Positions 1 through 64,000 of a stretch of DNA of 64,000 nt are shown here, piece after piece. Numbering within the stretch: position 1 is the stretch's first letter; every line of letters starts with the position of its first letter. The position numbers and the translations under genes are program-made. Source of the stretch: Nostoc edaphicum CCNP1411 (GTDB taxonomy: Bacteria > Cyanobacteriota > Cyanobacteriia > Cyanobacteriales > Nostocaceae). Under the pieces are notes generated by a model. The model saw nothing but the letters and a program-made list of their open reading frames with translations, made no database searches and was not told the DNA's origin. The stretch lies in contig NZ_CP054698.1 of the NCBI RefSeq assembly GCF_014023275.1, positions 4,340,001-4,404,000 of the forward strand, written 5' to 3'.

Positions 1-1249
1 TTCCTTGAGCATCAATTAGTTGGTTGTTGTTATATTTGAATCCTGCTTTTAGTAACAGTTCCTTCGCCTTTTCTATATTGTAGTTATAAACTTTTAGTCC
101 TTCTTTAGGCGACAGATAATAAGGGCTTTGTACAGAAATGGGTGAATTTTGTGGTTGACCTAAACCACGAAAAGTGTTGTTAATCATTGTTTGTCGGTCA
201 ATTGCATAGGCTACAGCCTGCCGAAATTCTACAGTATTGAACCAACGCGATTTAACTGGATCAACCAGCGGTTTTCCATTCCTTTTACCTTTATTTAAAT
301 TGAATAAAACAAATGTCGTACCAGTTGCTGGCCCACCATTAAAAATTTTGAAATTCCCTTGTTCTTCCTGCACCTTTAGCAAAGAAAAATAATCTGGTGA
401 AACTCCCACAGTATCCAATCCGCCAGAACGAAATTGTAGCAAAGATGTATCTGTTGATTCTACAATTTGCCAGATAACCCGTTCAATATAAGGTTGAGAT
501 TCTCCTTTCGGGCCTTTGCGCCAATAGTAGGGGTTACGTCTGAACACTACACGCTGACTTGTGTCGTAGCGTTCTAGCTTGTAAGGACCGTTAACGATAA
601 TTTGATCTGGAGGCGTATCAACGCCCCACTTTGACAAAAATATGGGCTTACCCTCTTGGTCTTTTGTCTTGATAAATGGTTCGAGGGTATGGGCAGGTAA
701 AATTGGCAGTCCTAAAGTTCCCAAAAACGGTGCAAATGGTTCTGGAGTTGTGAATTCAATCCGTTGAGCATCGATTTTTCGTACCTTTGGTAATGCTCGA
801 CTTTCACCAATCCGTAACACATCTCTAGCATCTGCGGGTATAGCTTCGTTCAGGTAAATTTGGTTGAAGGTAAATACTACATCATCTGCTGTTAAGGGTT
901 CTCCATCAGACCATTTCAATCCCTGACGTAGGCTAAAAACAAACCGCAATTTATCATCAGCAATTTCCCAAGATTCTGCTAAGGCAGGCTCGATTTTGCC
1001 AGTTATGGGATTTTCAGTAGTTAATCCTTCATAAATCAGAGGAAAAACATTGGGAGATTCCTGGCTGAGAGGGTAGTTAAAAGTTTTAGGATCACTGAGA
1101 ATGGCACTTACCAATTGCGGCACTTGAGCGGCTGAACTTTTGAAGTTAGTAGGGTTGCAGCCGGTAAGTGTAAGTGCTGTTGCTGAAGTCAAAATTATTG
1201 GCAACCAAAAATGTTTAATTGCCAGAAATATTGTGCTAAAAAATTTCAT
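1..1249 (-). CDS. ABC transporter substrate-binding lipoprotein, peptide/nickel family (partial)
   Basis: The reading frame opens at an ATG at 1249 and runs off the left edge of the window, so the C-terminus is missing. The N-terminus is a lipoprotein signal: a short basic start, a hydrophobic stretch, then the lipobox LTGC near residue 31. The next 380 residues match the extracellular solute-binding family 5 (OppA/DppA type), with recognisable stretches such as LRQGLKWSDGEPLTADDVVF and FRQAVAYAIDRQTM. The family captures oligopeptides or related solutes for an ABC importer. In a cyanobacterium it would sit in the periplasm, anchored by its lipid. The permease and ATPase partners are not visible here. 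The frame was read by hand because it is truncated at the window edge. Substrate unknown. Confidence 0.88.
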   Translation of the reverse strand, partial: MKFFSTIFLAIKHFWLPIILTSATALTLTGCNPTNFKSSAAQVPQLVSAILSDPKTFNYPLSQESPNVFPLIYEGLTTENPITGKIEPALAESWEIADDKLRFVFSLRQGLKWSDGEPLTADDVVFTFNQIYLNEAIPADARDVLRIGESRALPKVRKIDAQRIEFTTPEPFAPFLGTLGLPILPAHTLEPFIKTKDQEGKPIFLSKWGVDTPPDQIIVNGPYKLERYDTSQRVVFRRNPYYWRKGPKGESQPYIERVIWQIVESTDTSLLQFRSGGLDTVGVSPDYFSLLKVQEEQGNFKIFNGGPATGTTFVLFNLNKGKRNGKPLVDPVKSRWFNTVEFRQAVAYAIDRQTMINNTFRGLGQPQNSPISVQSPYYLSPKEGLKVYNYNIEKAKELLLKAGFKYNNNQLIDAQG

Positions 1250-1313
1250 AATCTCAAATTTATTTCCATCCTATTCAGTCTTGAATATCGTTAATCAGGG
1301 GCTAAAACAAAAG

Positions 1314-1799
1314 TTACTCTGAAGCAATTAACAAGACGACAGCATAAGCACATATACCTTCTTCACGTCCAACAGGTCCTAATTTTTCGTTGGTAGTAGC
1401 TTTGATACCAATTTGATTTGGTTGTAATTCTAAAACCGCCGCTAGTTTGTCGCGCATATTGTGAATATGTGGTTTTAATTTTGGACGTTCTGCTACTACC
1501 ACCGAGTCAATATTTCCGATCTGCCAGCCTTGATCCCGAATCAGTTGATGTACTTGAGTTAATAGTACTAAACTATCTGCTCCCGCCCATTTGGGATCGC
1601 TAGGCGGAAAATAATGACCAATATCGCCCAAAGATAATGCCCCAAGCATGGCATCCATAATCGCGTGTGTTAACACATCAGCGTCACTGTGCCCCAATAA
1701 ACCCAGTTCATGGGGAATTTGAATTCCACCTAAAATCAAAGCGCGATCGCTCACTAATCGATGGATATCGTAGCCGTTACCAATACGAATTTTAGTCAT
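1314..1799 (-). CDS. ispF: 2-C-methyl-D-erythritol 2,4-cyclodiphosphate synthase
   Basis: IspF converts CDP-methylerythritol 2-phosphate to the cyclodiphosphate and CMP in the MEP (non-mevalonate) isoprenoid pathway, which supplies carotenoids, phytol and quinones in cyanobacteria. The 161-residue length is normal. The metal ligands are in place: Asp11 and His13 in GYDIHR, and His45 in the segment [14 protein letters not shown]. The C-terminal TTNEKLG and GR-EEG segments are also typical. The gene lies 38 bp downstream of trmD on the same strand, separated only by short GTCATT-type heptamers, so the two may be co-transcribed. Identification is secure. Confidence 0.97.
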
Positions 1800-1837
1800 T
1801 TGTCATTAGTCATTTGTCATTGGTCATTAGTCAAGAG

Positions 1838-2599
1838 CTAGAAATTATTATTCTCCCCCTGCTCCCCTGCTCCCCTGCTCCCCTGCTTCCCCTGCTCCCC
1901 CTGCTGCAATTTCTCCCCCTGCTGCAATTTCTCCAAAAGATCGGGGCGGCGATCGCGGGTTTTTTGAATTTGTTGTTCGTAACGCCACTTTGCGATCGCT
2001 GCGTGATTCCCACTGAGCAAAACATCAGGCACTTTCAAACCGCGAAAATTGGCAGGACGAGTATATTGAGGATAGTCCAATAACCCTTCCTCAAAACTTT
2101 CTGCTGTGAGGGACTCCGTTTTGGCCACGGTTCCTGGTATTAGCCGCACCACGCCATTAATCAAAGCCATTGCTGGAATTTCCCCACCAGTGAGAATAAA
2201 ATCGCCTAAAGATACTTCACGAGTTACCAAATGCAGCACCCTCTCATCCACTCCTTCGTAATGCCCGCAAATAACTACTAACTGGTCATAATTTGTCACC
2301 AATTCTTTCAAAAGAGGCTGATTGATTGTTTGACCTTGTGGACTCATCAAAATTACTTCTCTTCGGGGTAGAATTGGCAGCGACTCGACAGCGGTAAAAA
2401 TAGGTTCTGGCTTCATTAGCATCCCAACGCCGCCACCATAAGGTTCATCATCTACCTTTCGGTGCTTGTCAGTGGTAAAGTCTCGTGGGTTAATCAGATG
2501 CACTTCGGCAATCTGTTTGGCTAAAGCTTTACCTAGCAGCCCAGAATTGAGAACAGAGTTAAAACAGTCAGGAAAAAGCGTAACTATATCAAAGCGCAC
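1838..2599 (-). CDS. trmD: tRNA (guanine-37-N1)-methyltransferase
   Basis: TrmD is a SPOUT-class methyltransferase that uses S-adenosylmethionine to make m1G37 next to the anticodon, preventing frameshifting. The characteristic PYGGGVGM loop (residues 53-60), the GHYEGVDERV segment and the knot segment LTGGEIPAM are all present. The last ~33 residues are not typical of the family. They are Gln/Gly/Glu-rich (repeats of LQQGE, then GEQGKQGSRGAGEQG) and are encoded by the low-complexity CCCCTGCT tract at 1855-1935, so the original stop seems to have been lost into a spreading repeat. The enzyme core ends around residue 220 and should be functional. Confidence 0.96.
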   Translation of the reverse strand: MRFDIVTLFPDCFNSVLNSGLLGKALAKQIAEVHLINPRDFTTDKHRKVDDEPYGGGVGMLMKPEPIFTAVESLPILPRREVILMSPQGQTINQPLLKELVTNYDQLVVICGHYEGVDERVLHLVTREVSLGDFILTGGEIPAMALINGVVRLIPGTVAKTESLTAESFEEGLLDYPQYTRPANFRGLKVPDVLLSGNHAAIAKWRYEQQIQKTRDRRPDLLEKLQQGEKLQQGEQGKQGSRGAGEQGENNNF

Positions 2600-3137
2600 A
2601 GTTATTCGTATTCGAGGACACTAATCTTAAATTTGAATGTCTAGCAAACATCAGCAAGCCAAGGTCGGGGCAAACTCCAGTTAAACTTTATCAATAGTAT
2701 CTAAAACTACCAGACCTCTTGGATTTTAGATGGGATCAAAAGTTTTTCTAATTACTTAATTTATGTTTAAATGTTGTCACAACTACATTTAAATTAATAA
2801 TCATATCAAGTTAACAACTTCCAGGATGCATCGAGCCAGCCTCAGAAAAAAGCGTAGTCTTAACTGCTCGTCCCCAACCCTAGAGTGGGAATCTAGCCCC
2901 ATAAAGACTATTTTGCCCTGCTGCAAGTGGACAGGTGAAAAACAAGGCGCTGGCTTTGAGAAAAGGGAACGAACACGTTTAGACTGAGGCAACGCGAGCG
3001 TTAAGCGAGAATTTGGAGAGTGGCTGACCCAGTTCCAAACTTCCAAAAAGTGTCCTCTCAAAAAAGCAAAGCGCAAAGATCATCAGGCAACTGAGCCTTG
3101 TTTAATTCACCTGAGAGTTGTTGACAGGAGAAACACA
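2600..3137. other. 538-bp intergenic region upstream of cphB, possible structured RNA
   Basis: No convincing gene is seen. A 91-codon frame on the minus strand (2801-3076) has no recognisable family and basic, shadow-like composition. Within it TAGTCTT (2855-2861) pairs with AAGACTA (2904-2910) around an inner CTAGA/TCTAG hairpin (2881-2898). The stem is followed by T4 on the plus strand and by CGCTTTTTT on the minus strand. This could be a structured RNA or leader in either direction. The last part holds the cphB Shine-Dalgarno sequence, GACAGGAG, 7 bases before its ATG. Confidence 0.4.
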
Positions 3138-4001
3138 ATGCCGCAATTACAAGCTAAATCGCTAGAAATGAGGACACCCCAAGCAACTAAAACCGCCGTT
3201 CTGGTTATCGGAGGTGCTGAAGATAAAGTTCATGGGCGCGAAATCCTACGAACTTTTTTTGGACGTGCCGGTGCTAGTAAGGCTTATATTACAATTATTC
3301 CATCTGCCTCTCGCGAACCCGCTATCATCGGTGGTCGGTATATTCGCATTTTTGAAGAAATGGGTGCTCAGAAGGTAGAGATTTTAGACATCCGCGAACG
3401 GGAACAGTGTGAAGCCTCCCAGATCAAAGCATCCTTAGAAGCCTGTAGTGGGGTATTTTTGACAGGAGGAGACCAACTGCGTCTTTGTGGCGTATTGGCA
3501 GATACGCCAGCAATGGAAATTATTCGTCAGCGGGTGAGGGCGGGGCAACTTACGTTAGCAGGCACCAGTGCAGGAGCGGCAGTAATGGGGCATCACATGA
3601 TTGCTGGCGGCGGTAGTGGAGAGTCGCCCAATCGTTCCCTAGTTGATATGGCAACGGGTTTGGGATTTATTCCTGAAGTCATCGTTGACCAACACTTTCA
3701 CAACCGTAATCGGATGGGGCGACTGATTAGTGCGATCTCAGCTCATCCCGATCGCTTAGGTATTGGCATTGACGAAGATACTTGTGCTGTGTTTGAACGC
3801 GATGGTTGGCTACAAGTTATGGGTAAAGGCAGTGTCACCATTGTTGATCCCACTGAACTTACCCACACCAACGAACCCCATGTCGGTGCTAATGAACCGT
3901 TAACCGTGCATAATTTACGTCTCCATATCCTCAGCTACGGCGATCGCTTCCACTTGTACCAGCGGACTGTATTGCCTGCTGTACACCGAATCTCCAGCTG
4001 A
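3138..4001 (+). CDS. cphB: Cyanophycinase
   Basis: CphB is a peptidase S51 serine hydrolase that releases beta-Asp-Arg dipeptides from cyanophycin, the Asp/Arg polymer used as a nitrogen store. The protein is 287 residues, slightly longer than the classical enzyme. The nucleophile elbow AGTSAGAAV carries Ser144, and FLTGGDQLRL and VDQHFHNRNRMGRL follow the family pattern. A good Shine-Dalgarno (AGGAG) precedes the ATG. The cyanophycin synthetase gene starts 171 bp downstream on the same strand, the standard cphB-cphA order, so synthesis and mobilisation may be co-transcribed while cphA can also use its own promoter. Confidence 0.97.
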   Translation: MPQLQAKSLEMRTPQATKTAVLVIGGAEDKVHGREILRTFFGRAGASKAYITIIPSASREPAIIGGRYIRIFEEMGAQKVEILDIREREQCEASQIKASLEACSGVFLTGGDQLRLCGVLADTPAMEIIRQRVRAGQLTLAGTSAGAAVMGHHMIAGGGSGESPNRSLVDMATGLGFIPEVIVDQHFHNRNRMGRLISAISAHPDRLGIGIDEDTCAVFERDGWLQVMGKGSVTIVDPTELTHTNEPHVGANEPLTVHNLRLHILSYGDRFHLYQRTVLPAVHRISS

Positions 4002-4172
4002 CGGGATAGAGTATCTGAGGTTACACTGAGTTGACCGCACATTTATTTCTTACCGTAGAAAAATGATAAGAATACCATGTAAAGAGAAAAAACTGTTTGT
4101 GATGAACAGTTTAGCGGTCAATTACAGTAAGAAACTAGAATTTTGGTTCCGAATCTCCATCTACCTATTCCC

Positions 4173-6878
4173 ATGAGAATCCTCAAGATCCAGACCTTAC
4201 GCGGCCCAAACTATTGGAGCATTCGACGCCACAAACTGATCGTCATGCGCCTCGATTTAGAAACCCTTGGCGAGACGCCCTCGAATGAAATCCCTGGCTT
4301 TTATGAAGGATTAGTTGAGGCGCTGCCGAGTCTGGAAGGCCATTATTGTTCACCTGGCTGTCGTGGTGGTTTTTTGATGCGAGTGAAAGAAGGCACTATG
4401 ATCGGTCACATAGTGGAACACGTAGCCCTAGAACTCCAGGAATTAGCTGGTATGCATGTCGGCTTTGGCCGCACCCGCGAAACTGCCACACCCGGAATTT
4501 ACCAAGTAGTGATCGAGTACCTGAATGAGGAAGCGGGACGTTACGCTGGGCGAGCCGCAGTCCGGCTGTGCCAGAGTATCGTTGATCGAGGCCGTTATCC
4601 CAAGGCAGAACTAGAGCAAGATATCCAAGACCTGAAAGACTTCACCCGTGATGCTTCCTTGGGCCCTTCTACGGAAGCGATCGTTAAAGAAGCAGAAAAA
4701 AGAGGTATTCCCTGGATGTCTCTGGAAGCCCGCTTTTTGATTCAGCTAGGCTATGGCGTGAATCAGAAGCGAATGCAGGCCACAATGACCGACAACACCA
4801 GCATTCTGGGCGTAGAACTAGCTTGCGATAAAGAAGCCACTAAACGCATTCTCGCTGCCGCTGGTGCGCCAGTTCCCAGAGGTACGGTGATCAACTTCTT
4901 AGACGATTTGGAACAAGCCATTGAATACGTTGGCGGCTATCCCATCGTTATCAAGCCTCTGGATGGTAATCACGGACGCGGGATCACCATTGATATCAGA
5001 ACTTGGGAAGAAGCTGAAGCCGGATACGAAGCTGCTAGACAGGTTTCCCGATCAATTATTGTCGAAAGATATTACGTTGGGCGTGACCACAGAGTATTGG
5101 TGGTAAATGGCAAAGTAGTAGCAGTAGCCGAGCGCGTACCGGCTCACGTTATTGGCAATGGTAGATCCACCATCTCCGAACTAATTGAGGAAACAAACCT
5201 TGACCCAAATCGGGGTGAAGGACATGATAACGTCCTCACAAAGATTGAACTAGACCGCACTAGCTACCAGTTGCTAGAAAGGCAAGGTTACACCCTAAAT
5301 AGCGTGCCACCCAAGGGTACTATTTGTTATCTTAGGGCAACGGCAAACTTGAGTACAGGTGGTAGTGCTGTAGACCGTACTGATGAAATTCATCCAGAAA
5401 ATCTTTGGTTGGCACAACGGGTAGTTAAGATTATCGGCTTAGATATCGCCGGACTCGATATCGTCACTACGGATATTAGCCGTCCGTTGCGGGAAGTCGA
5501 TGGCGTAATTGTTGAAGTTAACGCCGCTCCCGGTTTTCGGATGCACGTTGCTCCAAGCGTGGGTATTCCCCGTAACGTTGCTGGCGCAGTGATGGATATG
5601 CTGTTTCCTAACGAGCAATCTAGCCAAATTCCGATTCTCAGTGTCACAGGCACTAATGGCAAAACCACTACTACCCGACTACTAGCACATATTTATAAAC
5701 AGACTGGGAAAGTAGTTGGATATACTACTACTGATGGAACATATATCGGTGATTACTTAGTAGAAGCTGGTGATAACACAGGCCCTCAAAGTGCCCACGT
5801 CATCCTCCAAGATCCCACAGTGGAAGTAGCGGTACTGGAAACGGCTCGCGGTGGCATTCTCCGCTCTGGATTGGGCTTTGAAGCAGCAAATGTGGGCGTG
5901 GTTTTAAATGTAGCCTCCGACCACTTAGGAATTGGCGATATAGATACCATTGAGCAGTTAGCTAACCTCAAAAGTGTAGTAGCAGAAGCCGTATTCCCGG
6001 ATGGCTATGCGGTACTAAATGCGGATGATCGTCGCGTCGCCGCCATGTCAGAAAAAACTAAGGCTAATATTGCTTACTTCACGATGAATCCCGACTCGGA
6101 ACTAGTGCGAAAGCACATCCAAAAGGGTGGAGTAGCGGCAGTATATGAAAATGGCTATTTGTCAATTGTTAAAGGTGATTGGACACACCGCATAGAAAGA
6201 GCCGAAAATATACCTTTAACAATGGGCGGACGTGCGCCGTTTATGATTGCCAACGCTTTAGCTGCAAGTTTGGCCGCATTCGTGCAAAACGTCACAATTG
6301 AACAGATTCGGGCTGGTTTGAAGACCTTCCGGGCTTCAGTTAGTCAAACGCCGGGACGAATGAATCTATTTAATTTAGGAAACTACCATGCTTTGGTGGA
6401 CTATGCCCACAATGCAGCCAGTTATGAAGCTGTCGGTTCCTTTGTGCGGAACTGGACTACAGGACAACGAATTGGCGTAATTGGTGGCCCAGGCGATCGC
6501 CGTGACGAAGACTTTGTTACTTTGGGCAAATTAGCAGCACAAATTTTTGATTACATCATCATCAAAGAAGACGATGACACACGGGGACGGGCACGGGGAT
6601 CAGCCGCCCAATTGATTATTCAAGGCATCACCGAAGTTAAGCCTGATAGCCGCTATGAATCAATTCTGGATGAAACCCAAGCGATAAATAAAGGTCTAGA
6701 CATGGCTCCTGATAACAGTCTGGTGGTGATTTTACCAGAAAGCGTGACTAGGGCTATTAAGTTAATTAAGCTGCGTGGTTTAGCGAAAGAAGAGACACAC
6801 CAACAAAATCCTGGCACAACTGTCATCGATTCCCAAAATGGAATCACACCTTCTTCTGTTGTGAATACCTTGCTGTAG
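4173..6878 (+). CDS. cphA: Cyanophycin synthetase
   Basis: CphA polymerises Asp and Arg into multi-L-arginyl-poly-L-aspartate without a ribosome, using ATP. I chose the ATG at 4173 rather than an upstream TTG at 4143 because family members begin MRILKIQTLRGPNYW; this gives 901 residues, the usual size. Order of domains: N-terminal domain (about 1-160), ATP-grasp domain for aspartate addition (about 210-475, with YPIVIKPLDGNHGRGI), and a Mur-ligase-like domain for arginine addition with the P-loop VTGTNGKTTTT near residue 490 and the DYAHNAASYE motif further on. The gene ends in a hairpin terminator shared with the convergent tatA-like gene. Confidence 0.97.
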   Translation: MRILKIQTLRGPNYWSIRRHKLIVMRLDLETLGETPSNEIPGFYEGLVEALPSLEGHYCSPGCRGGFLMRVKEGTMIGHIVEHVALELQELAGMHVGFGRTRETATPGIYQVVIEYLNEEAGRYAGRAAVRLCQSIVDRGRYPKAELEQDIQDLKDFTRDASLGPSTEAIVKEAEKRGIPWMSLEARFLIQLGYGVNQKRMQATMTDNTSILGVELACDKEATKRILAAAGAPVPRGTVINFLDDLEQAIEYVGGYPIVIKPLDGNHGRGITIDIRTWEEAEAGYEAARQVSRSIIVERYYVGRDHRVLVVNGKVVAVAERVPAHVIGNGRSTISELIEETNLDPNRGEGHDNVLTKIELDRTSYQLLERQGYTLNSVPPKGTICYLRATANLSTGGSAVDRTDEIHPENLWLAQRVVKIIGLDIAGLDIVTTDISRPLREVDGVIVEVNAAPGFRMHVAPSVGIPRNVAGAVMDMLFPNEQSSQIPILSVTGTNGKTTTTRLLAHIYKQTGKVVGYTTTDGTYIGDYLVEAGDNTGPQSAHVILQDPTVEVAVLETARGGILRSGLGFEAANVGVVLNVASDHLGIGDIDTIEQLANLKSVVAEAVFPDGYAVLNADDRRVAAMSEKTKANIAYFTMNPDSELVRKHIQKGGVAAVYENGYLSIVKGDWTHRIERAENIPLTMGGRAPFMIANALAASLAAFVQNVTIEQIRAGLKTFRASVSQTPGRMNLFNLGNYHALVDYAHNAASYEAVGSFVRNWTTGQRIGVIGGPGDRRDEDFVTLGKLAAQIFDYIIIKEDDDTRGRARGSAAQLIIQGITEVKPDSRYESILDETQAINKGLDMAPDNSLVVILPESVTRAIKLIKLRGLAKEETHQQNPGTTVIDSQNGITPSSVVNTLL

Positions 6879-6928
6879 TCAGGAATCAGGAGGAAGCAGT
6901 GCGCTGACTCCTGTCTTCTGACTTTTTT
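6877..6928. terminator. Hairpin terminator between cphA and the tatA-like gene
   Basis: AGTCAG (6877-6882) pairs with CTGACT (6918-6923), and the inner CAGGAG pairs with CTCCTG. A T6 run follows on the plus strand. It directly follows the cphA stop and faces the end of the convergent gene. Confidence 0.6.
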
Positions 6929-6930
6929 AA

Positions 6931-7104
6931 TTACTGTTTTTCTTCTTCCTGATTGGTTTCCTCGCTGGGGGTTTTCATCTCCTCCTTAAAACCTCGTAGG
7001 CTTTTGCCCAGTGCAGTTCCCAGTTCGGGAATTTTTTTTGGGCCGAAAATTAGAATAGCAACTATGCTAATTACAGCTATTTCTGGCCATCCCAGTCCAA
7101 ACAT
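6931..7104 (-). CDS. tatA: Sec-independent translocase protein TatA/E family
   Basis: A 57-residue protein starting MFGLGWPEIAVI, with one N-terminal membrane helix, the hinge FGPKKIPELG, an amphipathic helix (TALGKSLRGFKEEM) and an acidic tail. This is the complete architecture of TatA/TatE, the pore component that moves folded proteins across thylakoid and plasma membranes. A longer frame starts at 7170, but the ATG at 7104 has a good Shine-Dalgarno (TTAGAGGAA) and matches the family N-terminus. TatB is less likely because of the short length. tatC is not in the window. Confidence 0.93.
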   Translation of the reverse strand: MFGLGWPEIAVISIVAILIFGPKKIPELGTALGKSLRGFKEEMKTPSEETNQEEEKQ

Positions 7105-7170
7105 ATAAATTTCCTCTAAGGCTTCTGTAATTAAATATAGACATTGATGGCTCAAATCCGATGAGTGCAA

Positions 7171-8574
7171 CTAACTTCTAATTGGATTGGTAATTGGCAA
7201 ATCTAACCAATCGCTTAATTCCTCAGCTAGCCATTCCAGTTCCGCTTCAGATTTAATCGCACCACCAAAACTACCAAGTTGATATTTTTTTACTCCTACC
7301 CAAATATCCAATTGTGCTGGAACGGCAATTCTAGTCCCTTCTGAGTCTTTAGTAAAATGTTTTGGAATATAAACCAACTTAGTAATACTTTGTCTTGGCG
7401 ATGCGCGAGGACGATAAAATTTCCAAGCAAACAACTCCCAGGTTAAGGCAATTTGTTCGGGATTTAAGCGTAAACAGATGCGTCCAAACAAATTAAAGAA
7501 AAGTTTATACACCATCATAAAGCCAGCACCCCAAAAAGGAACTGAGAACAAGGCAAAGGGGATGTTGACAGGAAAAGGCGCTGAGAGTGCGCCAATTGTC
7601 CAAAAGAGGATAAATGAATTCCAGACGATCGCAAATAAACCTGTGAATATTATTGATGGATCAAAACCAGCTGGTGGAACGATAATTTCTAGAGAGTCTG
7701 CATTTTTCGTTAGTTGAATCTTACTCCCGTCTGGTTTGCCAACAAATAAAGTAGGCAAGTTTGTTGGTTGTGGTTTCTCCAAAGCTGCGATCGCTTCTTC
7801 AGCAGAACTCAAACGCCGTTCTAAACTAGGTTCAATCATCCACTTTAACCAACTAGTCAGGCTGGGACTGAGATTAGCCAGTTGTTCAAACTGAATCCGA
7901 AAATCCTTTTGAGGTAAATCGGCTGGGTGATTGCCCGTAACTAAATAAATTAAGGTTGCACCTAAACTATAAAGGTCTGATGCTGCAACAGTGCGTCCGC
8001 CAAATTGCTCTGGTGGCATATAGCCATAAGTTCCTACCACAGTTCTTGTCCCGGTTTCGGTAGCCAGGACTGTCTGCACTGAGCCAAAATCTACCAAATA
8101 AACTTGACCGATACTATTACCAGAGCGATCGCCCAATAAAATATTGCTAGGCTTAATATCACGGTGAATCACAGGCGGATACAGCCCATGTAGGTAAACA
8201 AGAATCTCTAAAAGTGCTTTGGCTATATATTTGACTTCAGCTTCTGTAAAAGTCCGCCCAGTTTGTAAGCATTGCTCTAAGGTTTGTGCAGGGATATAAG
8301 TTTGTACTAGAGCAAATCCTTTGATGGTTGGTAAATTTACCTCAAAATAGTTTAAATAGCCAGGAATTGAGGGATGTGCTAGGTTTTTTAAAGTTTCGGC
8401 TTCTCGCTCAAACAGCTTGAGTGAATCCCATTCAAAGTCACTACCAAAAGAGAGTAACTTGATAACAACTAATTCCTGAGTTTGCAAATCACGAGCTAAT
8501 AGCGTCCGCCGCCCTGCTTTTTTTCCTAATAGCTGCTGAACTTCATAGCGATCGCTTAATATTTCGCCAATCAT
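7171..8574 (-). CDS. Serine/threonine protein kinase
   Basis: A 467-residue eukaryotic-type protein kinase. The kinase domain covers about residues 8-275: an altered glycine loop (QLLGKKAGRRTL), the VVIKL lysine, the catalytic loop HRDIKPSNILL, the DFGSV magnesium motif, and a GTYGYMPPEQ activation segment. The C-terminal part (about 310-380) has two hydrophobic segments, followed by a domain of unknown function, so the protein is probably membrane-attached with a short C-terminal sensory or scaffold region. Such kinases are numerous in filamentous cyanobacteria; targets here cannot be guessed. It lies 66 bp upstream of the tatA start on the same strand. Confidence 0.93.
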   Translation of the reverse strand: MIGEILSDRYEVQQLLGKKAGRRTLLARDLQTQELVVIKLLSFGSDFEWDSLKLFEREAETLKNLAHPSIPGYLNYFEVNLPTIKGFALVQTYIPAQTLEQCLQTGRTFTEAEVKYIAKALLEILVYLHGLYPPVIHRDIKPSNILLGDRSGNSIGQVYLVDFGSVQTVLATETGTRTVVGTYGYMPPEQFGGRTVAASDLYSLGATLIYLVTGNHPADLPQKDFRIQFEQLANLSPSLTSWLKWMIEPSLERRLSSAEEAIAALEKPQPTNLPTLFVGKPDGSKIQLTKNADSLEIIVPPAGFDPSIIFTGLFAIVWNSFILFWTIGALSAPFPVNIPFALFSVPFWGAGFMMVYKLFFNLFGRICLRLNPEQIALTWELFAWKFYRPRASPRQSITKLVYIPKHFTKDSEGTRIAVPAQLDIWVGVKKYQLGSFGGAIKSEAELEWLAEELSDWLDLPITNPIRS

Positions 8575-8667
8575 TATGGTTTCTTGTAATGCTACGGTTG
8601 AAAAGTTTTATAGCTTATAGCTTTTCAATTTGGCAAATCGATATCTTTAGTATAATTGCGTAATTCT

Positions 8668-9270
8668 ATGCCCTCCCAACTTTGGCCTTATATTACCCCT
8701 GGTATTCCCGATGAATTGTTTGAACATTTGCCAGGAATTCCCCTGAGTCAGCGAGAAGTCCGACTGCTATTAATTTCTCAACTGCGACTAAAATCAGATT
8801 CCGTGTTGTGGGATATTGGCGCAGGGACGGGTACAATTCCGGTAGAGGTGGGGCTATTGTGTCCAGGTGGAAAGATTATTGCTATAGAAAGAGATGAAGA
8901 AGTAGCTAATCTAATTAAGCGTAACTGCGATCGCTTTGATGTGAAAAATGTCGAAGTTGTTGAAGGCAGTGCCCCAGAGTGTTTACATGATCTCAAAATT
9001 ACCCCTCACCGTGTTTGTATCGAGGGAGGCCGACCCATTCAGGAAATTCTGCAAGCAGCTTGGCATTATTTGCCGCCATCCGGTCGGGTTGTAGCCACAG
9101 CTGCTAATCTAGAAAGTCTGTATGCTATTTCCCAAAGCTTTTCTCTGTTGAGGGCTAGAAATATCGAAGTCGTCCAGTCTGCGGTTAACCGCCTAGAGAC
9201 ACGAGGCTTTTCTCAAACCTTTACCGCCGTTGATCCCATTTTTATCCTCAGTGGTGAGAAACTGGATTAG
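8668..9270 (+). CDS. cbiT: Precorrin-6Y C5,15-methyltransferase, CbiT subunit
   Basis: CbiT methylates C15 and decarboxylates the corrin ring in cobalamin (pseudo-B12) synthesis. The protein starts MPSQLWPYITPGIPDELF, a segment kept in cyanobacterial CbiT, followed by the class I SAM-methyltransferase motif LWDIGAGTGTIPVE, then AIERDEEVANLIKRN. I prefer the ATG at 8668 to the TTG at 8656; length is then 200 residues. A TATAAT box lies only 11 bp before the ATG, hinting at a very short leader. No other cobalamin gene is adjacent, which is normal in cyanobacteria, where the pathway genes are scattered. Confidence 0.9.
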   Translation: MPSQLWPYITPGIPDELFEHLPGIPLSQREVRLLLISQLRLKSDSVLWDIGAGTGTIPVEVGLLCPGGKIIAIERDEEVANLIKRNCDRFDVKNVEVVEGSAPECLHDLKITPHRVCIEGGRPIQEILQAAWHYLPPSGRVVATAANLESLYAISQSFSLLRARNIEVVQSAVNRLETRGFSQTFTAVDPIFILSGEKLD

Positions 9271-9407
9271 GGAATGGGGATTGGGGCATGGGGCATTGGA
9301 AGAGGGGGCAAAGGAAGGAGTAAAACGGAGATGAGGAAATAGAGGTAGCAGGGAAAACAGGGGAAGAAAGAATAACTAAGTTAATGCCTAATACTTCTCT
9401 ACAAGAA

Positions 9408-9480
9408 GCTGCGCCAATGCCCAATGCCCAATGCCCAATGCCCAATTCCCAATTCCCAATGCCCAATGCCCCATTCCCAA
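9408..9480. repeat. Short tandem heptamer repeat (CAATGCC type)
   Basis: About nine imperfect copies of CAATGCC/CAATTCC fill the space just before cdsA. They create a spurious N-terminal extension ([14 protein letters not shown]) on the cdsA frame. This is the STRR class of repeat found between genes in Nostoc and Anabaena. Confidence 0.9.
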
Positions 9481-9494
9481 TATTTAATACTTTT

Positions 9495-10382
9495 ATGCCT
9501 TGGTCTCGGATTATAAGTGGAATTGTTGCGATCGCTCTTGCTCTTTCAGCAACCCTTTTGGGGGGTTGGTACTTTACCATCATCTTTGCGGTCATCATCT
9601 TTTTGGGTCAACAGGAATATTTTAATTTGGTGCGAGCCAGAGGCATCGCTCCTGCCGCAAAAACCACTATGGCTGTTAGCCAAATATTGCTGGCGATTTG
9701 TACCCTGGATGGCAGTTTAGCTGACGCTGTAATGCCAATAGCTGGCACACTTATTTGTTTTTACCTGCTGTTTCAGCCAAAGTTTGCCACGATCGCTGAT
9801 GTTTCCGCTTCTATTATGGGGCTATTTTACGTAGGTTATTTGCCGAGTTACTGGGTGCGGTTACGAGCAATTGATAGTGCTGCTTTTAGCAATCTCCCTT
9901 TCGGAGGATACTGGCCCGCAACCTGGACAGATTTCTGGGAAAAGGCAAATTCCGCTTCTTTATCACAAGGTTTTACAGCAACACTGCTGACTTTTTTGTG
10001 TATTTGGGCAGCCGATATTGGTGCTTATACCATTGGTAAATTCTTTGGTAAAACCCGTCTGTCTGATATTAGCCCGAAAAAAACTGTAGAAGGTGCTGTC
10101 TTTGGTATTACTTCAAGTATTGCCGTAGCTATAGCAGGAGCCTATTATCTCCACTTGCCCAGATCCCCCTTTACTGGTCTAGCATTAGGTTTACTGATTG
10201 GCATTGCTAGTCTTTTAGGGGATCTAACGGAATCTCTACTCAAGCGGGATGCTGGAGTCAAAGATTCTGGACAGTTAATCCCCGGTCACGGTGGTATTTT
10301 AGACCGTACCGACAGCTATATTTTCACTGCTCCTTTGGTTTATTATTTTGTGACATTACTTTTGCCGCTACTTAGTAAATAG
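9495..10382 (+). CDS. cdsA: Phosphatidate cytidylyltransferase (CDP-diglyceride synthase)
   Basis: CdsA makes CDP-diacylglycerol from phosphatidic acid and CTP, the branch point to phosphatidylglycerol, an essential thylakoid lipid. The frame opens at 9384, but its first 37 codons are translated heptamer repeat. The proper start is the ATG at 9495 (MPWSRIISG), giving 295 residues. Several hydrophobic helices are followed by the signature near the C-terminus: [18 protein letters not shown], then [13 protein letters not shown]. It is an integral membrane protein. Heptamer repeats lie on both sides of the gene. Confidence 0.95.
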
Positions 10383-10387
10383 TTAGT

Positions 10388-10439
10388 TGGGAATTGGGCA
10401 TGGGGCATGGGGCATTGGGCATTGGGCATTGGGCATTGG
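10388..10439. repeat. Short tandem heptamer repeat (GGGCATT type)
   Basis: About seven copies of GGGCATT/GGGCATG follow the cdsA stop; the same unit occurs at 12989, 25607 and 54718 and, inverted, at 9408 and 29230. Confidence 0.85.
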
Positions 10440-10534
10440 TTATTTTCCTCTGTTCCCCTCTGACCCAACTTCCTACTACCCAATATCCGCCATATTATTT
10501 AAAATAAGGTACTAATATTTTTAATCCATCATCA

Positions 10535-11248
10535 TCAAGGATTAACGTTAATCCGCCCACGACACACCAGCTTTCCTGGGATCAGCGTTAGCTCTTCGAT
10601 ATCGACATCTGAGCCAAGATCCAGATTGTACTCATGATTGTCTTCCAATATATTTCCTTGCTCGTGGTTGATTTGGATCTGTGCTACTTGCAACTCATGC
10701 CCACTGAGTAACTGTAACCCCAGACAAATTTCTAGAGGCGTTGTTTCACTATTGGTTACTCTCAAACCTCGCAGTATAATTTGGTTGTTCCCGATCAGAA
10801 TTTCTTGCCAATTAATTGGTTGTGACTGTGGGTAATGTGTTGGTAAAACCTTAACCAATAAATCACTCAAAGCAGTTGATAATAAATCAGATGAGAGAGA
10901 AGCATTGAGATCCTTCTCGTCTACGATTAAATTGCCACCTACTTGTACTGTTTCTAACAGTCGCAGGGGTTTTCCCTTGAGTACGGAGCCGATATTTATC
11001 CGAATATTTTCTGCTATTAATTGAATTTTTGTAATGAGGAGGCCCTGATAAACTGCATGACTAGCAAAGATAGATACTAAAGGAATGCGTCCAGAGAAAA
11101 GTTGGCGATCGCTCGCTTTTATCTCCACTTCTAATTCCGATATTTGGCTCACTTGTGTTCTCAACCAAAGCTTTAGTGCTTTTGTAAGTACCTGCGTAAT
11201 TATGCGGATTTTATTTGCATTTGTTGTTTGTGAATTTTGCTCTGACAT
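10535..11248 (-). CDS. DUF2993 domain-containing protein (LmeA-like)
   Basis: A 237-residue protein resembling the DUF2993 family, found across cyanobacteria and actinobacteria; the actinobacterial member LmeA binds phospholipids. Visible family features include the segments LWLRTQVSQISELEVEI, LFSGRIPLVSIFASHAVYQG and LTLIPGKLVCRGRI. There is no signal peptide or clear membrane helix, so it may bind membranes peripherally. The gene is divergent from the pseudouridine synthase gene, 137 bp away. Family assignment is good; biochemical role is unknown. Confidence 0.8.
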   Translation of the reverse strand: MSEQNSQTTNANKIRIITQVLTKALKLWLRTQVSQISELEVEIKASDRQLFSGRIPLVSIFASHAVYQGLLITKIQLIAENIRINIGSVLKGKPLRLLETVQVGGNLIVDEKDLNASLSSDLLSTALSDLLVKVLPTHYPQSQPINWQEILIGNNQIILRGLRVTNSETTPLEICLGLQLLSGHELQVAQIQINHEQGNILEDNHEYNLDLGSDVDIEELTLIPGKLVCRGRINVNP

Positions 11249-11385
11249 CTACTAACCAATCTATGTATGAGTATTTGCTCAACAACCGAATAGAAATTAA
11301 ACAAGCTTTAAATGTAACATTTATGCCTACTCGCTACAAAATGCAAATATCATTTAATTGTTAACAGTAAATAAGCAATTTCCAC

Positions 11386-12198
11386 ATGGAGGTACGGTTA
11401 CAAAAAATTCTTGCTCAATGGGGTATCGCCTCACGTCGTGAAGCCGAGGAAATGATTAGGCACTCACGGGTGCGGATTAATGGGGTATTGGCCCATTTAG
11501 GTCAAAAGGTTGATCCCCAAAAAGATGCGATCGCAATTGATGGTAAACCTGTATCCGAAAAGCAGCGTCCGGCTTTAATATATCTATTGCTGCACAAACC
11601 AGTGGGCGTAGTTTCGACTTGCTACGACCCTCACGGCAGATCAACAGTCCTGGATCTACTACCGAAAGAATTACGAGAGGGTTCAGGTATTCACCCAGTG
11701 GGGCGTCTAGATGCAGACTCTACAGGAGCATTAATCCTGACCAATGACGGAAATCTGACATTTGGACTAACCCATCCCCGCCACAGTATTTCCAAGACAT
11801 ATCATGTTTTGGTCAAAGGACATCCTCCAGAAGCAGTTCTACAAATGTGGCGTCAGGGTGTGATGTTGGAGGGAAAAAAAACCAGGACTGCGAAGGTACA
11901 CCTTGTAGAACGTCGTACCGAGCAAAGCTTGTTAGAAATAGTGTTGCAGGAGGGAAGAAATCGTCAAATTCGCCGTATAGCTAAACAGTTAGGATATCCA
12001 GTAATCCAACTACATCGGACTGCGATCGGCACAATTCAATTACAAACTCTAAAAGCACCCTTTTTGTCAGAGGGTCAATATCGTTCCCTCACAGATGATG
12101 AGATTCACTTTTTGCAAGAGCAAATAACGCAACCTATTAAAGATTCAGTGGAGTTAAGGAGTGTCAGTAGGCATGAAATGGCTAAGAAAGAAGAATAA
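11386..12198 (+). CDS. rRNA pseudouridine synthase, RsuA/RluB/RluE family
   Basis: A 270-residue enzyme with an N-terminal S4 RNA-binding domain (RLQKILAQWGIASRREAEEMI... VRINGVLAHLGQKVD) and a catalytic domain with the aspartate motif HPVGRLDADSTGALILTNDG. It isomerises uridine in rRNA; the exact position (16S U516 or 23S U2605 or U2457) cannot be set by eye, though the length favours RluB. Its last 26-38 bases overlap the start of the next gene, which suggests translational coupling. Confidence 0.92.
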   Translation: MEVRLQKILAQWGIASRREAEEMIRHSRVRINGVLAHLGQKVDPQKDAIAIDGKPVSEKQRPALIYLLLHKPVGVVSTCYDPHGRSTVLDLLPKELREGSGIHPVGRLDADSTGALILTNDGNLTFGLTHPRHSISKTYHVLVKGHPPEAVLQMWRQGVMLEGKKTRTAKVHLVERRTEQSLLEIVLQEGRNRQIRRIAKQLGYPVIQLHRTAIGTIQLQTLKAPFLSEGQYRSLTDDEIHFLQEQITQPIKDSVELRSVSRHEMAKKEE

Positions 12199-12985
12199 TC
12201 ACCAGCCATCACTTTCATTAGAGCAACAACGAGCCGAAAAGTTGGCAGAAATGGGCGCTCAACTTTGGGCATTGCGGCAAGAACAGGGTTTATCTCTAGA
12301 GCAAGTGGTTGTATTAACCAGGGTTCCCCGGCGATTATTGCAGGCAATCGAAGAAGGTAATTTAAACGATCTGCCAGAACCAGTCTATATTCAGGGTTTG
12401 ATTAGGCAATTTGCCGATGCACTAGGACTGAATGGAGTCGAATTTTCTGGCACTTTTCCGATCAGTTCTGCACAACTGAACCCCCAAGGTATGGGGAATA
12501 CTTCACGCCTTGATCAACTACGTCCGATTCATCTTTACTTTCTTTACATATTGCTAATTGTATGCTCTGTAAATGGCTTATCTCAGTTATTAAATAACGC
12601 AGTACTACAAGCAAGTAATAGCCAAAATCAGCCATACCTAAAACAAAAGTCTATTGATAAACCAGAGCCAACCCAACCAAAAGAGTCATTAAAAGTTCAA
12701 CCTGTCAGCGATACCCTTAACGGCATTCAACAGGGACAGACTTTACAGATTGGTGTCACCTTGAAAGCATCATCTTGGATTCGCGTTGTAGCCGATGGCA
12801 AAATCGAGTTTGAGGGTATTCTCCCAGAGGGAACTCACCGAATTTGGAAAGCCCAAGAGCAGCTGACAGTGAAAACTGATAATGCGGGTGGTGTTTTGAT
12901 GAGCGTCAATCAAGAGAAAGCTAAAGAAATGGGAGAGCCAGGGAAAGAGGAAGAAGTGAGGATTGCTGCCAAGCCTAAGTTTTGA
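12173..12985 (+). CDS. RodZ-like helix-turn-helix membrane protein
   Basis: The N-terminal part carries a Cro-like helix-turn-helix of the RodZ type (LRQEQGLSLEQVVVLTRVPRRLLQAIEEGNLNDLPEPVYIQ, about residues 30-70 in register). One membrane helix follows (LYFLYILLIVCSVNGL), then a Gln/Pro-rich linker and a C-terminal DUF4115-like beta domain (SWIRVVADGKIEFEGILPEGT). RodZ links MreB to the cell-wall elongation machinery. I chose the ATG at 12173 (MKWLRKKNN); a GTG at 12161 is the alternative. Both overlap the preceding pseudouridine synthase gene. The C-terminal ~25 residues are Glu/Lys-rich. Confidence 0.82.
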   Translation: MKWLRKKNNHQPSLSLEQQRAEKLAEMGAQLWALRQEQGLSLEQVVVLTRVPRRLLQAIEEGNLNDLPEPVYIQGLIRQFADALGLNGVEFSGTFPISSAQLNPQGMGNTSRLDQLRPIHLYFLYILLIVCSVNGLSQLLNNAVLQASNSQNQPYLKQKSIDKPEPTQPKESLKVQPVSDTLNGIQQGQTLQIGVTLKASSWIRVVADGKIEFEGILPEGTHRIWKAQEQLTVKTDNAGGVLMSVNQEKAKEMGEPGKEEEVRIAAKPKF

Positions 12986-12988
12986 AAT

Positions 12989-13130
12989 ATGGGGCATGGG
13001 GCATGGGGCATTGGGCAAAGACAAGGAAGACAAGAAAGAGGGGGGAGACAAGGAAGAAACTTATTCAATAATTCTCCCTTGTCCCCCTTGTCCCCCTCAT
13101 CTCCCCCTGCCTCCCCTGCCCCTCCCTGCC
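12989..13130. repeat. Heptamer repeat plus C-rich low-complexity tract
   Basis: GGGGCAT/GGGCATT heptamers at 12989-13018 are followed by a purine-rich then CCCCT-rich stretch to 13130. This mirrors the repeat at 25607-25760. No gene; it separates the convergent RodZ-like gene and malQ. Confidence 0.75.
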
Positions 13131-14639
13131 TTATTGTTCTTGCGGGGCGCGTCCATTGAGTCTTGTAAGAACTTTCAAGCGATCGCGCAATTCGTCTCTC
13201 AACGCTCCTGCTTGATAGCGCCACTCCCAGTTACCCTCTGCAACACTAGGAAAATTCATCCGCGCTTCGTTTCCTAATCCCAAGACATCTTGCAAAGGAA
13301 TAATTGCTTGGTTGGCTATGGAACTCAAAGCTAGGCGAATCAAATCCCATTGAATGCCTTCAGAACTGATACAACCTAAATAAAGCCATAAGTTATGCTT
13401 TTCGTTGTCATTAGCTGAATTGAACCAGCCTACAGTTGTGTCATTATCGTGAGTGCCAGTGTAAACTACAGCATTTCGCGGGTAATTGAACGGTAAAAAT
13501 GGATTACCGGGATCAGAACCAAAGGCAAACTGCAAAACCTTCATCCCAGGAAATTCATACTTGTCTCGCAGGGCTTCTACCTCTGGTGTAATTACTCCCA
13601 AATCTTCTGCCAAGACGGGTAGCTTGCCCAACTTCTGTTTGATCGCTTCAAAAAAAGCATCTCCAGGTGCTTCCACCCATTCGCCATTCATGGCAGTTTC
13701 TTCACCTTTGGGTACTGACCAATAAGCCTCGAAACCCCGGAAGTGGTCAATGCGAATTATATCTACATAATCCAGCATTGCCTCAAAGCGTTGTACCCAC
13801 CACTTAAAGTCTTGTTTTTGCAATTCCTCCCAGTTATAAACCGGGTTTCCCCACAATTGACCGGTGGCGCTAAAGTAATCCGGTGGAACTCCTGCCATTT
13901 GGGCAGCTTCTCCCGTCTCTTCATCTAAGCAAAAGATGTCGGGATGTGCCCACACGTCGGCACTATCATGAGCTACGTAGATGGGGATATCACCGATAAT
14001 GTCAATGCCGCGCATATTAGCGTAGCTTTTCAGGTCTGACCACTGCCGGAAAAACTCAAATTGGACAAACTTGTAATAGAAAATATCTCCGTTGAGGCGA
14101 CGCTCTACCTGAGCTAATGCTTCCGGTTCCCGCTTGACAAATTCTGTTTCCCATATATGCCAGCTTGCGCCATTGTGAGCATCTTTCAGCGCCATAAATA
14201 AAGCGTAATTATCTAGCCAGTAAGCTTTGCTGTCGCAAAAACCTGCAAACTCTTTTTGTTGGATAGGCGTAGCATTCACTCTAAAATTTTCACAGGCTTT
14301 TTTGAGTAGCCCAATCTTAATTGGCACAACCTGGTCGAAGTTTACCTTTTCTCCTGGAAATCCTGGTAAATTAGCAAAGTCTTCTTCAGATAGCAAACCC
14401 TCTTCTAAGAGTTTTTCTGGGCTAATTAGCAGAGGATTTCCTGCCATTGCCGAGTAGCACATATACGGGGAATTGCCGTATCCAGTGGGACCTAAAGGTA
14501 AAACTTGCCAATATTGTTGATGGCTATCTTTAAGGAAATCAATGAAGCGATAGGCTTCTAAGCCTAAATCCCCAACGCCAAATCGGCTAGGAAAGGAAGT
14601 AGGATGCAGCAAAATGCCACTGGATCTAGGAAAAGGCAT
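13131..14639 (-). CDS. malQ: 4-alpha-glucanotransferase (amylomaltase)
   Basis: MalQ is a GH77 enzyme that transfers alpha-1,4-glucan segments between chains during glycogen breakdown. The 502-residue length fits. It opens with RSSGILLHPTSFPSRFGVGDLG and carries the GH77 motifs: DIPIYVAHDSADVW, IRIDHFRGFEAYW (nucleophile Asp), LAEDLGVIT (acid/base Glu) and YTGTHDNDTTVGW. The gene is convergent with the RodZ-like gene. It probably serves night-time use of stored glycogen. Confidence 0.97.
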   Translation of the reverse strand: MPFPRSSGILLHPTSFPSRFGVGDLGLEAYRFIDFLKDSHQQYWQVLPLGPTGYGNSPYMCYSAMAGNPLLISPEKLLEEGLLSEEDFANLPGFPGEKVNFDQVVPIKIGLLKKACENFRVNATPIQQKEFAGFCDSKAYWLDNYALFMALKDAHNGASWHIWETEFVKREPEALAQVERRLNGDIFYYKFVQFEFFRQWSDLKSYANMRGIDIIGDIPIYVAHDSADVWAHPDIFCLDEETGEAAQMAGVPPDYFSATGQLWGNPVYNWEELQKQDFKWWVQRFEAMLDYVDIIRIDHFRGFEAYWSVPKGEETAMNGEWVEAPGDAFFEAIKQKLGKLPVLAEDLGVITPEVEALRDKYEFPGMKVLQFAFGSDPGNPFLPFNYPRNAVVYTGTHDNDTTVGWFNSANDNEKHNLWLYLGCISSEGIQWDLIRLALSSIANQAIIPLQDVLGLGNEARMNFPSVAEGNWEWRYQAGALRDELRDRLKVLTRLNGRAPQEQ

Positions 14640-14730
14640 ATTTAACCTGAATTATGTGAAGGAGCAATTGTCTGATGGACACGCTGTGCGATCGCATCGA
14701 ATTTATCACGGAACAGTATTTGTAGGTAAA

Positions 14731-14848
14731 GTCATTTGTCATTTGTCATTTGTCCTTTGTGAATGATCAATGACCAATAGCCAATGACCAATAACCAATG
14801 ACCAATAACCAATGACCAATGACCAATGACCAATGACCAATGACTAAA
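14731..14848. repeat. Short tandem heptamer repeat (GTCATTT, then GACCAAT)
   Basis: Four GTCATTT-like units (14731-14759) face more than ten GACCAAT/AACCAAT units (14766-14848), together forming a long imperfect inverted repeat. It fills most of the space between divergent malQ and the Nudix gene, which starts 5 bp later, so it lies inside both 5' regions. Confidence 0.85.
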
Positions 14849-14853
14849 TAACT

Positions 14854-15285
14854 ATGACTTACCGAAACCCTGCACCGACAGTTGATATCATCATTGAACT
14901 AGTAGATCGACCTCATCGGCCAATAGTGTTAATTGAAAGACATAATCTACCCTTAGGTTGGGCTATTCCTGGTGGTTTTGTGGATTATGGTGAAGCGGTG
15001 GAAGTGGCGGCGCGGCGAGAAGCTGAGGAAGAGACGGGTTTGCAGGTGGAATTAATTGAACAATTACTGGTGTATTCTGACCCCAATCGCGATCCGCGTC
15101 AGCATACCATTAGTATTGTATTTTTAGCGACAGCGACGGGAGAACCTGTGGCTGGGGATGATGCTAAGGGTGTAGGAATTTTTGAGTCTTGGCGTGTCCC
15201 TGGTAACTTATGTTTTGACCACGATCGCATTCTGCGCGATTATTGGCGATATCGGCATTATGGGATACGTCCGAGGTTGGGGTAA
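14854..15285 (+). CDS. Nudix hydrolase, ADP-ribose pyrophosphatase type
   Basis: A 143-residue Nudix enzyme. The Nudix box spans residues 41-63 ([20 protein letters not shown] then TGL) and holds the metal-binding REAEEE core. The [13 protein letters not shown] context and the following [20 protein letters not shown] region resemble ADP-ribose or nucleoside-diphosphate-sugar pyrophosphatases more than MutT. Substrate is not determinable from sequence alone. It follows a long heptamer repeat with no obvious Shine-Dalgarno. Confidence 0.88.
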
Positions 15286-15349
15286 GAGGGGAGAAGAATA
15301 TCTGTAATTCCATACCATAGAGTTTGGGTAAACGTTCCGCAGGAATATG

Positions 15350-15793
15350 TCAAAGCCAAGATTCTAACGCTAAGGCTTGCACCTGTTGTATCCTTTGAAA
15401 ATCGCTGTCCCCTGAGACGACGGTGAGGTTATAGTGCAAATCAGTTGATGCTATCCACAAGTCGTTATCGCTAAAACCCAAATCTTGAACTGTAAACTTT
15501 CTACGCTTTGCTTTGTCTTTGGGGCCAAAATTTTCGACAATTTCTCCTTTGAGGCTACCGTAAACATCTGCAACTCCTCCACTAATGGGATAAAGGTCAA
15601 TGGTTTGCAGAAAAGTTCTGACAAAGCGAAGATTTGCTGCTTGTTGAGAAGACTTTTGCACCATGTAAAGGAGTTCACCTTGCACAATAACGCTAGTTGC
15701 AACGCCTAAGCCGATATGTTCTTGTAACCGACGAATGACGTTTGTTTCTCCAAAAATGATTCGGCTACAATGGTTGGTATCTAGGAGGTACAT
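15350..15793 (-). CDS. PIN-domain ribonuclease toxin, VapC type
   Basis: A 147-residue PIN domain. The first acidic residue is in MYLLDTNHCSRI, Glu is in VIVQGELLYMV, and the C-terminal pair of Asp residues is in SDNDLWIASTDLHYNLTVVSGDSDF, so the metal-binding tetrad looks intact. VapC toxins cut tRNA or rRNA. The ATG at 15793 begins 2 bp after the stop of the upstream antitoxin-like gene; a GTG at 15796 is an alternative start. The tight spacing is typical of a toxin-antitoxin operon. Confidence 0.88.
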   Translation of the reverse strand: MYLLDTNHCSRIIFGETNVIRRLQEHIGLGVATSVIVQGELLYMVQKSSQQAANLRFVRTFLQTIDLYPISGGVADVYGSLKGEIVENFGPKDKAKRRKFTVQDLGFSDNDLWIASTDLHYNLTVVSGDSDFQRIQQVQALALESWL

Positions 15794-15795
15794 CA

Positions 15796-16104
15796 CTAAA
15801 ATTCAGCCGGGGAACGAGTTTCGTAAACAAGCTGCAAGCACTCCTCAAAATCATCCCCTTGCCAGGTTCCAGCAAATTTTAGTAAGTCTTCTGCTTTAGA
15901 GCCTCTAATAATTGGTGTTGCTTCCTGTATTTCCGGTTTTGTTGTCTGATTGGAAGTATCATCATTTTTTTCCGTTGACAGGTCAAGAGATATTTCCTCG
16001 GTTCCTGGTTTTGTCTTGAGAAAACGCAAAAAATCTAGTGTTTCAGCTAGTAAAACATCTGAGGATGATTCAATTTCTTGGAGTAGTAGTTCTTTAATAT
16101 TCAT
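15796..16104 (-). CDS. Antitoxin-like protein paired with the PIN toxin
   Basis: A 102-residue protein with an N-terminal helix (MNIKELLLQEIESSSDVLLAETLDFLRFLKTK), an acidic, disordered middle, and a C-terminal segment RGSKAEDLLKFAGTWQGDDFEECLQLVY. That C-terminal segment occurs in many cyanobacterial proteins encoded directly before PIN toxins. The frame is open upstream to 16257, but the ATG at 16104 gives the natural N-terminus. By position it is the antidote of the downstream VapC-like toxin. DNA-binding architecture is not obvious, so autoregulation is inferred only from the operon type. Confidence 0.75.
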   Translation of the reverse strand: MNIKELLLQEIESSSDVLLAETLDFLRFLKTKPGTEEISLDLSTEKNDDTSNQTTKPEIQEATPIIRGSKAEDLLKFAGTWQGDDFEECLQLVYETRSPAEF

Positions 16105-16301
16105 CAATGATATTTTGCAGTCTGTCGTAACAGTATTATACGAGTGCGATCGCGATGCTGACTTGGCGGCATTCTGCGGATACGTTCTAGGTTGGGGTAG
16201 GAGGAACGAACCGCAGAGGCGTAAAGAGAGGATGGGAGAGGAATATCTATGACACAAAGTTTTTGTGATTATACTGTGTCAGTGGTATTTAAAGGTGCAT
16301 T

Positions 16302-17429
16302 ATGGATGCTGAGACACTCTTGGAGAACTACGCCGGACAATGCCGGAACTTTGATTCTGCCGATCTTGGAGGAGTAGACCTCAAAGGTGCAAACCTAAGT
16401 GGGATAAAGTTATGCAAAGCAAATTTAAATGGAGCAGACTTAAGTGAGGCAACCCTGACCAAAGCGAACCTTAATAATGCAGGACTTAGTAGAGCATCTT
16501 TAACAAATGCAAATTTGAGTGGAATAGAAGGTTCTTCAATTGATCTTAGTTGGGCAGACTTGAGCGGTGCGGACTTAAGTTGTGCAAATTTGAGTAATGC
16601 AAATCTGAGTGGGGCAGACTTGACTAGCGCAAACTTTACTCAGATAAAACTAACTGAAGTAAATTTTCATGGGGCAAATCTCCAGAAAGCCATACTCAGG
16701 GGTGTCACTTTGGATAAATGTAATCTATCAGAGGTAGATTTAGCTGAGGCTGATCTGGTTAGGGTTTGCTTAGAAAAAGCAAATCTCAACAAAGCCTGTC
16801 TGCAAAGAGCAAATCTAGAAAGAGCTTGTCTTTCAGATGCAAACTTGATGATGGCAAACTTCGATGAAGCAAACCTGAAGAAGGCAAATCTAACTGGAGC
16901 AAATATCTATGGAGCAACCTTTAAAGATGCTGACCTAACTGATGCGATAATGCCAGATGGAGAAGTCTACAAACCGATCGCCTCTGAGATGGAAATCGGT
17001 AAACAGGAAACATCGTTGGAGAAAGTAATATCTATGACCCGTAAAGTAATTAATACTGATAACGCACCCGCACCCGTGGGCCCTTATAATCAAGCGATCG
17101 CAGCTTCAGGTCAATTTTTATTCATAGCTGGACAAATTGCCATCGATCCCCGCCTTGGTGATGTCGTCTACACTGATGATGTCAAAAAGCAAACTGAGCA
17201 GGTATTAGCTAATCTTGAAGCCATCCTCACCGCAGCCGGGGCGACTTTCCAAGATGTGGTGAAAACCACTGTATTTTTAGCTGATATGAATGATTTTGCG
17301 GCAGTGAATGCCATTTATGCAAAATATTTCCCGGAAGATACAGCCCCAGCACGGGCTTGTGTGCAGGTATCGCGCTTACCTAAAGATGTGTTGGTAGAAA
17401 TTGATGCGATCGCTGTAATTAGCGGTTAG
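16302..17429 (+). CDS. Pentapeptide-repeat protein fused to RidA-family deaminase
   Basis: Residues about 12-225 are some forty A(D/N)LxX pentapeptide repeats forming a right-handed quadrilateral beta helix. After a short linker (residues ~226-243) a complete RidA/YjgF domain starts at [20 protein letters not shown] (residue 245, codon at 17034) and keeps the active-site Arg in ARACVQV. RidA hydrolyses reactive enamine/imine intermediates made by PLP enzymes. The two parts are in one open frame with no stop. A GGAG lies 12-15 bases before the internal ATG at 17034, so a separate 131-residue RidA may also be translated. The gene sits between two toxin-antitoxin pairs. Confidence 0.85.
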
Positions 17430-17473
17430 AGGAAATAGAATCATTGCTAAAGCTGATTTCAGAGAGATAAATC

Positions 17474-17734
17474 ATGAACATTGAACTGAAACCTGAACAT
17501 GAGCAATTTATCCAAGCCCAAATTGCTAGTGGAAAATTTACAAATGCAGATGAAGTAATTGATGTAGCATTTCATCTGCTAGATAAATTAAATTCTGAGT
17601 ATGTGCAATGGGTGGAAGAAACCCGGCAAAAAGTTGATGTAGCAATTGCTGAAATTGAACGAGGGGAAGTTTTGGATGGCGAAACTGTAGTGATGCAGAT
17701 ACTAGAAAAATTCCAAAAGGCGCGTGAGGCTTAG
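17474..17734 (+). CDS. ParD-like antitoxin
   Basis: An 86-residue protein with the CopG/ParD pattern: MNIELKPEHEQFIQAQIASGKFTNADEVIDVAFHLL, where the N-terminal strand and helix form a ribbon-helix-helix dimer that binds operator DNA, followed by an acidic C-terminal helix that wraps the toxin. It stops 2 bp before the ParE-like toxin gene. The ATG at 17474 follows AGAGAGA. Assignment by domain pattern and operon position. Confidence 0.85.
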   Translation: MNIELKPEHEQFIQAQIASGKFTNADEVIDVAFHLLDKLNSEYVQWVEETRQKVDVAIAEIERGEVLDGETVVMQILEKFQKAREA

Positions 17735-17736
17735 TA

Positions 17737-18042
17737 ATGAGCCGCTATGTCATTTCACTATCTGCTAGTCGCGACTTAAATGAAATTTCTGATTACTTTT
17801 TAATCCGCAACCTAGAAGCAGGAGAAAAACTATTTAGAGAGTTTAACAATAAATGTCAAAATTTAGCGGTGTTTCCAAATATGGGACGCAGCTATGCTCA
17901 TATTAAACCTTCATTACGTGGCTTACCGCTAGATGGATATGTCATTCTCTACCAAGTAATTGATGATGGGGTTAAAATTTTGCGCGTTGTCAGCGGTCGT
18001 CAAGATTTAGAATCTTTATTTGCAGAGTCAGATGAAGAGTAA
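17737..18042 (+). CDS. ParE/RelE-family toxin
   Basis: A 101-residue protein with the ParE fold pattern: SRYVISLSASRDLNEISDYF at the start, FPNMGRSY in the middle and the C-terminal strands YVILYQVIDDGVKILRVVSGRQDL. ParE toxins inhibit gyrase and RelE relatives cleave mRNA; the lack of clear RelE catalytic residues favours ParE. It lies directly behind the ParD-like antitoxin gene, in the order antitoxin then toxin. Confidence 0.87.
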   Translation: MSRYVISLSASRDLNEISDYFLIRNLEAGEKLFREFNNKCQNLAVFPNMGRSYAHIKPSLRGLPLDGYVILYQVIDDGVKILRVVSGRQDLESLFAESDEE

Positions 18043-18199
18043 AGCCATAAATTTTGTTAACTGAGATAAGAAAATATCAAGACGTTTTTTGGCTTGCTGT
18101 AAAGTGCATATAAAACTCTGTTAATTACCTCTCAGCAAATGCGATCGCCTCTAGAACTTTGGGAATACTGAAACTAAGTACCCTAGAGGAGTATTAAAA

Positions 18200-18673
18200 A
18201 TGGCAGAAAATCGCATCAGTGCTAGTCTAGCCCCAGCAGATAAAGAAGCAGTCATGCAAGCGATCGCTACAATTAGAGAAAAATTACCGTTTTTGGTTGA
18301 TTTGACTACCGAAGAACGGCGAACAATGTTGAAGATGGGAGATAAAAGTCGGGCTTTTGTCAGCAAAGCCTTAGAAGTGGCGACACAGAACCCTAATTTT
18401 TTGCCCCGTTCTTTTGATTTAGAAGAGATGCGCCGAGATTTGGCACTGTTTGAAGCCTTGTATCCAGTGCTTTTGTCTCTAACGCAACTGCAAGAATTAG
18501 TAGATGATACCTGTATAGCTTCTGCTAGCGAAGCCTATGCAGCAGCATTAGCAGTTTATAGCTATGCCAAAGCTAGCGGTGATGTCACAGGTTTAGATGC
18601 AGTAATTGATGAGATGGGACGCAGGTTTTACCGCCGTTCTAAGAAAAAGCAATCCGAAGTCCCAGTTAGCTAA
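18200..18673 (+). CDS. Conserved hypothetical protein
   Basis: A 157-residue soluble, helix-rich protein (ENRISASLAPADKEAVMQAI at the start, RRFYRRSKKK near the end). Similar proteins occur in many cyanobacteria and other bacteria, but I do not know a function. The middle contains two predicted helical hairpins with no motif I recognise. The start is supported by CTAGAGGAG seven to fifteen bases upstream of the ATG. It stands alone, about 160 bp after the ParE-like toxin. Confidence 0.75.
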   Translation: MAENRISASLAPADKEAVMQAIATIREKLPFLVDLTTEERRTMLKMGDKSRAFVSKALEVATQNPNFLPRSFDLEEMRRDLALFEALYPVLLSLTQLQELVDDTCIASASEAYAAALAVYSYAKASGDVTGLDAVIDEMGRRFYRRSKKKQSEVPVS

Positions 18674-18868
18674 AGCTTGCAATAGAAAATTATACCAGTT
18701 GTAAACTTGGTAAAATACACGTCATTTGTAGGGGCATAACATTGTTATGCCCTTTTCGCGCTTTGTATCCAAAGATTTTTTAAACCCGCCGAGGGAGATT
18801 TTGTTTGTATAGTTACGATTTTTATAGCGCATCTCGTTTATCTAAAATACACTTTGACCTTTCTCTAA

Positions 18869-19053
18869 ACCTCTCCCCTACAAAGGGCTACGGTGTACAC
18901 ACAAGTCCTTTTGACCCCCTCTAACTCCCCCTTGCAAAGGGGGAGAACCGGATATTTCCCCCCTTTGCAAGGGGGGATTAAGGGGGGTAAATCCAGGGTT
19001 TGGGCTTCATTACCAATATGTGTGTACACCTTAGCCTACAAGGGGAGAGGCTT
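18869..19053. mobile_element. MITE-like nested inverted repeat
   Basis: Outer arms of ~35 bp are imperfect inverted copies: CTCTCCCC...GGTGTACACACA on the left (18869-18903) and TGTGTGTACACC...GGGGAGAG on the right (19018-19053). An inner pair (CCCCTTGCAAAGGGGGA against TTTGCAAGGGGGG) gives a second hairpin. No protein is encoded. Such foldback elements are typical non-autonomous elements in Nostoc-type genomes. Confidence 0.6.
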
Positions 19054-19134
19054 GGAATCTTACTCCCCTTCCCTTGTAGGGAAGGGGCTGGGGGTTAGGT
19101 CTGTATTGGACTTCATCGAGTCACCTGGGCATTT

Positions 19135-19428
19135 TTGAGCCTCAGAAGGTCAACGTCGAGCCTCAGAAGGTCAACGTCGAGCCTCAGAAGGTCAACATTG
19201 AGCCTCAAAAGGTCAACATTGAGCCTCAGAAGGTCAACGTCGAGCCTCAGAAGGTCAACGTCGAGCCTCAGAAGGTCAACGTCGAGCCTCAGAAGGTCAA
19301 CATTGAGCCTCAGAAGGTCAACATTGAGCCTCAGAAGGTCAACATTGAGCCTCAAAAGGTCAACATTGAGCCTCAAAAGGTCAACGTCGAGCCTCAGAAG
19401 GTCAACATTGAGCCTCAGAAGGTCAACG
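19135..19428. repeat. 21-bp tandem repeat, 14 copies
   Basis: Fourteen head-to-tail copies of (T/C)GAGCCTCAGAAGGTCAAC-type 21-mers, with variation confined to three positions (TTG/TCG, CAG/CAA, ACA/ACG). Because 21 is divisible by 3, the array is open on both strands (SLRRSTL on plus, RLNVDLL on minus). No start signal or family supports translation, so I treat it as a repeat. It ends about 100 bp before the NTPase/TPR gene. Confidence 0.93.
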
Positions 19429-19528
19429 CATAAAAATTACCTAGAAAAAGTCTGGTAAATTCCGAAATACAGCATTTATATTTAGTAGTTATTCTGTAAA
19501 CATTAGCACCTCAAAATTGAATCTTGTA

Positions 19529-22197
19529 ATGAACCCACAAAACAAGCCCAAGAGTCTACAAGATATTCTTAAGCAGCGTCAACAATCAGGTTTTGTGGGT
19601 CGTGAAGACCAAGTAAACCAATTTCGCCAAAATTTAGCATTCCCCCCAGAAGACGATCGCCGTCGTTTTTTGTATAACGTTTGGGGTCAAGGCGGAGTTG
19701 GAAAAAGTACCCTGCTGCGACAGTTTCGTAAAATTGCTGACGAAGCAAAAATCATTTCGGCTTACATCGATGAAGCTGAAAAAACTATACCAGAAGTCAT
19801 GGGCCGTCTAGCTGAGGATTTAGAACGGCAAGGTCATAAACTAACGCAGTTTACAGAACGCTACAAAGTTTACCGTCAAAAGCGCCAAGAATTAGAAACC
19901 GATCCAGAAGCTCCTCAAGGCTTTTCGGCTTTTGTTGGGAAAACTATGGCAAAAACTGGTGTGCGTCTAGCGCGTCGAGTTCCCGTTGGCGGTGCTGTAT
20001 TTGACTTTGTAGATGAGGATGCTTTTGCTACCCAAGCTGGAGAATGGGCTTCTTATGTTGCAAAGAAAATAACAAATAAAGATGAGGTGCGTTTAGTTCA
20101 AGAACCTGAAGAAGTTCTGACTCCGCTATTTTTGCAAGATATTTTTAAAATTGCTAAAGAAACTGGTGTTGTTTTGTTTTTTGATACTTATGAACGCACC
20201 GGAGAATTTCTAGATAACTGGCTACGGGAAATTCTGGAGGGTCGTCACGGTGAATTATCTTTCAATATATTAATAACCATCGCCGGTCGGCATGAATTAG
20301 ATATTGTTGGGCATCTTATGAGGGGGTAATAGCTCGTTTCCCTCTGGAACCATTTACAGAAGAAGAAGCCCAACAATATCTAACTCGCAAAGGCATTACA
20401 GACAATCGCGTTGTTGAAGTGATTTTACACCTTTCTGGAAACTTACCCCTGCTAGTGGGAATGCTAGCAGATACTCATCCCAATGACCCCAATCAGGTAA
20501 TTGAGCCTAGCAGCAGTGCTGTAGAACGCTTTTTAAAATGGATTGACGATCCCAAACGGCGACAAGTGGCGCTTGATGGTGCTATTCCTCGGTGCTTGAA
20601 TCGGGATGTTATAGCTAAATTGAGAGCAGAAGAAGAAGCTGACGAGTTATTTACTTGGCTAAAAGAAACATCCTTTGTCAATGAACGTACCGACGGCTGG
20701 GCTTATCATGATGTTGTTAAAACCCAAATGTTACGCCACAAGCGCCTTTTATCACCGCAAAGTTGGGCTGATATACATGGTAAGTTGGCAGAATATTATG
20801 ACAGCCTGCGGAATGATCTGCAATTAAAGGAAGAAGAAAAACAGCGCGATCCTAGCTGGCAAAGTCACACATTAAACGTGTTGTACCACAACTTATGTCA
20901 GTCACCGCAAAAGAATTTATCTGTAGCTCTCAATGAATTTCTTGCTGCACTCAAAAATCAACGCAAATTTGCCCAACAATATGCAGAAATAATGCTTCAG
21001 GCTGGTAAAGATGTCGATTCTTCTGAAGTTCAGCGTTGGGGTGAGCAACTAGCAAATGGGTTAAAAGCTTATGAGGAGGACGTTTATCAAGTTACGTTGG
21101 AAATGTTTACCGCAGTCTTACAGAATTCTAGGATTGAGGTTAAATGGCAACCAATTGCTCTAGGTTGGCGCGGTGAAACTTACCGCTTAATGAAGCGTTA
21201 CCCAGAAGCACTACAAGATTTTGACCGCGCGATTGAACTTGACCCCAAATATGACTGGGCGATCGCATGTCGCGGTCAAACTTACCACAAAATGAAGTGC
21301 TACAGGGAAGCCCTACAAGATTTTGACCGCGCTATTGAACTCAATTCCAAATTTGACTGGGCAATCGCACATCGCGCTCGGACTTACCACCGAATGAAGT
21401 TTTACAGGGAAGCCCTACAAGATTTTGACCGCGCTATTGAACTCAATCCCAAATTTGACTGGGCGATCGTACTTCGCGCTCAAACTTACCACCGAATGAA
21501 GTTTTACAGGGAAGCCCTACAAGATTTTGACCGCGCTATTGAACTCAATCCCAAATTTGACTGGGCGATCGCACATCGCGCTCGGACTTACCACCGAATG
21601 AAGTTTTACAGGGAAGCCCTACAAGATTTTGACCGCGCTATTGAACTCAATCCCAAATTTGACTGGGCGATCGTACTTCGCGCTCAAACTTACCAATCAA
21701 TGGAGCGTTACCCAGAAGCCCTAAAAGATTTTGACCGTGCGATTGAACTTAACCCCAAATATGACTGGGCGATCGTACATCGCGGTCAAACTTACTTGAT
21801 GCTTAAGCTATATAATGAGGCTCTTGCAGATTTCAACCGGGCTATTAACTTAGATTCTGACAGTAATTGGAAATTGTATAATCGCGCTTTAGCTTACCTA
21901 GCTCTTAACCAAGCAGATAAAGCACGGGCTGATTTACTACTTGCTATCAAGCTTGCTAAAGAAGATTACGAAAAAGATGCTAAAGACTGGAATAATGCCT
22001 TTAACTTAGCCCTTTACTATTTAGTTGCTCAATATAATCAACCAGCAGAGCAGTTATATCGCTATGTTTTATCTCAAGGTGCTTCCTTAGAGCTTATCCA
22101 TGCAGCTATCCAAGACCTAAATGACTTTTTAACCGTGTTCCCTGACCATGTGCAGGCTAAATCCATGCGACAGTTGTTGCAGTCTTCTCTAACTTAG
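19529..22197 (+). pseudogene. P-loop NTPase with C-terminal TPR repeats, frameshifted
   Basis: Two adjacent frames make one protein. The first (to a stop at 20327-20329) has GFVGREDQVNQF then Walker A GQGGVGKST (residues 53-61) and a Walker B-like VVLFFDTYE. The second, continuing in the -1 frame, reads WASYEGVIARFPLEPFTEEEA immediately past the break and ends with about eight TPR units. The shift is at roughly 20305-20312 (GATATTGTTGGG) and one missing base would explain it. The architecture is that of STAND-type signalling or defence ATPases, where TPRs sense a trigger. Start ATG 19529 is preferred to TTG 19517. It could be a true pseudogene, a sequencing error, or rarely a programmed shift. 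Confidence 0.8.
21172..21885 (+). repeat. Seven 102-bp units encoding TPR motifs
   Basis: Each 102-bp unit encodes a 34-residue TPR (YREALQDFDRAIELNPKFDW). Units at 21376-21477 and 21580-21681 look identical base for base, and the unit between differs at only a few positions, so the array expanded recently. A more diverged eighth TPR-like unit follows from 21886. Confidence 0.85.
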
Positions 22198-22598
22198 GTT
22201 GTGTAATTTCCAACCTACCCGCCAGAAAACCCACAAGTCCCAACAACCGCCTGAGAATCAATTCTCTCTCTTACATCTAAAATCTTCTAAACAAAACTAG
22301 AAAAGGGTTTCAGTCCACTTGAGTGGACTTGCGCTATGAGCCTGAGATTTCAATCTCTGGCGGACAAACAGGTAAGCGCAAAATCCGAGCTAACTTGCCT
22401 TCGGGAGACTGGCGGCTAAACCCAATTGCCTACAAACATTAAGCGATGCCTGCGGCGGGCTACGCCTACGCTACTACTACTTTGTCTTGCTTATGACAAA
22501 CCGTAGGCGATCGCTAAACCCAATTGCCTACAAATATTAAGCGATCGCAACTACTACTTTGTCTTGCTTATGACAAACCGTAGGCGATCGCTTTGTTG
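22198..22598. other. Intergenic region with interspersed repeats
   Basis: Holds a short inverted repeat (CAGTCCACTTGAGTGGACT at 22312-22330) and two repeats of the ~80-bp unit described separately (22415-22514 and 22513-22592). No gene seen. Confidence 0.6.
22415..22592. repeat. 80-bp interspersed repeat, copies A and B
   Basis: Copy B (22513-22592) begins GCTAAACCCAATTGCC and ends TAGGCGATCGCT. Copy A (22415-22514) is the same unit carrying an extra GC-rich piece (TGCGGCGGGCTACGCC) in its middle. Copy C lies at 22857-22936, across the antitoxin-like gene. Confidence 0.85.
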
Positions 22599-22844
22599 TT
22601 AAGCTGTGGGTAATCGATCGCAAGATTCCGGTTCAATATCTGGTACTTTCGCTAAAACTGCGTCGTATTTTTCTCGACTACCTCGCTTTGCTAACTCCCC
22701 TAGATAAATTTCAGTTGTGAGTGCAGCGATTTTCTCCGCAACTGCTGTCGCCACAAACTGATCGATAGAAATCCCGTCTTGTTTGGCAAGTTCCTGCAAA
22801 CTTTTGTACAAAGAGTCAGGAAGCTGAATGCTGAGGTTGCTCAT
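22599..22844 (-). CDS. Antitoxin-like ribbon-helix-helix protein
   Basis: An 81-residue protein: MSNLSIQLPDSLYKSLQELAKQDGISIDQFVATAVAEKIAAL matches the CopG/HicB-type ribbon-helix-helix, followed by a short acidic tail. Such proteins are usually antitoxins or plasmid regulators. No toxin gene is next to it: the following region on this strand is repeat DNA. Copies of an 80-bp repeat stand immediately on both sides, the downstream one ending 7 bp before the stop codon. It may be an orphan moved or left by repeat recombination. Confidence 0.75.
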   Translation of the reverse strand: MSNLSIQLPDSLYKSLQELAKQDGISIDQFVATAVAEKIAALTTEIYLGELAKRGSREKYDAVLAKVPDIEPESCDRLPTA

Positions 22845-22856
22845 GACAATGCGATC

Positions 22857-22936
22857 GCTAAACCCAATTGCCTACAAACATTAAGCGATCGCAACTACTA
22901 CTTTGTCTTACTCATGACAAACCGTAGGCGATCGCT
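22857..22936. repeat. 80-bp interspersed repeat, copy C
   Basis: Matches copy B (22513-22592) in 77 of 80 positions by eye, in the same orientation. It lies 13 bp upstream of the antitoxin-like start codon and so occupies its promoter region. The remainder of the gap to 23212 shows only a further GCTACGCAAAGCG-type repeat near 23118 and no gene. Confidence 0.85.
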
Positions 22937-23212
22937 TAATTTAAAACTCTTGCAAATACTGGGCAAAAGTCTAATGCCGAGTATTAATTAATGGAACACA
23001 CTTGAGAAGATATTATTAAGCTTTCTCATTGAAATGTCAAGATTTCGCGAAGTAGATGGGTAGAAAAATCCACAACTATCTCATTGCTAGTAAAACGTAT
23101 TTCTGCAAAGAAGCAAGCTACGCAAAGCGTTTCGCCGAAAAGCAATCACCAAAATTTCAACGAAGTTACATTTTGTTGCATAGTAAAGTTTATTCATCCT
23201 TACCTACTGACA

Positions 23213-23869
23213 TCAGCAAAGCTTGCTATTATATATCGCCACTTCCCTTAAATTCTCAGGCTGCGCTGATAAACTCTTGTCACCAAAATGCTGATTCATC
23301 AGCGCGGGGATTTGTGCAGCTTGAATCCGGCTATGGCGCGTTTTATCTGGCATTACTAAGTTAGGCCCAGCTTTACAGTTTTTCATGCAACCAGTGCCCT
23401 TGATTGTAACTTGGTCTTCTAAACCGCGATCGCTTAAAGCTGCCTCCAACGCCTGACAAACTGCTTTACCACCGCGTTTCATGCAATCAGACTTTTGACA
23501 CACCAAAATCGTGGATTTAGTCTTAGCTGGTTTTACCTTGACATTATCAATCGATGGGGGTTTTTGTGGTGCCGCGATGGTTTTAACTGCCGCCATTTCA
23601 GAACGCGCCGCCATCACACGTTCAGCTTTCAGTGTAACTTTGTCTTTTTTTATATCGTATTCTTTATAACCAACAACTTGTAACCAAGTACCGGCTGGTA
23701 GCCGCAAGTCAAAAGCAGCCCGTAAATGTTTAGCAAGTTTAACGTAACATTCACCCTCATGAGTACCTAGCAATAAACCTTTCAGCTTATAGCCATCTTT
23801 AATAACAAAATTTATAAACCTGCCTTCAAGACAAAATTGTGATATTTCCATATTGTGAGATGCACCCAT
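23213..23869 (-). CDS. (2Fe-2S) ferredoxin-like domain protein
   Basis: A 218-residue protein. The N-terminal ~85 residues form an uncharacterised beta-rich domain (FCLEGRFINFVIKDGYKLKG). The C-terminal part (about 118-190) is a thioredoxin-like 2Fe-2S domain with ILVCQKSDCMKRGG and, 30-odd residues later, GTGCMKNCKAGPN; the cysteines match the cluster ligands of the family also found in NuoE and HoxE. It may carry electrons; no partner is adjacent. The start is secure: AGGAGG lies seven bases before the ATG. Confidence 0.88.
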   Translation of the reverse strand: MGASHNMEISQFCLEGRFINFVIKDGYKLKGLLLGTHEGECYVKLAKHLRAAFDLRLPAGTWLQVVGYKEYDIKKDKVTLKAERVMAARSEMAAVKTIAAPQKPPSIDNVKVKPAKTKSTILVCQKSDCMKRGGKAVCQALEAALSDRGLEDQVTIKGTGCMKNCKAGPNLVMPDKTRHSRIQAAQIPALMNQHFGDKSLSAQPENLREVAIYNSKLC

Positions 23870-23938
23870 TTTTTAACCTCCTTTTAACTAATACAAGCTA
23901 TCAAGCGAGATATTCTCAGCAGCCAAAGATTAGAACTG

Positions 23939-24202
23939 TTAGTAGCGGTTTTTCCAGCAGCACTCAAGAGTCAAAATCTGGTCTTGACGGGAAGCTGTTA
24001 ATCGCCGGATCACACTCCAAAGTTGAACAGCTGTCATAGGAGAGCCAATTTCAACTTCTAATGGCTGGTTAGCCTTACAACTACAGGGAATGTCTAACTC
24101 CTTTAGGCGTTGATAGACTTGCCAGCGGTCTGCCCAATTCACCTCTACAAGGTGGTTGCTTTCTAATTCTGAACTAAACGATTTCAAGAAAATTGCCCTC
24201 AA
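23939..24202 (-). CDS. Conserved hypothetical cyanobacterial protein
   Basis: An 87-residue frame with a TTG start (MRAIFLKSFSSELESNHLVEVNWADRW); an in-frame stop lies just upstream and no ATG is available, so TTG or an internal start must be used. The pattern WQVYQRLKELDIPC, SPMTAVQLWSVIRRLTASR and CCW looks protein-like and resembles a short conserved cyanobacterial family, but I know no function. Three cysteines (IPCSCK, ECCW) could bind metal or form disulfides. Confidence 0.6.
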   Translation of the reverse strand: MRAIFLKSFSSELESNHLVEVNWADRWQVYQRLKELDIPCSCKANQPLEVEIGSPMTAVQLWSVIRRLTASRQDQILTLECCWKNRY

Positions 24203-24705
24203 AGTGCAACAAACTTGCAGTAACTACCGCGATTTAACTTTCTGCTTTTTGAAAGTCTTAGGAGTCTAACCTCTTAAAACCAGCATACCTTAAGTGCAAA
24301 CAATTCTCATTAATTTTGGAAAAAAAATCAAACTTTTACACCTATTCCATATTCAGAGGGGGAAGAGGCAGAGGTGCAGGGAGCAGGGAGCAGAGGGGAA
24401 AGAGGTAATTTTTATTTTTTATTCTCTCCCTTGTCCCTTGCATCCTGACCCCTGCTCCCTTGCTTCTTCACCACTCCCCGCTCCTGTTGGAAAATATGCA
24501 TATTTATACTGGGATGTCAATATTAATGAGATATTTATGCAACTTCATGGGTGTGCCATCATTCAGCAAACAATAAACTTGAGACTTTTTGTAAGTAAAA
24601 ATACAAAATCTTGTGATGGCAAATTGGCTTGCTCTTATTATTAAAATGTTAATATGTTAAAAATAAGCAGTTAAAATCTATAACTGTTGAAAAGAGAGGA
24701 ACACA
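24203..24705. other. Intergenic region upstream of dpsA
   Basis: Holds a purine-rich then pyrimidine-rich low-complexity pair (about 24356-24480) and an AT-rich 200-bp stretch that should contain the dpsA promoter. No gene seen; a 116-codon frame here is translated low complexity. Confidence 0.5.
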
Positions 24706-25260
24706 ATGTCTGAAACGCAAACTTTGTTACGGAATTTTGGTCATGTATATGACAATCCCGTGTTGCTGGATCACAGCGTAACTGCTCCAGTCACAGAAGG
24801 ATTCAACGTTATATTAGCTAGTTTCCAGGCACTGTACTTGCAGTACCAAAAGCATCATTTTGTAGTTGAAGGCTCAGAATTTTACTCTCTGCATGAGTTT
24901 TTTAACGAAAGCTACAACCAAGTACAAGACCACATCCATGAAATTGGAGAACGTTTGGATGGATTGGGTGGTGTGCCAGTAGCTACCTTTAGCAAATTAG
25001 CAGAATTAACTGTTTTTGAGCAAGAATCCGAAGGCGTATATTCTTCTCGCCAAATGGTGGAAAATGACCTCGCTGCCGAACAAGCAATCATTGGCGTAAT
25101 TCGTCGTCAGGCTGCTCAGGCAGAGAGTTTAGGCGATCGGGGCACACGCTATCTGTACGAAAAGATTTTGTTGAAAACTGAGGAACGTGCATATCATTTG
25201 TCTCACTTCCTCGCCAAAGACAGCTTAACTTTAGGATTTGTCCAAGCTGCTCAAAGCTAA
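24706..25260 (+). CDS. dpsA: Dps-family ferritin-like protein, DpsA type
   Basis: Dps proteins form 12-subunit cages that oxidise Fe(II) with peroxide and protect DNA. This 184-residue protein is close to the cyanobacterial DpsA group: [44 protein letters not shown], and LGGVPVATF. The two ferroxidase histidines (KHHF and SLHEF) are present; the usual following Asp is replaced by Asn in this group. A strong Shine-Dalgarno (AGAGGAA) precedes the ATG and a clear terminator follows, so the gene is monocistronic. It is probably induced by oxidative or iron stress. Confidence 0.94.
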
Positions 25261-25338
25261 AACTCTCATAATCTAGATTTTTCTACCTAGACTGAAAGAA
25301 AAAGTTGGCAGCACCAACTCTTAAAATATTATTAAAAG

Positions 25339-25375
25339 TGGCAGAGAATGGTATCCCTATTTCTCTGCCATTTTT
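25339..25375 (+). terminator. Rho-independent terminator of dpsA
   Basis: TGGCAGAGAA (25339-25348) pairs perfectly with TTCTCTGCCA (25361-25370), followed by a T run. It lies 78 bp after the dpsA stop. Confidence 0.9.
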
Positions 25376-25854
25376 AATCTAAGTAAACATATTTATATAA
25401 TATTTAATATTGAAAACCTTTAGCAATTAGCTAGTTAAGATAGATTTTTATCTAAGTAATCTATTTGTGCTGAATAAGCAAATAGATATATGCCAAAATA
25501 AATCACCAATTGTTGAAAGTTATCATCAGCTTAAATAACAAAGATTTGCAAAAGCTTTAAAAATTTGAGCATCACAATTAAATAAAATTAGAAATACAAA
25601 ATAATTGTTGGGCATTGGGCATTGGGCATTGGGAAAAGACAAGGAAGAAAGTTGTTCAATAATTCTCCCTTGTCCCCCTCATCTCCCTCATTTCCCCCTG
25701 CCTCCCCTGTTCCCTGCCCCCCTGCCCCCTGCTCCCTGCCCCTCTGCCTCTTTCTGTCATCAAACTTAGAAAACTTAATAATAAAAAGCACGACAGGGGG
25801 TAAAGACCCTTAAAATAATCAGGATTTGTATTCTCGTACTCCAAGGCAACGACT
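25376..25854. other. Intergenic region before carB with heptamer repeat
   Basis: About 230 bp of very AT-rich sequence, then GGGCATT heptamers (25607-25632) and a CCCCTG-rich tract to about 25760. The last 90 bp should contain the carB promoter. Small frames on both strands here are translated low complexity. Confidence 0.6.
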
Positions 25855-28800
25855 ATGCCCCGCCGTGATGACCTCCGGAAGATTCTACTGTTAGGCTCTG
25901 GCCCAATTGTGATTGGACAAGCCTGTGAGTTTGACTACTCTGGCACTCAAGCCTGCAAAGCGCTCCGAGAAGAAGGCTATGAAGTGGTTTTGGTCAACTC
26001 CAACCCTGCAACGATTATGACCGACCCGGAAACGGCCGATCGCACTTACATTGAGCCGCTGACACCGGAATTGGTCGAAAAAGTCATCGAGAAAGAACGC
26101 CCCGATGCTTTACTACCAACGATGGGAGGGCAAACCGCCCTCAACCTCGCCGTTGCTTTAGCCAAAAATGGGGTGTTGGAAAAATACGGCGTTGAGTTAA
26201 TCGGCGCTAAACTACCAGCCATTGAAAAAGCCGAAGATCGAAAACTTTTTGGTGAGGCAATGGCAAGGATTGGGGTAGCTGTGTGTCCCAGCGACACAGC
26301 CGAAACTTTGGAAGAAGCCAAAGCTGTTGCCCGCCAAATTGGTAGTTATCCCCTAATTATTCGTCCAGCTTTCACAATGGGTGGAAGCGGCGGCGGTATT
26401 GCCTATAACCAAGAAGAATTTGAAGAAATGGCACAGGTAGGTATAGATGCCAGCCCTGTTTCGCAAATTCTCATTGACCAGTCTTTACTCGGCTGGAAAG
26501 AATATGAGCTTGAAGTGATGCGTGACTTGGCAGATAACGTGGTGATTATCTGTTCCATCGAAAACCTTGACCCTATGGGCATTCACACCGGGGACTCAAT
26601 TACCGTCGCTCCCGCGCAAACCCTCACTGATAAAGAATATCAAAGGCTGCGGGATATGGCAATTAAAATCATCCGCGAGATCGGTGTGGAAACTGGCGGT
26701 TCTAATATCCAGTTTGCCGTCAATCCGCTGAATGGTGATGTGGTTGTAATTGAGATGAACCCCCGCGTTTCCCGCAGTTCGGCTTTGTCTTCCAAAGCGA
26801 CGGGTTTCCCTATCGCCAAGATGGCAGCAAAGCTAGCTGTGGGCTACACCTTGGATGAAATTAAAAATGACATCACCAAGAAAACTCCCGCATCCTTTGA
26901 GCCGACAATTGACTATGTGGTGACAAAAATTCCCCGCTTCGCCTTTGAAAAATTCCCCGGTTCCGACCCAGTACTGACAACTCAAATGAAGTCTGTCGGG
27001 GAAGCAATGGCTATTGGACGGACTTTCAACGAATCCTTCCAAAAGGCACTGCGATCGCTCGAAACAGGACGCGCTGGTTGGGGTTGTGACAAAGCCGAAA
27101 AATTGCCCAGTGGTGAACAAATCCGCGCCCAACTGCGGACACCTAACCCCGATCGCATTTTCGCCGTGCGTCATGCCTTGCAGCAAGGGATGACCATTGA
27201 GGAAATCTATGAACTCACTGGTATTGACCGATGGTTCTTGGATAAATTGCAACAACTGCTAGATGTCGAGAAATTCCTCAAGCGGACACCTTTACAGCAA
27301 TTGACAAAAGAGCAACTCTATGAAGTGAAACGGGACGGATATAGCGATCGCCAAATTGCTTATGCCACCAAAACCACCGAAGATGAAGTTCGCGCTTACC
27401 GCAAGTCACTAGGGATTATCCCAGTTTACAAAACCGTAGATACCTGCGCGGCTGAGTTTGAAGCCTTTACGCCCTACTACTATTCTACCTACGAAGAAGA
27501 AACAGAAGTTTTGCCAGCAACTAAGCCCAAAGTTTTGATTTTGGGTGGTGGCCCCAACCGCATTGGACAGGGAATTGAGTTTGACTATTGTTGTTGTCAC
27601 GCCGCTTATGCCTTGAAGGATGCGGGGTATGAGACGATTATGGTCAACTCGAACCCAGAGACAGTTTCGACAGACTACGATACTAGCGATCGCCTTTACT
27701 TTGAGCCTTTAACAAAAGAAGATGTCCTTAACATCATCGAAACTGAAAATCCAGTTGGGGTAATTATCCAGTTTGGCGGACAAACACCGCTAAAATTGGC
27801 TATCCCATTACAAGAGTTTCTTACCAATAACACTTCTGGACTGGTCACTAAAATTTGGGGTACATCGCCAGATTCCATCGATATGGCGGAAAACCGGGAA
27901 CGGTTTGAAAAGATTCTCCAACAGTTAAATATTGCCCAACCGCCTAATGGGATTGCGCGGAGTTACGAAGATGCGCTGATTGTCGCCAAACGCATTGGCT
28001 ATCCGGTGGTGGTGCGTCCCAGCTATGTGTTGGGGGGACGGGCGATGGAAATCGTTTATTCTGATGCTGAGTTGGAACGCTACATGACCTTTGCGGTACT
28101 AGTGGAACCAGAACATCCGATTTTGATTGATAAGTTTTTAGAAAACGCCATTGAAGTGGATGTTGATGCGATCGCCGATCACACAGGACGGGTAGTGATT
28201 GGTGGCATCATGGAACACATCGAGCAAGCAGGGATTCACTCAGGAGATTCTGCTTGTTCCTTACCTTCCATTTCCCTATCACCAGCAGTTCTCAATCAAA
28301 TTCGCACGTGGACAGTGCAGCTAGCGCAAGCGTTGTCAGTTGTGGGGTTGATGAATATCCAATTTGCCGTTATCGGCGCAAGTAGCTATTCTCCCCAAGT
28401 TTACATTCTGGAAGCTAATCCCCGTGCCTCACGCACAGTACCCTTTGTATCTAAAGCAACGGGGGTACAGTTAGCAAAATTAGCATCCTTAATTATGTCG
28501 GGCAAAACCTTAGAGGAGCTAAATTTCACAGAGGAAATCATCCCCACACATATTGCAGTAAAAGAAGCTGTATTACCCTTTAATAAATTCCCAGGAACTG
28601 ATACAATATTGGGCCCAGAAATGAGATCCACTGGTGAGGTAATGGGGATTGATAGCGACTTTGGCCGGGCCTTTGCCAAAGCGGAATTGGGTGCTGGGGA
28701 GCGTTTACCACTGACGGGAACTGTATTTGTATCAATGAGCGATCGCGATAAAGCTGCTGCAAGTGGTGTGGTGAAGGAATTTATCGATTTGGGCTTTACA

Positions 28801-29121
28801 GTGATGGCTACCCTTGGTACACGCCGAGTTCTTCTGGAACAGGGGCTAAATATTGAATTAGTCCTAAAACTCCATGAAGGTCGTCCCCACGTCCTAGATG
28901 CAATCAAAAATCAAAAAATCCAACTTATTATCAACACACCTTCCGGGGAAGAAGCTCAGACTGATGCTAGGTTAATCCGCCGCACAGCCTTAGCCTACAA
29001 AATTCCCATCATTACTACCATTGCCGGCGCGAAAGCTACCGTCGCCGCCATCCGTTCCTTACAAAATACGACTTTGGACGTAAAAACCATCCAAGAGTAC
29101 TGCGCGATTGTGAGGGAGTAG
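25855..29121 (+). CDS. carB: Carbamoyl-phosphate synthase large subunit
   Basis: CarB makes carbamoyl phosphate from bicarbonate, ammonia and ATP for pyrimidine and arginine synthesis; the small subunit CarA is elsewhere. At 1088 residues it is full-length. The two homologous halves are evident: [21 protein letters not shown] at the start and [21 protein letters not shown] near residue 562, each followed by an ATP-grasp domain ([38 protein letters not shown]). The last ~140 residues form the regulatory MGS-like domain. Arginine supply links it to cyanophycin. Dense heptamer repeats follow the stop. Confidence 0.98.
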
Positions 29122-29290
29122 GGAATAGGGAGTAGGGAGTAGGGAATAGGGAGTAGGGAATAGGGAGTAGGGATTGGCGACTAAGGGTTGGGACTAGAAC
29201 AAAGTTTTTCAAATACCCAGTCCCCAGTCCCCAATGCCCAATGCCCAATGCCCAATGCCCAATGCCCAATGCCCAATGCCCAATGCCCAA
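29119..29290. repeat. Paired heptamer arrays after carB
   Basis: GGGAGTA/GGGAATA heptamers (29119-29174) overlap the carB stop codon. A second array, (CCCCAGT)2 then about eight CAATGCC units, spans 29216-29290. These are two unrelated heptamer families side by side. Confidence 0.9.
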
Positions 29291-29712
29291 GAAAATTAAG
29301 TAATTGTTATAAGAGAATGACTATAGTTCTCATTGAGATACTTTAACAAATATGAGGAAAATTATTTTAACTAGATAATTTCTTAAATTGACTTTTAGTC
29401 AGCCTTAAGATAGAGGGCGACGTTGCATGAACTGGAACAACCAGGAAATTTAATGTCGCCATCTAGCCAAAACATTCTCATAAATGTTACAATTATTAAC
29501 AAGGCTCCAATAGAAAAATGTTTAAAAAGCGACCTTTTATCTAACTGTAGATACTTGTGAAAAATAGGAAATAACTGTAGTTTTAGCAGTTAAGAAGCCT
29601 AAATTTGATTATTATGAGCAGCCGAGTTTCTCGGGCGCGTAAGTTGCAAACCATAGCATGGGTTCCCAGCCAGACTGGGTAGCACCCTAATAAATAAAGC
29701 ATCTATCCGTTA
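29291..29712. other. Upstream region of the sigma factor gene
   Basis: AT-rich sequence without a gene. A hairpin CCCAGCCAGACTGGG at 29667-29681 lies about 30 bp before the start codon and could affect translation of the sigma factor. No promoter can be assigned with confidence. Confidence 0.5.
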
Positions 29713-30711
29713 ATGACCCTACCGCCAACCCCATCATTACCAAAGAGTAGCGCCATGAAGACCGCTCAGACAGCCACAGACCTCGTGCGGACTTACCTGC
29801 GTGAGATTGGCCGTGTGCCACTCTTAACCCACGAGGAAGAGATTTTCTATGGTAAACAAGTGCAACGTTCCTGCGCTTTGCACGAATCAAGGGAAAGTCT
29901 TGCCACCCAGCTAGACCGTCAACCGACTCTAGAAGAGTGGGCCAAAGCGACAAACCTAGAACCAACAGAATTGAACGAAGCGATCGCAGATGGCGAAATT
30001 GCCAAGCGCAAGATGGTAGAAGCCAATTTGCGGCTGGTAGTGTCCGTTGCTAAAAAATACATCAAGCGCAACGTCGATTTACTGGACTTGATCCAAGAAG
30101 GTAGTATTGGTATGCAACGGGGCGTAGAAAAGTTTGACCCTACCAAAGGATATAGATTTTCTACTTATGCCTATTGGTGGATTCGGCAAGCTATAACTCG
30201 TGCTATTGCCGAAAAAGCTCGCACCATTCGGCTGCCTATCCATATTACTGAAAAATTAAATAAGATTAAAAAAGCACAGCGTCAATTGTCTCAAAAATTG
30301 GGACGCGCTCCTACAGCTGGTGAGCTAGCTGAAGAATTGGAATTGACCCCCAAACAAGTCCGAGAGTATCTAGAAAAGGCGCGTTTGCCTCTTTCCTTGG
30401 ATTTGCGGCTGGGTGATAACTACGATACCGAACTTGGAGAAATGCTGGAAGATCCAGGAGCATCTCCCGAAGAGTTTGTCATGCAATCTTCCCTATCTTA
30501 TGACTTAGACCGCCTAATGGGTGATCTAACGCCACAACAAAGGGAAGTAATCACGCTACGCTTTGGCTTAACTGATGGGCAAGCGCTGACTCTGGCTAGA
30601 ATTGGCGAAATACTAAACATCAGCCGAGAACGAGTTAGGCAAATTGAGCGCGAAGCCTTAACCAAACTTCGCAAATCTAAAGCCAACATGGATGAATATT
30701 TGGCAAGTTAG
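29713..30711 (+). CDS. Group 2 RNA polymerase sigma-70 factor
   Basis: A 332-residue sigma-70 protein without the long group 1 N-terminus, as in the non-essential group 2 sigma factors of cyanobacteria (SigB-SigE). Region 1.2 is [21 protein letters not shown]; region 2 contains the core-binding and -10 segments [37 protein letters not shown]; region 3 begins RTIRLPIHI; region 4.2 ends [19 protein letters not shown]. Which paralogue it is cannot be told by eye. A second ATG at 29755 (MKTAQTATD) is an alternative start. It probably serves stress, nitrogen or differentiation regulons. Confidence 0.93.
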
Positions 30712-30948
30712 TCATTAGTCATTAGTCCTTTGTTATTAGTTATTTACAAAGGACGAGTGACCAATCACTAATGAGCGATGGGTGAGAAAATACGCTGACT
30801 TTGGTACGGTTACACCTACTTCCACTCTCAAGCTAGGCTGTTACATTAGTTGACAGGAAGACAAAATAACTAAGTCAAATCCAAAACAGGCATTTAATAT
30901 TCAAATCACAAGCACCGCAGCCAGTAGTGGTAGTTAAGGAGCTAAAAA

Positions 30949-31293
30949 ATGAGTAACCCATCCAATCGTGTCTCAGAGTTTTTTAATAGCGAATCAGAAA
31001 CTAACGATTTACTATGGCAGTACGTTAAATCGTTGAGTCCAGAGACAGTTACCCAGCTATCTAAACCCACATCTGCTGAAGTATTTCAGGTGATGGAACG
31101 AAATATTACAGGACTATTGGGTAATTTACCTTCAGAACACTTTGGCATCACCGTAAGCACCAGTCGGGAAAGTCTAGGTCGGCTTCTGGCTTCTGCTATG
31201 ATTAGTGGTTATTTTTTACGTAACGCTGAACAGAGAATGAATTTTGAAATTGCCCTACAAGGGGCTGAAACCAACAACAGCGAAACTGACTAG
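30949..31293 (+). CDS. DUF760 domain-containing protein
   Basis: A 114-residue protein of the DUF760 family, shared by cyanobacteria and plastids: LWQYVKSLSPETVTQLSKPTSAEVFQVMERNI, then GITVSTSRESLGRLLASAMISGYFLRNAEQRM. Function is not established; a plant plastid member has been linked to protein turnover. AAGGAGC lies before the ATG. It starts 237 bp after the sigma factor gene with a short TAGTCATT repeat between, so it likely has its own promoter. Confidence 0.85.
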   Translation: MSNPSNRVSEFFNSESETNDLLWQYVKSLSPETVTQLSKPTSAEVFQVMERNITGLLGNLPSEHFGITVSTSRESLGRLLASAMISGYFLRNAEQRMNFEIALQGAETNNSETD

Positions 31294-31712
31294 AAATGTA
31301 AAATTTGGGAAACTTAATATTATTGGGCTGATAGCTCATCACAATCGCGGCGATAGGAATTGAAAATAAGCCTCTGTGAAATCTTCGCCGCTAATTCCCA
31401 ATCATGCATCAACTAATTTTTTTAATATCCAAAATAGTTACAAATTGAGGTTGAAGTTTAAACCATAGGCACTTCTCTACGAGACGCTACGCGTAGCTTG
31501 TTTCCCCGTAGGGGTACGCCTTCCTACAGGGTAGGAATGCAGAGGCTAGCGCGGAGTTTATAAATGATTAATATACATTTGTGGATAAACTAACAGCAGT
31601 AGACTAACTTCGCAATAAATCTAAACTCGGCAGAGTTACAACTAGTCTGCCGAGTTTTGTTATTAGTCAATAATTCTTCCCTACTCCCCACTCCCTATTT
31701 CCCCAATCAACT
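31294..31712. other. Intergenic region with foldback repeat and terminator
   Basis: Contains a GC-rich foldback repeat at about 31470-31556 (GAGACGCTACGCGTAGC core, GTAGGGGTACGCC) of the type scattered in this genome, and a strong terminator at 31623-31657. No gene seen. Confidence 0.6.
31623..31660 (+). terminator. Strong hairpin terminator before mutT
   Basis: AAACTCGGCAGA (31623-31634) pairs perfectly with TCTGCCGAGTTT (31646-31657), with TTTTGTT after it. It is 330 bp from the end of DUF760, so it ends either a long 3' UTR or an unrecognised small transcript. Confidence 0.8.
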
Positions 31713-32129
31713 ATGAGTGAAACCAGTTCTTTCCCACCCCACAAAATTATTGGTGTTGCAGTAATTTGGAATGACCAAAAGCAAATTTTAATCGATCGTC
31801 GTCGTCCAGAGGGAGGGATGGGTGGTTTGTGGGAATTTCCTGGTGGTAAAATTGAGCCTGGTGAAACTATCCAAGAATGTATTCAACGGGAAATTTCTGA
31901 AGAACTGGGAATAGTAATTGAAGTGGGAGAGCATCTGATTACTATTGACCACAGCTATACAAACTTGCGTGTTACCCTCACAGTACATCACTGCCGCCAT
32001 CTTACAGGTGTTCCCCAACCTTTGGAATCCGATGAAATTCGCTGGGTAACTTTGGAAGAACTGGAGCAGTTTACTTTTCCGAAAGCAAATACTCAAATTA
32101 TTGCTGTCTTAAAAGGGAGTCAGGGCTAG
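31713..32129 (+). CDS. mutT: MutT-type Nudix hydrolase (8-oxo-dGTP diphosphatase)
   Basis: A 138-residue Nudix enzyme with the box at residues 44-67 (GGKIEPGETIQECIQREI then SEELGI) and the MutT-like context LIDRRRPEGGMGGLWEFPGG. MutT hydrolyses oxidised dGTP so that 8-oxoguanine is not placed in DNA. The length and the preceding IIGVAVIW strand fit MutT better than other Nudix groups. It stands alone between a strong terminator and a MITE-like element. Confidence 0.9.
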   Translation: MSETSSFPPHKIIGVAVIWNDQKQILIDRRRPEGGMGGLWEFPGGKIEPGETIQECIQREISEELGIVIEVGEHLITIDHSYTNLRVTLTVHHCRHLTGVPQPLESDEIRWVTLEELEQFTFPKANTQIIAVLKGSQG

Positions 32130-32158
32130 GAAAGAAGCAAAGGGAGCGGTAGAACCAT

Positions 32159-32304
32159 AATTAACGCCGTGTGCGACTTTCTCTCAGACCTAACCCCCAA
32201 CCCCTTCCCTACAAGGGAAGGGGAGCAAGAATCAAAGCCTCTCTCCGTTTCGGGGAGAGGTTTGGAGAGGGGTTTCAAGAACTAAGTCGCACATCGCGTT
32301 AATT
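32159..32304. mobile_element. MITE-like element with 21-bp terminal inverted repeats
   Basis: AATTAACGCCGTGTGCGACTT (first 20 bases of the left end, 32159-32179) and its complement at 32284-32304 agree at 19 of 21 positions. The 146-bp unit carries a CCCCTTCCCTACAAGGG palindrome and a CTCTCC...GGAGAG hairpin, with no coding capacity. The C-rich interior recurs next to the element at 18869-19053. Confidence 0.7.
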
Positions 32305-32438
32305 CATAACCAATGCCTAATGACAAATGACCAATGACTAATGACTAATCCCGTAACAATCTATTAATTGCATCAGGTTGAGTCCCGCAATTTTCTACAA
32401 TAGGCGCAGGGACTTTGATTAAAGTTATCAGTAAATAA

Positions 32439-32903
32439 ATGCCTAAAACCGTTGCCGATGTGATGAGCCGCGATCCGATTGTCGTCCACGCGGAAACTCC
32501 ACTGAAGGAAGCTATCCAAATTCTCGCAGAACGCCACATCAGCGGGCTACCTGTTGTGGATGATGTCGGGAAATTGGTTGGTATTATTTCGGAAACCGAT
32601 TTGATGTGGCAAGAAACTGGTGTTACTCCACCGGCGTACATTATGTTTCTTGATAGTGTTATCTATTTAAAAAACCCTGCTACCTATGAACGTGATTTGC
32701 ACAAGGCACTAGGGCAAACTGTTGGGGAAGTGATGAGTAAAAACCCGATCGCTATTTCCCCTGATAAAACTTTAAAAGAAGCAGCTACAATCATGCACGA
32801 TCGCAGCGTTCACCGCTTGCCAGTACTTGAGGGCACTGGTCAAGTGATTGGTATCCTCACTCGTGGTGATATTATTCGGGCTATGGCAGCTAGTCAAGAT
32901 TAG
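32439..32903 (+). CDS. Tandem CBS-domain protein
   Basis: A 154-residue protein of two CBS domains (VADVMSRDPIVVHAETPLKEAIQ with LPVVDDVGKLVGIISETDL, then VGEVMSKNPIAISPDKTLKEAA with LPVLEGTGQVIGILTRGDI). An insertion of about 25 residues separates them. CBS pairs bind adenine nucleotides and sense energy state; stand-alone versions often modulate other proteins. A partner cannot be identified from position. Confidence 0.92.
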   Translation: MPKTVADVMSRDPIVVHAETPLKEAIQILAERHISGLPVVDDVGKLVGIISETDLMWQETGVTPPAYIMFLDSVIYLKNPATYERDLHKALGQTVGEVMSKNPIAISPDKTLKEAATIMHDRSVHRLPVLEGTGQVIGILTRGDIIRAMAASQD

Positions 32904-33009
32904 TCAGTTGTCATTAGTCATTGGTCATTAGTCATTTGTCAAGAGTTTTTAACACTTAACTGTTGACTTTTGACTGTTTTTTACAGCTTTGAAAATCAAG
33001 GATAACTAA

Positions 33010-33675
33010 ATGAGTATTACTCCGGAGTCTGTTAAGCAATTGCTCAGTTCTGAGGATTTAGGCGATCGCTTACGTGCAGTAAATCAAATTCGCCAACTGG
33101 AACCTGCCATTGGCTTTGAATTAATTCAAAGTGCGATTGGCGATCGCAATTCCCGTGTCCGTTACTCAGCGGTGAGTCAAATGGATACACTCGGAACGCA
33201 GGATTTACAGTTATCCTTGGATATCTTGCGCGATCGCTTGCTTAATGACTCCGAAGTAGATGTACAAGCAGCAGCAGCAGACTGTTTGGGCGCTCTGAAG
33301 TTACGTGAAGCTTTTGAAGATTTGCAGCAACTTTATCATACAACCGGTGAATGGCTCATACAATTCAGTATCATTGCTACATTAGGAGAATTAGGCGATC
33401 CACGAGCCTTTGAACTACTCAAAGAGGCACTCTCATCAGAAAACGAATTAGTCCAAACTGCTGCTATTAGTTCTTTGGGTGACTTGGGAGATGTACAAGC
33501 AGTTCCGCTGTTGGCTCCCTATGCTACCAATCCAGATTGGCAAATTCGTTATAGACTTGTACAAGCCTTGGCTCGTTTGGGTAATGCAGAAGCCAAATCT
33601 ATCTTAGAAACTTTGGCTAATGATGAAGTAGATGCGATCGCCAATGAAGCGAAACAATCTTTGCAATCAGTTTAA
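33010..33675 (+). CDS. nblB: HEAT-repeat protein, phycobilisome degradation factor NblB type
   Basis: A 221-residue protein made of about six HEAT-like repeats (DRNSRVRYSAVSQMDTLG, DSEVDVQAAAADCLGALK, NELVQTAAISSLGDLGD). The N-terminal LLSSEDLGDRLRAVNQIRQLEP and the size match NblB, which helps dismantle phycobilisomes under nutrient starvation. It is related to phycocyanin bilin lyase subunits CpcE/F, so a lyase subunit is the alternative. A perfect terminator follows. Start ATG has AAGGATAA upstream. Confidence 0.82.
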   Translation: MSITPESVKQLLSSEDLGDRLRAVNQIRQLEPAIGFELIQSAIGDRNSRVRYSAVSQMDTLGTQDLQLSLDILRDRLLNDSEVDVQAAAADCLGALKLREAFEDLQQLYHTTGEWLIQFSIIATLGELGDPRAFELLKEALSSENELVQTAAISSLGDLGDVQAVPLLAPYATNPDWQIRYRLVQALARLGNAEAKSILETLANDEVDAIANEAKQSLQSV

Positions 33676-33732
33676 GTTTATCTAAGGTTAAGAAAATTCA
33701 CCCTTAAATAGATTTGTCTTACAGGATAAAAA

Positions 33733-33777
33733 AATTCGACCTGGTTGGTAAATTTTGCATTCCAGCCAGGTCGAATT
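33733..33777 (-). terminator. Terminator of the PEP-CTERM gene (minus strand)
   Basis: AATTCGACCTGG (33733-33744) pairs with CCAGGTCGAATT (33766-33777), extended by four further pairs. On the minus strand it is followed by TTTTTTATC, so it serves the gene at 33836-34546. Confidence 0.75.
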
Positions 33778-33787
33778 GATAAATTAG

Positions 33788-33820
33788 AGTTACTTTTAGC
33801 AACTAAAAGTAACTTTTTTT
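33788..33820 (+). terminator. Terminator of nblB
   Basis: AGTTACTTTTAG (33788-33799) and CTAAAAGTAACT (33803-33814) form a perfect 12-bp stem with a 3-base loop and seven T residues on the plus strand. Confidence 0.88.
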
Positions 33821-33835
33821 ATATTCAGGATATGT

Positions 33836-34546
33836 CTATTTAACGAAACTTTTGCGGCGGCGAGACATAACCATTACTCCACCTACTGCACCCAAGCCTA
33901 ATAAAGCCGCTGGTTCAGGAACAGTAGCAAATGTACCACCAGAAAAACTTAAATTACTAATTGAACCACCACCGGTGAGTATTGTATTTACGCTAGCAAC
34001 ACTCGTATTGTTGACTTGGAAAGTTAAGTTTCCTCCTCCATTAGATATTTCCCCAGTTGCACTGGTAAAAAATCCGAAAAGTGCAACATCTATACCAACA
34101 TTAAGACCGCTTTCATTTAGCTTGTAGCTAGAAGATGTCAAAGTAAAAGTATTCAATCCATCTGTTATGGAACTAGTATTCTCTCCAGGTAAAATGAAAC
34201 CAGGATAAGTAAGAGAGCCAAAGTCAATAAATGGATTGTCTGCAACTTTTGATGAAAATGAGATGATGTTACCTATGTTGCCTGAGTTAAACGCTGAAAA
34301 GTTTCCTGTTGTAGAATCAATTCCAATTGGAGTGATTGGCTGAGGAGTAAAAGTTAGCGCATCTTGAGAAAATGTGATTTGGCTACTACCAGAGGGAGCA
34401 GTAAAGCCACCCTTAAACTGAATCTCACCAATGAGTGCAGCAGCTTGTGCAGATCCAGCAGAGGTGAACAACCCAGCAGTAGCTAAGGGTAGTGCAGCAG
34501 TAATAGCTAAAGTTGCATTTAGTAATTTAGATTTAAAACCAATCAT
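33836..34546 (-). CDS. PEP-CTERM sorting-domain exported protein
   Basis: A 236-residue secreted protein: signal peptide (LLNATLAITAALPLATAGLF then SAQA), a Ser/Thr/Gly-rich beta body, and a C-terminal VPEPAALLGLGAVGGVMVMSRRRK. The last segment is the PEP-CTERM signal (PEP motif, hydrophobic helix, Arg cluster) recognised by exosortase. The body contains no motif I know; homologous bodies are often lineage-specific surface or matrix proteins. No exosortase is in the window. A bidirectional pair of terminators separates it from nblB. Confidence 0.88.
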   Translation of the reverse strand: MIGFKSKLLNATLAITAALPLATAGLFTSAGSAQAAALIGEIQFKGGFTAPSGSSQITFSQDALTFTPQPITPIGIDSTTGNFSAFNSGNIGNIISFSSKVADNPFIDFGSLTYPGFILPGENTSSITDGLNTFTLTSSSYKLNESGLNVGIDVALFGFFTSATGEISNGGGNLTFQVNNTSVASVNTILTGGGSISNLSFSGGTFATVPEPAALLGLGAVGGVMVMSRRRKSFVK

Positions 34547-35193
34547 TGTTGTTTTAGGCTCCTAGTAATAACCGTAAGTCAGAGTAATGTCTTTACTTTT
34601 AATCTCAGTAATTTATGAAAAATACTGTCAGTGAAAGCAAAAATTGCGTAATGCATTTCTTATCTCCATAAAATCACATAGACTTAGAGCCTGCAATATT
34701 TACTGAGTGGTCTTCATCACATCTTCAACGCATTACTATCCTTCATGAAATCTTAATTCCTTATATATCTGCGCTTTGTATATCTTTCATTTAACAAGCT
34801 TTAAATTGTTGGCAATAGCTCTGACTTGAAGAAAAGTGATTTACGTATAACGCTTTTAAAGTGCTTTTTGACACTTATCACTGCTCAACTATTTTTGAGA
34901 TAAATCGAGTATGCAGTGTATCTATTGTCTTCAGTTACTAATCTTTAGTGAAATGGTTCCTCTCGGAGAATAATTAAAAGGAACCGCTGCATTTATTTAG
35001 TAGGACTTACGCAAAACTACATACGTTAGGGGCAATTCATGAATTGCCCCTAACGTCAAATCAGGGTTTTGGCTATTGTTTGCGTAAGTCCTATTTAGTA
35101 TGGATAGCTAATTGTCTCAAATTGAATATTTGTAACAATTAGCTAAGTGCTAACTATTACCGCTGTTTTCAAAGGTGTCAGACCTTTGAAATG
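34547..35193. other. AT-rich upstream region of the PEP-CTERM gene, with a MITE
   Basis: About 450 bp of AT-rich sequence that must hold the PEP-CTERM promoter, then the 93-bp MITE at 35001-35093. No gene seen. Confidence 0.6.
35001..35093. mobile_element. MITE with perfect 15-bp terminal repeats and target duplication
   Basis: TAGGACTTACGCAAA (35001-35015) and TTTGCGTAAGTCCTA (35079-35093) are exact inverted copies. The 5-bp TTTAG flanks both sides (34996-35000 and 35094-35098). The centre is a perfect 34-bp palindrome (ACGTTAGGGGCAATTCA and its complement, 35023-35056). No coding capacity; it must depend on a transposase elsewhere. Confidence 0.88.
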
Positions 35194-35712
35194 TTAAGAA
35201 CCAAATACTTGTGGCCAAGTTGTCACAACGAAAACTACAACTGCTGCGATCGCTAACAACCCTTGAATCAAATTTCCAATCAAAGACCCGACTACAATTC
35301 CTATACCTGCTTTAACCGCCAACCCAAATTCACGACGGTAAAGATACTCACCAATAATTGCTCCCAAAAGCGGCCCTAGTAAAATTCCTAACAGCGGGCC
35401 CCCAAAAGGCAAAGTTGGTAATAGTCCCAAAAATCCCACCACCAAACCAACAATTGCGCCAATTTGCCCCCACTTACTAGCACCAGCTTGTTTTGCTCCC
35501 ACATAGCTAGCTAAAAAATCCACTCCGACACTGAGGAATAAAACGACAATTGTCACAATTAGGGGAATCTTGATAGCTGCAAAGGAACTACTAACGATTC
35601 CCCAAACGATAATTGCAATTAAAATTAAGCTGCTACCGGGAATGGCTGGAACTACAGCACCAATAATACCCACAACCATTACAGCAACTAATAACCAATA
35701 AATAATTTGCAT
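35194..35712 (-). CDS. DUF456 membrane protein
   Basis: A 172-residue integral membrane protein with about five hydrophobic helices and Gly-rich turns (GIIGAVVPAIPGSSLILIAI, LPTLPFGGPLLGILLGPLLG, then GEYLYRREFGLAVKAGIGIVVG). This pattern is the DUF456 family, whose function is unknown. The gene is divergent from the M48-like gene, 155 bp apart. Confidence 0.88.
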   Translation of the reverse strand: MQIIYWLLVAVMVVGIIGAVVPAIPGSSLILIAIIVWGIVSSSFAAIKIPLIVTIVVLFLSVGVDFLASYVGAKQAGASKWGQIGAIVGLVVGFLGLLPTLPFGGPLLGILLGPLLGAIIGEYLYRREFGLAVKAGIGIVVGSLIGNLIQGLLAIAAVVVFVVTTWPQVFGS

Positions 35713-35867
35713 AGATCAATTGTAAATTTCCAAATTTCTCAGTATGGGCGCACATCTGCACGCACCTACTGTATATTCTATCTGGGCAAGATAGCGACAA
35801 ATGCTTAGTACATAGTGTTACAACTTTGCCTAATACTTCTAAACTGCTATTTAAAAGCTCAAACCCC

Positions 35868-36791
35868 ATGACGAGAAAAATATTAACTGGACTGATTTCA
35901 GAAGCCTACGAACACCCCTTTGATCGCAAAGCCCTGGCTTCTTTGCAAAATATGCCTGGTGTCTCCTTGCTACTCAAAAAAGTTAACGAATACGGCATTG
36001 ATCGCTTACTCAGACTGCAAAGCCTTGGTAGTGAAATCAGAATTTCGCCCCGTAATTTTCCTGAATTACATCAAGCATTTGTAGAAACCTGCCAAATTCT
36101 TGATGTTGCTCCACTTCCTGAATTGTATCTCTTTCGAGGCACAGGTCATATTGAAACCTACATCGTTGGGGTGGAAAAATCCCTTGTCGGTATAAATTTA
36201 GATGCAATGGAGTGGCTTGACGCAGATGAGTTGCTTTACATTTTCGGACACGAAATCGCTCGCATCAAGAGTCAGCACATGGTTTATCATCAAATGGCAA
36301 TTGTTATGCCAGCTTTAAAAAATTTGTTGAGCAGTGGCACACTGGGGGTAGGTGGCTTAGTAGCTGGTGGAATGGAACTAGGTTTGTATAATTGGCGGAT
36401 GATGGCTAGGTTCACTGCTGATCGTGCTGCTTTACTGGCTTGTCAAGATATTGATGTAGCAATTACTACACTTATGAAACTCGGAGGTTTACCAGATGAG
36501 TATTTGACTACTGCTGTAATTGAAGATTTCCTTGTCCAAGCTCGTGAATTTGCATCTAATAGCTTTGATAATGTTGATAAAGTCACCAAAATATTAAGCT
36601 ATACAGAATCAAGTCTTTCCTGGGTAGTTATGCGAGCTGGCGAGTTATTAAAATGGGTTGATTCAGGAGAATATAATAATTTAATTCAACAGACAAATTT
36701 AAAGACATCCGAAGAACCGGAAGAAAAGGAAGAAAAAGAAGAAAAGACACCAGAAGAAAAGGAAGGGTGGAATTTTTTGACTTCTTGGTGA
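35868..36791 (+). CDS. M48-family peptidase homologue lacking zinc ligands
   Basis: The fold is that of M48 metallopeptidases (FRGTGHIETYIVGVEKSLVGI, then ELLYIFGHEIARIKSQHMVY, later FTADRAALLACQD). But the HExxH motif reads H128-E-I-A-R132, so the second zinc histidine is Arg, and the usual Glu three residues before TADR is Arg181. Two of three metal ligands are thus gone while the Glu base remains. It is probably a non-catalytic relative. The C-terminus is a Glu/Lys-rich tail. The frame is open from 35826 with TTG, but ATG 35868 (MTRKILTGL) fits related proteins; 307 residues. Confidence 0.85.
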   Translation: MTRKILTGLISEAYEHPFDRKALASLQNMPGVSLLLKKVNEYGIDRLLRLQSLGSEIRISPRNFPELHQAFVETCQILDVAPLPELYLFRGTGHIETYIVGVEKSLVGINLDAMEWLDADELLYIFGHEIARIKSQHMVYHQMAIVMPALKNLLSSGTLGVGGLVAGGMELGLYNWRMMARFTADRAALLACQDIDVAITTLMKLGGLPDEYLTTAVIEDFLVQAREFASNSFDNVDKVTKILSYTESSLSWVVMRAGELLKWVDSGEYNNLIQQTNLKTSEEPEEKEEKEEKTPEEKEGWNFLTSW

Positions 36792-36838
36792 CTTAATAAT
36801 TCGTAATTCGTAATGACGCTACAAAATCATGGGTTTTT

Positions 36839-36861
36839 GAGACGCGATAAATCGCCGTCTC
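36839..36861. repeat. Foldback repeat GAGACG...CGTCTC, copy 1
   Basis: GAGACGCGATAAATCGCCGTCTC folds on itself and is followed by TACAAGTGTTT. The same unit with two changes stands at 57237-57259. It belongs to a dispersed family, not a gene-specific terminator. Confidence 0.7.
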
Positions 36862-37001
36862 TACAAGTGTTTATGTTTCCTAGTATAGTGAGGTACAGCT
36901 TAACCTCACCTTTATAAATCTGTGGTTTATGTCTCCTCTTCTTAGTAAGGAGAGGGGCTGGAGATGAGGTTTTGATGTGTACTTTATGTTTCTGGAAATC
37001 A

Positions 37002-37640
37002 CTATAAAGTTGAGCTAAGAGTAACAGCTAATTTATCAGCAATTCCCGCAATCCAGTTTTCATCTTGTTTGGTGTAACTACGAGGAGCATTCGCTGCCAA
37101 AATTAGCGCACCTTGGTTGCCAATAGGTTGACAAATTACACCTTGAGTATTCTCTGGTAAATAATCAAATTCAAACCTACCTGGATATATTTTTAGAGCG
37201 ACTAGATAAATCGGTTTTTGTTTTTCGAGTACCTGTTTTAAGATTACTCCTGGTACAACTTCAGACTTAGTACCCAGAATACCGCGACGCAACAAAACTT
37301 TACCTTGATAAAAAACCACAAGCGATCGCGTGACTGTATTAGTTAACAATAAATGAGATGCCCACGCTAGCTCTGTTTTTACTGTATCTGGTAAATCTGC
37401 TGCTAATACAAAACCTTCTTCTCCAATTAGTTCTACAATATCAGGCGATCGCGGCTGAACTTGCTGCCAAATTAAACCTGTCAAAATTAACACCGCACTC
37501 AAAATCACGCCCACCACATCACCACGCGATTGAGACTGAGTTAATTCTGGTGTCAATAAACGGTTAATCAGCAAAAGCACAGCGCCTAGCCCACCCACGA
37601 CAATGGGTAGACGCCGCAAAACTCGATTGTCATTTGTCAT
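37002..37640 (-). CDS. Cofactor assembly of complex C subunit B (CCB-type) protein
   Basis: A 212-residue membrane protein with two N-terminal helices (PIVVGGLGAVLLLINRLLTP; VVGVILSAVLILTGLIW) and a soluble domain with GKVLLRRGILG, YPGRFEFDYLPENTQGVICQP and ALILAANAPRSYTKQDENWI. This corresponds to the CCB2/CCB4-related proteins that attach haem ci to cytochrome b6 in oxygenic phototrophs. The annotation is by pattern, so subunit identity (CCB2 or CCB4) is open. Heptamer repeats lie just upstream. Confidence 0.8.
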   Translation of the reverse strand: MTNDNRVLRRLPIVVGGLGAVLLLINRLLTPELTQSQSRGDVVGVILSAVLILTGLIWQQVQPRSPDIVELIGEEGFVLAADLPDTVKTELAWASHLLLTNTVTRSLVVFYQGKVLLRRGILGTKSEVVPGVILKQVLEKQKPIYLVALKIYPGRFEFDYLPENTQGVICQPIGNQGALILAANAPRSYTKQDENWIAGIADKLAVTLSSTL

Positions 37641-37676
37641 TTGTCATTTGTCATTTGTCATTGGGCATGGGGCATT
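37628..37676. repeat. Heptamer repeat (GTCATTT, then GGGCATT)
   Basis: Four GTCATTT units run into GGGCATG/GGGCATT units and overlap the first codons of the CCB gene (start 37640), so the repeat supplies its MTND N-terminus and leader. A C-rich tract follows to about 37750. Confidence 0.8.
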
Positions 37677-37754
37677 GGACAATAATTAAAGTTCTTCTCC
37701 CCCTGCTTCCCTTACTTCCCCTGCTCCCTGCTCCCTGCCCCCTGCCTCATCTCC

Positions 37755-38492
37755 TCACTCCTCCCCTGGTTCAATAATCCGCTGGAAAAGATAACCAGTA
37801 CCCCGCGCTGTAAGAATCAATTCCGGGTTACTGGGATCGTCTTCTAACTTTGCCCGCAAACGGGATATATGTACATCTACTACGCGGGTATCCACATGAC
37901 GTTCTGGTGTATAACCCCAAACTTCCTGCAAAATTTCCGAACGAGAAAAAGCTTCTCCAGAGCGACTGACTAACAACTCTAACAAGCTGAACTCCATACC
38001 CGTCAATCGAATTCGCTCATCGCCTTTGTAGACTTGTCGCTTATTCGTATCGATTTTAATATTAGCGACATGGATTACCCCAGAACTGGGAATGCCAGAA
38101 GCACCGTTTTTATCTACCCGCCGCAGCACTGAGCGAATCCGGGCTTCTAGCTCCTTGGGGGAAAATGGTTTAACTACGTAGTCATCAGCACCCAATTCTA
38201 GACCGGTGATCCGATCAGCTACATCACCCAAGGCTGTTAGCATAATAATGGGGACATCTGATTCTTTTCGTAATTCTTGACATACACCATAGCCGTCTAG
38301 CTTTGGCATCATTACATCTAAAACTACCAGGTCAGGCTCAGTTTTGCGAAAAGTTTCCAAAGCTTCTTCCCCATCGCCAGCCGTCACTACATCGTAGCCA
38401 ATCATGGAAAGACGCGTTTCCAAAATCCGGCGAATGCTGGCTTCGTCGTCTACCACCAAGATTTTTTCTTTATGGCTTTCCAAGTTTTTCAA
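37755..38492 (-). CDS. rpaB: OmpR-type response regulator RpaB
   Basis: A 245-residue two-domain regulator: receiver (KILVVDDEASIRRILETRL, phosphoacceptor Asp in LVVLDVMMPKLDGYG, switch Lys in DDYVVKPFSPKELEAR) and C-terminal winged helix (RLTGMEFSLLELLVSRSGEAFSRSEILQEVWG...VDVHISRLRAKLEDDP). Sequence and length match the cyanobacterial RpaB/Ycf27 group, which binds HLR1 sites and controls photosystem and high-light genes with the kinase NblS. It is divergent from radA. Confidence 0.94.
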   Translation of the reverse strand: MKNLESHKEKILVVDDEASIRRILETRLSMIGYDVVTAGDGEEALETFRKTEPDLVVLDVMMPKLDGYGVCQELRKESDVPIIMLTALGDVADRITGLELGADDYVVKPFSPKELEARIRSVLRRVDKNGASGIPSSGVIHVANIKIDTNKRQVYKGDERIRLTGMEFSLLELLVSRSGEAFSRSEILQEVWGYTPERHVDTRVVDVHISRLRAKLEDDPSNPELILTARGTGYLFQRIIEPGEE

Positions 38493-38653
38493 CGCTCCTT
38501 GACTAAAAATTTACATGATTAATTTTTAATACCATATTATTAAGATATCATTCCATCAATTGATTTGGAAAAAGCTCCAAATACTACTATTATTGGTTTT
38601 TAGTTTTTTTCAAGAATTAAGTAAATATTAAGATTATTTAATAAGATTTAAGA

Positions 38654-40180
38654 ATGGCAAAGCCAAAAACCTTTTTCACTTGTAATGAATGTGGAGCAGA
38701 ATCGCCCCAGTGGTTTGGTAAGTGTCCAGGTTGCGGTACTTACAACTCTCTAGAAGAACAAATTTCTATTCAATCCTCAGTAGATGTACCCAGTCGAGGG
38801 GGGGTAAGTAGTTGGCAATCCGCTCAAGGCAATGGCAAATCTCACAATAAACCAGCTAAAGCGCGAGCCTCTTTGACATTCGATCAAATTACCGATCGCC
38901 AAATTGCCCGCTGGGAGTCTGGTTATGGAGAATTAGATCGGGTGCTTGGGGGTGGGGTTGTCCCTGGCTCTATGGTGCTGATTGGTGGTGATCCGGGTAT
39001 TGGTAAATCCACTTTATTGCTGCAAGTCTCTAATCAATTAGCACAGAAATATCGCATCCTTTACGTAACTGGTGAAGAATCGGGACAGCAGGTAAAATTA
39101 CGAGCTTCTCGTTTAGGAGTATCAAAAACTCTAAGCGTGGTTAATGAGGAGAAGGTTGAAGTAGTAGTAGATACTACACTTCCTATAGACCCTGACAGTA
39201 TAGGTGCAGATTTATATGTACTACCGGAAACAGATTTAGAAGAAATTTTACGGGAAATAGATTCTCTTAAGCCAAACGTGGCGGTGATTGATAGTATTCA
39301 AACGGTGTTCTTTCCGGCGCTGACTTCTGCACCAGGTTCGGTGGCTCAGGTACGGGAATGTACAGCAGCATTGATGAAGGTGGCGAAGCATGAAGATGTC
39401 ACCATGCTCATTGTGGGGCACGTCACTAAAGAAGGAGCGATCGCTGGGCCAAAAGTTTTAGAACATTTAGTAGATACAGTGTTGTATTTTGAAGGCGATC
39501 GCTTTGCCTCTCATCGGTTATTACGCACAGTGAAAAACCGCTTTGGCGCAACTCACGAAATCGGCATTTTTGAAATGGTTGCAGATGGATTGCGGGAAGT
39601 CTCCAATCCCTCAGAGCTATTTTTAGGCAACCGTGACGATCCTGCTCCTGGTACTGCCATTGTTGTTGCTTGTGAAGGCACTCGCCCCATCGTTGTGGAA
39701 TTGCAAGCTTTGGTTAGTCCCACCAGTTACCCTTCCCCTCGTCGTGCTGCTACTGGTATAGATTACAACCGCCTGGTGCAAATTCTCGCCGTCTTAGAAA
39801 AACGGGTGGGAATTCCCATGTCCAAGCTAGATTCCTACGTTGCTTCTGCGGGTGGGTTGAATGTGGAAGAACCGGCGGTAGATTTGGGAATTGCGATCGC
39901 AATTGTTGCCAGTTTCCGCGATCGCATCGTCGATCCCGGTACAGTATTAATCGGTGAAGTTGGGTTAGGCGGACAAGTGCGATCGGTTTCCCAAATGGAA
40001 CTGCGATTGAAAGAAGCTGCTAAGTTGGGATTTAAACGAGCGATCGTCCCCAAAGGGACAAAATTTCCCGACTTGAATATTGAGATATTACCAGTATCTA
40101 AAGTAATAGATGCAATTATCGCCGCAATTCCCCATCAAGAACTGACAGCAGACGATTTAGAACCCGATGAAGATGAATAA
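38654..40180 (+). CDS. radA: DNA repair protein RadA
   Basis: RadA is a RecA-like ATPase/helicase that drives branch migration in recombination. Of 508 residues, the N-terminus is a four-cysteine zinc finger (TCNECGAESPQWFGKCPGCG), then Walker A (GGDPGIGKST), the RadA-specific KNRFGATHE, and the C-terminal Lon-like domain ending in a catalytically inactive peptidase fold. Length is slightly over the E. coli enzyme and includes an insertion in VNEEKVEVVVDTTLP. Identification is secure. Confidence 0.97.
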   Translation: MAKPKTFFTCNECGAESPQWFGKCPGCGTYNSLEEQISIQSSVDVPSRGGVSSWQSAQGNGKSHNKPAKARASLTFDQITDRQIARWESGYGELDRVLGGGVVPGSMVLIGGDPGIGKSTLLLQVSNQLAQKYRILYVTGEESGQQVKLRASRLGVSKTLSVVNEEKVEVVVDTTLPIDPDSIGADLYVLPETDLEEILREIDSLKPNVAVIDSIQTVFFPALTSAPGSVAQVRECTAALMKVAKHEDVTMLIVGHVTKEGAIAGPKVLEHLVDTVLYFEGDRFASHRLLRTVKNRFGATHEIGIFEMVADGLREVSNPSELFLGNRDDPAPGTAIVVACEGTRPIVVELQALVSPTSYPSPRRAATGIDYNRLVQILAVLEKRVGIPMSKLDSYVASAGGLNVEEPAVDLGIAIAIVASFRDRIVDPGTVLIGEVGLGGQVRSVSQMELRLKEAAKLGFKRAIVPKGTKFPDLNIEILPVSKVIDAIIAAIPHQELTADDLEPDEDE

Positions 40181-40585
40181 CCAATAGCCAGTCTAGGTAT
40201 TAGGGGCTGGGTATTAGGCATTGTCCCTAGGATGAAGCGCCGGAGTTAGTCAATCCGATTTTACTCGATTGGATTTTGGAGCGATCGCAGCAAAATTAGA
40301 GGCATAATTTACATCGAGCTAACTCAAAATTTTTTATAACGCATCATAATTGACAATTGATTCTTCTGCTGAAATAAGTTAAAGAGAAAATAGATGCTAA
40401 AAATAGCATCTATCTTTCTTAAGACTAGTCCCTGATTCCAATGCATTAATAGAATATAGGAGACGGCTTAAACTCTCTCATAACTTGATTTATCCTGAGC
40501 GAGTTATGTGAGTTTTGTACTATCCCAATTAATTGCAAAGTTGAAATCAAGAGATTATACAGTCTTTAGGCTTTGCTAATTTAGA
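40181..40585. other. Intergenic region between radA and the peptide locus
   Basis: No gene seen. A GAGCGAGTTATGTGAG stretch around 40498-40513 is echoed near 41241 (GAGCAAGTTATATGAG) and 46361 (GAGCGAGTCATAATAG), suggesting duplicated 3' flanks of precursor genes. Confidence 0.5.
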
Positions 40586-40738
40586 TCAGAAGAAGAGGCG
40601 TCTATAGAAGCGAGGTCTATAGAAGCGATGCCTACGCAAAGGAACTATGTAAAAACCATATCTTCCCCCAGATAAAAGTTCCTGTTCTTCTGTGGATAAC
40701 TCTACAAGTAAATCGTGTGTGATCATTTGATTTGACAT
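40586..40738 (-). CDS. Double-glycine-leader peptide precursor, 50 residues
   Basis: A small frame read directly from the sequence: MSNQMITHDLLVELSTEEQELLSGG, then a 25-residue core beginning RYGFYIVPLRRHRFYR. The leader has the LxxELSxEEQxLLxGG form that C39-peptidase exporters recognise and cut after Gly-Gly. The core is strikingly rich in Arg, Phe and Tyr (nine Arg) with no acidic residue, as in membrane-active peptides. GTGAGG lies before the ATG, the same 5' context as the two neighbouring precursors. Part of the core DNA has a 15-bp internal repeat and a GCGTAGGCATCGC repeat-family motif, so it may have been remodelled by a repeat. Confidence is in the precursor call, not in activity. 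Confidence 0.72.
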   Translation of the reverse strand: MSNQMITHDLLVELSTEEQELLSGGRYGFYIVPLRRHRFYRPRFYRRLFF

Positions 40739-41271
40739 GATTATTTGCCTCACTTTTGGATATAGGTTTTACACACCTGTCCATAAACAATTTAGGTGAG
40801 TAATACTTATGCTTTTACTTCTACATATTTTTTTTTAAAGATTCAACTATCCAAAAGTTATAAATTAATAAACTACATTTCTCTAGCAATTCTATTTGAT
40901 TTATGAGAATTACAAATCGGAGATCCCTAATTTATTAAACAAGCAGAATATATTGTTGAATGCGTAATGATTAATTATAACTATTGTTAAAAATAGGTAG
41001 GCATCCATGATGACACAATATCTTCATGGATGCAAAATCACGGCTAAAGCCTTGTCTTGAGTTTTTCCCGGAAAAAATTTACTCGTTAAGTAGTCAAAAC
41101 TACTTGCATCTGGAGCAATACGGTAACAGAAAGGTAAACACTAATCTTAGCAGTTTCCTTGCTTGTCTCTGGTCTGGTGATTTAGCGCCTTAACAAAACA
41201 TAAGAAACTGCCAAACTATCTCAAAATCTGATTGATATTGAGCAAGTTATATGAGACTTATTCTGCACTAA
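40739..41271. other. AT-rich intergenic region between precursor genes
   Basis: No further gene or leader-like frame found. Contains the promoter of the 50-residue precursor, and a perfect-looking hairpin CATCCATGATG...CATGGATG near 41003-41032. Confidence 0.45.
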
Positions 41272-41484
41272 TTAATCTTTTCCTCCTCCGTTTTCTCCGT
41301 TGTTTTCATCCTTGGACTCAGGAAGTCCTCTAACAATGCCGAAAAGTTGAACAGGATACCTCTTTTCACCGTATCTTAAAACGCCCCTAGTTCTAATAAA
41401 GCCATTTTCCCCTCCAGATAGAAGCTGTTGTTCTTCTGTGGATAAGTCCACAAGTAAATCAGATTTCATGGTTTGAATCGACAT
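41272..41484 (-). CDS. Double-glycine-leader peptide precursor, 70 residues
   Basis: The leader MSIQTMKSDLLVDLSTEEQQLLSGG is almost the same as that of the 50-residue precursor; the core starts ENGFIRTRGVLRYGEKRYPV and ends in a Asn/Gly/Lys-rich tail. No cysteine is present, so lanthionine or disulfide formation is impossible. The start ATG follows AGTGAGG. It lies downstream of the C39-peptidase exporter genes on the same strand, which are the likely processing and secretion system. Function of the mature 45-mer is unknown. Confidence 0.8.
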   Translation of the reverse strand: MSIQTMKSDLLVDLSTEEQQLLSGGENGFIRTRGVLRYGEKRYPVQLFGIVRGLPESKDENNGENGGGKD

Positions 41485-41952
41485 AATTAATTACCTCACT
41501 TACTAATGTATAGATATTACAAACTATGCATCAACAATAGATTTCGTAATACCTATACTTTTATTTATAGCGAGAGTCTAAAAATATTAAACTATCCTAA
41601 AGTTAGAAAGATAAATAATAAATCTATAGCTTTTGATTTATGTTTAATCCTATCCCAGGTTGAATGATTTTTAATAATTAAACTACAAAATATCTAGTTT
41701 TTATTATGTGAACAATTTTACTTATTTATCAGTTTTTTAATGATTATCTTTTTTGGAGAGTTTTTTTCTTAATAGTTTTGTTTTAGCCTATAAAGTTTGA
41801 TTGAAAAATCATTTGTTTATTTATATTAATATATATGTATATATAGCAAGAATAAATAATTTATGAGCAACAAAATCCCCGACTTATCAAAAAAGCCGGG
41901 GATCTGAGTTTGCAATTATCACAAATCAAATTTTAAATTCAAAAAGCTACAA
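41485..41952. other. Very AT-rich intergenic region
   Basis: No gene seen. It contains the promoter region of the 70-residue precursor and the terminator hairpin at 41875-41903. Confidence 0.5.
41875..41903 (-). terminator. Hairpin terminator after the exporter-linked precursor
   Basis: ATCCCCG (41875-41881) pairs with CGGGGAT (41897-41903), extended by CTT/AAG; TTTTG follows on the minus strand. It would end transcripts from the HlyD-exporter-precursor operon. Confidence 0.65.
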
Positions 41953-42270
41953 TTATGAAAATAGCTTATTTAAAATTTTACTTATATAATTCTGCCATCT
42001 ATTTCCATCTGGGCTAAAAATTGGCAAGCCAAGTTTTATAGAAGAACCTATGGTAATCTGTGAAAAATTATATCTGGTGTTTTGTGAAGAGACATCAGCA
42101 CCTCCCAGATTTAATGTGCTGTCTGCCGTGCTTTGGATATTAGTTTTCTGGAAGAAAAAATTCCCTTCACTTGGGTAATTTATACTTTGTCCAGCAGTTA
42201 GGCTTTGTTGTTCTTCTTCAGATAGATCCCTAAATAACTCAGGATTGTTGAATGTATAATCTTCAGACAT
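41953..42270 (-). CDS. Ala-Gly-leader peptide precursor, 105 residues
   Basis: Starts MSEDYTFNNPELFRDLSEEEQQSLTAG, a leader of the same type but with Ala-Gly at the cleavage site; the core of ~78 residues (QSINYPSEGNFFFQKTNIQS onward) is Ser/Asn/Thr-rich with no cysteine and resembles other cyanobacterial GG-leader proteins of unknown role. I chose ATG 42270, preceded by GGAG, over an upstream frame start at 42288. It is 30 bp downstream of the exporter stop, so probably co-transcribed and its main client. Confidence 0.8.
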   Translation of the reverse strand: MSEDYTFNNPELFRDLSEEEQQSLTAGQSINYPSEGNFFFQKTNIQSTADSTLNLGGADVSSQNTRYNFSQITIGSSIKLGLPIFSPDGNRWQNYISKILNKLFS

Positions 42271-42300
42271 GGTGTTATCTCCTCGCACTAAGCAAAATTT

Positions 42301-44469
42301 TCACAGTGATATAAACTTTAAATGCTCTCCTTGTTGAGATAAAAAAGTCTCTAAAGTCCCTTGTAGTTTCACCTCACCTTTCTCTAGTAGTACGATCCAA
42401 TCAGCGCGATTGATGACGCTGGGACGATGGGTAATCAAAATTGTGGTTTTGTCTTTTCGGTATTCCAATAGCCGATCTAGCACGTGAGATTCACTTACCG
42501 GATCAAGTCCGGCAGTTGCTTCGTCTAAAATCAGTACAGGTGGATTAGTAAGGATGCCTCTAGCGATCGCTAATCGTTGTCTTTGTCCACCAGAAAGATT
42601 TGCCCCAAATTCCCCTAAAACAGTTTGATATTGATTGGGTAGTTGACTGATAAAGCCGTCTGCATCAGCAATTTGACAGGCTTTGACAATTTCCTCAAAG
42701 GAAATATAAGGCGTTCCTAAGCGGAAATTATCTAAAATCGAACGACTCCAAAAGTGAGGTTCTTGAGGGACATAAATTACTTGTTGTCGTAGGCAATCAA
42801 GAGAAAGGTCTTGGATGTTAAAAAAACCAATGCGGATATTACCAGAATTCGGTTGATATAAGCCTGCGATCAATTTTGCCAAAGTACTTTTACCACAACC
42901 TGACTCACCAATCAAAGCAATCACTTTCCCTCCAGGTAACTTGAGAGAAAAATTTTCGATTAAATCAACTCTGCCAGCGTGGTGAAATTGGAGGTGGGAA
43001 CAACGAATATCTGCATTTTCAGAGATTTGTGCAGTCGGCCTTTGACCACTCCCAACTACTTCTGGTGTAGCATCAATAACTTCCAAAAGGCGAGAGATTG
43101 CTGTTTGAGAGTGAATATATTCATCCATTAAACCAACTAACGAGTTAATTAAAGCCAGGACGTTAACCTGTAAAATATTAAAAGCTAGCATTTGACCTAT
43201 GCTTAATTCACCTTGAATTACCAGAATGCTCCCTAGCCCAAGGATGATGATGCCACCAATGCTGGAAATGAGTCTCGCAACAGTACCGTTAATAATTCCA
43301 ATTTGGATAGTACTATAAGTGAGATTGGCTAGGCGACCAAAACGACTTTGAAGTTCATCCCAGAATTGGGGAGCGGCGTTTGTGGTTTTGACTACCTGTG
43401 CGCCCTTAAAGGTTTCTACTAAAACGCCTTGATTTTCTGACCCCAAGACCAAGAGACTGCGGGTCTTTTGCTGGAGAATGGGCAAGAAAGGCAGAGTAGA
43501 TAGAGTCATTAAAAAGACAATGAAGATGACTACTAGTGTCAACCGCCAGCTATAAAACAGCATGAAGCTGAAAGAAACTACTGCAATGAAAAATTGACTT
43601 GGTAAAAGAACTACAATCTGTGATACCAATTGGTTGATTTCGTTGATATCTCGCAGTCGGCTGATGATTTCGCCACTGCGACGAGCTTCGTAGTAATTTA
43701 AAGGCAATTGGAGAATTTTTCGTCCAAACTCCAAGACTAGCCCTAATTGTAGTCGTTGACCAAAATGAGCAATCATGATGGATTGCAATGCTTGCAGACC
43801 ACTGCTGAATAAGCTCATGACGATAACAGCCAGAACCACAACAGTGAGTAACTGGGTATCACCGCGCACAAGAACATCATCTGTCAGCAGTTGGATGAGG
43901 ATTGGGCTACTGAGAGCGAGTACACCCAGGACAATGTTGATCATCAAGACTTGACTCAGCAATCCCCGATAAGGCAAGATCCGCATTAAAAAGCGCCCCA
44001 AGCCGGCTTTTGCTTTTTCTTTGGGCTGCTTAAAAAAGCGATCCGGATCTGGCTCTAGTAAGAGCATGACGCCATTCCAGGCTGCTGTTAACTCTTCTCG
44101 ATTGATATAACGGATACCTACACCTGGATCGGCAATAACATATTTTTTACCCCGTTTGTCGTATAAAACAACCCAGTGGTGTCCCTGCCAATGAATAATT
44201 GCTGGTAAGTTTATTTCTGTGATTCTGTCTGCGATCGCAGGCGAAGCTTTAACTGCTCTAGCATTGAAACCCAGATTCTCAGATCCACGTTTTAAACCCA
44301 GCAAAGTTGTTCCTAGCTGTCCAGTTCCTACCGCTTCTCGACTGCGATTGATGCTTAAAAAATGCCCGTAATGCTTGGAAATCGAAGCTAGACAAGCTGC
44401 TCCACAGTCTTCTTCACTCAACTGGGAAACACACTGATAATTTTTACGGAATTTAAATAGATCAAACAT
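42301..44469 (-). CDS. Peptidase-domain (C39) ABC transporter for GG-leader peptides
   Basis: A 722-residue bacteriocin-type exporter. The N-terminal C39 peptidase (residues ~10-140) has catalytic Cys22 in SEEDCGAAC, His98 in GHHWVVL and Asp114 in VIADPG. Six membrane helices follow (about 165-450), then an ABC ATPase with Walker A GESGCGKST, signature LSGGQRQRL and Walker B VLILDEATAG. The peptidase cuts leaders after Gly-Gly and the transporter exports the core. HlyD adaptor gene lies 50 bp upstream and a precursor 30 bp downstream, forming one operon. Confidence 0.95.
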   Translation of the reverse strand: MFDLFKFRKNYQCVSQLSEEDCGAACLASISKHYGHFLSINRSREAVGTGQLGTTLLGLKRGSENLGFNARAVKASPAIADRITEINLPAIIHWQGHHWVVLYDKRGKKYVIADPGVGIRYINREELTAAWNGVMLLLEPDPDRFFKQPKEKAKAGLGRFLMRILPYRGLLSQVLMINIVLGVLALSSPILIQLLTDDVLVRGDTQLLTVVVLAVIVMSLFSSGLQALQSIMIAHFGQRLQLGLVLEFGRKILQLPLNYYEARRSGEIISRLRDINEINQLVSQIVVLLPSQFFIAVVSFSFMLFYSWRLTLVVIFIVFLMTLSTLPFLPILQQKTRSLLVLGSENQGVLVETFKGAQVVKTTNAAPQFWDELQSRFGRLANLTYSTIQIGIINGTVARLISSIGGIIILGLGSILVIQGELSIGQMLAFNILQVNVLALINSLVGLMDEYIHSQTAISRLLEVIDATPEVVGSGQRPTAQISENADIRCSHLQFHHAGRVDLIENFSLKLPGGKVIALIGESGCGKSTLAKLIAGLYQPNSGNIRIGFFNIQDLSLDCLRQQVIYVPQEPHFWSRSILDNFRLGTPYISFEEIVKACQIADADGFISQLPNQYQTVLGEFGANLSGGQRQRLAIARGILTNPPVLILDEATAGLDPVSESHVLDRLLEYRKDKTTILITHRPSVINRADWIVLLEKGEVKLQGTLETFLSQQGEHLKFISL

Positions 44470-44519
44470 ATTTACCGAACTTTAAAATTGGTACACAAAG
44501 TCAGCAGAGCAATTTTGAA

Positions 44520-46028
44520 TTAAAAATCTGTAATTAATCGCGCTTTTCGGAGAATGAAATGAAGTACCGTTTCTTGGCGAGAAATAATATCTGCTCTACC
44601 TTCCATCCCCGACTTTAGATGACACTGGCGATCGCCTCTACCCAAATATGGTTTTTGCGGTTGAATAGTTACCTGATAAGCGAGTACCTGCGCCACATTC
44701 TGATCTACGTTGTTTTTTAAAGTTGGTAGAGCATCTGGTGCAACTGTTTCGACAATTCCTTGGAGAGTCCCATAGTCTGGATAGGGACAAGCGGAAACTT
44801 GCATTTGGACTTTTTGACCCGCTTTTACCTTGTCAATATCTTGAGCCTGCACGCGAGTTTTAATTAACAAAGGAGCTTTGAGGGGAGCAATCTGAGCGAT
44901 CGCTTCACTGGGTTGCACTACCTGTCCTGGGTTGCGAAGATGCAATTGCAGCAGGGTTCCGGCGATTGGCGATCGAATTACACTCTTATTTAGATCGGTT
45001 TTTACTTGTTGTAGTTCTTGACCACTGCGATCGAGTTGCTTTTGCAATTCAAGGCGCTGCTGTAGAAGAGTCTCTCTTTCTTTGTTCAAAGCAGCTAAGG
45101 TCGCCTCACCTTTTGCTTGTTCCTGCTTAATCCGCTCAGATGCCACCGTTACAACAGCATTACTAGGATTGATCGCGGTTCTAGCCTTTTCTAAGTCCGT
45201 TTGTGCAACCTTAAAAGCGTATTCTTTTTCCTCCATGAGATTTTTCGCGCTAGCTTTAGCTTCTTCTAGCTTCGCTTCAGCAGACTTAACCGCTTGTTCT
45301 TTTTCCTCAAACAGATTACGAGGAACTGCTCCTGATGCTACTATCGGCTGCAATCGCTCTCTTTGTAGCCGAGTTAATTTCAAAGCTGCTTCCGCCTCTT
45401 GAACCGTTGCTATTAAGACTTTTTCTCGCAGCAATCGCTCTTTTTGCACCTTCGCTAAGGTCAAGGCTGATTCTGCTTTTGTCATATCAGCTGTAGCTTT
45501 AATTTGCTGATCTTGATAGTTGCGTTGAATACCACCAAACTCAGCTTGTGCAGCCATAATTGTGCGGTTAATTAAGTTTGTCTGAGCCGCAATCTGGACA
45601 TTCATTTCACCGAGTTGAGCATCAATTTGATTTAGTTGTAATTGACTCTGTTGAATACTGCTTTCTAATTGACTTTTTTGGGTCTGGAGTTGAGAATCAT
45701 CAACGTAAGCAATAGCTTGTCCTTTAGTTACCACCTGATTTTCTTGAACATCTATCTTTTGAATGATTCCATTCATCGCAGACTGAACAATTCGCTGTTC
45801 TCCAACAGGTCGAATACTTGCAGGGACTTTAACCGTGACGTTGTAATTCAGAACTGATGTAAGACTCACTCCTGCCACAAAAATAGTTAGCAGAATTCCT
45901 CCTCCAAAGTTTGTCCATTTACCGAGATGAGGGAGAAACTCGTTAACTTCAACTAAATGAAGTTGGTCTGGATTAAGTTCATTAAACCTATTCCAAGAAG
46001 AGTCCTCCACTGTGCGTAAGGATTTCAC
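44520..46028 (-). CDS. HlyD-family periplasmic adaptor (membrane fusion protein)
   Basis: A 502-residue adaptor: one N-terminal membrane helix (about residues 36-58), the biotinyl-lipoyl half motif (MNGIIQKIDVQENQVVTKGQAIAYVDD), a long coiled-coil hairpin rich in Ala/Glu/Lys/Gln (about 100-340) and the second lipoyl half (SPIAGTLLQLHLRNPGQVVQPSEAIAQI). It bridges the inner-membrane exporter and an outer-membrane TolC-like channel. Position 50 bp upstream of the C39 exporter shows that the two work together. The outer-membrane component is not in the window. Confidence 0.92.
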   Translation of the reverse strand: MKSLRTVEDSSWNRFNELNPDQLHLVEVNEFLPHLGKWTNFGGGILLTIFVAGVSLTSVLNYNVTVKVPASIRPVGEQRIVQSAMNGIIQKIDVQENQVVTKGQAIAYVDDSQLQTQKSQLESSIQQSQLQLNQIDAQLGEMNVQIAAQTNLINRTIMAAQAEFGGIQRNYQDQQIKATADMTKAESALTLAKVQKERLLREKVLIATVQEAEAALKLTRLQRERLQPIVASGAVPRNLFEEKEQAVKSAEAKLEEAKASAKNLMEEKEYAFKVAQTDLEKARTAINPSNAVVTVASERIKQEQAKGEATLAALNKERETLLQQRLELQKQLDRSGQELQQVKTDLNKSVIRSPIAGTLLQLHLRNPGQVVQPSEAIAQIAPLKAPLLIKTRVQAQDIDKVKAGQKVQMQVSACPYPDYGTLQGIVETVAPDALPTLKNNVDQNVAQVLAYQVTIQPQKPYLGRGDRQCHLKSGMEGRADIISRQETVLHFILRKARLITDF

Positions 46029-46368
46029 GGCATTGCACCTTTTGTTGTGAATGGATACATGAAAAAATCAGGTGATCTAAAAGTCAAGCCTGTTGCGTTG
46101 ACACAAAGGCATTGATAAATCCCTCTAAATAAGGTGTTTACGGCTTATCTGCTAAAAATACTTTGCTAAAAAGTGAAACAGTAACAGATGCTGCTAACAG
46201 TGACAAACATCATGCTTTACAATGTTCTATAATCGAAAAAGGGGGAAGAGAAAGGTATGCGCGACGCGCCAGAATCACCTTCCTCAAATTTCTAACGTGT
46301 GCAACGCGTTAAAAAAAATGTAGGAGAACGCTCAAACTCCCTCAAAGTCCTCACTTACGTTGAGCGAG

Positions 46369-46428
46369 TCATAATAGTCTCCTCCATCCCCCTTTTATTC
46401 CCAAAAATGCGACAATTTGATGTGGCAT
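46369..46428 (-). pseudogene. Remnant of a peptide-precursor 5' end
   Basis: The upstream context GTGAGGCTAACAAT and first codons MPHQIV match the precursor at 47326-47604 (MSHQII), but the frame then diverges (ending GIKGGWRRLL) and stops after 19 residues. Probably a decayed copy; a very short peptide is possible. Confidence 0.4.
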
Positions 46429-46760
46429 TATTGTTAGCCTCACTAGCATGATCCTAATGAAAAATCACCATTACAGAGATTGATTGGTGGATGTAGTTTT
46501 GCGGAAAGTCTTGATTTTAGATATTTGGGTTATATAGACAGCACATCTGTAGACAGGGGATTTATAAAATCTGCGATCGCTTCTACAAATCAATGAGAAG
46601 AAACCTTGAGTGGCGAAATTGTTCAACACCACCCAAATCGCCCAGTCAAGTTTGCTATTTGACTAAACAAATCATCATTCTTAACTGTTTCAAAACCCAT
46701 ACTCGCCATTCCCCGCCGAAATTTATTGGTGAAGCGCTCTTAAGTGACAACTTTTGCAGG

Positions 46761-46862
46761 TTATTTGTAGGAATGGTTGAAGAATAGAAACGACAGGTAA
46801 GCCTGTAATTTCCCTAGTGGAAACAGATCCACCCAAATTAATGTGATTCTTTGATGTGACAT
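46761..46862 (-). pseudogene. Remnant or divergent copy of a peptide-precursor 5' end
   Basis: GTGAGGCTAACAATCATG and the codons MSHQRIT match the 47604 precursor start exactly or nearly so. The following 26 residues (LIWVDLFPLGKLQAYL...) are hydrophobic and have no GG leader, so the 5' end appears to have been copied onto unrelated sequence. Confidence 0.4.
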
Positions 46863-47325
46863 GATTGTTAGCCTCACTTACGCACCTCTTTGATAAAAGA
46901 TTCCAGAGGCTAACTCGCTGAGATAGTATTCCCTAAAGCATTTAACCAGATAATTCGGCTGTACAAAAGGGAAAATCATAGAAAAGCTCTGGAATCTAGG
47001 GCTGTTTCCAGCACCCAAAAAAGGGAAACCTTAAGCACCCATATTACTCAGCACTATCACGATAGCGGAGATTGCGGTACCGTATCGAGAATTGAACAAG
47101 ATGACTCTTGCAATATCAGCTATTTTGTTCAAAGTTGGACATTTTAGGTAGGAAAGTAGCAAAAGAGAACAAGTTTGATGAAAAAATAAATTTATTTTTC
47201 ACTTTTGACTTTTTGAGAACCCCACTTACTATTCCCTACCTAAATTTGCAAAGTACTTTGATGTAACAGCTGATTTTTCAAGCTATCTATGCTCCGTCAT
47301 CTCCAAGACCATTGCCAGCAACGTT

Positions 47326-47604
47326 CTAACCACGAACTGATGACGCACCCAAGGCTCCAACTCCTCTAGGAAGATTTCCACCTAAGCCCAAGAAGTCTCG
47401 TGCAGCTGTATTGACAGCACTATTAATGCCTATGGAGGTGGCGCTGCTACCGCGAGGGCCGGAAGTGGTTCTTCCGATTAAAGCACTCCGTCTGCTACCG
47501 AAATTGCTGCCGCTTAACTCAAAGTCGGCACCACCTACTAGCATCTGTTGTTGCTCATCAGATAACTCGTTAAGCAACTCAGATGTAATTATTTGATGTG
47601 ACAT
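47326..47604 (-). CDS. GG-leader bacteriocin-like precursor, 92 residues (CTB-like)
   Basis: MSHQIITSELLNELSDEQQQMLVGG is a canonical double-glycine leader; the core begins ADFELSGSNFGSRRSALIG and is rich in Gly, Ser, Ala and Arg with no cysteine. The ADFELSGSNF motif and the tail (INSAVNTAARDFLGLGG) resemble what I recall of a cyanobacterial bacteriocin-type family called CTB. ATG 47604 has GTGAGG upstream; a longer frame to 47619 lacks support. It is on the same strand as the exporter genes, 1.3 kb upstream of HlyD, likely with its own promoter. Toxicity is not shown by sequence. Confidence 0.82.
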   Translation of the reverse strand: MSHQIITSELLNELSDEQQQMLVGGADFELSGSNFGSRRSALIGRTTSGPRGSSATSIGINSAVNTAARDFLGLGGNLPRGVGALGASSVRG

Positions 47605-47892
47605 GATTGTTAGCCTCACTTACGAAATTAGGTGGGTTGACCACCTAAGACCCAACTATAAGGATTGTTTGTCAGGATTTCATAAACCTGGAGACATAAA
47701 ACAAAATTGCATTTTTGTTTCTCAAGATAGATATAAAATCCTGTATTTGTTTTAGATATATCAATGCGCTAGAGCAGGTATGGTCAATATTTGGTGTTTT
47801 TGAAGGTATTTACAGTAAATGAATATATATTCACATATTTTGGATAGCTACAACCACAAGCTGTACATTATGGTATGGGTCAATCTGACTTT

Positions 47893-48594
47893 TCACCTCA
47901 AGACTAACTGACTTAAAAAGTACGCAAGGGCTGCACTACCTAAAGGAACTGTCAAATTGTCAATACCCAAAAATGAAACAGCTTCTAAAGCTGTAGCTAT
48001 AACTGCTACTAAAAGTGATACTGCCCAAGTTTGCCAATTATTTCCTTGAGTTCCAGCTAAAATCAAACTACTGACGAGATAGCTAACGAGCATCATCGTC
48101 AGGGAGCCTTCCCAACTTTTCTCTGTCCCAAAAACTTTATATTTGTGTGTACCAAAGCGTTGCCCAATTAAGGCTGCTAGTCCATCTCCCCAAGTCATAA
48201 TCAAAATTCCTAGTGCTGCGTACTGGGGTTGTTGCAAGTACCAGAACCAGGCAACTAAAATACCGAAACTGACAGAGTAAAAGAATGTCCCTAAACTTTG
48301 GCGTCCAACGCTATTAATACCAGGAAGAATGGGCAATCGATAGGATAATAAGGTGATTGCACTCGCTAAAATAGAAGCTGTAATCCCGACGCTAGCGGGA
48401 ATATCGAGCCACCAAGCGATTAAAATCACATTACCAGTGCCAATATGAACTATCTTCCGCACGATTTCTGGCTTGTCGGCAAAGCGGTTTACCACCCATG
48501 CAATCAGGAGAATGAGTAACACCCAAATTGCAGCCAACGCAATTTGCAGCCATAAAACCGGAATTGAGGTGAAATCAGAAAATGTGATTAACAA
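47893..48594 (-). CDS. Phytol/polyprenol kinase family membrane protein (VTE5-like)
   Basis: A 233-residue integral membrane protein with seven or so helices and the family motifs EIVRKIVHIGTGNVI and WGDGLAALIGQRFGTHKYKVFGTEKSWEGSLTM, the CTP-dependent kinase signature shared with dolichol kinase and plant VTE5. In oxygenic phototrophs VTE5 phosphorylates phytol from chlorophyll breakdown for tocopherol and chlorophyll recycling. Substrate is inferred from lineage. Divergent from yidD, 61 bp apart. Confidence 0.88.
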   Translation of the reverse strand: MLITFSDFTSIPVLWLQIALAAIWVLLILLIAWVVNRFADKPEIVRKIVHIGTGNVILIAWWLDIPASVGITASILASAITLLSYRLPILPGINSVGRQSLGTFFYSVSFGILVAWFWYLQQPQYAALGILIMTWGDGLAALIGQRFGTHKYKVFGTEKSWEGSLTMMLVSYLVSSLILAGTQGNNWQTWAVSLLVAVIATALEAVSFLGIDNLTVPLGSAALAYFLSQLVLR

Positions 48595-48655
48595 AGATGC
48601 GACAAAACGAAAATTTTTACCTCTATAACTAATTTATAAGATTTAGGTAACTGTA

Positions 48656-48892
48656 ATGAAACTATTATTAATTTGGCCGATTCGGGGCTACCGAATGTTT
48701 ATCTCGCCATTGTTTCCTCCGAGTTGTCGCTTTCAACCAACTTGTTCGATGTATGCTATTGAAGCTATTGAACGATTTGGAGTATTGCGTGGTAGCTGGA
48801 TGGCAACCCTGCGGATTTTGCGCTGTCATCCGTTTCATCCAGGTGGTTACGACCCCGTGCCAGAGGTGGTAGAAAAGGTTAAGGAGGAGTAG
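48656..48892 (+). CDS. yidD: Membrane protein insertion efficiency factor YidD
   Basis: A 78-residue protein with the full YidD pattern: [56 protein letters not shown]. It assists YidC-dependent insertion of membrane proteins. The three cysteines (SCRFQPTC and RCHPF) are in place. Usually it lies near rnpA/yidC, but here it is separate. Confidence 0.96.
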
Positions 48893-49082
48893 GTTTGTGC
48901 AAATGGTGGCGAATTGAGATTGGAGTTTAAACGCAGAGGAGCGCAAAGGGAAGCGCAGAGGGATGCAGAGAATGACAAAATTATTAAAGGATATGTTCGT
49001 GGGTATAGCTATTTGGGGAGATGTCAACAGATGAGGTTGTCATCTACCTTGGGAAGGTTGAATAATTTAGTTTAGACTTCTC

Positions 49083-49310
49083 ATGATTAATCCCATTGCA
49101 ATTTCTATACCAGAACCACAAATTCCTACGCCTGGCCCAAACCCGCTACCTAGTCCCAATCCTGAGCCGAATCCGCTACCGAGTCCCGAACCTGTACCGG
49201 GGCCAGCTATACCCCAACCATTACCGGGGCCTGCACCAGAACCAGTACCTGCTCCCATTCCTCAAACAGTTCCAGCGCCAATTCCCCAAACCATACCGGA
49301 ACCTGTTTAG
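49083..49310 (+). CDS. Proline-rich hypothetical ORF
   Basis: A 75-codon frame starting with ATG and consisting almost wholly of Pro-x repeats (PNPLPSPNPEPNPLPSPEPV type). No Shine-Dalgarno is seen, and all other frames in this stretch are also open because of the repeat, so coding is unproven. If made, it would be an extended, flexible polyproline peptide. It lies 46 bp before ychF on the same strand and could be an upstream reading frame of that transcript. Confidence 0.35.
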   Translation: MINPIAISIPEPQIPTPGPNPLPSPNPEPNPLPSPEPVPGPAIPQPLPGPAPEPVPAPIPQTVPAPIPQTIPEPV

Positions 49311-49355
49311 ATTAACTTGGTAATGTAATCTAAAATCTCAAATCTAAAATCCAAA

Positions 49356-50447
49356 ATGCTAAGAGCCGGAATTGTCGGACTTCCCAACGTCGGAAAATCT
49401 ACTTTATTTAATGCTGTAGTTGCTAATGCTAAAGCAGAAGCAGCTAACTTCCCTTTTTGCACGATTGAACCGAATGTCGGCGTTGTCGCAGTACCGGATG
49501 AGCGGTTAAATGTTCTTGCTAAGATTGCCAGTTCGGTACAAACTATCCCGGCGCGGGTTGAATTTGTAGATATTGCCGGTTTAGTTAAGGGTGCAAGTCA
49601 GGGTGAGGGACTAGGGAATCAATTCCTGTCCCACATCCGAGAAGTTGATGCGATCGTCCATGTGGTACGTTGTTTTGAAAATGACGATATTATCCATGTT
49701 GCTGGTTCTGTTGACCCTGCGCGAGATATTGAAATCATTAATATAGAACTGGGTTTATCAGATTTAGCACAAATTGAGCGACGAATTGACCGGACTCGTA
49801 AACTAGCTCGTACCAGCAAAGATGCACAGTTTGAAATCACAGTCTTAGAAAAATTAGCTGCGGCTTTAAATGAAGGGAAATCGGTGCGTCAGGTAAGCTT
49901 GAATGAAGAAGAAACAGAAATTATTAAAGGATTAGAACTGCTCACTTATAAGCCGATTATCTACGCCGCCAATGTATCTGAGGATGAGTTGGCAACTGGT
50001 AATCATTTTGTAGAAACAGTACGGCAAATTGCATCGACAGAAAATGCCCAAGTTGTGATAGTTTCTGCCCAAGTTGAAGCGGAGTTAGTAGAGTTACCAG
50101 AGGAAGATAAAGCTGATTTTCTTGCGTCTTTAGGTGTGGAAGAAGGCGGTTTGAAATCATTGATTCGGGCAACTTACACACTTTTAGGTTTGCGGACATA
50201 TTTCACTTGTGGCCCCAAAGAAACCCGTGCTTGGACAATTAATGCCGGAATGTCTGCGCCTCAAGCTGCTGGTGTAATCCACAGTGACTTTGAGCGGGGA
50301 TTTATCCGCGCCGAAACAGTCGCTTATAAAGATTTGGTAACAACTGGTTCGATGAATGCTGCGAAGGAGAAAGGGTTGGTTCGCAGTGAAGGGAAAGAGT
50401 ATGTTGTGCAGGAAGGGGATGTAATGTTGTTCCGATTTAATGTGTAG
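49356..50447 (+). CDS. ychF: Ribosome-associated ATPase YchF
   Basis: A 363-residue OBG-family protein that uses ATP rather than GTP. G1 is GLPNVGKST, followed by FPFCTIEPNVGVV and the G3 DIAGLVKGAS; the NxxE signature takes the place of NKxD (ANVSEDEL). A coiled coil (about 130-200) and a C-terminal TGS domain complete it. YchF/OLA1 binds ribosomes and is redox-regulated. Identification is secure. Confidence 0.97.
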   Translation: MLRAGIVGLPNVGKSTLFNAVVANAKAEAANFPFCTIEPNVGVVAVPDERLNVLAKIASSVQTIPARVEFVDIAGLVKGASQGEGLGNQFLSHIREVDAIVHVVRCFENDDIIHVAGSVDPARDIEIINIELGLSDLAQIERRIDRTRKLARTSKDAQFEITVLEKLAAALNEGKSVRQVSLNEEETEIIKGLELLTYKPIIYAANVSEDELATGNHFVETVRQIASTENAQVVIVSAQVEAELVELPEEDKADFLASLGVEEGGLKSLIRATYTLLGLRTYFTCGPKETRAWTINAGMSAPQAAGVIHSDFERGFIRAETVAYKDLVTTGSMNAAKEKGLVRSEGKEYVVQEGDVMLFRFNV

Positions 50448-50611
50448 GGGTAATTAATCAGTGACCGTTATCAATCAGATAATGGTCAACCCACACCAAG
50501 TTGCGTAGGCTTTGCCCGCCGTAGGCATCGCACTTGTAAATCTTGACAAAATATTCGATATATGTATATTAACTTGCTAGCGATCGCAAATAAACCAGCA
50601 ATCCTCAAAAT

Positions 50612-51526
50612 CTAGTAGCTACTTCCACCCAAAACGTATATATAGGAACCCAAATTTTCATCATCTGTACCAACAATAACACCGCCTTTTGCACCAGGAA
50701 CAAGTTCCATACCTTCAATTTTGTGGTAATCAGAGCGGTAGAGGGGAACAAGTTGAGAATTTTGTCGCCATGCAATTTTGTTACCATCCAATCCTAAATA
50801 ACCAGCGACATACACAGCTGACTGAAATGGACCATCATCTCCGGCATCATTTGCTGAGGTGATGTACACAATTCCTACGGGATCTATCTTAATATCTGAA
50901 ATATGACGAACATTTCCAGATGGAAACGGTACTTTCAGATTGGCAGAACCTTCAAGAGTAATTTGATATTTAGCTAAGTCAAAAAATCCCCAAAAAATAG
51001 TTGCTGGTTGTTCTCCTTCACCTCGGTGTCCCCAAATAGCAACTAATTTGCCGTCTATATTTTGTAATCCAAATGCTTCAAAATTATTTCCTGAAATAAT
51101 TCCTGGAAGATTGAATTCCTTGAGAACTGAAATGGTCTTATTGGCAGGCTCTAACTTGATGTAATAAGCTTTTCCAGAACTACTTATAGCGATAAAAGAA
51201 GATTTTGTTTTGTCTGGAACAGATGTTAAAGCTTCTAAATCTACGGGCAACTCTGTATTATTTGGCCAGTTCAAGGGGAAATATTCAGGTTGGTTTTTAC
51301 CCTTAATGCTGATGATTGCTACACGACCTTGATTTTTTTGTTTGTTGTCATGGACAATCAGAAAATCGAGCGTATTGCTTTGCTGCTCTATCAAAGCCAT
51401 ACCACTGATACCGAAAGGGATACCACCGCGAACCGGACGCCAATCTTGCGCCCCAACTTGCTGGGATATGAGTAACAATGCACTCAAGATTACTATATTT
51501 ATAATTAACCTAAGAAATCGAGACAT
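50612..51526 (-). CDS. Secreted hypothetical protein, beta-propeller-like
   Basis: A 304-residue protein with a signal peptide (RLIINIVILSALLLISQQVGA, cleavage near QVGA-QDW). The mature part shows repeated beta strands with short charged turns (LDFLIVHDNK, GRVAIISIKG, SFIAISSSGKAYYI, KLVAIWGHRGEG, GIVYITSANDAGDDG, GVIVGTDDENLGSYIY), which suggest a propeller-like domain. I recognise no specific family. Exported to periplasm or outside. It is convergent with ychF and stands alone. Confidence 0.72.
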   Translation of the reverse strand: MSRFLRLIINIVILSALLLISQQVGAQDWRPVRGGIPFGISGMALIEQQSNTLDFLIVHDNKQKNQGRVAIISIKGKNQPEYFPLNWPNNTELPVDLEALTSVPDKTKSSFIAISSSGKAYYIKLEPANKTISVLKEFNLPGIISGNNFEAFGLQNIDGKLVAIWGHRGEGEQPATIFWGFFDLAKYQITLEGSANLKVPFPSGNVRHISDIKIDPVGIVYITSANDAGDDGPFQSAVYVAGYLGLDGNKIAWRQNSQLVPLYRSDYHKIEGMELVPGAKGGVIVGTDDENLGSYIYVLGGSSY

Positions 51527-51722
51527 ATTGATTTAGCGAAGCTCTGAGTATCGGTAAGAGATGTGTGTTAGCCGATGCTCAATCATATCAAATCCAGGCG
51601 ATCGCACCATTCAATAAAGCAGCTTTTTGTACTCACAGCTATGGAGTAATTTAAGTAATTATACTAATGCCGTATTAAGATACAGATAATAAGTCTCGCC
51701 TTGGCAAGGCTACGGTATAGAC

Positions 51723-54023
51723 TCAAGATAGTACTTTCTGCAAAGAAAGCAATAATTCGTTGACAGTATAAGGCTTCGACAAAAACGTATTAATACCAAT
51801 GGCAGCTGCTGCACTGAGCTTATTGTCAGACATAAGTCCACTACTGGCAATAATTCTGACTTGGGGATTGATTTTTTGCAGGGTACGGATAGCAGTTAAA
51901 CCATCCAACGAAGGCAGCATCATATCCATCAGTACGACACTAATTTTGTCCCTATTTTTAGCGTATAACGCGATCGCCTCAATGCCATCACTGGCAATTA
52001 GGGTTTTGTAGTTGTGAGTTTCCAATGATGTTTTCGTAATCTCTTGAATGGCAACTTCATCATCCACAACCAAAATCAATTCTCCATGTCCTGTCTGTGG
52101 TGGCAAATTTTCGGGGCTAAGTGTTTCCATTCCCTCCACTGCTGGCAAGTAAACCTTAAAGCTAGTGCCACTTCCAGGTTCGCTATACACGTTCACAAAA
52201 CCTCCGTGGCTTTTAATAATACCCAGGACTGTGGAAAGTCCTAAACCAGTGCCTTGTCCCACATCTTTTGTGGTAAAGAATGGCTCAAAAATTCTATCTA
52301 ATATTTCTCTAGGAATCCCAACTCCAGTATCGGAGACTGTAATCACTGTGTAAGGCCCCTCTTTGGCTTCCAGGTTCATCCGAGCATAATTTTCGTCAAT
52401 CAACAGATTTTCGGCAGAGATACTCAAATTACCGCCATTGGCCATAGCATCGCGGGCGTTAACGCAGAGGTTCATCAGTACTTGATGCAGTTGAGTGCTA
52501 TCTCCAGAAACCATCCACAAATCCTGCGGTACATCAGTGCTGATTTCTATAGATTTAGGAAATGTCTCTTTAAGAATCTTGGCAACTTCCATAATCAAAT
52601 GTTTGAGTTGCAAAGTGATGCGCTTCCCTTCTACACCACGTGCAAAGGATAGCACCTGTTTGACTAAATCAGCGCCGCGTCTAGCGTTGATTTCCAGAAT
52701 TTCCAGTAGATGACGAGTCCGCTCATCTGCATCGGGAAATTTCAGCGGTAGCAGTTGCGCTCCTGCTAGAATCGGTGTCAGGATATTATTGAGGTCATGA
52801 GCAATACCACTAGCTAAAGTGCCAATACTTTCCAGGCGTTGAGCGCGAAACAATTGGGCTTCTAGGTGTTTTTTATCGGTAATATCTGTGTCAACGGTGA
52901 GAATTGATTTAGGTTTGCCCTGTTCATCGCATACTAGACTCCAGCGACTAGCAACGAGAATTTCCTTGCCCATTTTACTAAGTTTAGTTAACTCGCCCTG
53001 CCACTTACTTTTACTAAGAGTTTGTAACAGAGCAGCTTCGATTTCTGGCGAAGGTTCGTCATACAAAAGCTCACTAGCATTTTTGCCCCAAGCCTCTGTC
53101 GCTTGCCAACCGTAAAGTGTTTCTGCACCTTTGTTCCAGAAAATAATTTGATTGTTTAAATCTCGGACGCAAATGGCATCTGTGGTGACATCTAGTAATG
53201 CTGCTTGTTCGCGGATTTTTTCTTCTGCCAATTTGCGATCGCGTAGCGCAGCTTGCTGGTCGCGCAGTGCGGCTTGCCGTTCGCTAATATCGATACTGGC
53301 GCATGTCACGCCGACAACTTCTTGCGCCTCATTTCGCAATGGCTCGATAGTTAAATCATAATATCGAGTTATATCTTTGATGGTTATTGACACTTCCTCT
53401 CGCGTTCCTATGCCCGTGGTTAGCACCCCACGTTTAATTTTGATGAGATGTTGAGCATCTTCTACTGGCATGATATCTAAATCTTGTTTGCCCAATATTT
53501 CTTCAACAGTCACTCTAGATGGGGGATTGTAAACCCAGGTATAGCGTAACTCCTGATCTTGGTTGTAGACAAAGATTGGAGAGTTTTTGAGGGCAACCCG
53601 AAATCGCTCCTCACTATGACGCAGTGCGTCGTCTGCCCGTTGACGCTCAATGGCATAACGCATAGAACGCACCAGCAAGTCGCCAGTTACTTGCCCTTTT
53701 ACCAAATAATCCTGTGCTCCTTGCTGCATTGCCCTAGTTGCCAGGGTTTCATCATCTATACCTGTCAGCACAATTATTGGAGTGGCTTTTGCCTGAAGGT
53801 GAGCCATGACAAAGGTTTCCAATCCCTGGCTATCTGGCAGGGAGAGGTCTAACAGAATTACATCAAAAACTTCCTTTGCTAGGTAGTTGAGGGCTTCGGC
53901 AAGCCGCTCAACAGGCATCAACTCAACTACAACTGTGCTAACTTCCTTTAACAACTCCTGTAATAAAAAGACATCACCAGGGTTATCTTCTACTAACAAG
54001 ACTTTAATATTTTTACCTGCCAT
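51723..54023 (-). CDS. Hybrid sensor histidine kinase (REC-PAS-PAS-HisKA-HATPase-REC)
   Basis: A 766-residue hybrid. The N-terminal receiver has [10 protein letters not shown] with phosphoacceptor Asp59 (VILLDLSLPD); two PAS domains follow, then HisKA (LESIGTLASGIAHDLNNILTP), HATPase (NLCVNARDAM, GVGIPREILDRIFEPFFTTK), and a C-terminal receiver (ILVVDDEVAIQEI, VVLMDMMLPSLDG). The frame is open to 54062, but ATG 54023 (MAGKNIKVLL) lies 5 bp after the stop of the Rcp1-like gene and fits the receiver start. Phosphoryl transfer from the upstream pair in the cluster is plausible but unproven. Confidence 0.93.
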   Translation of the reverse strand: MAGKNIKVLLVEDNPGDVFLLQELLKEVSTVVVELMPVERLAEALNYLAKEVFDVILLDLSLPDSQGLETFVMAHLQAKATPIIVLTGIDDETLATRAMQQGAQDYLVKGQVTGDLLVRSMRYAIERQRADDALRHSEERFRVALKNSPIFVYNQDQELRYTWVYNPPSRVTVEEILGKQDLDIMPVEDAQHLIKIKRGVLTTGIGTREEVSITIKDITRYYDLTIEPLRNEAQEVVGVTCASIDISERQAALRDQQAALRDRKLAEEKIREQAALLDVTTDAICVRDLNNQIIFWNKGAETLYGWQATEAWGKNASELLYDEPSPEIEAALLQTLSKSKWQGELTKLSKMGKEILVASRWSLVCDEQGKPKSILTVDTDITDKKHLEAQLFRAQRLESIGTLASGIAHDLNNILTPILAGAQLLPLKFPDADERTRHLLEILEINARRGADLVKQVLSFARGVEGKRITLQLKHLIMEVAKILKETFPKSIEISTDVPQDLWMVSGDSTQLHQVLMNLCVNARDAMANGGNLSISAENLLIDENYARMNLEAKEGPYTVITVSDTGVGIPREILDRIFEPFFTTKDVGQGTGLGLSTVLGIIKSHGGFVNVYSEPGSGTSFKVYLPAVEGMETLSPENLPPQTGHGELILVVDDEVAIQEITKTSLETHNYKTLIASDGIEAIALYAKNRDKISVVLMDMMLPSLDGLTAIRTLQKINPQVRIIASSGLMSDNKLSAAAAIGINTFLSKPYTVNELLLSLQKVLS

Positions 54024-54028
54024 TTCCA

Positions 54029-54478
54029 CTACTCCGGTGGCAGTTTTACGATCGCAAACCAAAAATTTTCTATTGATTGTACAATTTTAACGAATTGATC
54101 GAAGTCTACTGGCTTAGTTATATAACAGTTGGCAGAAAGATTATAGGCTTTGAGGATATCTTCTTCAGCTTGAGAAGTGGTCAGGACGACTACAGGAATC
54201 CGTTTGAGGTTTTCATCTCCTTTAATTTCTGCCAGTACCTCCCGCCCATCTTTTCTAGGGAGGTTTAAATCCAGCAGTATAATATCTGGATGGGCTGCCT
54301 TAGCATATTTATCCTGTTTTCGCAAAAATGCCATTGCCTCTACACCATCTTCGACCACATTTAAGTGAATCGAGATTTTGCTATCTTCCAGGGCGATGCG
54401 TGTGAGTTGGGCATCGCCAGGATTATCCTCTACTAACAAAACCTCAATAGGCATAATCGCTGTTATGGTTCTCACCAT
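54029..54478 (-). CDS. Rcp1-type single-domain response regulator
   Basis: A 149-residue receiver of the Rcp1 group, which serves phytochrome-like kinases: [18 protein letters not shown], phosphoacceptor Asp in [25 protein letters not shown] and the switch Lys in [13 protein letters not shown]. The ATG at 54478 overlaps the stop of the kinase gene upstream (ATGGTGA), pointing to translational coupling; ATG 54454 ([10 protein letters not shown]) is the alternative start. It is the likely first receiver for the cyanobacteriochrome kinase. Confidence 0.93.
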
Positions 54479-57087
54479 TGCTTACCTGCTATATCTGGAA
54501 TTGTGAAGTAGAAAGTCGAGCCTTGACCAGGTTTCGACTCAACCCAGATCCGGCCGCCGTGGCGTTCTATAATTTTCTTACAAATTGCCAGACCAATTCC
54601 AGTACCTGGATACTTGTCTCTACCGTGCAAGCGCTGAAAAATTATAAAAATACGTTCAGCATACTGGGATTCCAAACCAATTCCATTATCGCGCACCGAG
54701 AACAAATATTCCTTTTGAGTGGGCATTGGGCATTGGGCATTGGGCATTGGTTCTTCTTCCTCCCCCTGCTCCCCCTGCCTCCTCTGCTCCCCTGCCTCCT
54801 CTGCTCCCCCATCTGCTATCGTGAAGCCGATATGAATTCGTGGCTGCCGATTTTGGCAAAATTTGATCGCGTTGGCGATGAGATTTTGAAATACTTGTGT
54901 CAATTGGGTAGGATCAGCCATTACTTGAGGTAGAGTCTCATAAGTGACAACTGCCTGACTATCTGCGATCGCAATTTGGAGATTAGCGATCGCCTGCTGT
55001 AATACAACACTACAATCAACTAACTTAAAGGGTTGTCCACGGGTGCTGACGCGAGAATAGTTCAACAAGTCGTTGATCAAGGTCTGCATCCGGCGGGCCC
55101 CATCTACTGCATAGTTGATAAATTGATCGGCATTGGCATCTAGCTGATTTTTGTATCTTCGCTCTAGTAGTTGTAAATAACTTGTCACCATCCGCAACGG
55201 CTCTTGCAAATCATGGGAAGCGATATATGCAAACTGTTCCAATTCCGCATTGGAACGTGCAAGTTCTTGACTTTGCTGGGTTTCTTTTTCTAAGAGTTGC
55301 GCTTGAGATAAAGCAATTCCAATTTGGTTAGCTAATTGCTGTAATAACTCCGTTTCAAAGTTATTCCACTGTCGAGGCGCACCACACTGATGAGCCAGCA
55401 ACAAGCCCCAAATGCTATCCCTGACAAGAATTGGCACTACCAGGTTAGCTCTGACAGCAAACTGTTGAAGAAATTTTCGATGGCATGGTTGAATATGAGC
55501 AGCTTCAATGTCTTCAATAGCACTCACTCTTCCCTGGCGATATCTTTCTATATATTCTTCTTTAAAACAAGGGTCAAAAATATTTTCTCCTAAAATTACC
55601 GGCCAACCAGGTAGTACTGCTTCTTGTACCACTGTTCCCGAACCGTCAGTTTCCAGCCTAAAAATCAAAACTCGGTCAGCTTGGAGTAACTTTTGTACCT
55701 CTGTCACCGTGGTTTGGAGAATTTCGTTTATTTGTAAAGATTCTCGAATTTTCAGGGTGATTTCTGCGAATAATTGCGATCGCAGATTTTGTCGCTTTAA
55801 TTCTTCATCTGCCTGCTTGCGATCTGTGATATCTGTATAAGAACCCACCATCCGTACAATATCACCCAATGCGTCCCAAAGTGCCTGTCCTCGATCTAGA
55901 ATCCATTTATAGCTGCCGTCTTGGCACTGGACTCGATATTCACAGACGTAAAACGGTGTTTTCTTGGCAAAGTGGTCTTGGAAAGCTTGAAGTACCCAAT
56001 CTCGCTCATCGGGATGGATTCGTTTTGTCCATTCATCCCAACGGTTGGAAACTTCGTGGTCTTTATAGCCGAGCATTTCCTTCCATCGAGTTGAGAAGAA
56101 CACTTCATTAGTCTTGAGGTTCCAATCCCAAATACCATCATTATTACCATGTAATGCTAATTGCCAACGTTCTTCACTTTCCCGTAGTGCTTCTGCTGTT
56201 CGCCGTCGTTCAGTAATGTCTTGGAAATAAACAGACAAGCCGTCTTTTGCCGGATAGGCGTGGACTTGAAGCCAGCAGTTTAGTAGCGGATAAAACTCCT
56301 CAAATTCTACGCTAACCTGTTCTAAGATTGCCCTGTGATACTCACGATAGAATGTTGTGTCGATAATTTCTGGAAACGCCTCCCAGATGTTTTTACCTAA
56401 AAGCTCATTCTGGGTTTTTTGTAACAGCCGTTCTGCTTGACCATTAATATAAGTAAATCGCCACTTTTTATCCAAGGCAAAAAAACCATCAGTGATGCTT
56501 TCTAGAAGATTAGTGATACGAGTTCTAGCGGCTTCAGATTGGGTGCGGGCTGCTTGCTCATGTGCCATCAGTTTCTCAGTAATTTGAGATACTTCAGTTA
56601 CATAACGTCTGAGTTCTAATTGGTCGATTACCAAGCGACTTAAACCTACAAACGCCTCCACTTGTTTTTGGCTTAGTTGCCGTGGAACTCGGTCAATTAC
56701 ACACAGAGTTCCCAGCATATCTCCCTTCGGAGTAATTAATGGTACACCTGCATAAAACCGTGTATATGGGTAGCCAGTCACTACTGGATTATTTGCCAAC
56801 TTCTCATCAGCTAGCGTATCAGGAACCACAACAACATTACGCTGCTCTTGGCAAAGATAAGACAACCCAACACTCCGAGGCATTTCTGATACATTTAAAC
56901 CTACTTTTGCCTTAAACCATTGACGATTTTCATCAATGAAATTTACTAAAGAGATAGGAGTGCCACAAATAAATGCCGCTAACTGAGCAAGATTGTCATA
57001 AGCTTCTTCGGGTTCGGTGTCAAGAATTTGATACTGGCGGAGGGCTTCTAACCTCACAGCTTCTGTATCAATGTGTCCAGCTTTCAT
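54472..57087 (-). CDS. Cyanobacteriochrome-type sensor kinase (GAF-PAS-PAS-GAF-HisKA-HATPase)
   Basis: An 871-residue soluble kinase. Order: GAF (about 10-160), PAS (about 190-295), PAS (about 300-425), a second GAF (about 438-597), HisKA with His625 in [16 protein letters not shown], HATPase (N box near 734, DNGIGL at 800, GTGIGLAIC near 828). The second GAF has both bilin cysteines of the DXCF class: Asp505-Pro-Cys507-Phe and the canonical Cys535-His536, 28 residues apart. It should be a photoreceptor attached to a blue-light-type bilin. An in-frame block at about 758-792 is translated heptamer and low-complexity repeat inside the ATPase domain. First gene of a three-gene cluster. Confidence 0.93.
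54718..54816. repeat. Heptamer repeat and C-rich tract inside the kinase gene
   Basis: Three to four GGGCATT units (54720-54747) then a CCCCTGCT-rich tract to 54812 interrupt the HATPase-coding part of the kinase gene while keeping the frame. The same pair of sequences is intergenic at 12989-13130 and 25607-25760. Confidence 0.9.
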
Positions 57088-57760
57088 GAACTTTTTTTAA
57101 TAAATTTTAATTTTATATTCATTCAGCAGCTTGGCTACTTTATGAATAGCTGTCGTGTACAACCTTTACTCTAACTTAGCCCTCCGCCTCCCTTGCTTAT
57201 CAGGAAAGGAAGAAAATTTATTTATTGTGGGTTCTCGATACGCGATAAATCGCCGTCTCTACAAGTGTTTTGGTCTTATCTGAACTTGTATTGACTTATA
57301 ACCTCCCAATGGACATTCCTAATCGGAGACTGGAAACGAGGTAAAAAAGATTTCGTGAAGTGATATTTAACCAAAGATCAAAAACCCGGTTTCTTATAGA
57401 AACCGGGTTTATTATGGTAATATAGTACAGAATTCTGAAAATACTGCTCCTCAACTACACTCAAGGAGCTGTATTATCTCTCCAATTTGTTACCTCTCAC
57501 TTGCTACCTACCTTATTCTCCATAAATACTAGATATGGATGAAGGGAAGTAAGTTAGAGAGTTAATTAGGGAATTACCAAATACTTTGATGCAAATGTCT
57601 AGTGTGTGTATGTCACAGTTGTTTTTTGTCAACTACTAACAACACGTTCTCAAACGAAACTCAAGAAAACATTGCAAATAAACGCAAGGTGTGAAAACAT
57701 CTAGACTAAAAGCCGATAGTTTTTTACACCATCGTGATTTTCTGTCAAGTAACAATCAGT
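57088..57760. other. Intergenic region with two dispersed hairpins
   Basis: No gene. It holds copy 2 of the GATACGCGATAAATCGCC foldback repeat (57237-57259), and a perfect 13-bp hairpin AAACCCGGTTTCT / AGAAACCGGGTTT (57382-57394 and 57398-57410). The second may terminate minus-strand transcription (T5 follows) but also belongs to a dispersed hairpin family. The cluster promoter should lie near 57088-57200. Confidence 0.55.
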
Positions 57761-58177
57761 CTATTCTAAACCACCAGCGCTAGCTGCTCTGACAAGAGCA
57801 GCTAGGTCTTGAACTTCTGCAAAAGCGCCGGTAGTAATTAGTTCTGCAATAGCTGATTCGATTGAGCCACTGCCAGCTGTAGCCACTGAGGCTTCAACTG
57901 TACCTGGGTTTATTTCAAGACTTTCTATATCTTCATCGTTGCCACCTACAACACCAGCACCAGGTGTAGGTGTGATAGTTAATGGACCAGGAAATTGTGT
58001 ACCAGTAGGTGCAGTGATCTCACCACTGACGCTGATAGAAGAACCTGATGGTCTAACGATTGTAACAGCGCCACGAGCAGCAGCATCTCCAGCATTTGCA
58101 GGTGCAGCGAATAAATTACCAACACCAACCAAACCTAATACGCAGATGCTTCCTTTAACGATCGCAGAAATTTTCAT
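57761..58177 (-). CDS. Secreted hypothetical protein
   Basis: A 138-residue protein with a clear signal peptide (MKISAIVKGSICVLGLVGVG then FAAPANA). The mature part is Gly/Ala/Thr/Pro-rich and acidic (PTPGAGVVGGNDEDIESLEI) with no cysteine. No family recognised. The ATG at 58177 follows AAGGAGA. It is a lone gene between long non-coding stretches, which suggests individual regulation. Confidence 0.75.
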   Translation of the reverse strand: MKISAIVKGSICVLGLVGVGNLFAAPANAGDAAARGAVTIVRPSGSSISVSGEITAPTGTQFPGPLTITPTPGAGVVGGNDEDIESLEINPGTVEASVATAGSGSIESAIAELITTGAFAEVQDLAALVRAASAGGLE

Positions 58178-59157
58178 GATTCACAATCTCCTTGTGTTTT
58201 CATCTTTGCGTTTTCAATATAACCTTGAGTTTGGAGGAATATTTCAGTAACAACACTGAAATTATTCAAAATTTCGGAGGTGATAAATTAAAAAATCTAA
58301 TAGAAGAGATTGTTGGTATAGACCTGAACAACAGCAGTCAAATAGCTATAAAAACATAGATTCTGCAAGGCTTCTATTTACTTAATACCGTGATAAAAAT
58401 TGTGGTAATAGTTACCAAGTTCGGATTTTGACAATCAAATCCCAAAAGTACTAGAAGTAAGGCTTTAGACTGCTTCCAGCATCATAATTCTCTGTAAACT
58501 CAGCTTAATAATTAGTCACACATTTTGAGCAATACCCATGCTGTATCTTTGCCAAATCTTAAGTGCATCTTCATGGGTAATATGCTGTGGGCAACGATTT
58601 GAACCTCCAGACTGATTGCGATTCTCGTATGGATGCACAATATTTTGTAAAGGCGCACAACTGTAAGCCTTTACCATATTCCACACAATTGAAAACGGCT
58701 ATAAAATCTAGTTATAGGTTGGTAGAGTGATTCTCTGAAAGAAACGGCTATGCGATCGCACAAAGCACCCACCAGAAGCGATCTGATGGCAAAATCCCAA
58801 AATTTCTTGGTAATGTTAGGGAACTCCAAGAAATAAATTATCCAATATTGTGGGGTGGCATCTTGCCCGCCATATAAACTGCGATCTCGTGTCGCCCACC
58901 CCACAGGAGTTAATTGGATATTTTTTATTTGGAAGTCCCTTAACTTTCTTCGCGCCTACACAAGTTTTTTTAGTCTTTAACTGAAATTATTTAAATAGAA
59001 ATCAATTTTTGATGGATTATTCTGTCTCATACCAGTAGCGAGGTAGAGAATCAATATAGCCAAAAATTACTTCAGCGTTATGCTCAAGCACCATTTAACT
59101 TACTATGTTTATTGTCCCCCAGTTCAATGGGCTACATCTGCCTACGCTTAGGTCATT
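58178..59157. other. 980-bp intergenic region upstream of ppk
   Basis: No convincing gene; a 77-codon frame at 58671-58904 (minus) is mainly translated foldback repeat. It holds the inverted-repeat element at 58815-58942. The last 200 bp, AT-rich, should contain the ppk promoter. I looked for tRNA-like and Pho-box patterns and found none that I could support. Confidence 0.5.
58815..58942. mobile_element. MITE-like element with ~40-bp imperfect inverted ends
   Basis: Left end TTAGGGAACTCCAAGAAATA... to TGGGGTGG (58815-58858) and right end CCACCCCA... to TTGGAAGTCCCTTA (58898-58942) are imperfect inverted copies. The ~40-bp centre (CATCTTGCCCGCCATATAAA) is unpaired. It has no coding capacity. 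Confidence 0.6.
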
Positions 59158-61338
59158 ATGGCAAAATCTAAGAAAAGCTCTACCCCCATCAATCTCAGCG
59201 ATCCACAATATTATCTTAACCGAGAGTTAAGCTGGCTAGAATTTAATGGCAGAGTATTACATGAAGCCTGTGACGATCGCACCCCACTTCTGGAACGCCT
59301 GAAGTTTTTGGGAATATTCAACTCTAATTTAGATGAGTTTTTCATGGTGCGCGTTGCTGGTTTAAAGCAACAAGTAGAAGCGAAAGTCAGCCTGTTAACT
59401 CCCGATGGTCGGACACCACAACAACAGTTAGACGATATTAGGTCTACCCTCATTCCCCATGTAAAGAAAGAGCATCAACATTTTGAAGAAGTACTTCGTC
59501 CGCTACTAGCAAATCATGGCATCCATATCCTGAATTACATAGATTTGAATCAAAAACAGCGGACTCATCTCGACAGTTATTTTGAGGAACAAGTTTTTCC
59601 AGTTTTGACTCCTCTGGCTGTTGATCCGAGTCATCCCTTTCCTTTTATTTCTAATCTCAGTCTGAATCTGGCTGTTGTGGTCAAAAATCCAGACACCGAA
59701 GAAGAATTCTTTGCCAGAGTCAAAGTCCCCAGTGTTCTGCCACGATTTTTACCGATACCGCCTGAGTTGGGAGATCAGAACAGCGAAAAACCTGCCCACT
59801 GGACTGGAGTACCTTTAGAACAGGCGATCGCTCATAACTTGGAATCTCTATTTCCAGGGATGAATATTCAAGAATATCATCCGTTCCGGATTACCCGTGA
59901 TGCCGATTTGGTCTTAGAAGAAGATGAAGCAGATGATTTATTGTTAGCGATCGAACAGGAATTGCGAAAACGGCGACTAGGTGGGAGTCCAGTCCGGCTA
60001 GAAATTCAGTCTCAGACTCCTGACATAGTGCGATCGCGATTATTGCAAGATTTGGAATTAACAGAAAGCGATCTCTACGAAGTAGACGGACTTTTGGGAC
60101 TGCGGGATTTAATGTATTTCATGTCCTTACCACTGCCAGAACTCAAAGATCCACCACGCCAATCTGTTGTACCAATACGGTTGCAAAGACTGAGGGAACC
60201 GAGTTTAGATCCAGATGTTCTAGAAACGGACGAAGGAAAAGACTTTTTTGCTGTGATTCGGGAAAAGGATTTACTAGTACACCATCCTTATCAATCCTTT
60301 TCAGAAACAGTCGTGCGCTTTATTACCCATGCCGCCTACGATTCAAATGTGTTAGCCATCAAGATGACCCTTTACCGGACTTCTGGCGACTCACCCATCG
60401 TCAACGCCTTAATTGCTGCTGCTGAAAATGGTAAGCAGGTATCCGTGCTGGTGGAATTAAAGGCGCGGTTTGATGAGGAGAATAATATTTACTGGGCAAG
60501 ACGACTAGAAAGAGTTGGAGTTCATGTTGTCTATGGTTTAGTGGGTCTGAAAACCCATAGTAAAACCGTCATGGTAGTACGGCGCGAAAAAGACCGGATA
60601 CGTCGCTACGTGCATATTGGGACTGGTAACTATAACCCCAAAACCGCACGACTGTATACAGATTTGGGATTGTTTAGTTGCCGTGAAGAATTGGGTGCTG
60701 ACATCACAGATTTATTTAATTTCTTGACAGGCTACTCTTTACAAAAATCTTATCGAGAGTTGCTGGTTGCGCCTGTGAATATGCGCGATCGCTTTTTGTC
60801 ACTAATTCACCGCGAAATCGAAAATGTTCAAAACGGGTTTTCTGGGCGCATAGTTGCCAAAATGAATTCCCTAGTCGATCCACAAATTATCGCCACACTA
60901 TATGAAGCTTCCCGCGCCGGAGTGCAAATTGACTTAATTATTAGGGGCGTTTGCTGTTTGCGCCCAGGACTCAAAGACATTAGTGAAAATATTCGCATAA
61001 TCAGCATTGTCGGTCGCTTTTTAGAACACTCTCGGATTTATTATTTTCATAACAATACACAGGAGGAAATCTATATTGGCAGTGCCGACTGGATGCGCCG
61101 CAACCTAGATCGCCGAGTCGAAGTAATTACCCCAGTCAAAGACCCAGATATTGCTAAAGATTTGCAAGAAATTATGGGAATTATGCTCGCAGATAATCGC
61201 CAAGCTTGGGAATTACAAGCCGATGGCACTTATATTCAACGTCGTCCCTATGATGATTCTCCAGAAGCAAATTCCCAAAAAATTCTTATGAACATGGCAT
61301 TACGCTCAACTGGTGTAGCCTCAAACCTGATTGATTAA
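59158..61338 (+). CDS. ppk: Polyphosphate kinase 1
   Basis: PPK1 reversibly transfers the terminal phosphate of ATP onto polyphosphate. The 726-residue protein has the N-terminal four-helix domain (YLNRELSWLEFNGRVLHEA), a head domain, and two phospholipase D-like C-terminal domains; the autophosphorylated His lies in YVHIGTGNYNPKTARLYTD and the second active-site His in the THSKT or EHSRIYYF segments. Length is normal. It is followed by a single-domain response regulator on the same strand, 191 bp away. Confidence 0.97.
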   Translation: MAKSKKSSTPINLSDPQYYLNRELSWLEFNGRVLHEACDDRTPLLERLKFLGIFNSNLDEFFMVRVAGLKQQVEAKVSLLTPDGRTPQQQLDDIRSTLIPHVKKEHQHFEEVLRPLLANHGIHILNYIDLNQKQRTHLDSYFEEQVFPVLTPLAVDPSHPFPFISNLSLNLAVVVKNPDTEEEFFARVKVPSVLPRFLPIPPELGDQNSEKPAHWTGVPLEQAIAHNLESLFPGMNIQEYHPFRITRDADLVLEEDEADDLLLAIEQELRKRRLGGSPVRLEIQSQTPDIVRSRLLQDLELTESDLYEVDGLLGLRDLMYFMSLPLPELKDPPRQSVVPIRLQRLREPSLDPDVLETDEGKDFFAVIREKDLLVHHPYQSFSETVVRFITHAAYDSNVLAIKMTLYRTSGDSPIVNALIAAAENGKQVSVLVELKARFDEENNIYWARRLERVGVHVVYGLVGLKTHSKTVMVVRREKDRIRRYVHIGTGNYNPKTARLYTDLGLFSCREELGADITDLFNFLTGYSLQKSYRELLVAPVNMRDRFLSLIHREIENVQNGFSGRIVAKMNSLVDPQIIATLYEASRAGVQIDLIIRGVCCLRPGLKDISENIRIISIVGRFLEHSRIYYFHNNTQEEIYIGSADWMRRNLDRRVEVITPVKDPDIAKDLQEIMGIMLADNRQAWELQADGTYIQRRPYDDSPEANSQKILMNMALRSTGVASNLID

Positions 61339-61529
61339 AAAATAAGTTACTTGTACCTTGACAACTAGCTCAACTTAGTTTTTTTTAGAAAAATTTAATC
61401 TTCTGAGCAGTTGTCTAAGTTGTTTTTCATGGGTTCACACAAGTTATTCAACCATAGGATAGAGTCAGGGCTGGCACTTGTTCCCATAAACTAGAGGGGT
61501 TATTTTGAATAATTTCGTCTTGCCCCTCA

Positions 61530-61946
61530 ATGTTAATGTTATCCTGTGAGCTTTCTACCTTGCGTGTTCTAGTAGTTGACGACCACGAACTGACTCGTTT
61601 AACCTTGCAATTGGTTTTCTCTTGCCAGGAAAATATTCAAGTAGTAGGTTTAGCCAGCAATGGTGAAGAAGCGATAGAAATGGTTAAACGTTGCCATCCT
61701 GATGTCATTGTTCTAGATTTACAAATGCCTGTCATGGATGGCTGGAGTGCGTCTAGTCACATTAAAGCTATATCTCCGAACACCCAGATTCTTGCTTACT
61801 CCTCAGTAGAAGACGTAAATTTTCAGGGGACAAAGGCAATGTCTAGCTTTGATGATGTTTGTAAGAAAGATGTGCCTACAAGCGAACTTATTGCCCTAGT
61901 TAGGCAGTTAGGTCAGCGTGCAGGAGATGGTTCATTTGCAGGATAA
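61530..61946 (+). CDS. Single-domain response regulator
   Basis: A 138-residue receiver domain with LRVLVVDDHELTRLTLQLVF, phosphoacceptor Asp63 (VIVLDLQMPVMDGW) and a C-terminal CKKDVPTSELIALV with the conserved switch Lys. The form DDHELTR is that of NarL-type receivers, but the DNA-binding domain is missing, so it must act by protein contact. The two first Met codons (61530, 61536) are equivalent choices. A strong terminator follows. Confidence 0.9.
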   Translation: MLMLSCELSTLRVLVVDDHELTRLTLQLVFSCQENIQVVGLASNGEEAIEMVKRCHPDVIVLDLQMPVMDGWSASSHIKAISPNTQILAYSSVEDVNFQGTKAMSSFDDVCKKDVPTSELIALVRQLGQRAGDGSFAG

Positions 61947-62022
61947 ATGATACAGCAATATTGCTTCGTCAACTCAGGCTTAGTTCAATTCTGGGGGTTT
62001 GAGCACATGATAATAGTGAGGA

Positions 62023-62066
62023 GCGTCGGTATAACCTGAAGTTAAGGGTTAAACCGACGCTATTTT
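62023..62066. terminator. Bidirectional terminator between convergent genes
   Basis: AGCGTCGGT (62023-62031) pairs with ACCGACGCT (62053-62061), extended by inner AACC/GGTT; ATTTTT follows on the plus strand. It lies between the response regulator and the small convergent gene. Confidence 0.8.
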
Positions 62067-62075
62067 TAATGATTT

Positions 62076-62249
62076 CTACTCTACCGGAATGGTGCGTCTA
62101 AATTCATCAATTAATTCATCCAGTTCTTCCAAAGCCTGATTTACGTCAACTCTCAAAGTTCCCAGGTTTGGTTGCTCCAGTAGGCTTAACAGGTACTCGC
62201 GTTTATTTTGAACTGCGACAATTCGCTCTTTTATAGTCTGTAGATCCAT
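62076..62249 (-). CDS. Small acidic helical protein, 57 residues
   Basis: A small frame read by hand: MDLQTIKERIVAVQNKREYL, then a segment through PNLGTLRVDVNQALEELDELIDEFRRTIP and a TAG stop. It is all amphipathic helix with a central turn, so it looks like a coiled-coil hairpin. AGGAAA precedes the ATG. Composition and codon use look coding, and its end is bounded by a shared terminator. I believe it resembles short cyanobacterial hypotheticals, without known function. Confidence 0.62.
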   Translation of the reverse strand: MDLQTIKERIVAVQNKREYLLSLLEQPNLGTLRVDVNQALEELDELIDEFRRTIPVE

Positions 62250-62417
62250 TATTTTTTTCCTATCTTTAACTACCTTTAAGTTTAAAGTTAACTCAAAATC
62301 CTGCCTTCTGGGACACTATACGCCCTTTTAACTGGGAACGATCTTCTTCCCTAATTTGTTACTCATAGCCGATGATAATAAAACTGACGTATTCAGACTT
62401 TATACTAATTTAAGCTC

Positions 62418-62987
62418 ATGCTACGCCAAATCTCTTTGGGAACACTCGGTTTAACTATCGGCGGCATATTAACGGTTATTGGCTTCATCGCCTATGCTGA
62501 TAATAATGCCACACTCAATCTTGTCGGATTTTTTTACGGCATTCCTCTCTTGTTGGGAGGACTAGCGCTGAAAGCTAATGAACTTAAGCCAGTACCCTTT
62601 AGCCAAACTACGTCACCTTCAGCACTGATGCTACGCCAGCAGCAAGCAACTGATACTCAAAATAAAATTCGCAAAGATATTACCCGATATTGCTACGGTC
62701 AAGATGCTCATTTAGATACAACACTTTCTTTTCTGGGTTTGAGTCCTACAGACCAGGAGCGGCCAACAGTCACAGGGTTGCGAGAAACAGAAGTTAATGG
62801 GAACTATGCCCTAATTTTAGAATTTGATTCACCGCTAATACCATTTGATGCGTGGCAAAAAAAGCAGGAAAAAATGACCAACTATTTTGGCCCTGGATTG
62901 GAGATTCAAATAACACAGCCATCTGAAAATACAATTGAGCTAGCGTTGATCAATACTCAAAAAGAGTCACTAGTCAGCAGTCAATAG
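62418..62987 (+). CDS. DUF2854 membrane protein
   Basis: A 189-residue protein: two N-terminal helices (LGTLGLTIGGILTVIGFIAY; LVGFFYGIPLLLGGLALKANELKPVP) and a soluble C-terminal domain (YCYGQDAHLDTTLSFLGLSP, YFGPGLEIQI). This is the DUF2854 family of cyanobacteria and plastids. No function is established. Its end runs into a TAGTCAGCAGTCAATAG repeat. Confidence 0.87.
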   Translation: MLRQISLGTLGLTIGGILTVIGFIAYADNNATLNLVGFFYGIPLLLGGLALKANELKPVPFSQTTSPSALMLRQQQATDTQNKIRKDITRYCYGQDAHLDTTLSFLGLSPTDQERPTVTGLRETEVNGNYALILEFDSPLIPFDAWQKKQEKMTNYFGPGLEIQITQPSENTIELALINTQKESLVSSQ

Positions 62988-63388
62988 TCAGAGGATGTTT
63001 TAAAAGTCCTTTTATCGGGAGTAAAACGTTTTAGATCCCCCAAAGTCTCCCTTATTAAGAGGTTGTTTGAAAAGTGTTTCGCTGTGACTTTTATCACTTT
63101 TAGATCCCCCTAAATCCCCCTTAAAAAGGGGGACTTTAATTCTGGTTCCCCCCTTTTTAAGCTATCCATTATAAACATCTTTCTTAATAAGAACATTGAC
63201 AAAAAAGAGTAGTTATGTAGGGAAGGATGGAAGCCAAAAAATCACAAGTGACAGGAGAAAATGGGCACGAGAATCAACAGAGTTTGAAAAAGTGAAATTT
63301 TCGCATGGCAACTTTGGTGTAAAAAACTAATTATCGGTAGTGGAAGAAGGAAAACACCGCAGAAACCGACGATAGGATGGAGCAATAA
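62988..63388. other. Repeat-rich intergenic region beside an IS remnant
   Basis: Contains two TTTTAGATCCCCC units (63028 and 63098), a CCCCCTTAAAAAGGGGG palindrome (63114-63130) and an inverted CCCCCCTTTTTAAG copy at 63147. This is common interspersed foldback DNA. The right part (63200-63388) abuts the transposase remnant and may hold its end, but no terminal inverted repeat could be matched. No gene seen. Confidence 0.5.
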
Positions 63389-64000
63389 TTAATTATTGAA
63401 AGACTGGCAAAGCAGCCAACCCTCAACCAGATCATGTAATCGACTTAATCCACGCCAGAGAACTTTTACACCTGGAGAGCCATCGCTTTTGCGACCTAAA
63501 AACCCACCAAGTCGAGCAATCCAATTGACCACTTGAGCCAGAGTCGGTGGTGTAGTATGAGGATAAAGTTGATGATGAATAGTGGTGTAGAGGACTTGCC
63601 ACTCATGAGTGGCTAAAACTAGTTCACAACTAGCATCAGGCTGAAAACGAGCTAAGTAAGTCAGCCACAGCAAACGCCAAGCAACGATACTGTAGGTAGC
63701 CAAAGCCATCTCGATTCTGTGGGCAGTTTCGAGTTGTAACTTCTCAATGCCACAGCCACTTTTTTAAAACATAGTGATAACGTTCAATCAACCAGCGATA
63801 ACTATACCATCGCACATACAGCTCGAACATCTTCCAGACAGGTAATCTCTAAGGTAGTCAGCAGTAACCAGGTAATCGGCTCGATCTCTGGTGGTGGCTC
63901 AACTTCTGTGACTAAAATAGCCTGCAATGTCACTTAGTTGCTAGAAGTTCTGTTTTGGGGGCGATTCTGCGGTGGTGCAATGGTAATTGTGGCATGACGA
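63389..64000 (-). pseudogene. IS4-family transposase remnant (runs off the window)
   Basis: The last 106 codons (63389-63709) read LATYSIVAWRLLWLTYLAR, THEWQVLYTTIHH, LAQVVNWIARLGGFLGRKSDG and PGVKVLWRGLSRLHDL, the C-terminus of IS4/Tn5-type transposases. Upstream, the rest is spread over other frames: YSYRWLIERYHYVLK, then GIEKLQLETAHRIEMAL, and an earlier block PPPEIEPITWLLLTTLEI. There is an in-frame stop TAA at 63934-63936 and at least two frameshifts, so it is not functional. The N-terminal half lies outside the window. Confidence 0.85.

Follow-up and report, generated by a model that had tools for sequence, protein, structure and literature searches.

Hundreds of cyanobacterial peptides with a double-glycine (GG) leader have been classed as bacteriocins from the leader sequence alone, and 290 precursors are recorded in the available text of one study (Wang 2011, PMC3140520). 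A peptide-export locus of Nostoc edaphicum CCNP1411 raises the question of whether such peptides may instead serve as structural material outside the cell. The locus is part of a stretch of 64,000 nucleotides, here called the window, and according to the ORF list of the window all its named parts are encoded on the minus strand between positions 40586 and 47604. The genes and gene remnants are the following:

47326..47604, minus strand: CTB family precursor (C1) with a GG leader and a 67-aa Ser/Gly/Arg core; NF038167 78.0 bits, cut-off 32
46841..46882, minus strand: orphan 5' end of a precursor gene, comprising a ribosome-binding stretch and the first codons but no GG leader; repeat family D2 (95% identity with the 47604 gene at its 5' end), pattern match
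46407..46448, minus strand: second orphan precursor 5' end; repeat family D2, 79%, pattern match
44520..46028, minus strand: HlyD-type periplasmic adaptor; Pfam HlyD_3, 76.9 bits
42301..44469, minus strand: short-type C39-peptidase ABC exporter with C22, H98 and D114; Pfam Peptidase_C39, ABC_membrane and ABC_tran
41953..42270, minus strand: Ala-Gly precursor with a 78-aa core, predicted to form a hairpin (38-55/59-76) and a C-terminal helix; family alignment and AlphaFold model, NF038167 23.9 bits, below cut-off
41272..41484, minus strand: downstream GG precursor 1 with a 45-aa charged core; ORF list, orthologues in the related genomes G016 and G030
40586..40738, minus strand: downstream GG precursor 2 with a 25-aa Arg/aromatic core of net charge +8; ORF list and locus comparison

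A first-pass annotation of this DNA had described four leader-bearing precursors, three with GG and one with Ala-Gly, together with a C39 exporter with an intact catalytic triad and an HlyD adaptor on the same strand, and all of these were found where it had placed them. Its view that one C39 exporter is accompanied by several GG/AG precursors with unlike cores was likewise supported. The likely start codons at 40738, 42270 and 47604 are ATG and lie slightly inside ORFs starting with GTG. The first-pass annotation had overlooked two orphan 5' ends of precursor genes as well as a structured RNA present in three copies (see below); the orphan 5' end at 46841..46882 is also present in the closest relative, G016. 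The gene arrangement goes beyond chance, as it was found again in 20 orthologous loci. In the Nostocaceae, one or more CTB precursors are followed by HlyD, the C39 exporter, a precursor of the Ala-Gly type and then usually one to four precursors with strongly dissimilar cores. Judged by its gene content, the locus is of a known kind, namely a type I secretion locus with a C39 peptidase and the layout of the CTB or Wang 2011 group III loci.

The exporter comprises 722 aa and has no N-terminal nucleotide-binding domain according to Pfam. Its best relatives among solved structures are chains named ABC-type bacteriocin transporter (4ry2 and others, E about 1e-116). It shares 56% identity with PteB of Synechococcus elongatus across 712 aa and only 31-34% with the five long-type paralogues compared. 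In the exporter tree, the short and long types are separated with support of 100/100 and PteB groups with the window exporter. The adaptor scored 159 bits against TIGR01843, which is under the cut-off of 208.65. Because similar export machinery is used for biofilm formation in another cyanobacterium, the peptides may, by analogy, be glue instead of antibiotics.

Both the CTB core and the Ala-Gly core are members of conserved families that are kept across genera, which had been missed in the first-pass annotation. The CTB precursor has 61 homologues at E<=0.001, which carry the name CTB family bacteriocin, and the Ala-Gly family occurs in 111 of 192 Nostocaceae genomes. Modelling suggests that both cores are beta-hairpins with one conserved face, the CTB hairpin being predicted by AlphaFold at 38-49/52-63. 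The conserved-face test gave p 0.005 for the CTB core in the AlphaFold register and p 0.00065 for the Ala-Gly core; the test is not independent because the register derives from the same alignment, and without a strand register the CTB value was p=0.33. The amphipathic C-terminal helix of the Ala-Gly core was significant in two members (p 0.036 and 0.003); hydrophobic alternation as proof of beta-structure was not significant in single sequences. Overall, AlphaFold modelled the cores poorly (mean pLDDT 58 and 60, pTM 0.25 and 0.32 for the CTB and Ala-Gly cores, respectively), which counts against a structural role. The same applies to the lack of significant alternation and to the hhalign comparison with three of the four EbfG peptides, which did not establish homology of the cores (37.8% for the CTB core, 3.8% for the Ala-Gly core). 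A Foldseek fold search with the Ala-Gly model gave no match at E<=0.001.

The downstream precursors are more changeable. In many loci their cores consist of silk-like Gly/Trp/Tyr/Arg repeats, and some cores in related loci are acidic with Tyr/Asn/Gly repeats. The last downstream core has a net charge of +5 to +10 in 15 of 16 loci. The downstream set turns over through repeats, indels and the gain or loss of genes, and therefore "varied" is a correct description of the cores. The earlier label of a "diversifying" cocktail thus holds for variety but is not supported in the sense of selection for change: two of the four window cores belong to conserved families, and pN/pS is below 1. Pooled over 10 close genome pairs, which are not independent, pN/pS was 0.29 for the Ala-Gly core, 0.49 for the CTB core and 0.63, 0.41 and 0.24 for the first, second and third downstream cores. 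In the pN/pS comparison, the exporter was much more constrained than the cores. Positive selection on the cores was considered and rejected.

Moreover, a covarying structured RNA of about 175 nt lies 5' of hlyD and recurs 3' of downstream precursors. A regular expression for the 3' element yielded 5 matches only and was replaced by the covariance model R1, which found matches in 77 of 192 Nostocaceae genomes. The RNA features of the window are the following:

46226..46399, minus strand: structured RNA, copy 5' of hlyD; alignment, covariation, R1 190.8 bits
41508..41558, minus strand: stem-loop on the 5' side of the 41484 precursor's ribosome-binding site; the 67-nt stretch containing it has z -5.7 relative to dinucleotide shuffles
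41105..41276, minus strand: structured RNA, copy at the end of precursor 1; R1, E 3.6e-06
40368..40534, minus strand: structured RNA, copy 52 nt past precursor 2; R1, E 4.8e-06

All 19 further primary R1 matches that were inspected lie upstream of hlyD. One secondary match marks precursors with no exporter found nearby, and therefore the RNA may reveal orphan precursors. Rfam gave no match in the window at gathering score; when E values up to 1 were allowed, a single snoRNA was matched on the opposite strand with 20.2 bits (gathering score 84). Further pair types were not more numerous than in shuffles (16 vs 17.2), which was counted as adverse evidence, and the downstream copies folded alone formed the terminal hairpin only, not all four helices. 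In the arm test of the 5' stem-loops, the C1 genes were negative (own -9.8, cross -10.0) and the own 5' arm of the downstream genes was outside the best four in 24 of 41 cases. Terminator-like sites numbered 4 with 5.4 expected. Promoter sites were not above expectation (16 observed, 18.9 expected), and therefore no promoter is claimed. The RNA is most likely a 3'-end or attenuator module, which would keep precursor mRNA abundant and exporter mRNA scarce. In the hlyD copy, a nearly invariant hairpin loop displays GTAAGTGAGG, a string that several precursors also carry at their ribosome-binding sites; both could therefore be under the control of one ligand, be it a protein or an antisense RNA. 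It is rather unlikely, though worth stating, that the RNA represents an undescribed Nostocaceae regulatory family that ties the exporter operon to dispersed secreted-peptide cassettes, possibly through one ligand, the peptides jointly building a composite extracellular material of beta-hairpin fibres with acidic and cationic Gly/Trp/Tyr-rich low-complexity partners.

The leaders, the exporter, the adaptor, their conserved order and the conserved structured RNA can be regarded as established at the level of the DNA. What the peptides do can be answered only tentatively. The first-pass annotation had proposed competition or cell-cell signalling; PteB/EbfG, the closest system that has been examined experimentally, serves biofilm formation (PMC4997328, PMC9981879). 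We favour, at somewhat less than even odds, that they are structural or adhesive components of an extracellular matrix, secreted by a locus of the CTB or Wang group III type whose RNA would serve as a 3'-end or attenuator module. The C39 domain would cut after GG or AG, and the cores would be exported by the C39-ABC protein, HlyD and a putative TolC-like outer channel encoded elsewhere. The CTB and Ala-Gly hairpins could use their conserved face to stack into fibres or sheets, and the downstream peptides, both the acidic ones and the cationic ones rich in Gly/Trp/Tyr/Arg, would be their variable partners in a sheath or biofilm. Counted in favour are the likeness to PteB, the biofilm role of PteB and EbfG, the hairpins with a conserved face, the silk-like repeats, the cationic last cores, the low pN/pS and the RNA results. 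Loss of pilB or ebsA in Nostoc punctiforme abolished the biofilm instead of enhancing it (PMC11407516), which counts against this reading.

Antagonism is a serious rival and a real possibility: the products could be a cocktail of unmodified bacteriocins or microcins directed at related cyanobacteria, with hairpin cores oligomerising into pores and cationic aromatic cores disrupting membranes. NF038167 labels the upstream precursor a bacteriocin, but this family name is annotation-based. The last cores are indeed strongly cationic and aromatic, whereas the acidic, Tyr/Asn/Gly-repeat cores are unlike membrane-active peptides. The repertoire varies among strains, which counts in favour, but two cores are conserved across genera and the cores are without excess amino-acid change. 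The Foldseek list for the Ala-Gly model contains pore-toxin stems and not fibres (probability up to 0.75), which speaks for antagonism and against a matrix, but with E 0.6-0.9 these matches are not significant.

Improbable in our view is a role in cell-cell signalling, such as during hormogonium or heterocyst development, with one conserved core as pheromone and the rest as by-products. According to the available text of PMC10986499, the C39 exporter HetC is required for heterocyst differentiation in Nostoc PCC 7120, but it is described there with an N-terminal nucleotide-binding domain, like the long type, of which the paralogues compared are only 31-34% identical to the window exporter. In Nodularia, some CTB genes are upregulated under phosphate starvation and a second cluster is not (PMC9846622, available part). 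Moreover, low-complexity cores of 67-78 aa are long for pheromones. Slightly less probable still is a modification of the cores in trans by an enzyme of another locus. At the locus L011 of the same genome, a 66% identical exporter has beside it an ORF that looks radical-SAM-like from a CxxxCxxC motif read by eye, and LanM adjoins a 59% identical exporter on a Dolichospermum plasmid. Both exporters belong to the clade of the window exporter, and both observations also count against the matrix reading. However, L011 carries its own precursors. In agreement with the first-pass annotation, none of the four window cores contains Cys, and LanM, radical SAM and YcaO profiles had no match in the 23 of 46 window ORFs (at least 120 aa) that were scanned.

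Under the matrix reading, the locus offers a concrete, testable alternative to the bacteriocin label, with two conserved, predicted beta-hairpin cores, variable sticky peptides and a PteB-like exporter. The structured RNA would be a new handle on such loci.

Several known systems can be compared with the locus. Only the upstream precursor exceeds the cut-off of the CTB family bacteriocins (NF038167, cyan_ocin_like; precomputed domain PF28158), the other three remaining at 18.9-26.4 bits (23.9 for the Ala-Gly precursor, 26.4 and 18.9 for the downstream pair), and the structured RNA falls outside this protein family. In contrast to lanthipeptide (LanM) clusters, the window has Cys-free cores and no LanM among the scanned ORFs, which also contained no SurA and no second ABC exporter. 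PCAT1-type exporters (PDB 4ry2, 6v9z, 7t54 and others) align with the window exporter from residue 7 to 717 and share the DCGAAC motif, but the HlyD of the window implies export across two membranes. Group III of Wang, Fewer and Sivonen (2011) has the same short-type C39 exporter, HlyD and several precursors (3.89 on average), without a second ABC transporter or LanM; the available text describes neither the Ala-Gly hairpin family nor the structured RNA (PMC3140520). In Synechococcus elongatus PCC 7942, the catalytic Cys of PteB is required for EbfG secretion and biofilm formation (PMC4997328), the EbfG GG-peptides enable the biofilm (PMC4997328, PMC9981879) and amyloid formation by EbfG1-3 was seen in a display assay (PMC9981879), as far as the available parts of these sources go. 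R1 had no match at the PteB/EbfG locus, and ebfG1-4 form a single transcript, whereas the window precursors flank the exporter. Besides the related exporter, the two systems share an HlyD (35% identical), several adjacent GG/GA precursors and cores rich in Ser/Ala/Thr (available parts of PMC4997328, PMC9981879 and PMC12647202).

By gene content, this is a typical locus of a known class, for which the CTB family of bacteriocin precursors (NF038167) and Wang group III are published precedent in the available part of the source (PMC3140520). The parts listed in the first-pass annotation, i.e. four precursors, HlyD and a C39-ABC exporter with C22, H98 and D114 all intact, are present on the minus strand, and the window cores contain 0 Cys, as it had stated. 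In the 8.3 Mb host genome (window at C6:4340001-4404000), the features are transcribed in the following order:

47604-47326, minus: CTB precursor, first in transcription order
46882-46841 and 46448-46407, minus: two orphan precursor 5' ends (ribosome-binding stretch and first codons, without GG leader)
46028-44520, minus: HlyD
44469-42301, minus: C39-ABC exporter
42270-41953, minus: Ala-Gly precursor (AG cleavage site), directly after the exporter in gene order
41484-41272, minus: first downstream GG precursor
40738-40586, minus: second downstream GG precursor, last in transcription order

A strong hairpin immediately 3' of the Ala-Gly precursor (~41870-41905, minus; -23.4 kcal/mol in a 50-nt stretch) is possibly the end of the exporter operon.

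Among 99 relatives, the closest by exporter is genome G016 (99% identity). Together with the window, 20 orthologous loci with exporter identities of 84-99% (next match 73%) gave a set of 21 loci. CTB-type precursors 5' of hlyD were recognised by leader motif in 11 of the 21 loci (12 genes) and found open by tblastn in six more; they are altered, decayed or fragmentary in three (G054, G014, G042), and neither search revealed one in G053. The Ala-Gly-type precursor 3' of the exporter is open in 17/21 loci, with GG as the cleavage site in G022 and G032; it is truncated in G042 and decayed in G014, and none was seen in G053 and G054. Downstream GG precursors number 43 in 19 loci (1-4 per locus), with zero in G032 and no count for G023, whose contig ends in this region. 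The phytol-kinase/yidD/ychF flank is common to only 10/21 loci and the cassette therefore occupies other sites too. The same gene order was found again in other Nostocaceae genera. Of 388 genomes taken from across the class, 66 have CTB matches (47 above the cut-off); the Ala-Gly family is present in 111 of the 192 Nostocaceae genomes. Divergence is much more rapid in HlyD (44520-46028; 59-97% identity among orthologues) than in the C39 exporter (84-99%), and some orthologous HlyD matches reach ~600 aa. The region of the orphan 5' ends has a 96% match in G016, and in G009 a second CTB precursor is still open at this site.

A stretch of ~174 nt located 5' of hlyD can be aligned in 20/21 loci (G042 excepted), although HlyD drops to 59% identity. 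From 13 of the 20 aligned rows, RNAalifold derived a consensus of 32 pairs in four helices, six pairs having changes on both sides. In comparison with 500 shuffles, the proportion of paired cells (95.7% vs 93.7%, sd 0.4), the number of cells changed on both sides (12 vs 4.9) and the covariation score (0.155 vs 0.118) were never equalled (0/500), and six rather than 3.5 pairs were changed on both sides (16/500). The number of further pair types gives no support (16 vs 17.2; 483/500 at least as high). Sliding the partners lowered pairing to 49-65%. Most compensatory changes sit in helices 2 and 4; helix 3 is almost invariant and contributes little covariation signal. Rfam returned zero matches, and a narrow literature search found no paper on the RNA, which may nevertheless be published.

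The covariance model of this RNA (R1), run over 27 sources, gave 75 matches at E<=1. Of these, 23 are hlyD copies, found in 20/21 loci and in L083, L087 and L091. A further 27 lie on the same strand after downstream precursors (22 of them with E<0.01), 24 cover those places on the opposite strand, and one is unrelated (window 62950-63161, E 0.91). Genes were mapped around 26 of the 27 same-strand downstream copies, and all 26 start -7 to 68 nt from the stop of a downstream precursor. At this threshold, no match was found in the paralogous loci L010 and L011 of the own genome, in L132 (the EbfG locus of Synechococcus elongatus) or in L004-L008. Seven of 20 additional CTB or C39 loci (L134-L137, L139-L141), those whose exporters are ~80-84% identical, have the hlyD copy; it was not found in the other 13. 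Under stricter filters, 77/192 Nostocaceae genomes had a match at E<=1e-6, several without an Ala-Gly match at 1e-5 (e.g. G469). Twenty of these places, mostly from other genera, were fetched; 19/19 primary matches lie 5' of an HlyD match, within ~1.6 kb, and a C39 exporter is also present at 18 (the contig of L159 ends). A secondary match (L174:8486-9836) follows Gly/Tyr- and Gly/Trp/Arg-repeat precursors; no C39 or HlyD match lies within the 18 kb fetched, and these are possibly orphan cassettes served by an exporter elsewhere.

Because the last hairpin of the downstream copies covaries and a U-rich stretch comes next, our first guess is that the RNA may act in 3'-end formation or attenuation. 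The loop string of the hlyD copy, GTAAGTGAGG, also precedes the ATG of the 47604 gene, the 41484 gene and one orphan end; the 40738 gene carries only AAGTGAGG, and the Ala-Gly gene has neither. The hairpin string occurs once in the own genome. Many downstream precursors carry a stem-loop on the 5' side of the ribosome-binding site (mean z -2.42; 23 of 43 genes below -2), as compared with a mean z of -0.28 for random pieces (8 of 126 below -2), -1.18 for Ala-Gly genes and -0.82 for C1 (CTB-type) genes. Within the window, the 41484 gene has a strong one (z -5.7) and the 40738 gene none (z -0.3). Over the 41/43 downstream genes that could be used (two lacked an anchor), own arms pair on average better than swapped ones (-11.5 vs -8.6, sd 0.46; 0/10,000 permutations), with the own arm among the best four for only 17/41; C1 genes showed no effect in this test.

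The CTB and Ala-Gly cores are two conserved kinds. AlphaFold, with low overall confidence (mean pLDDT 57.8 and pTM 0.25 for CTB; 59.7 and 0.32 for Ala-Gly), predicts a local hairpin in each: 38-49/52-63 in CTB (block pLDDT ~80 at residues 41-60) and 38-55/59-76 in Ala-Gly (70-77 at 41-70), the latter with a C-terminal helix. Column entropy differs between the hairpin faces in both CTB (0.71 vs 1.73 bits, p=0.005; p=0.014 on the smaller alignment A2) and Ala-Gly (0.57 vs 1.41 bits, p=0.00065), and hhalign relates the families across leader and core (probability 81.6%, E 1.1e-05). The downstream cores are unlike one another, many being Gly/Trp/Tyr/Arg repeats, and 7/43 contain Cys (0 in the window). 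In the 16 loci with at least two downstream precursors, the first core is net negative in eight and the last carries +5 to +10 net in 15 (Wilcoxon p=0.0006). The first-pass annotation had proposed a diversifying cocktail; in the sense of selection for change this is not supported, as pN/pS is below 1 in every core class (0.24-0.63, pooled over 10 close pairs) and the cores are without excess change. The leader is not in every case under tighter constraint than the core (0.46 vs 0.29 in Ala-Gly), and constraint on the exporter is much stronger (dN <=0.019 at dS 0.06-0.31).

As far as these searches reach, the conserved structured RNA with the cassette layout around it is new, as is the evidence for two cores as conserved hairpin families without excess change. 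Taken jointly, these features lead us to favour a role in the extracellular matrix over a diversifying weapon, a plausible if less probable alternative.

The own genome has two related loci. At L010:7180-12325 (C6:5912000-5931000), two CTB precursors and one Ala-Gly-type precursor lie 5' of HlyD and of a C39 exporter with 64% identity to that of the window, without R1. L011:7364-13202 (C6:1207000-1226000) looks like a modified-peptide cluster: beside GG precursors and HlyD, it has a C39 exporter with 66% identity and an ORF that resembles radical SAM, with a CxxxCxxC motif spotted by eye. On a plasmid of Dolichospermum sp. DET69 (CP070234.1, 36046-38190), an exporter match of 59% identity coincides with an annotated LanM gene. 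In other genera, short CTB-like precursors that are almost identical to one another stand in tandem, six or seven at a time, at L138:7915-9716, without a strong C39 match, and L142:8767-10571, with a partial one (32%).

The S. elongatus EbfG locus (L132, genome G128) was matched by peptides printed in the available parts of PMC4997328 and PMC9981879; the peptides identified there and used for alignment were EbfG1, EbfG2 and EbfG4, without EbfG3. Its secretion system is listed as PteB, HlyD and EbfE (PMC12647202, part available). Identity to the window exporter is 56% for PteB, as against 31-34% for the five long-type own paralogues compared. An exporter tree of 25 rows separates short and long types (100/100) and places PteB on the same side as the window exporter; the PteB branch is long, the own L002 is absent and L005, L007 and L008 are untrimmed. 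However, a simple transfer of PteB/EbfG function is disfavoured because comparison with three of the four EbfG peptides established no core homology to CTB or Ala-Gly, clade relatives adjoin LanM and a radical-SAM-like ORF, and Nostoc punctiforme forms no biofilm once pilB or ebsA is lost, in a study whose main text, in the part available, makes no mention of EbfG or PteB (PMC11407516). In Nodularia, according to the available part of PMC9846622, phosphate starvation upregulates one set of CTB genes but not a second cluster.
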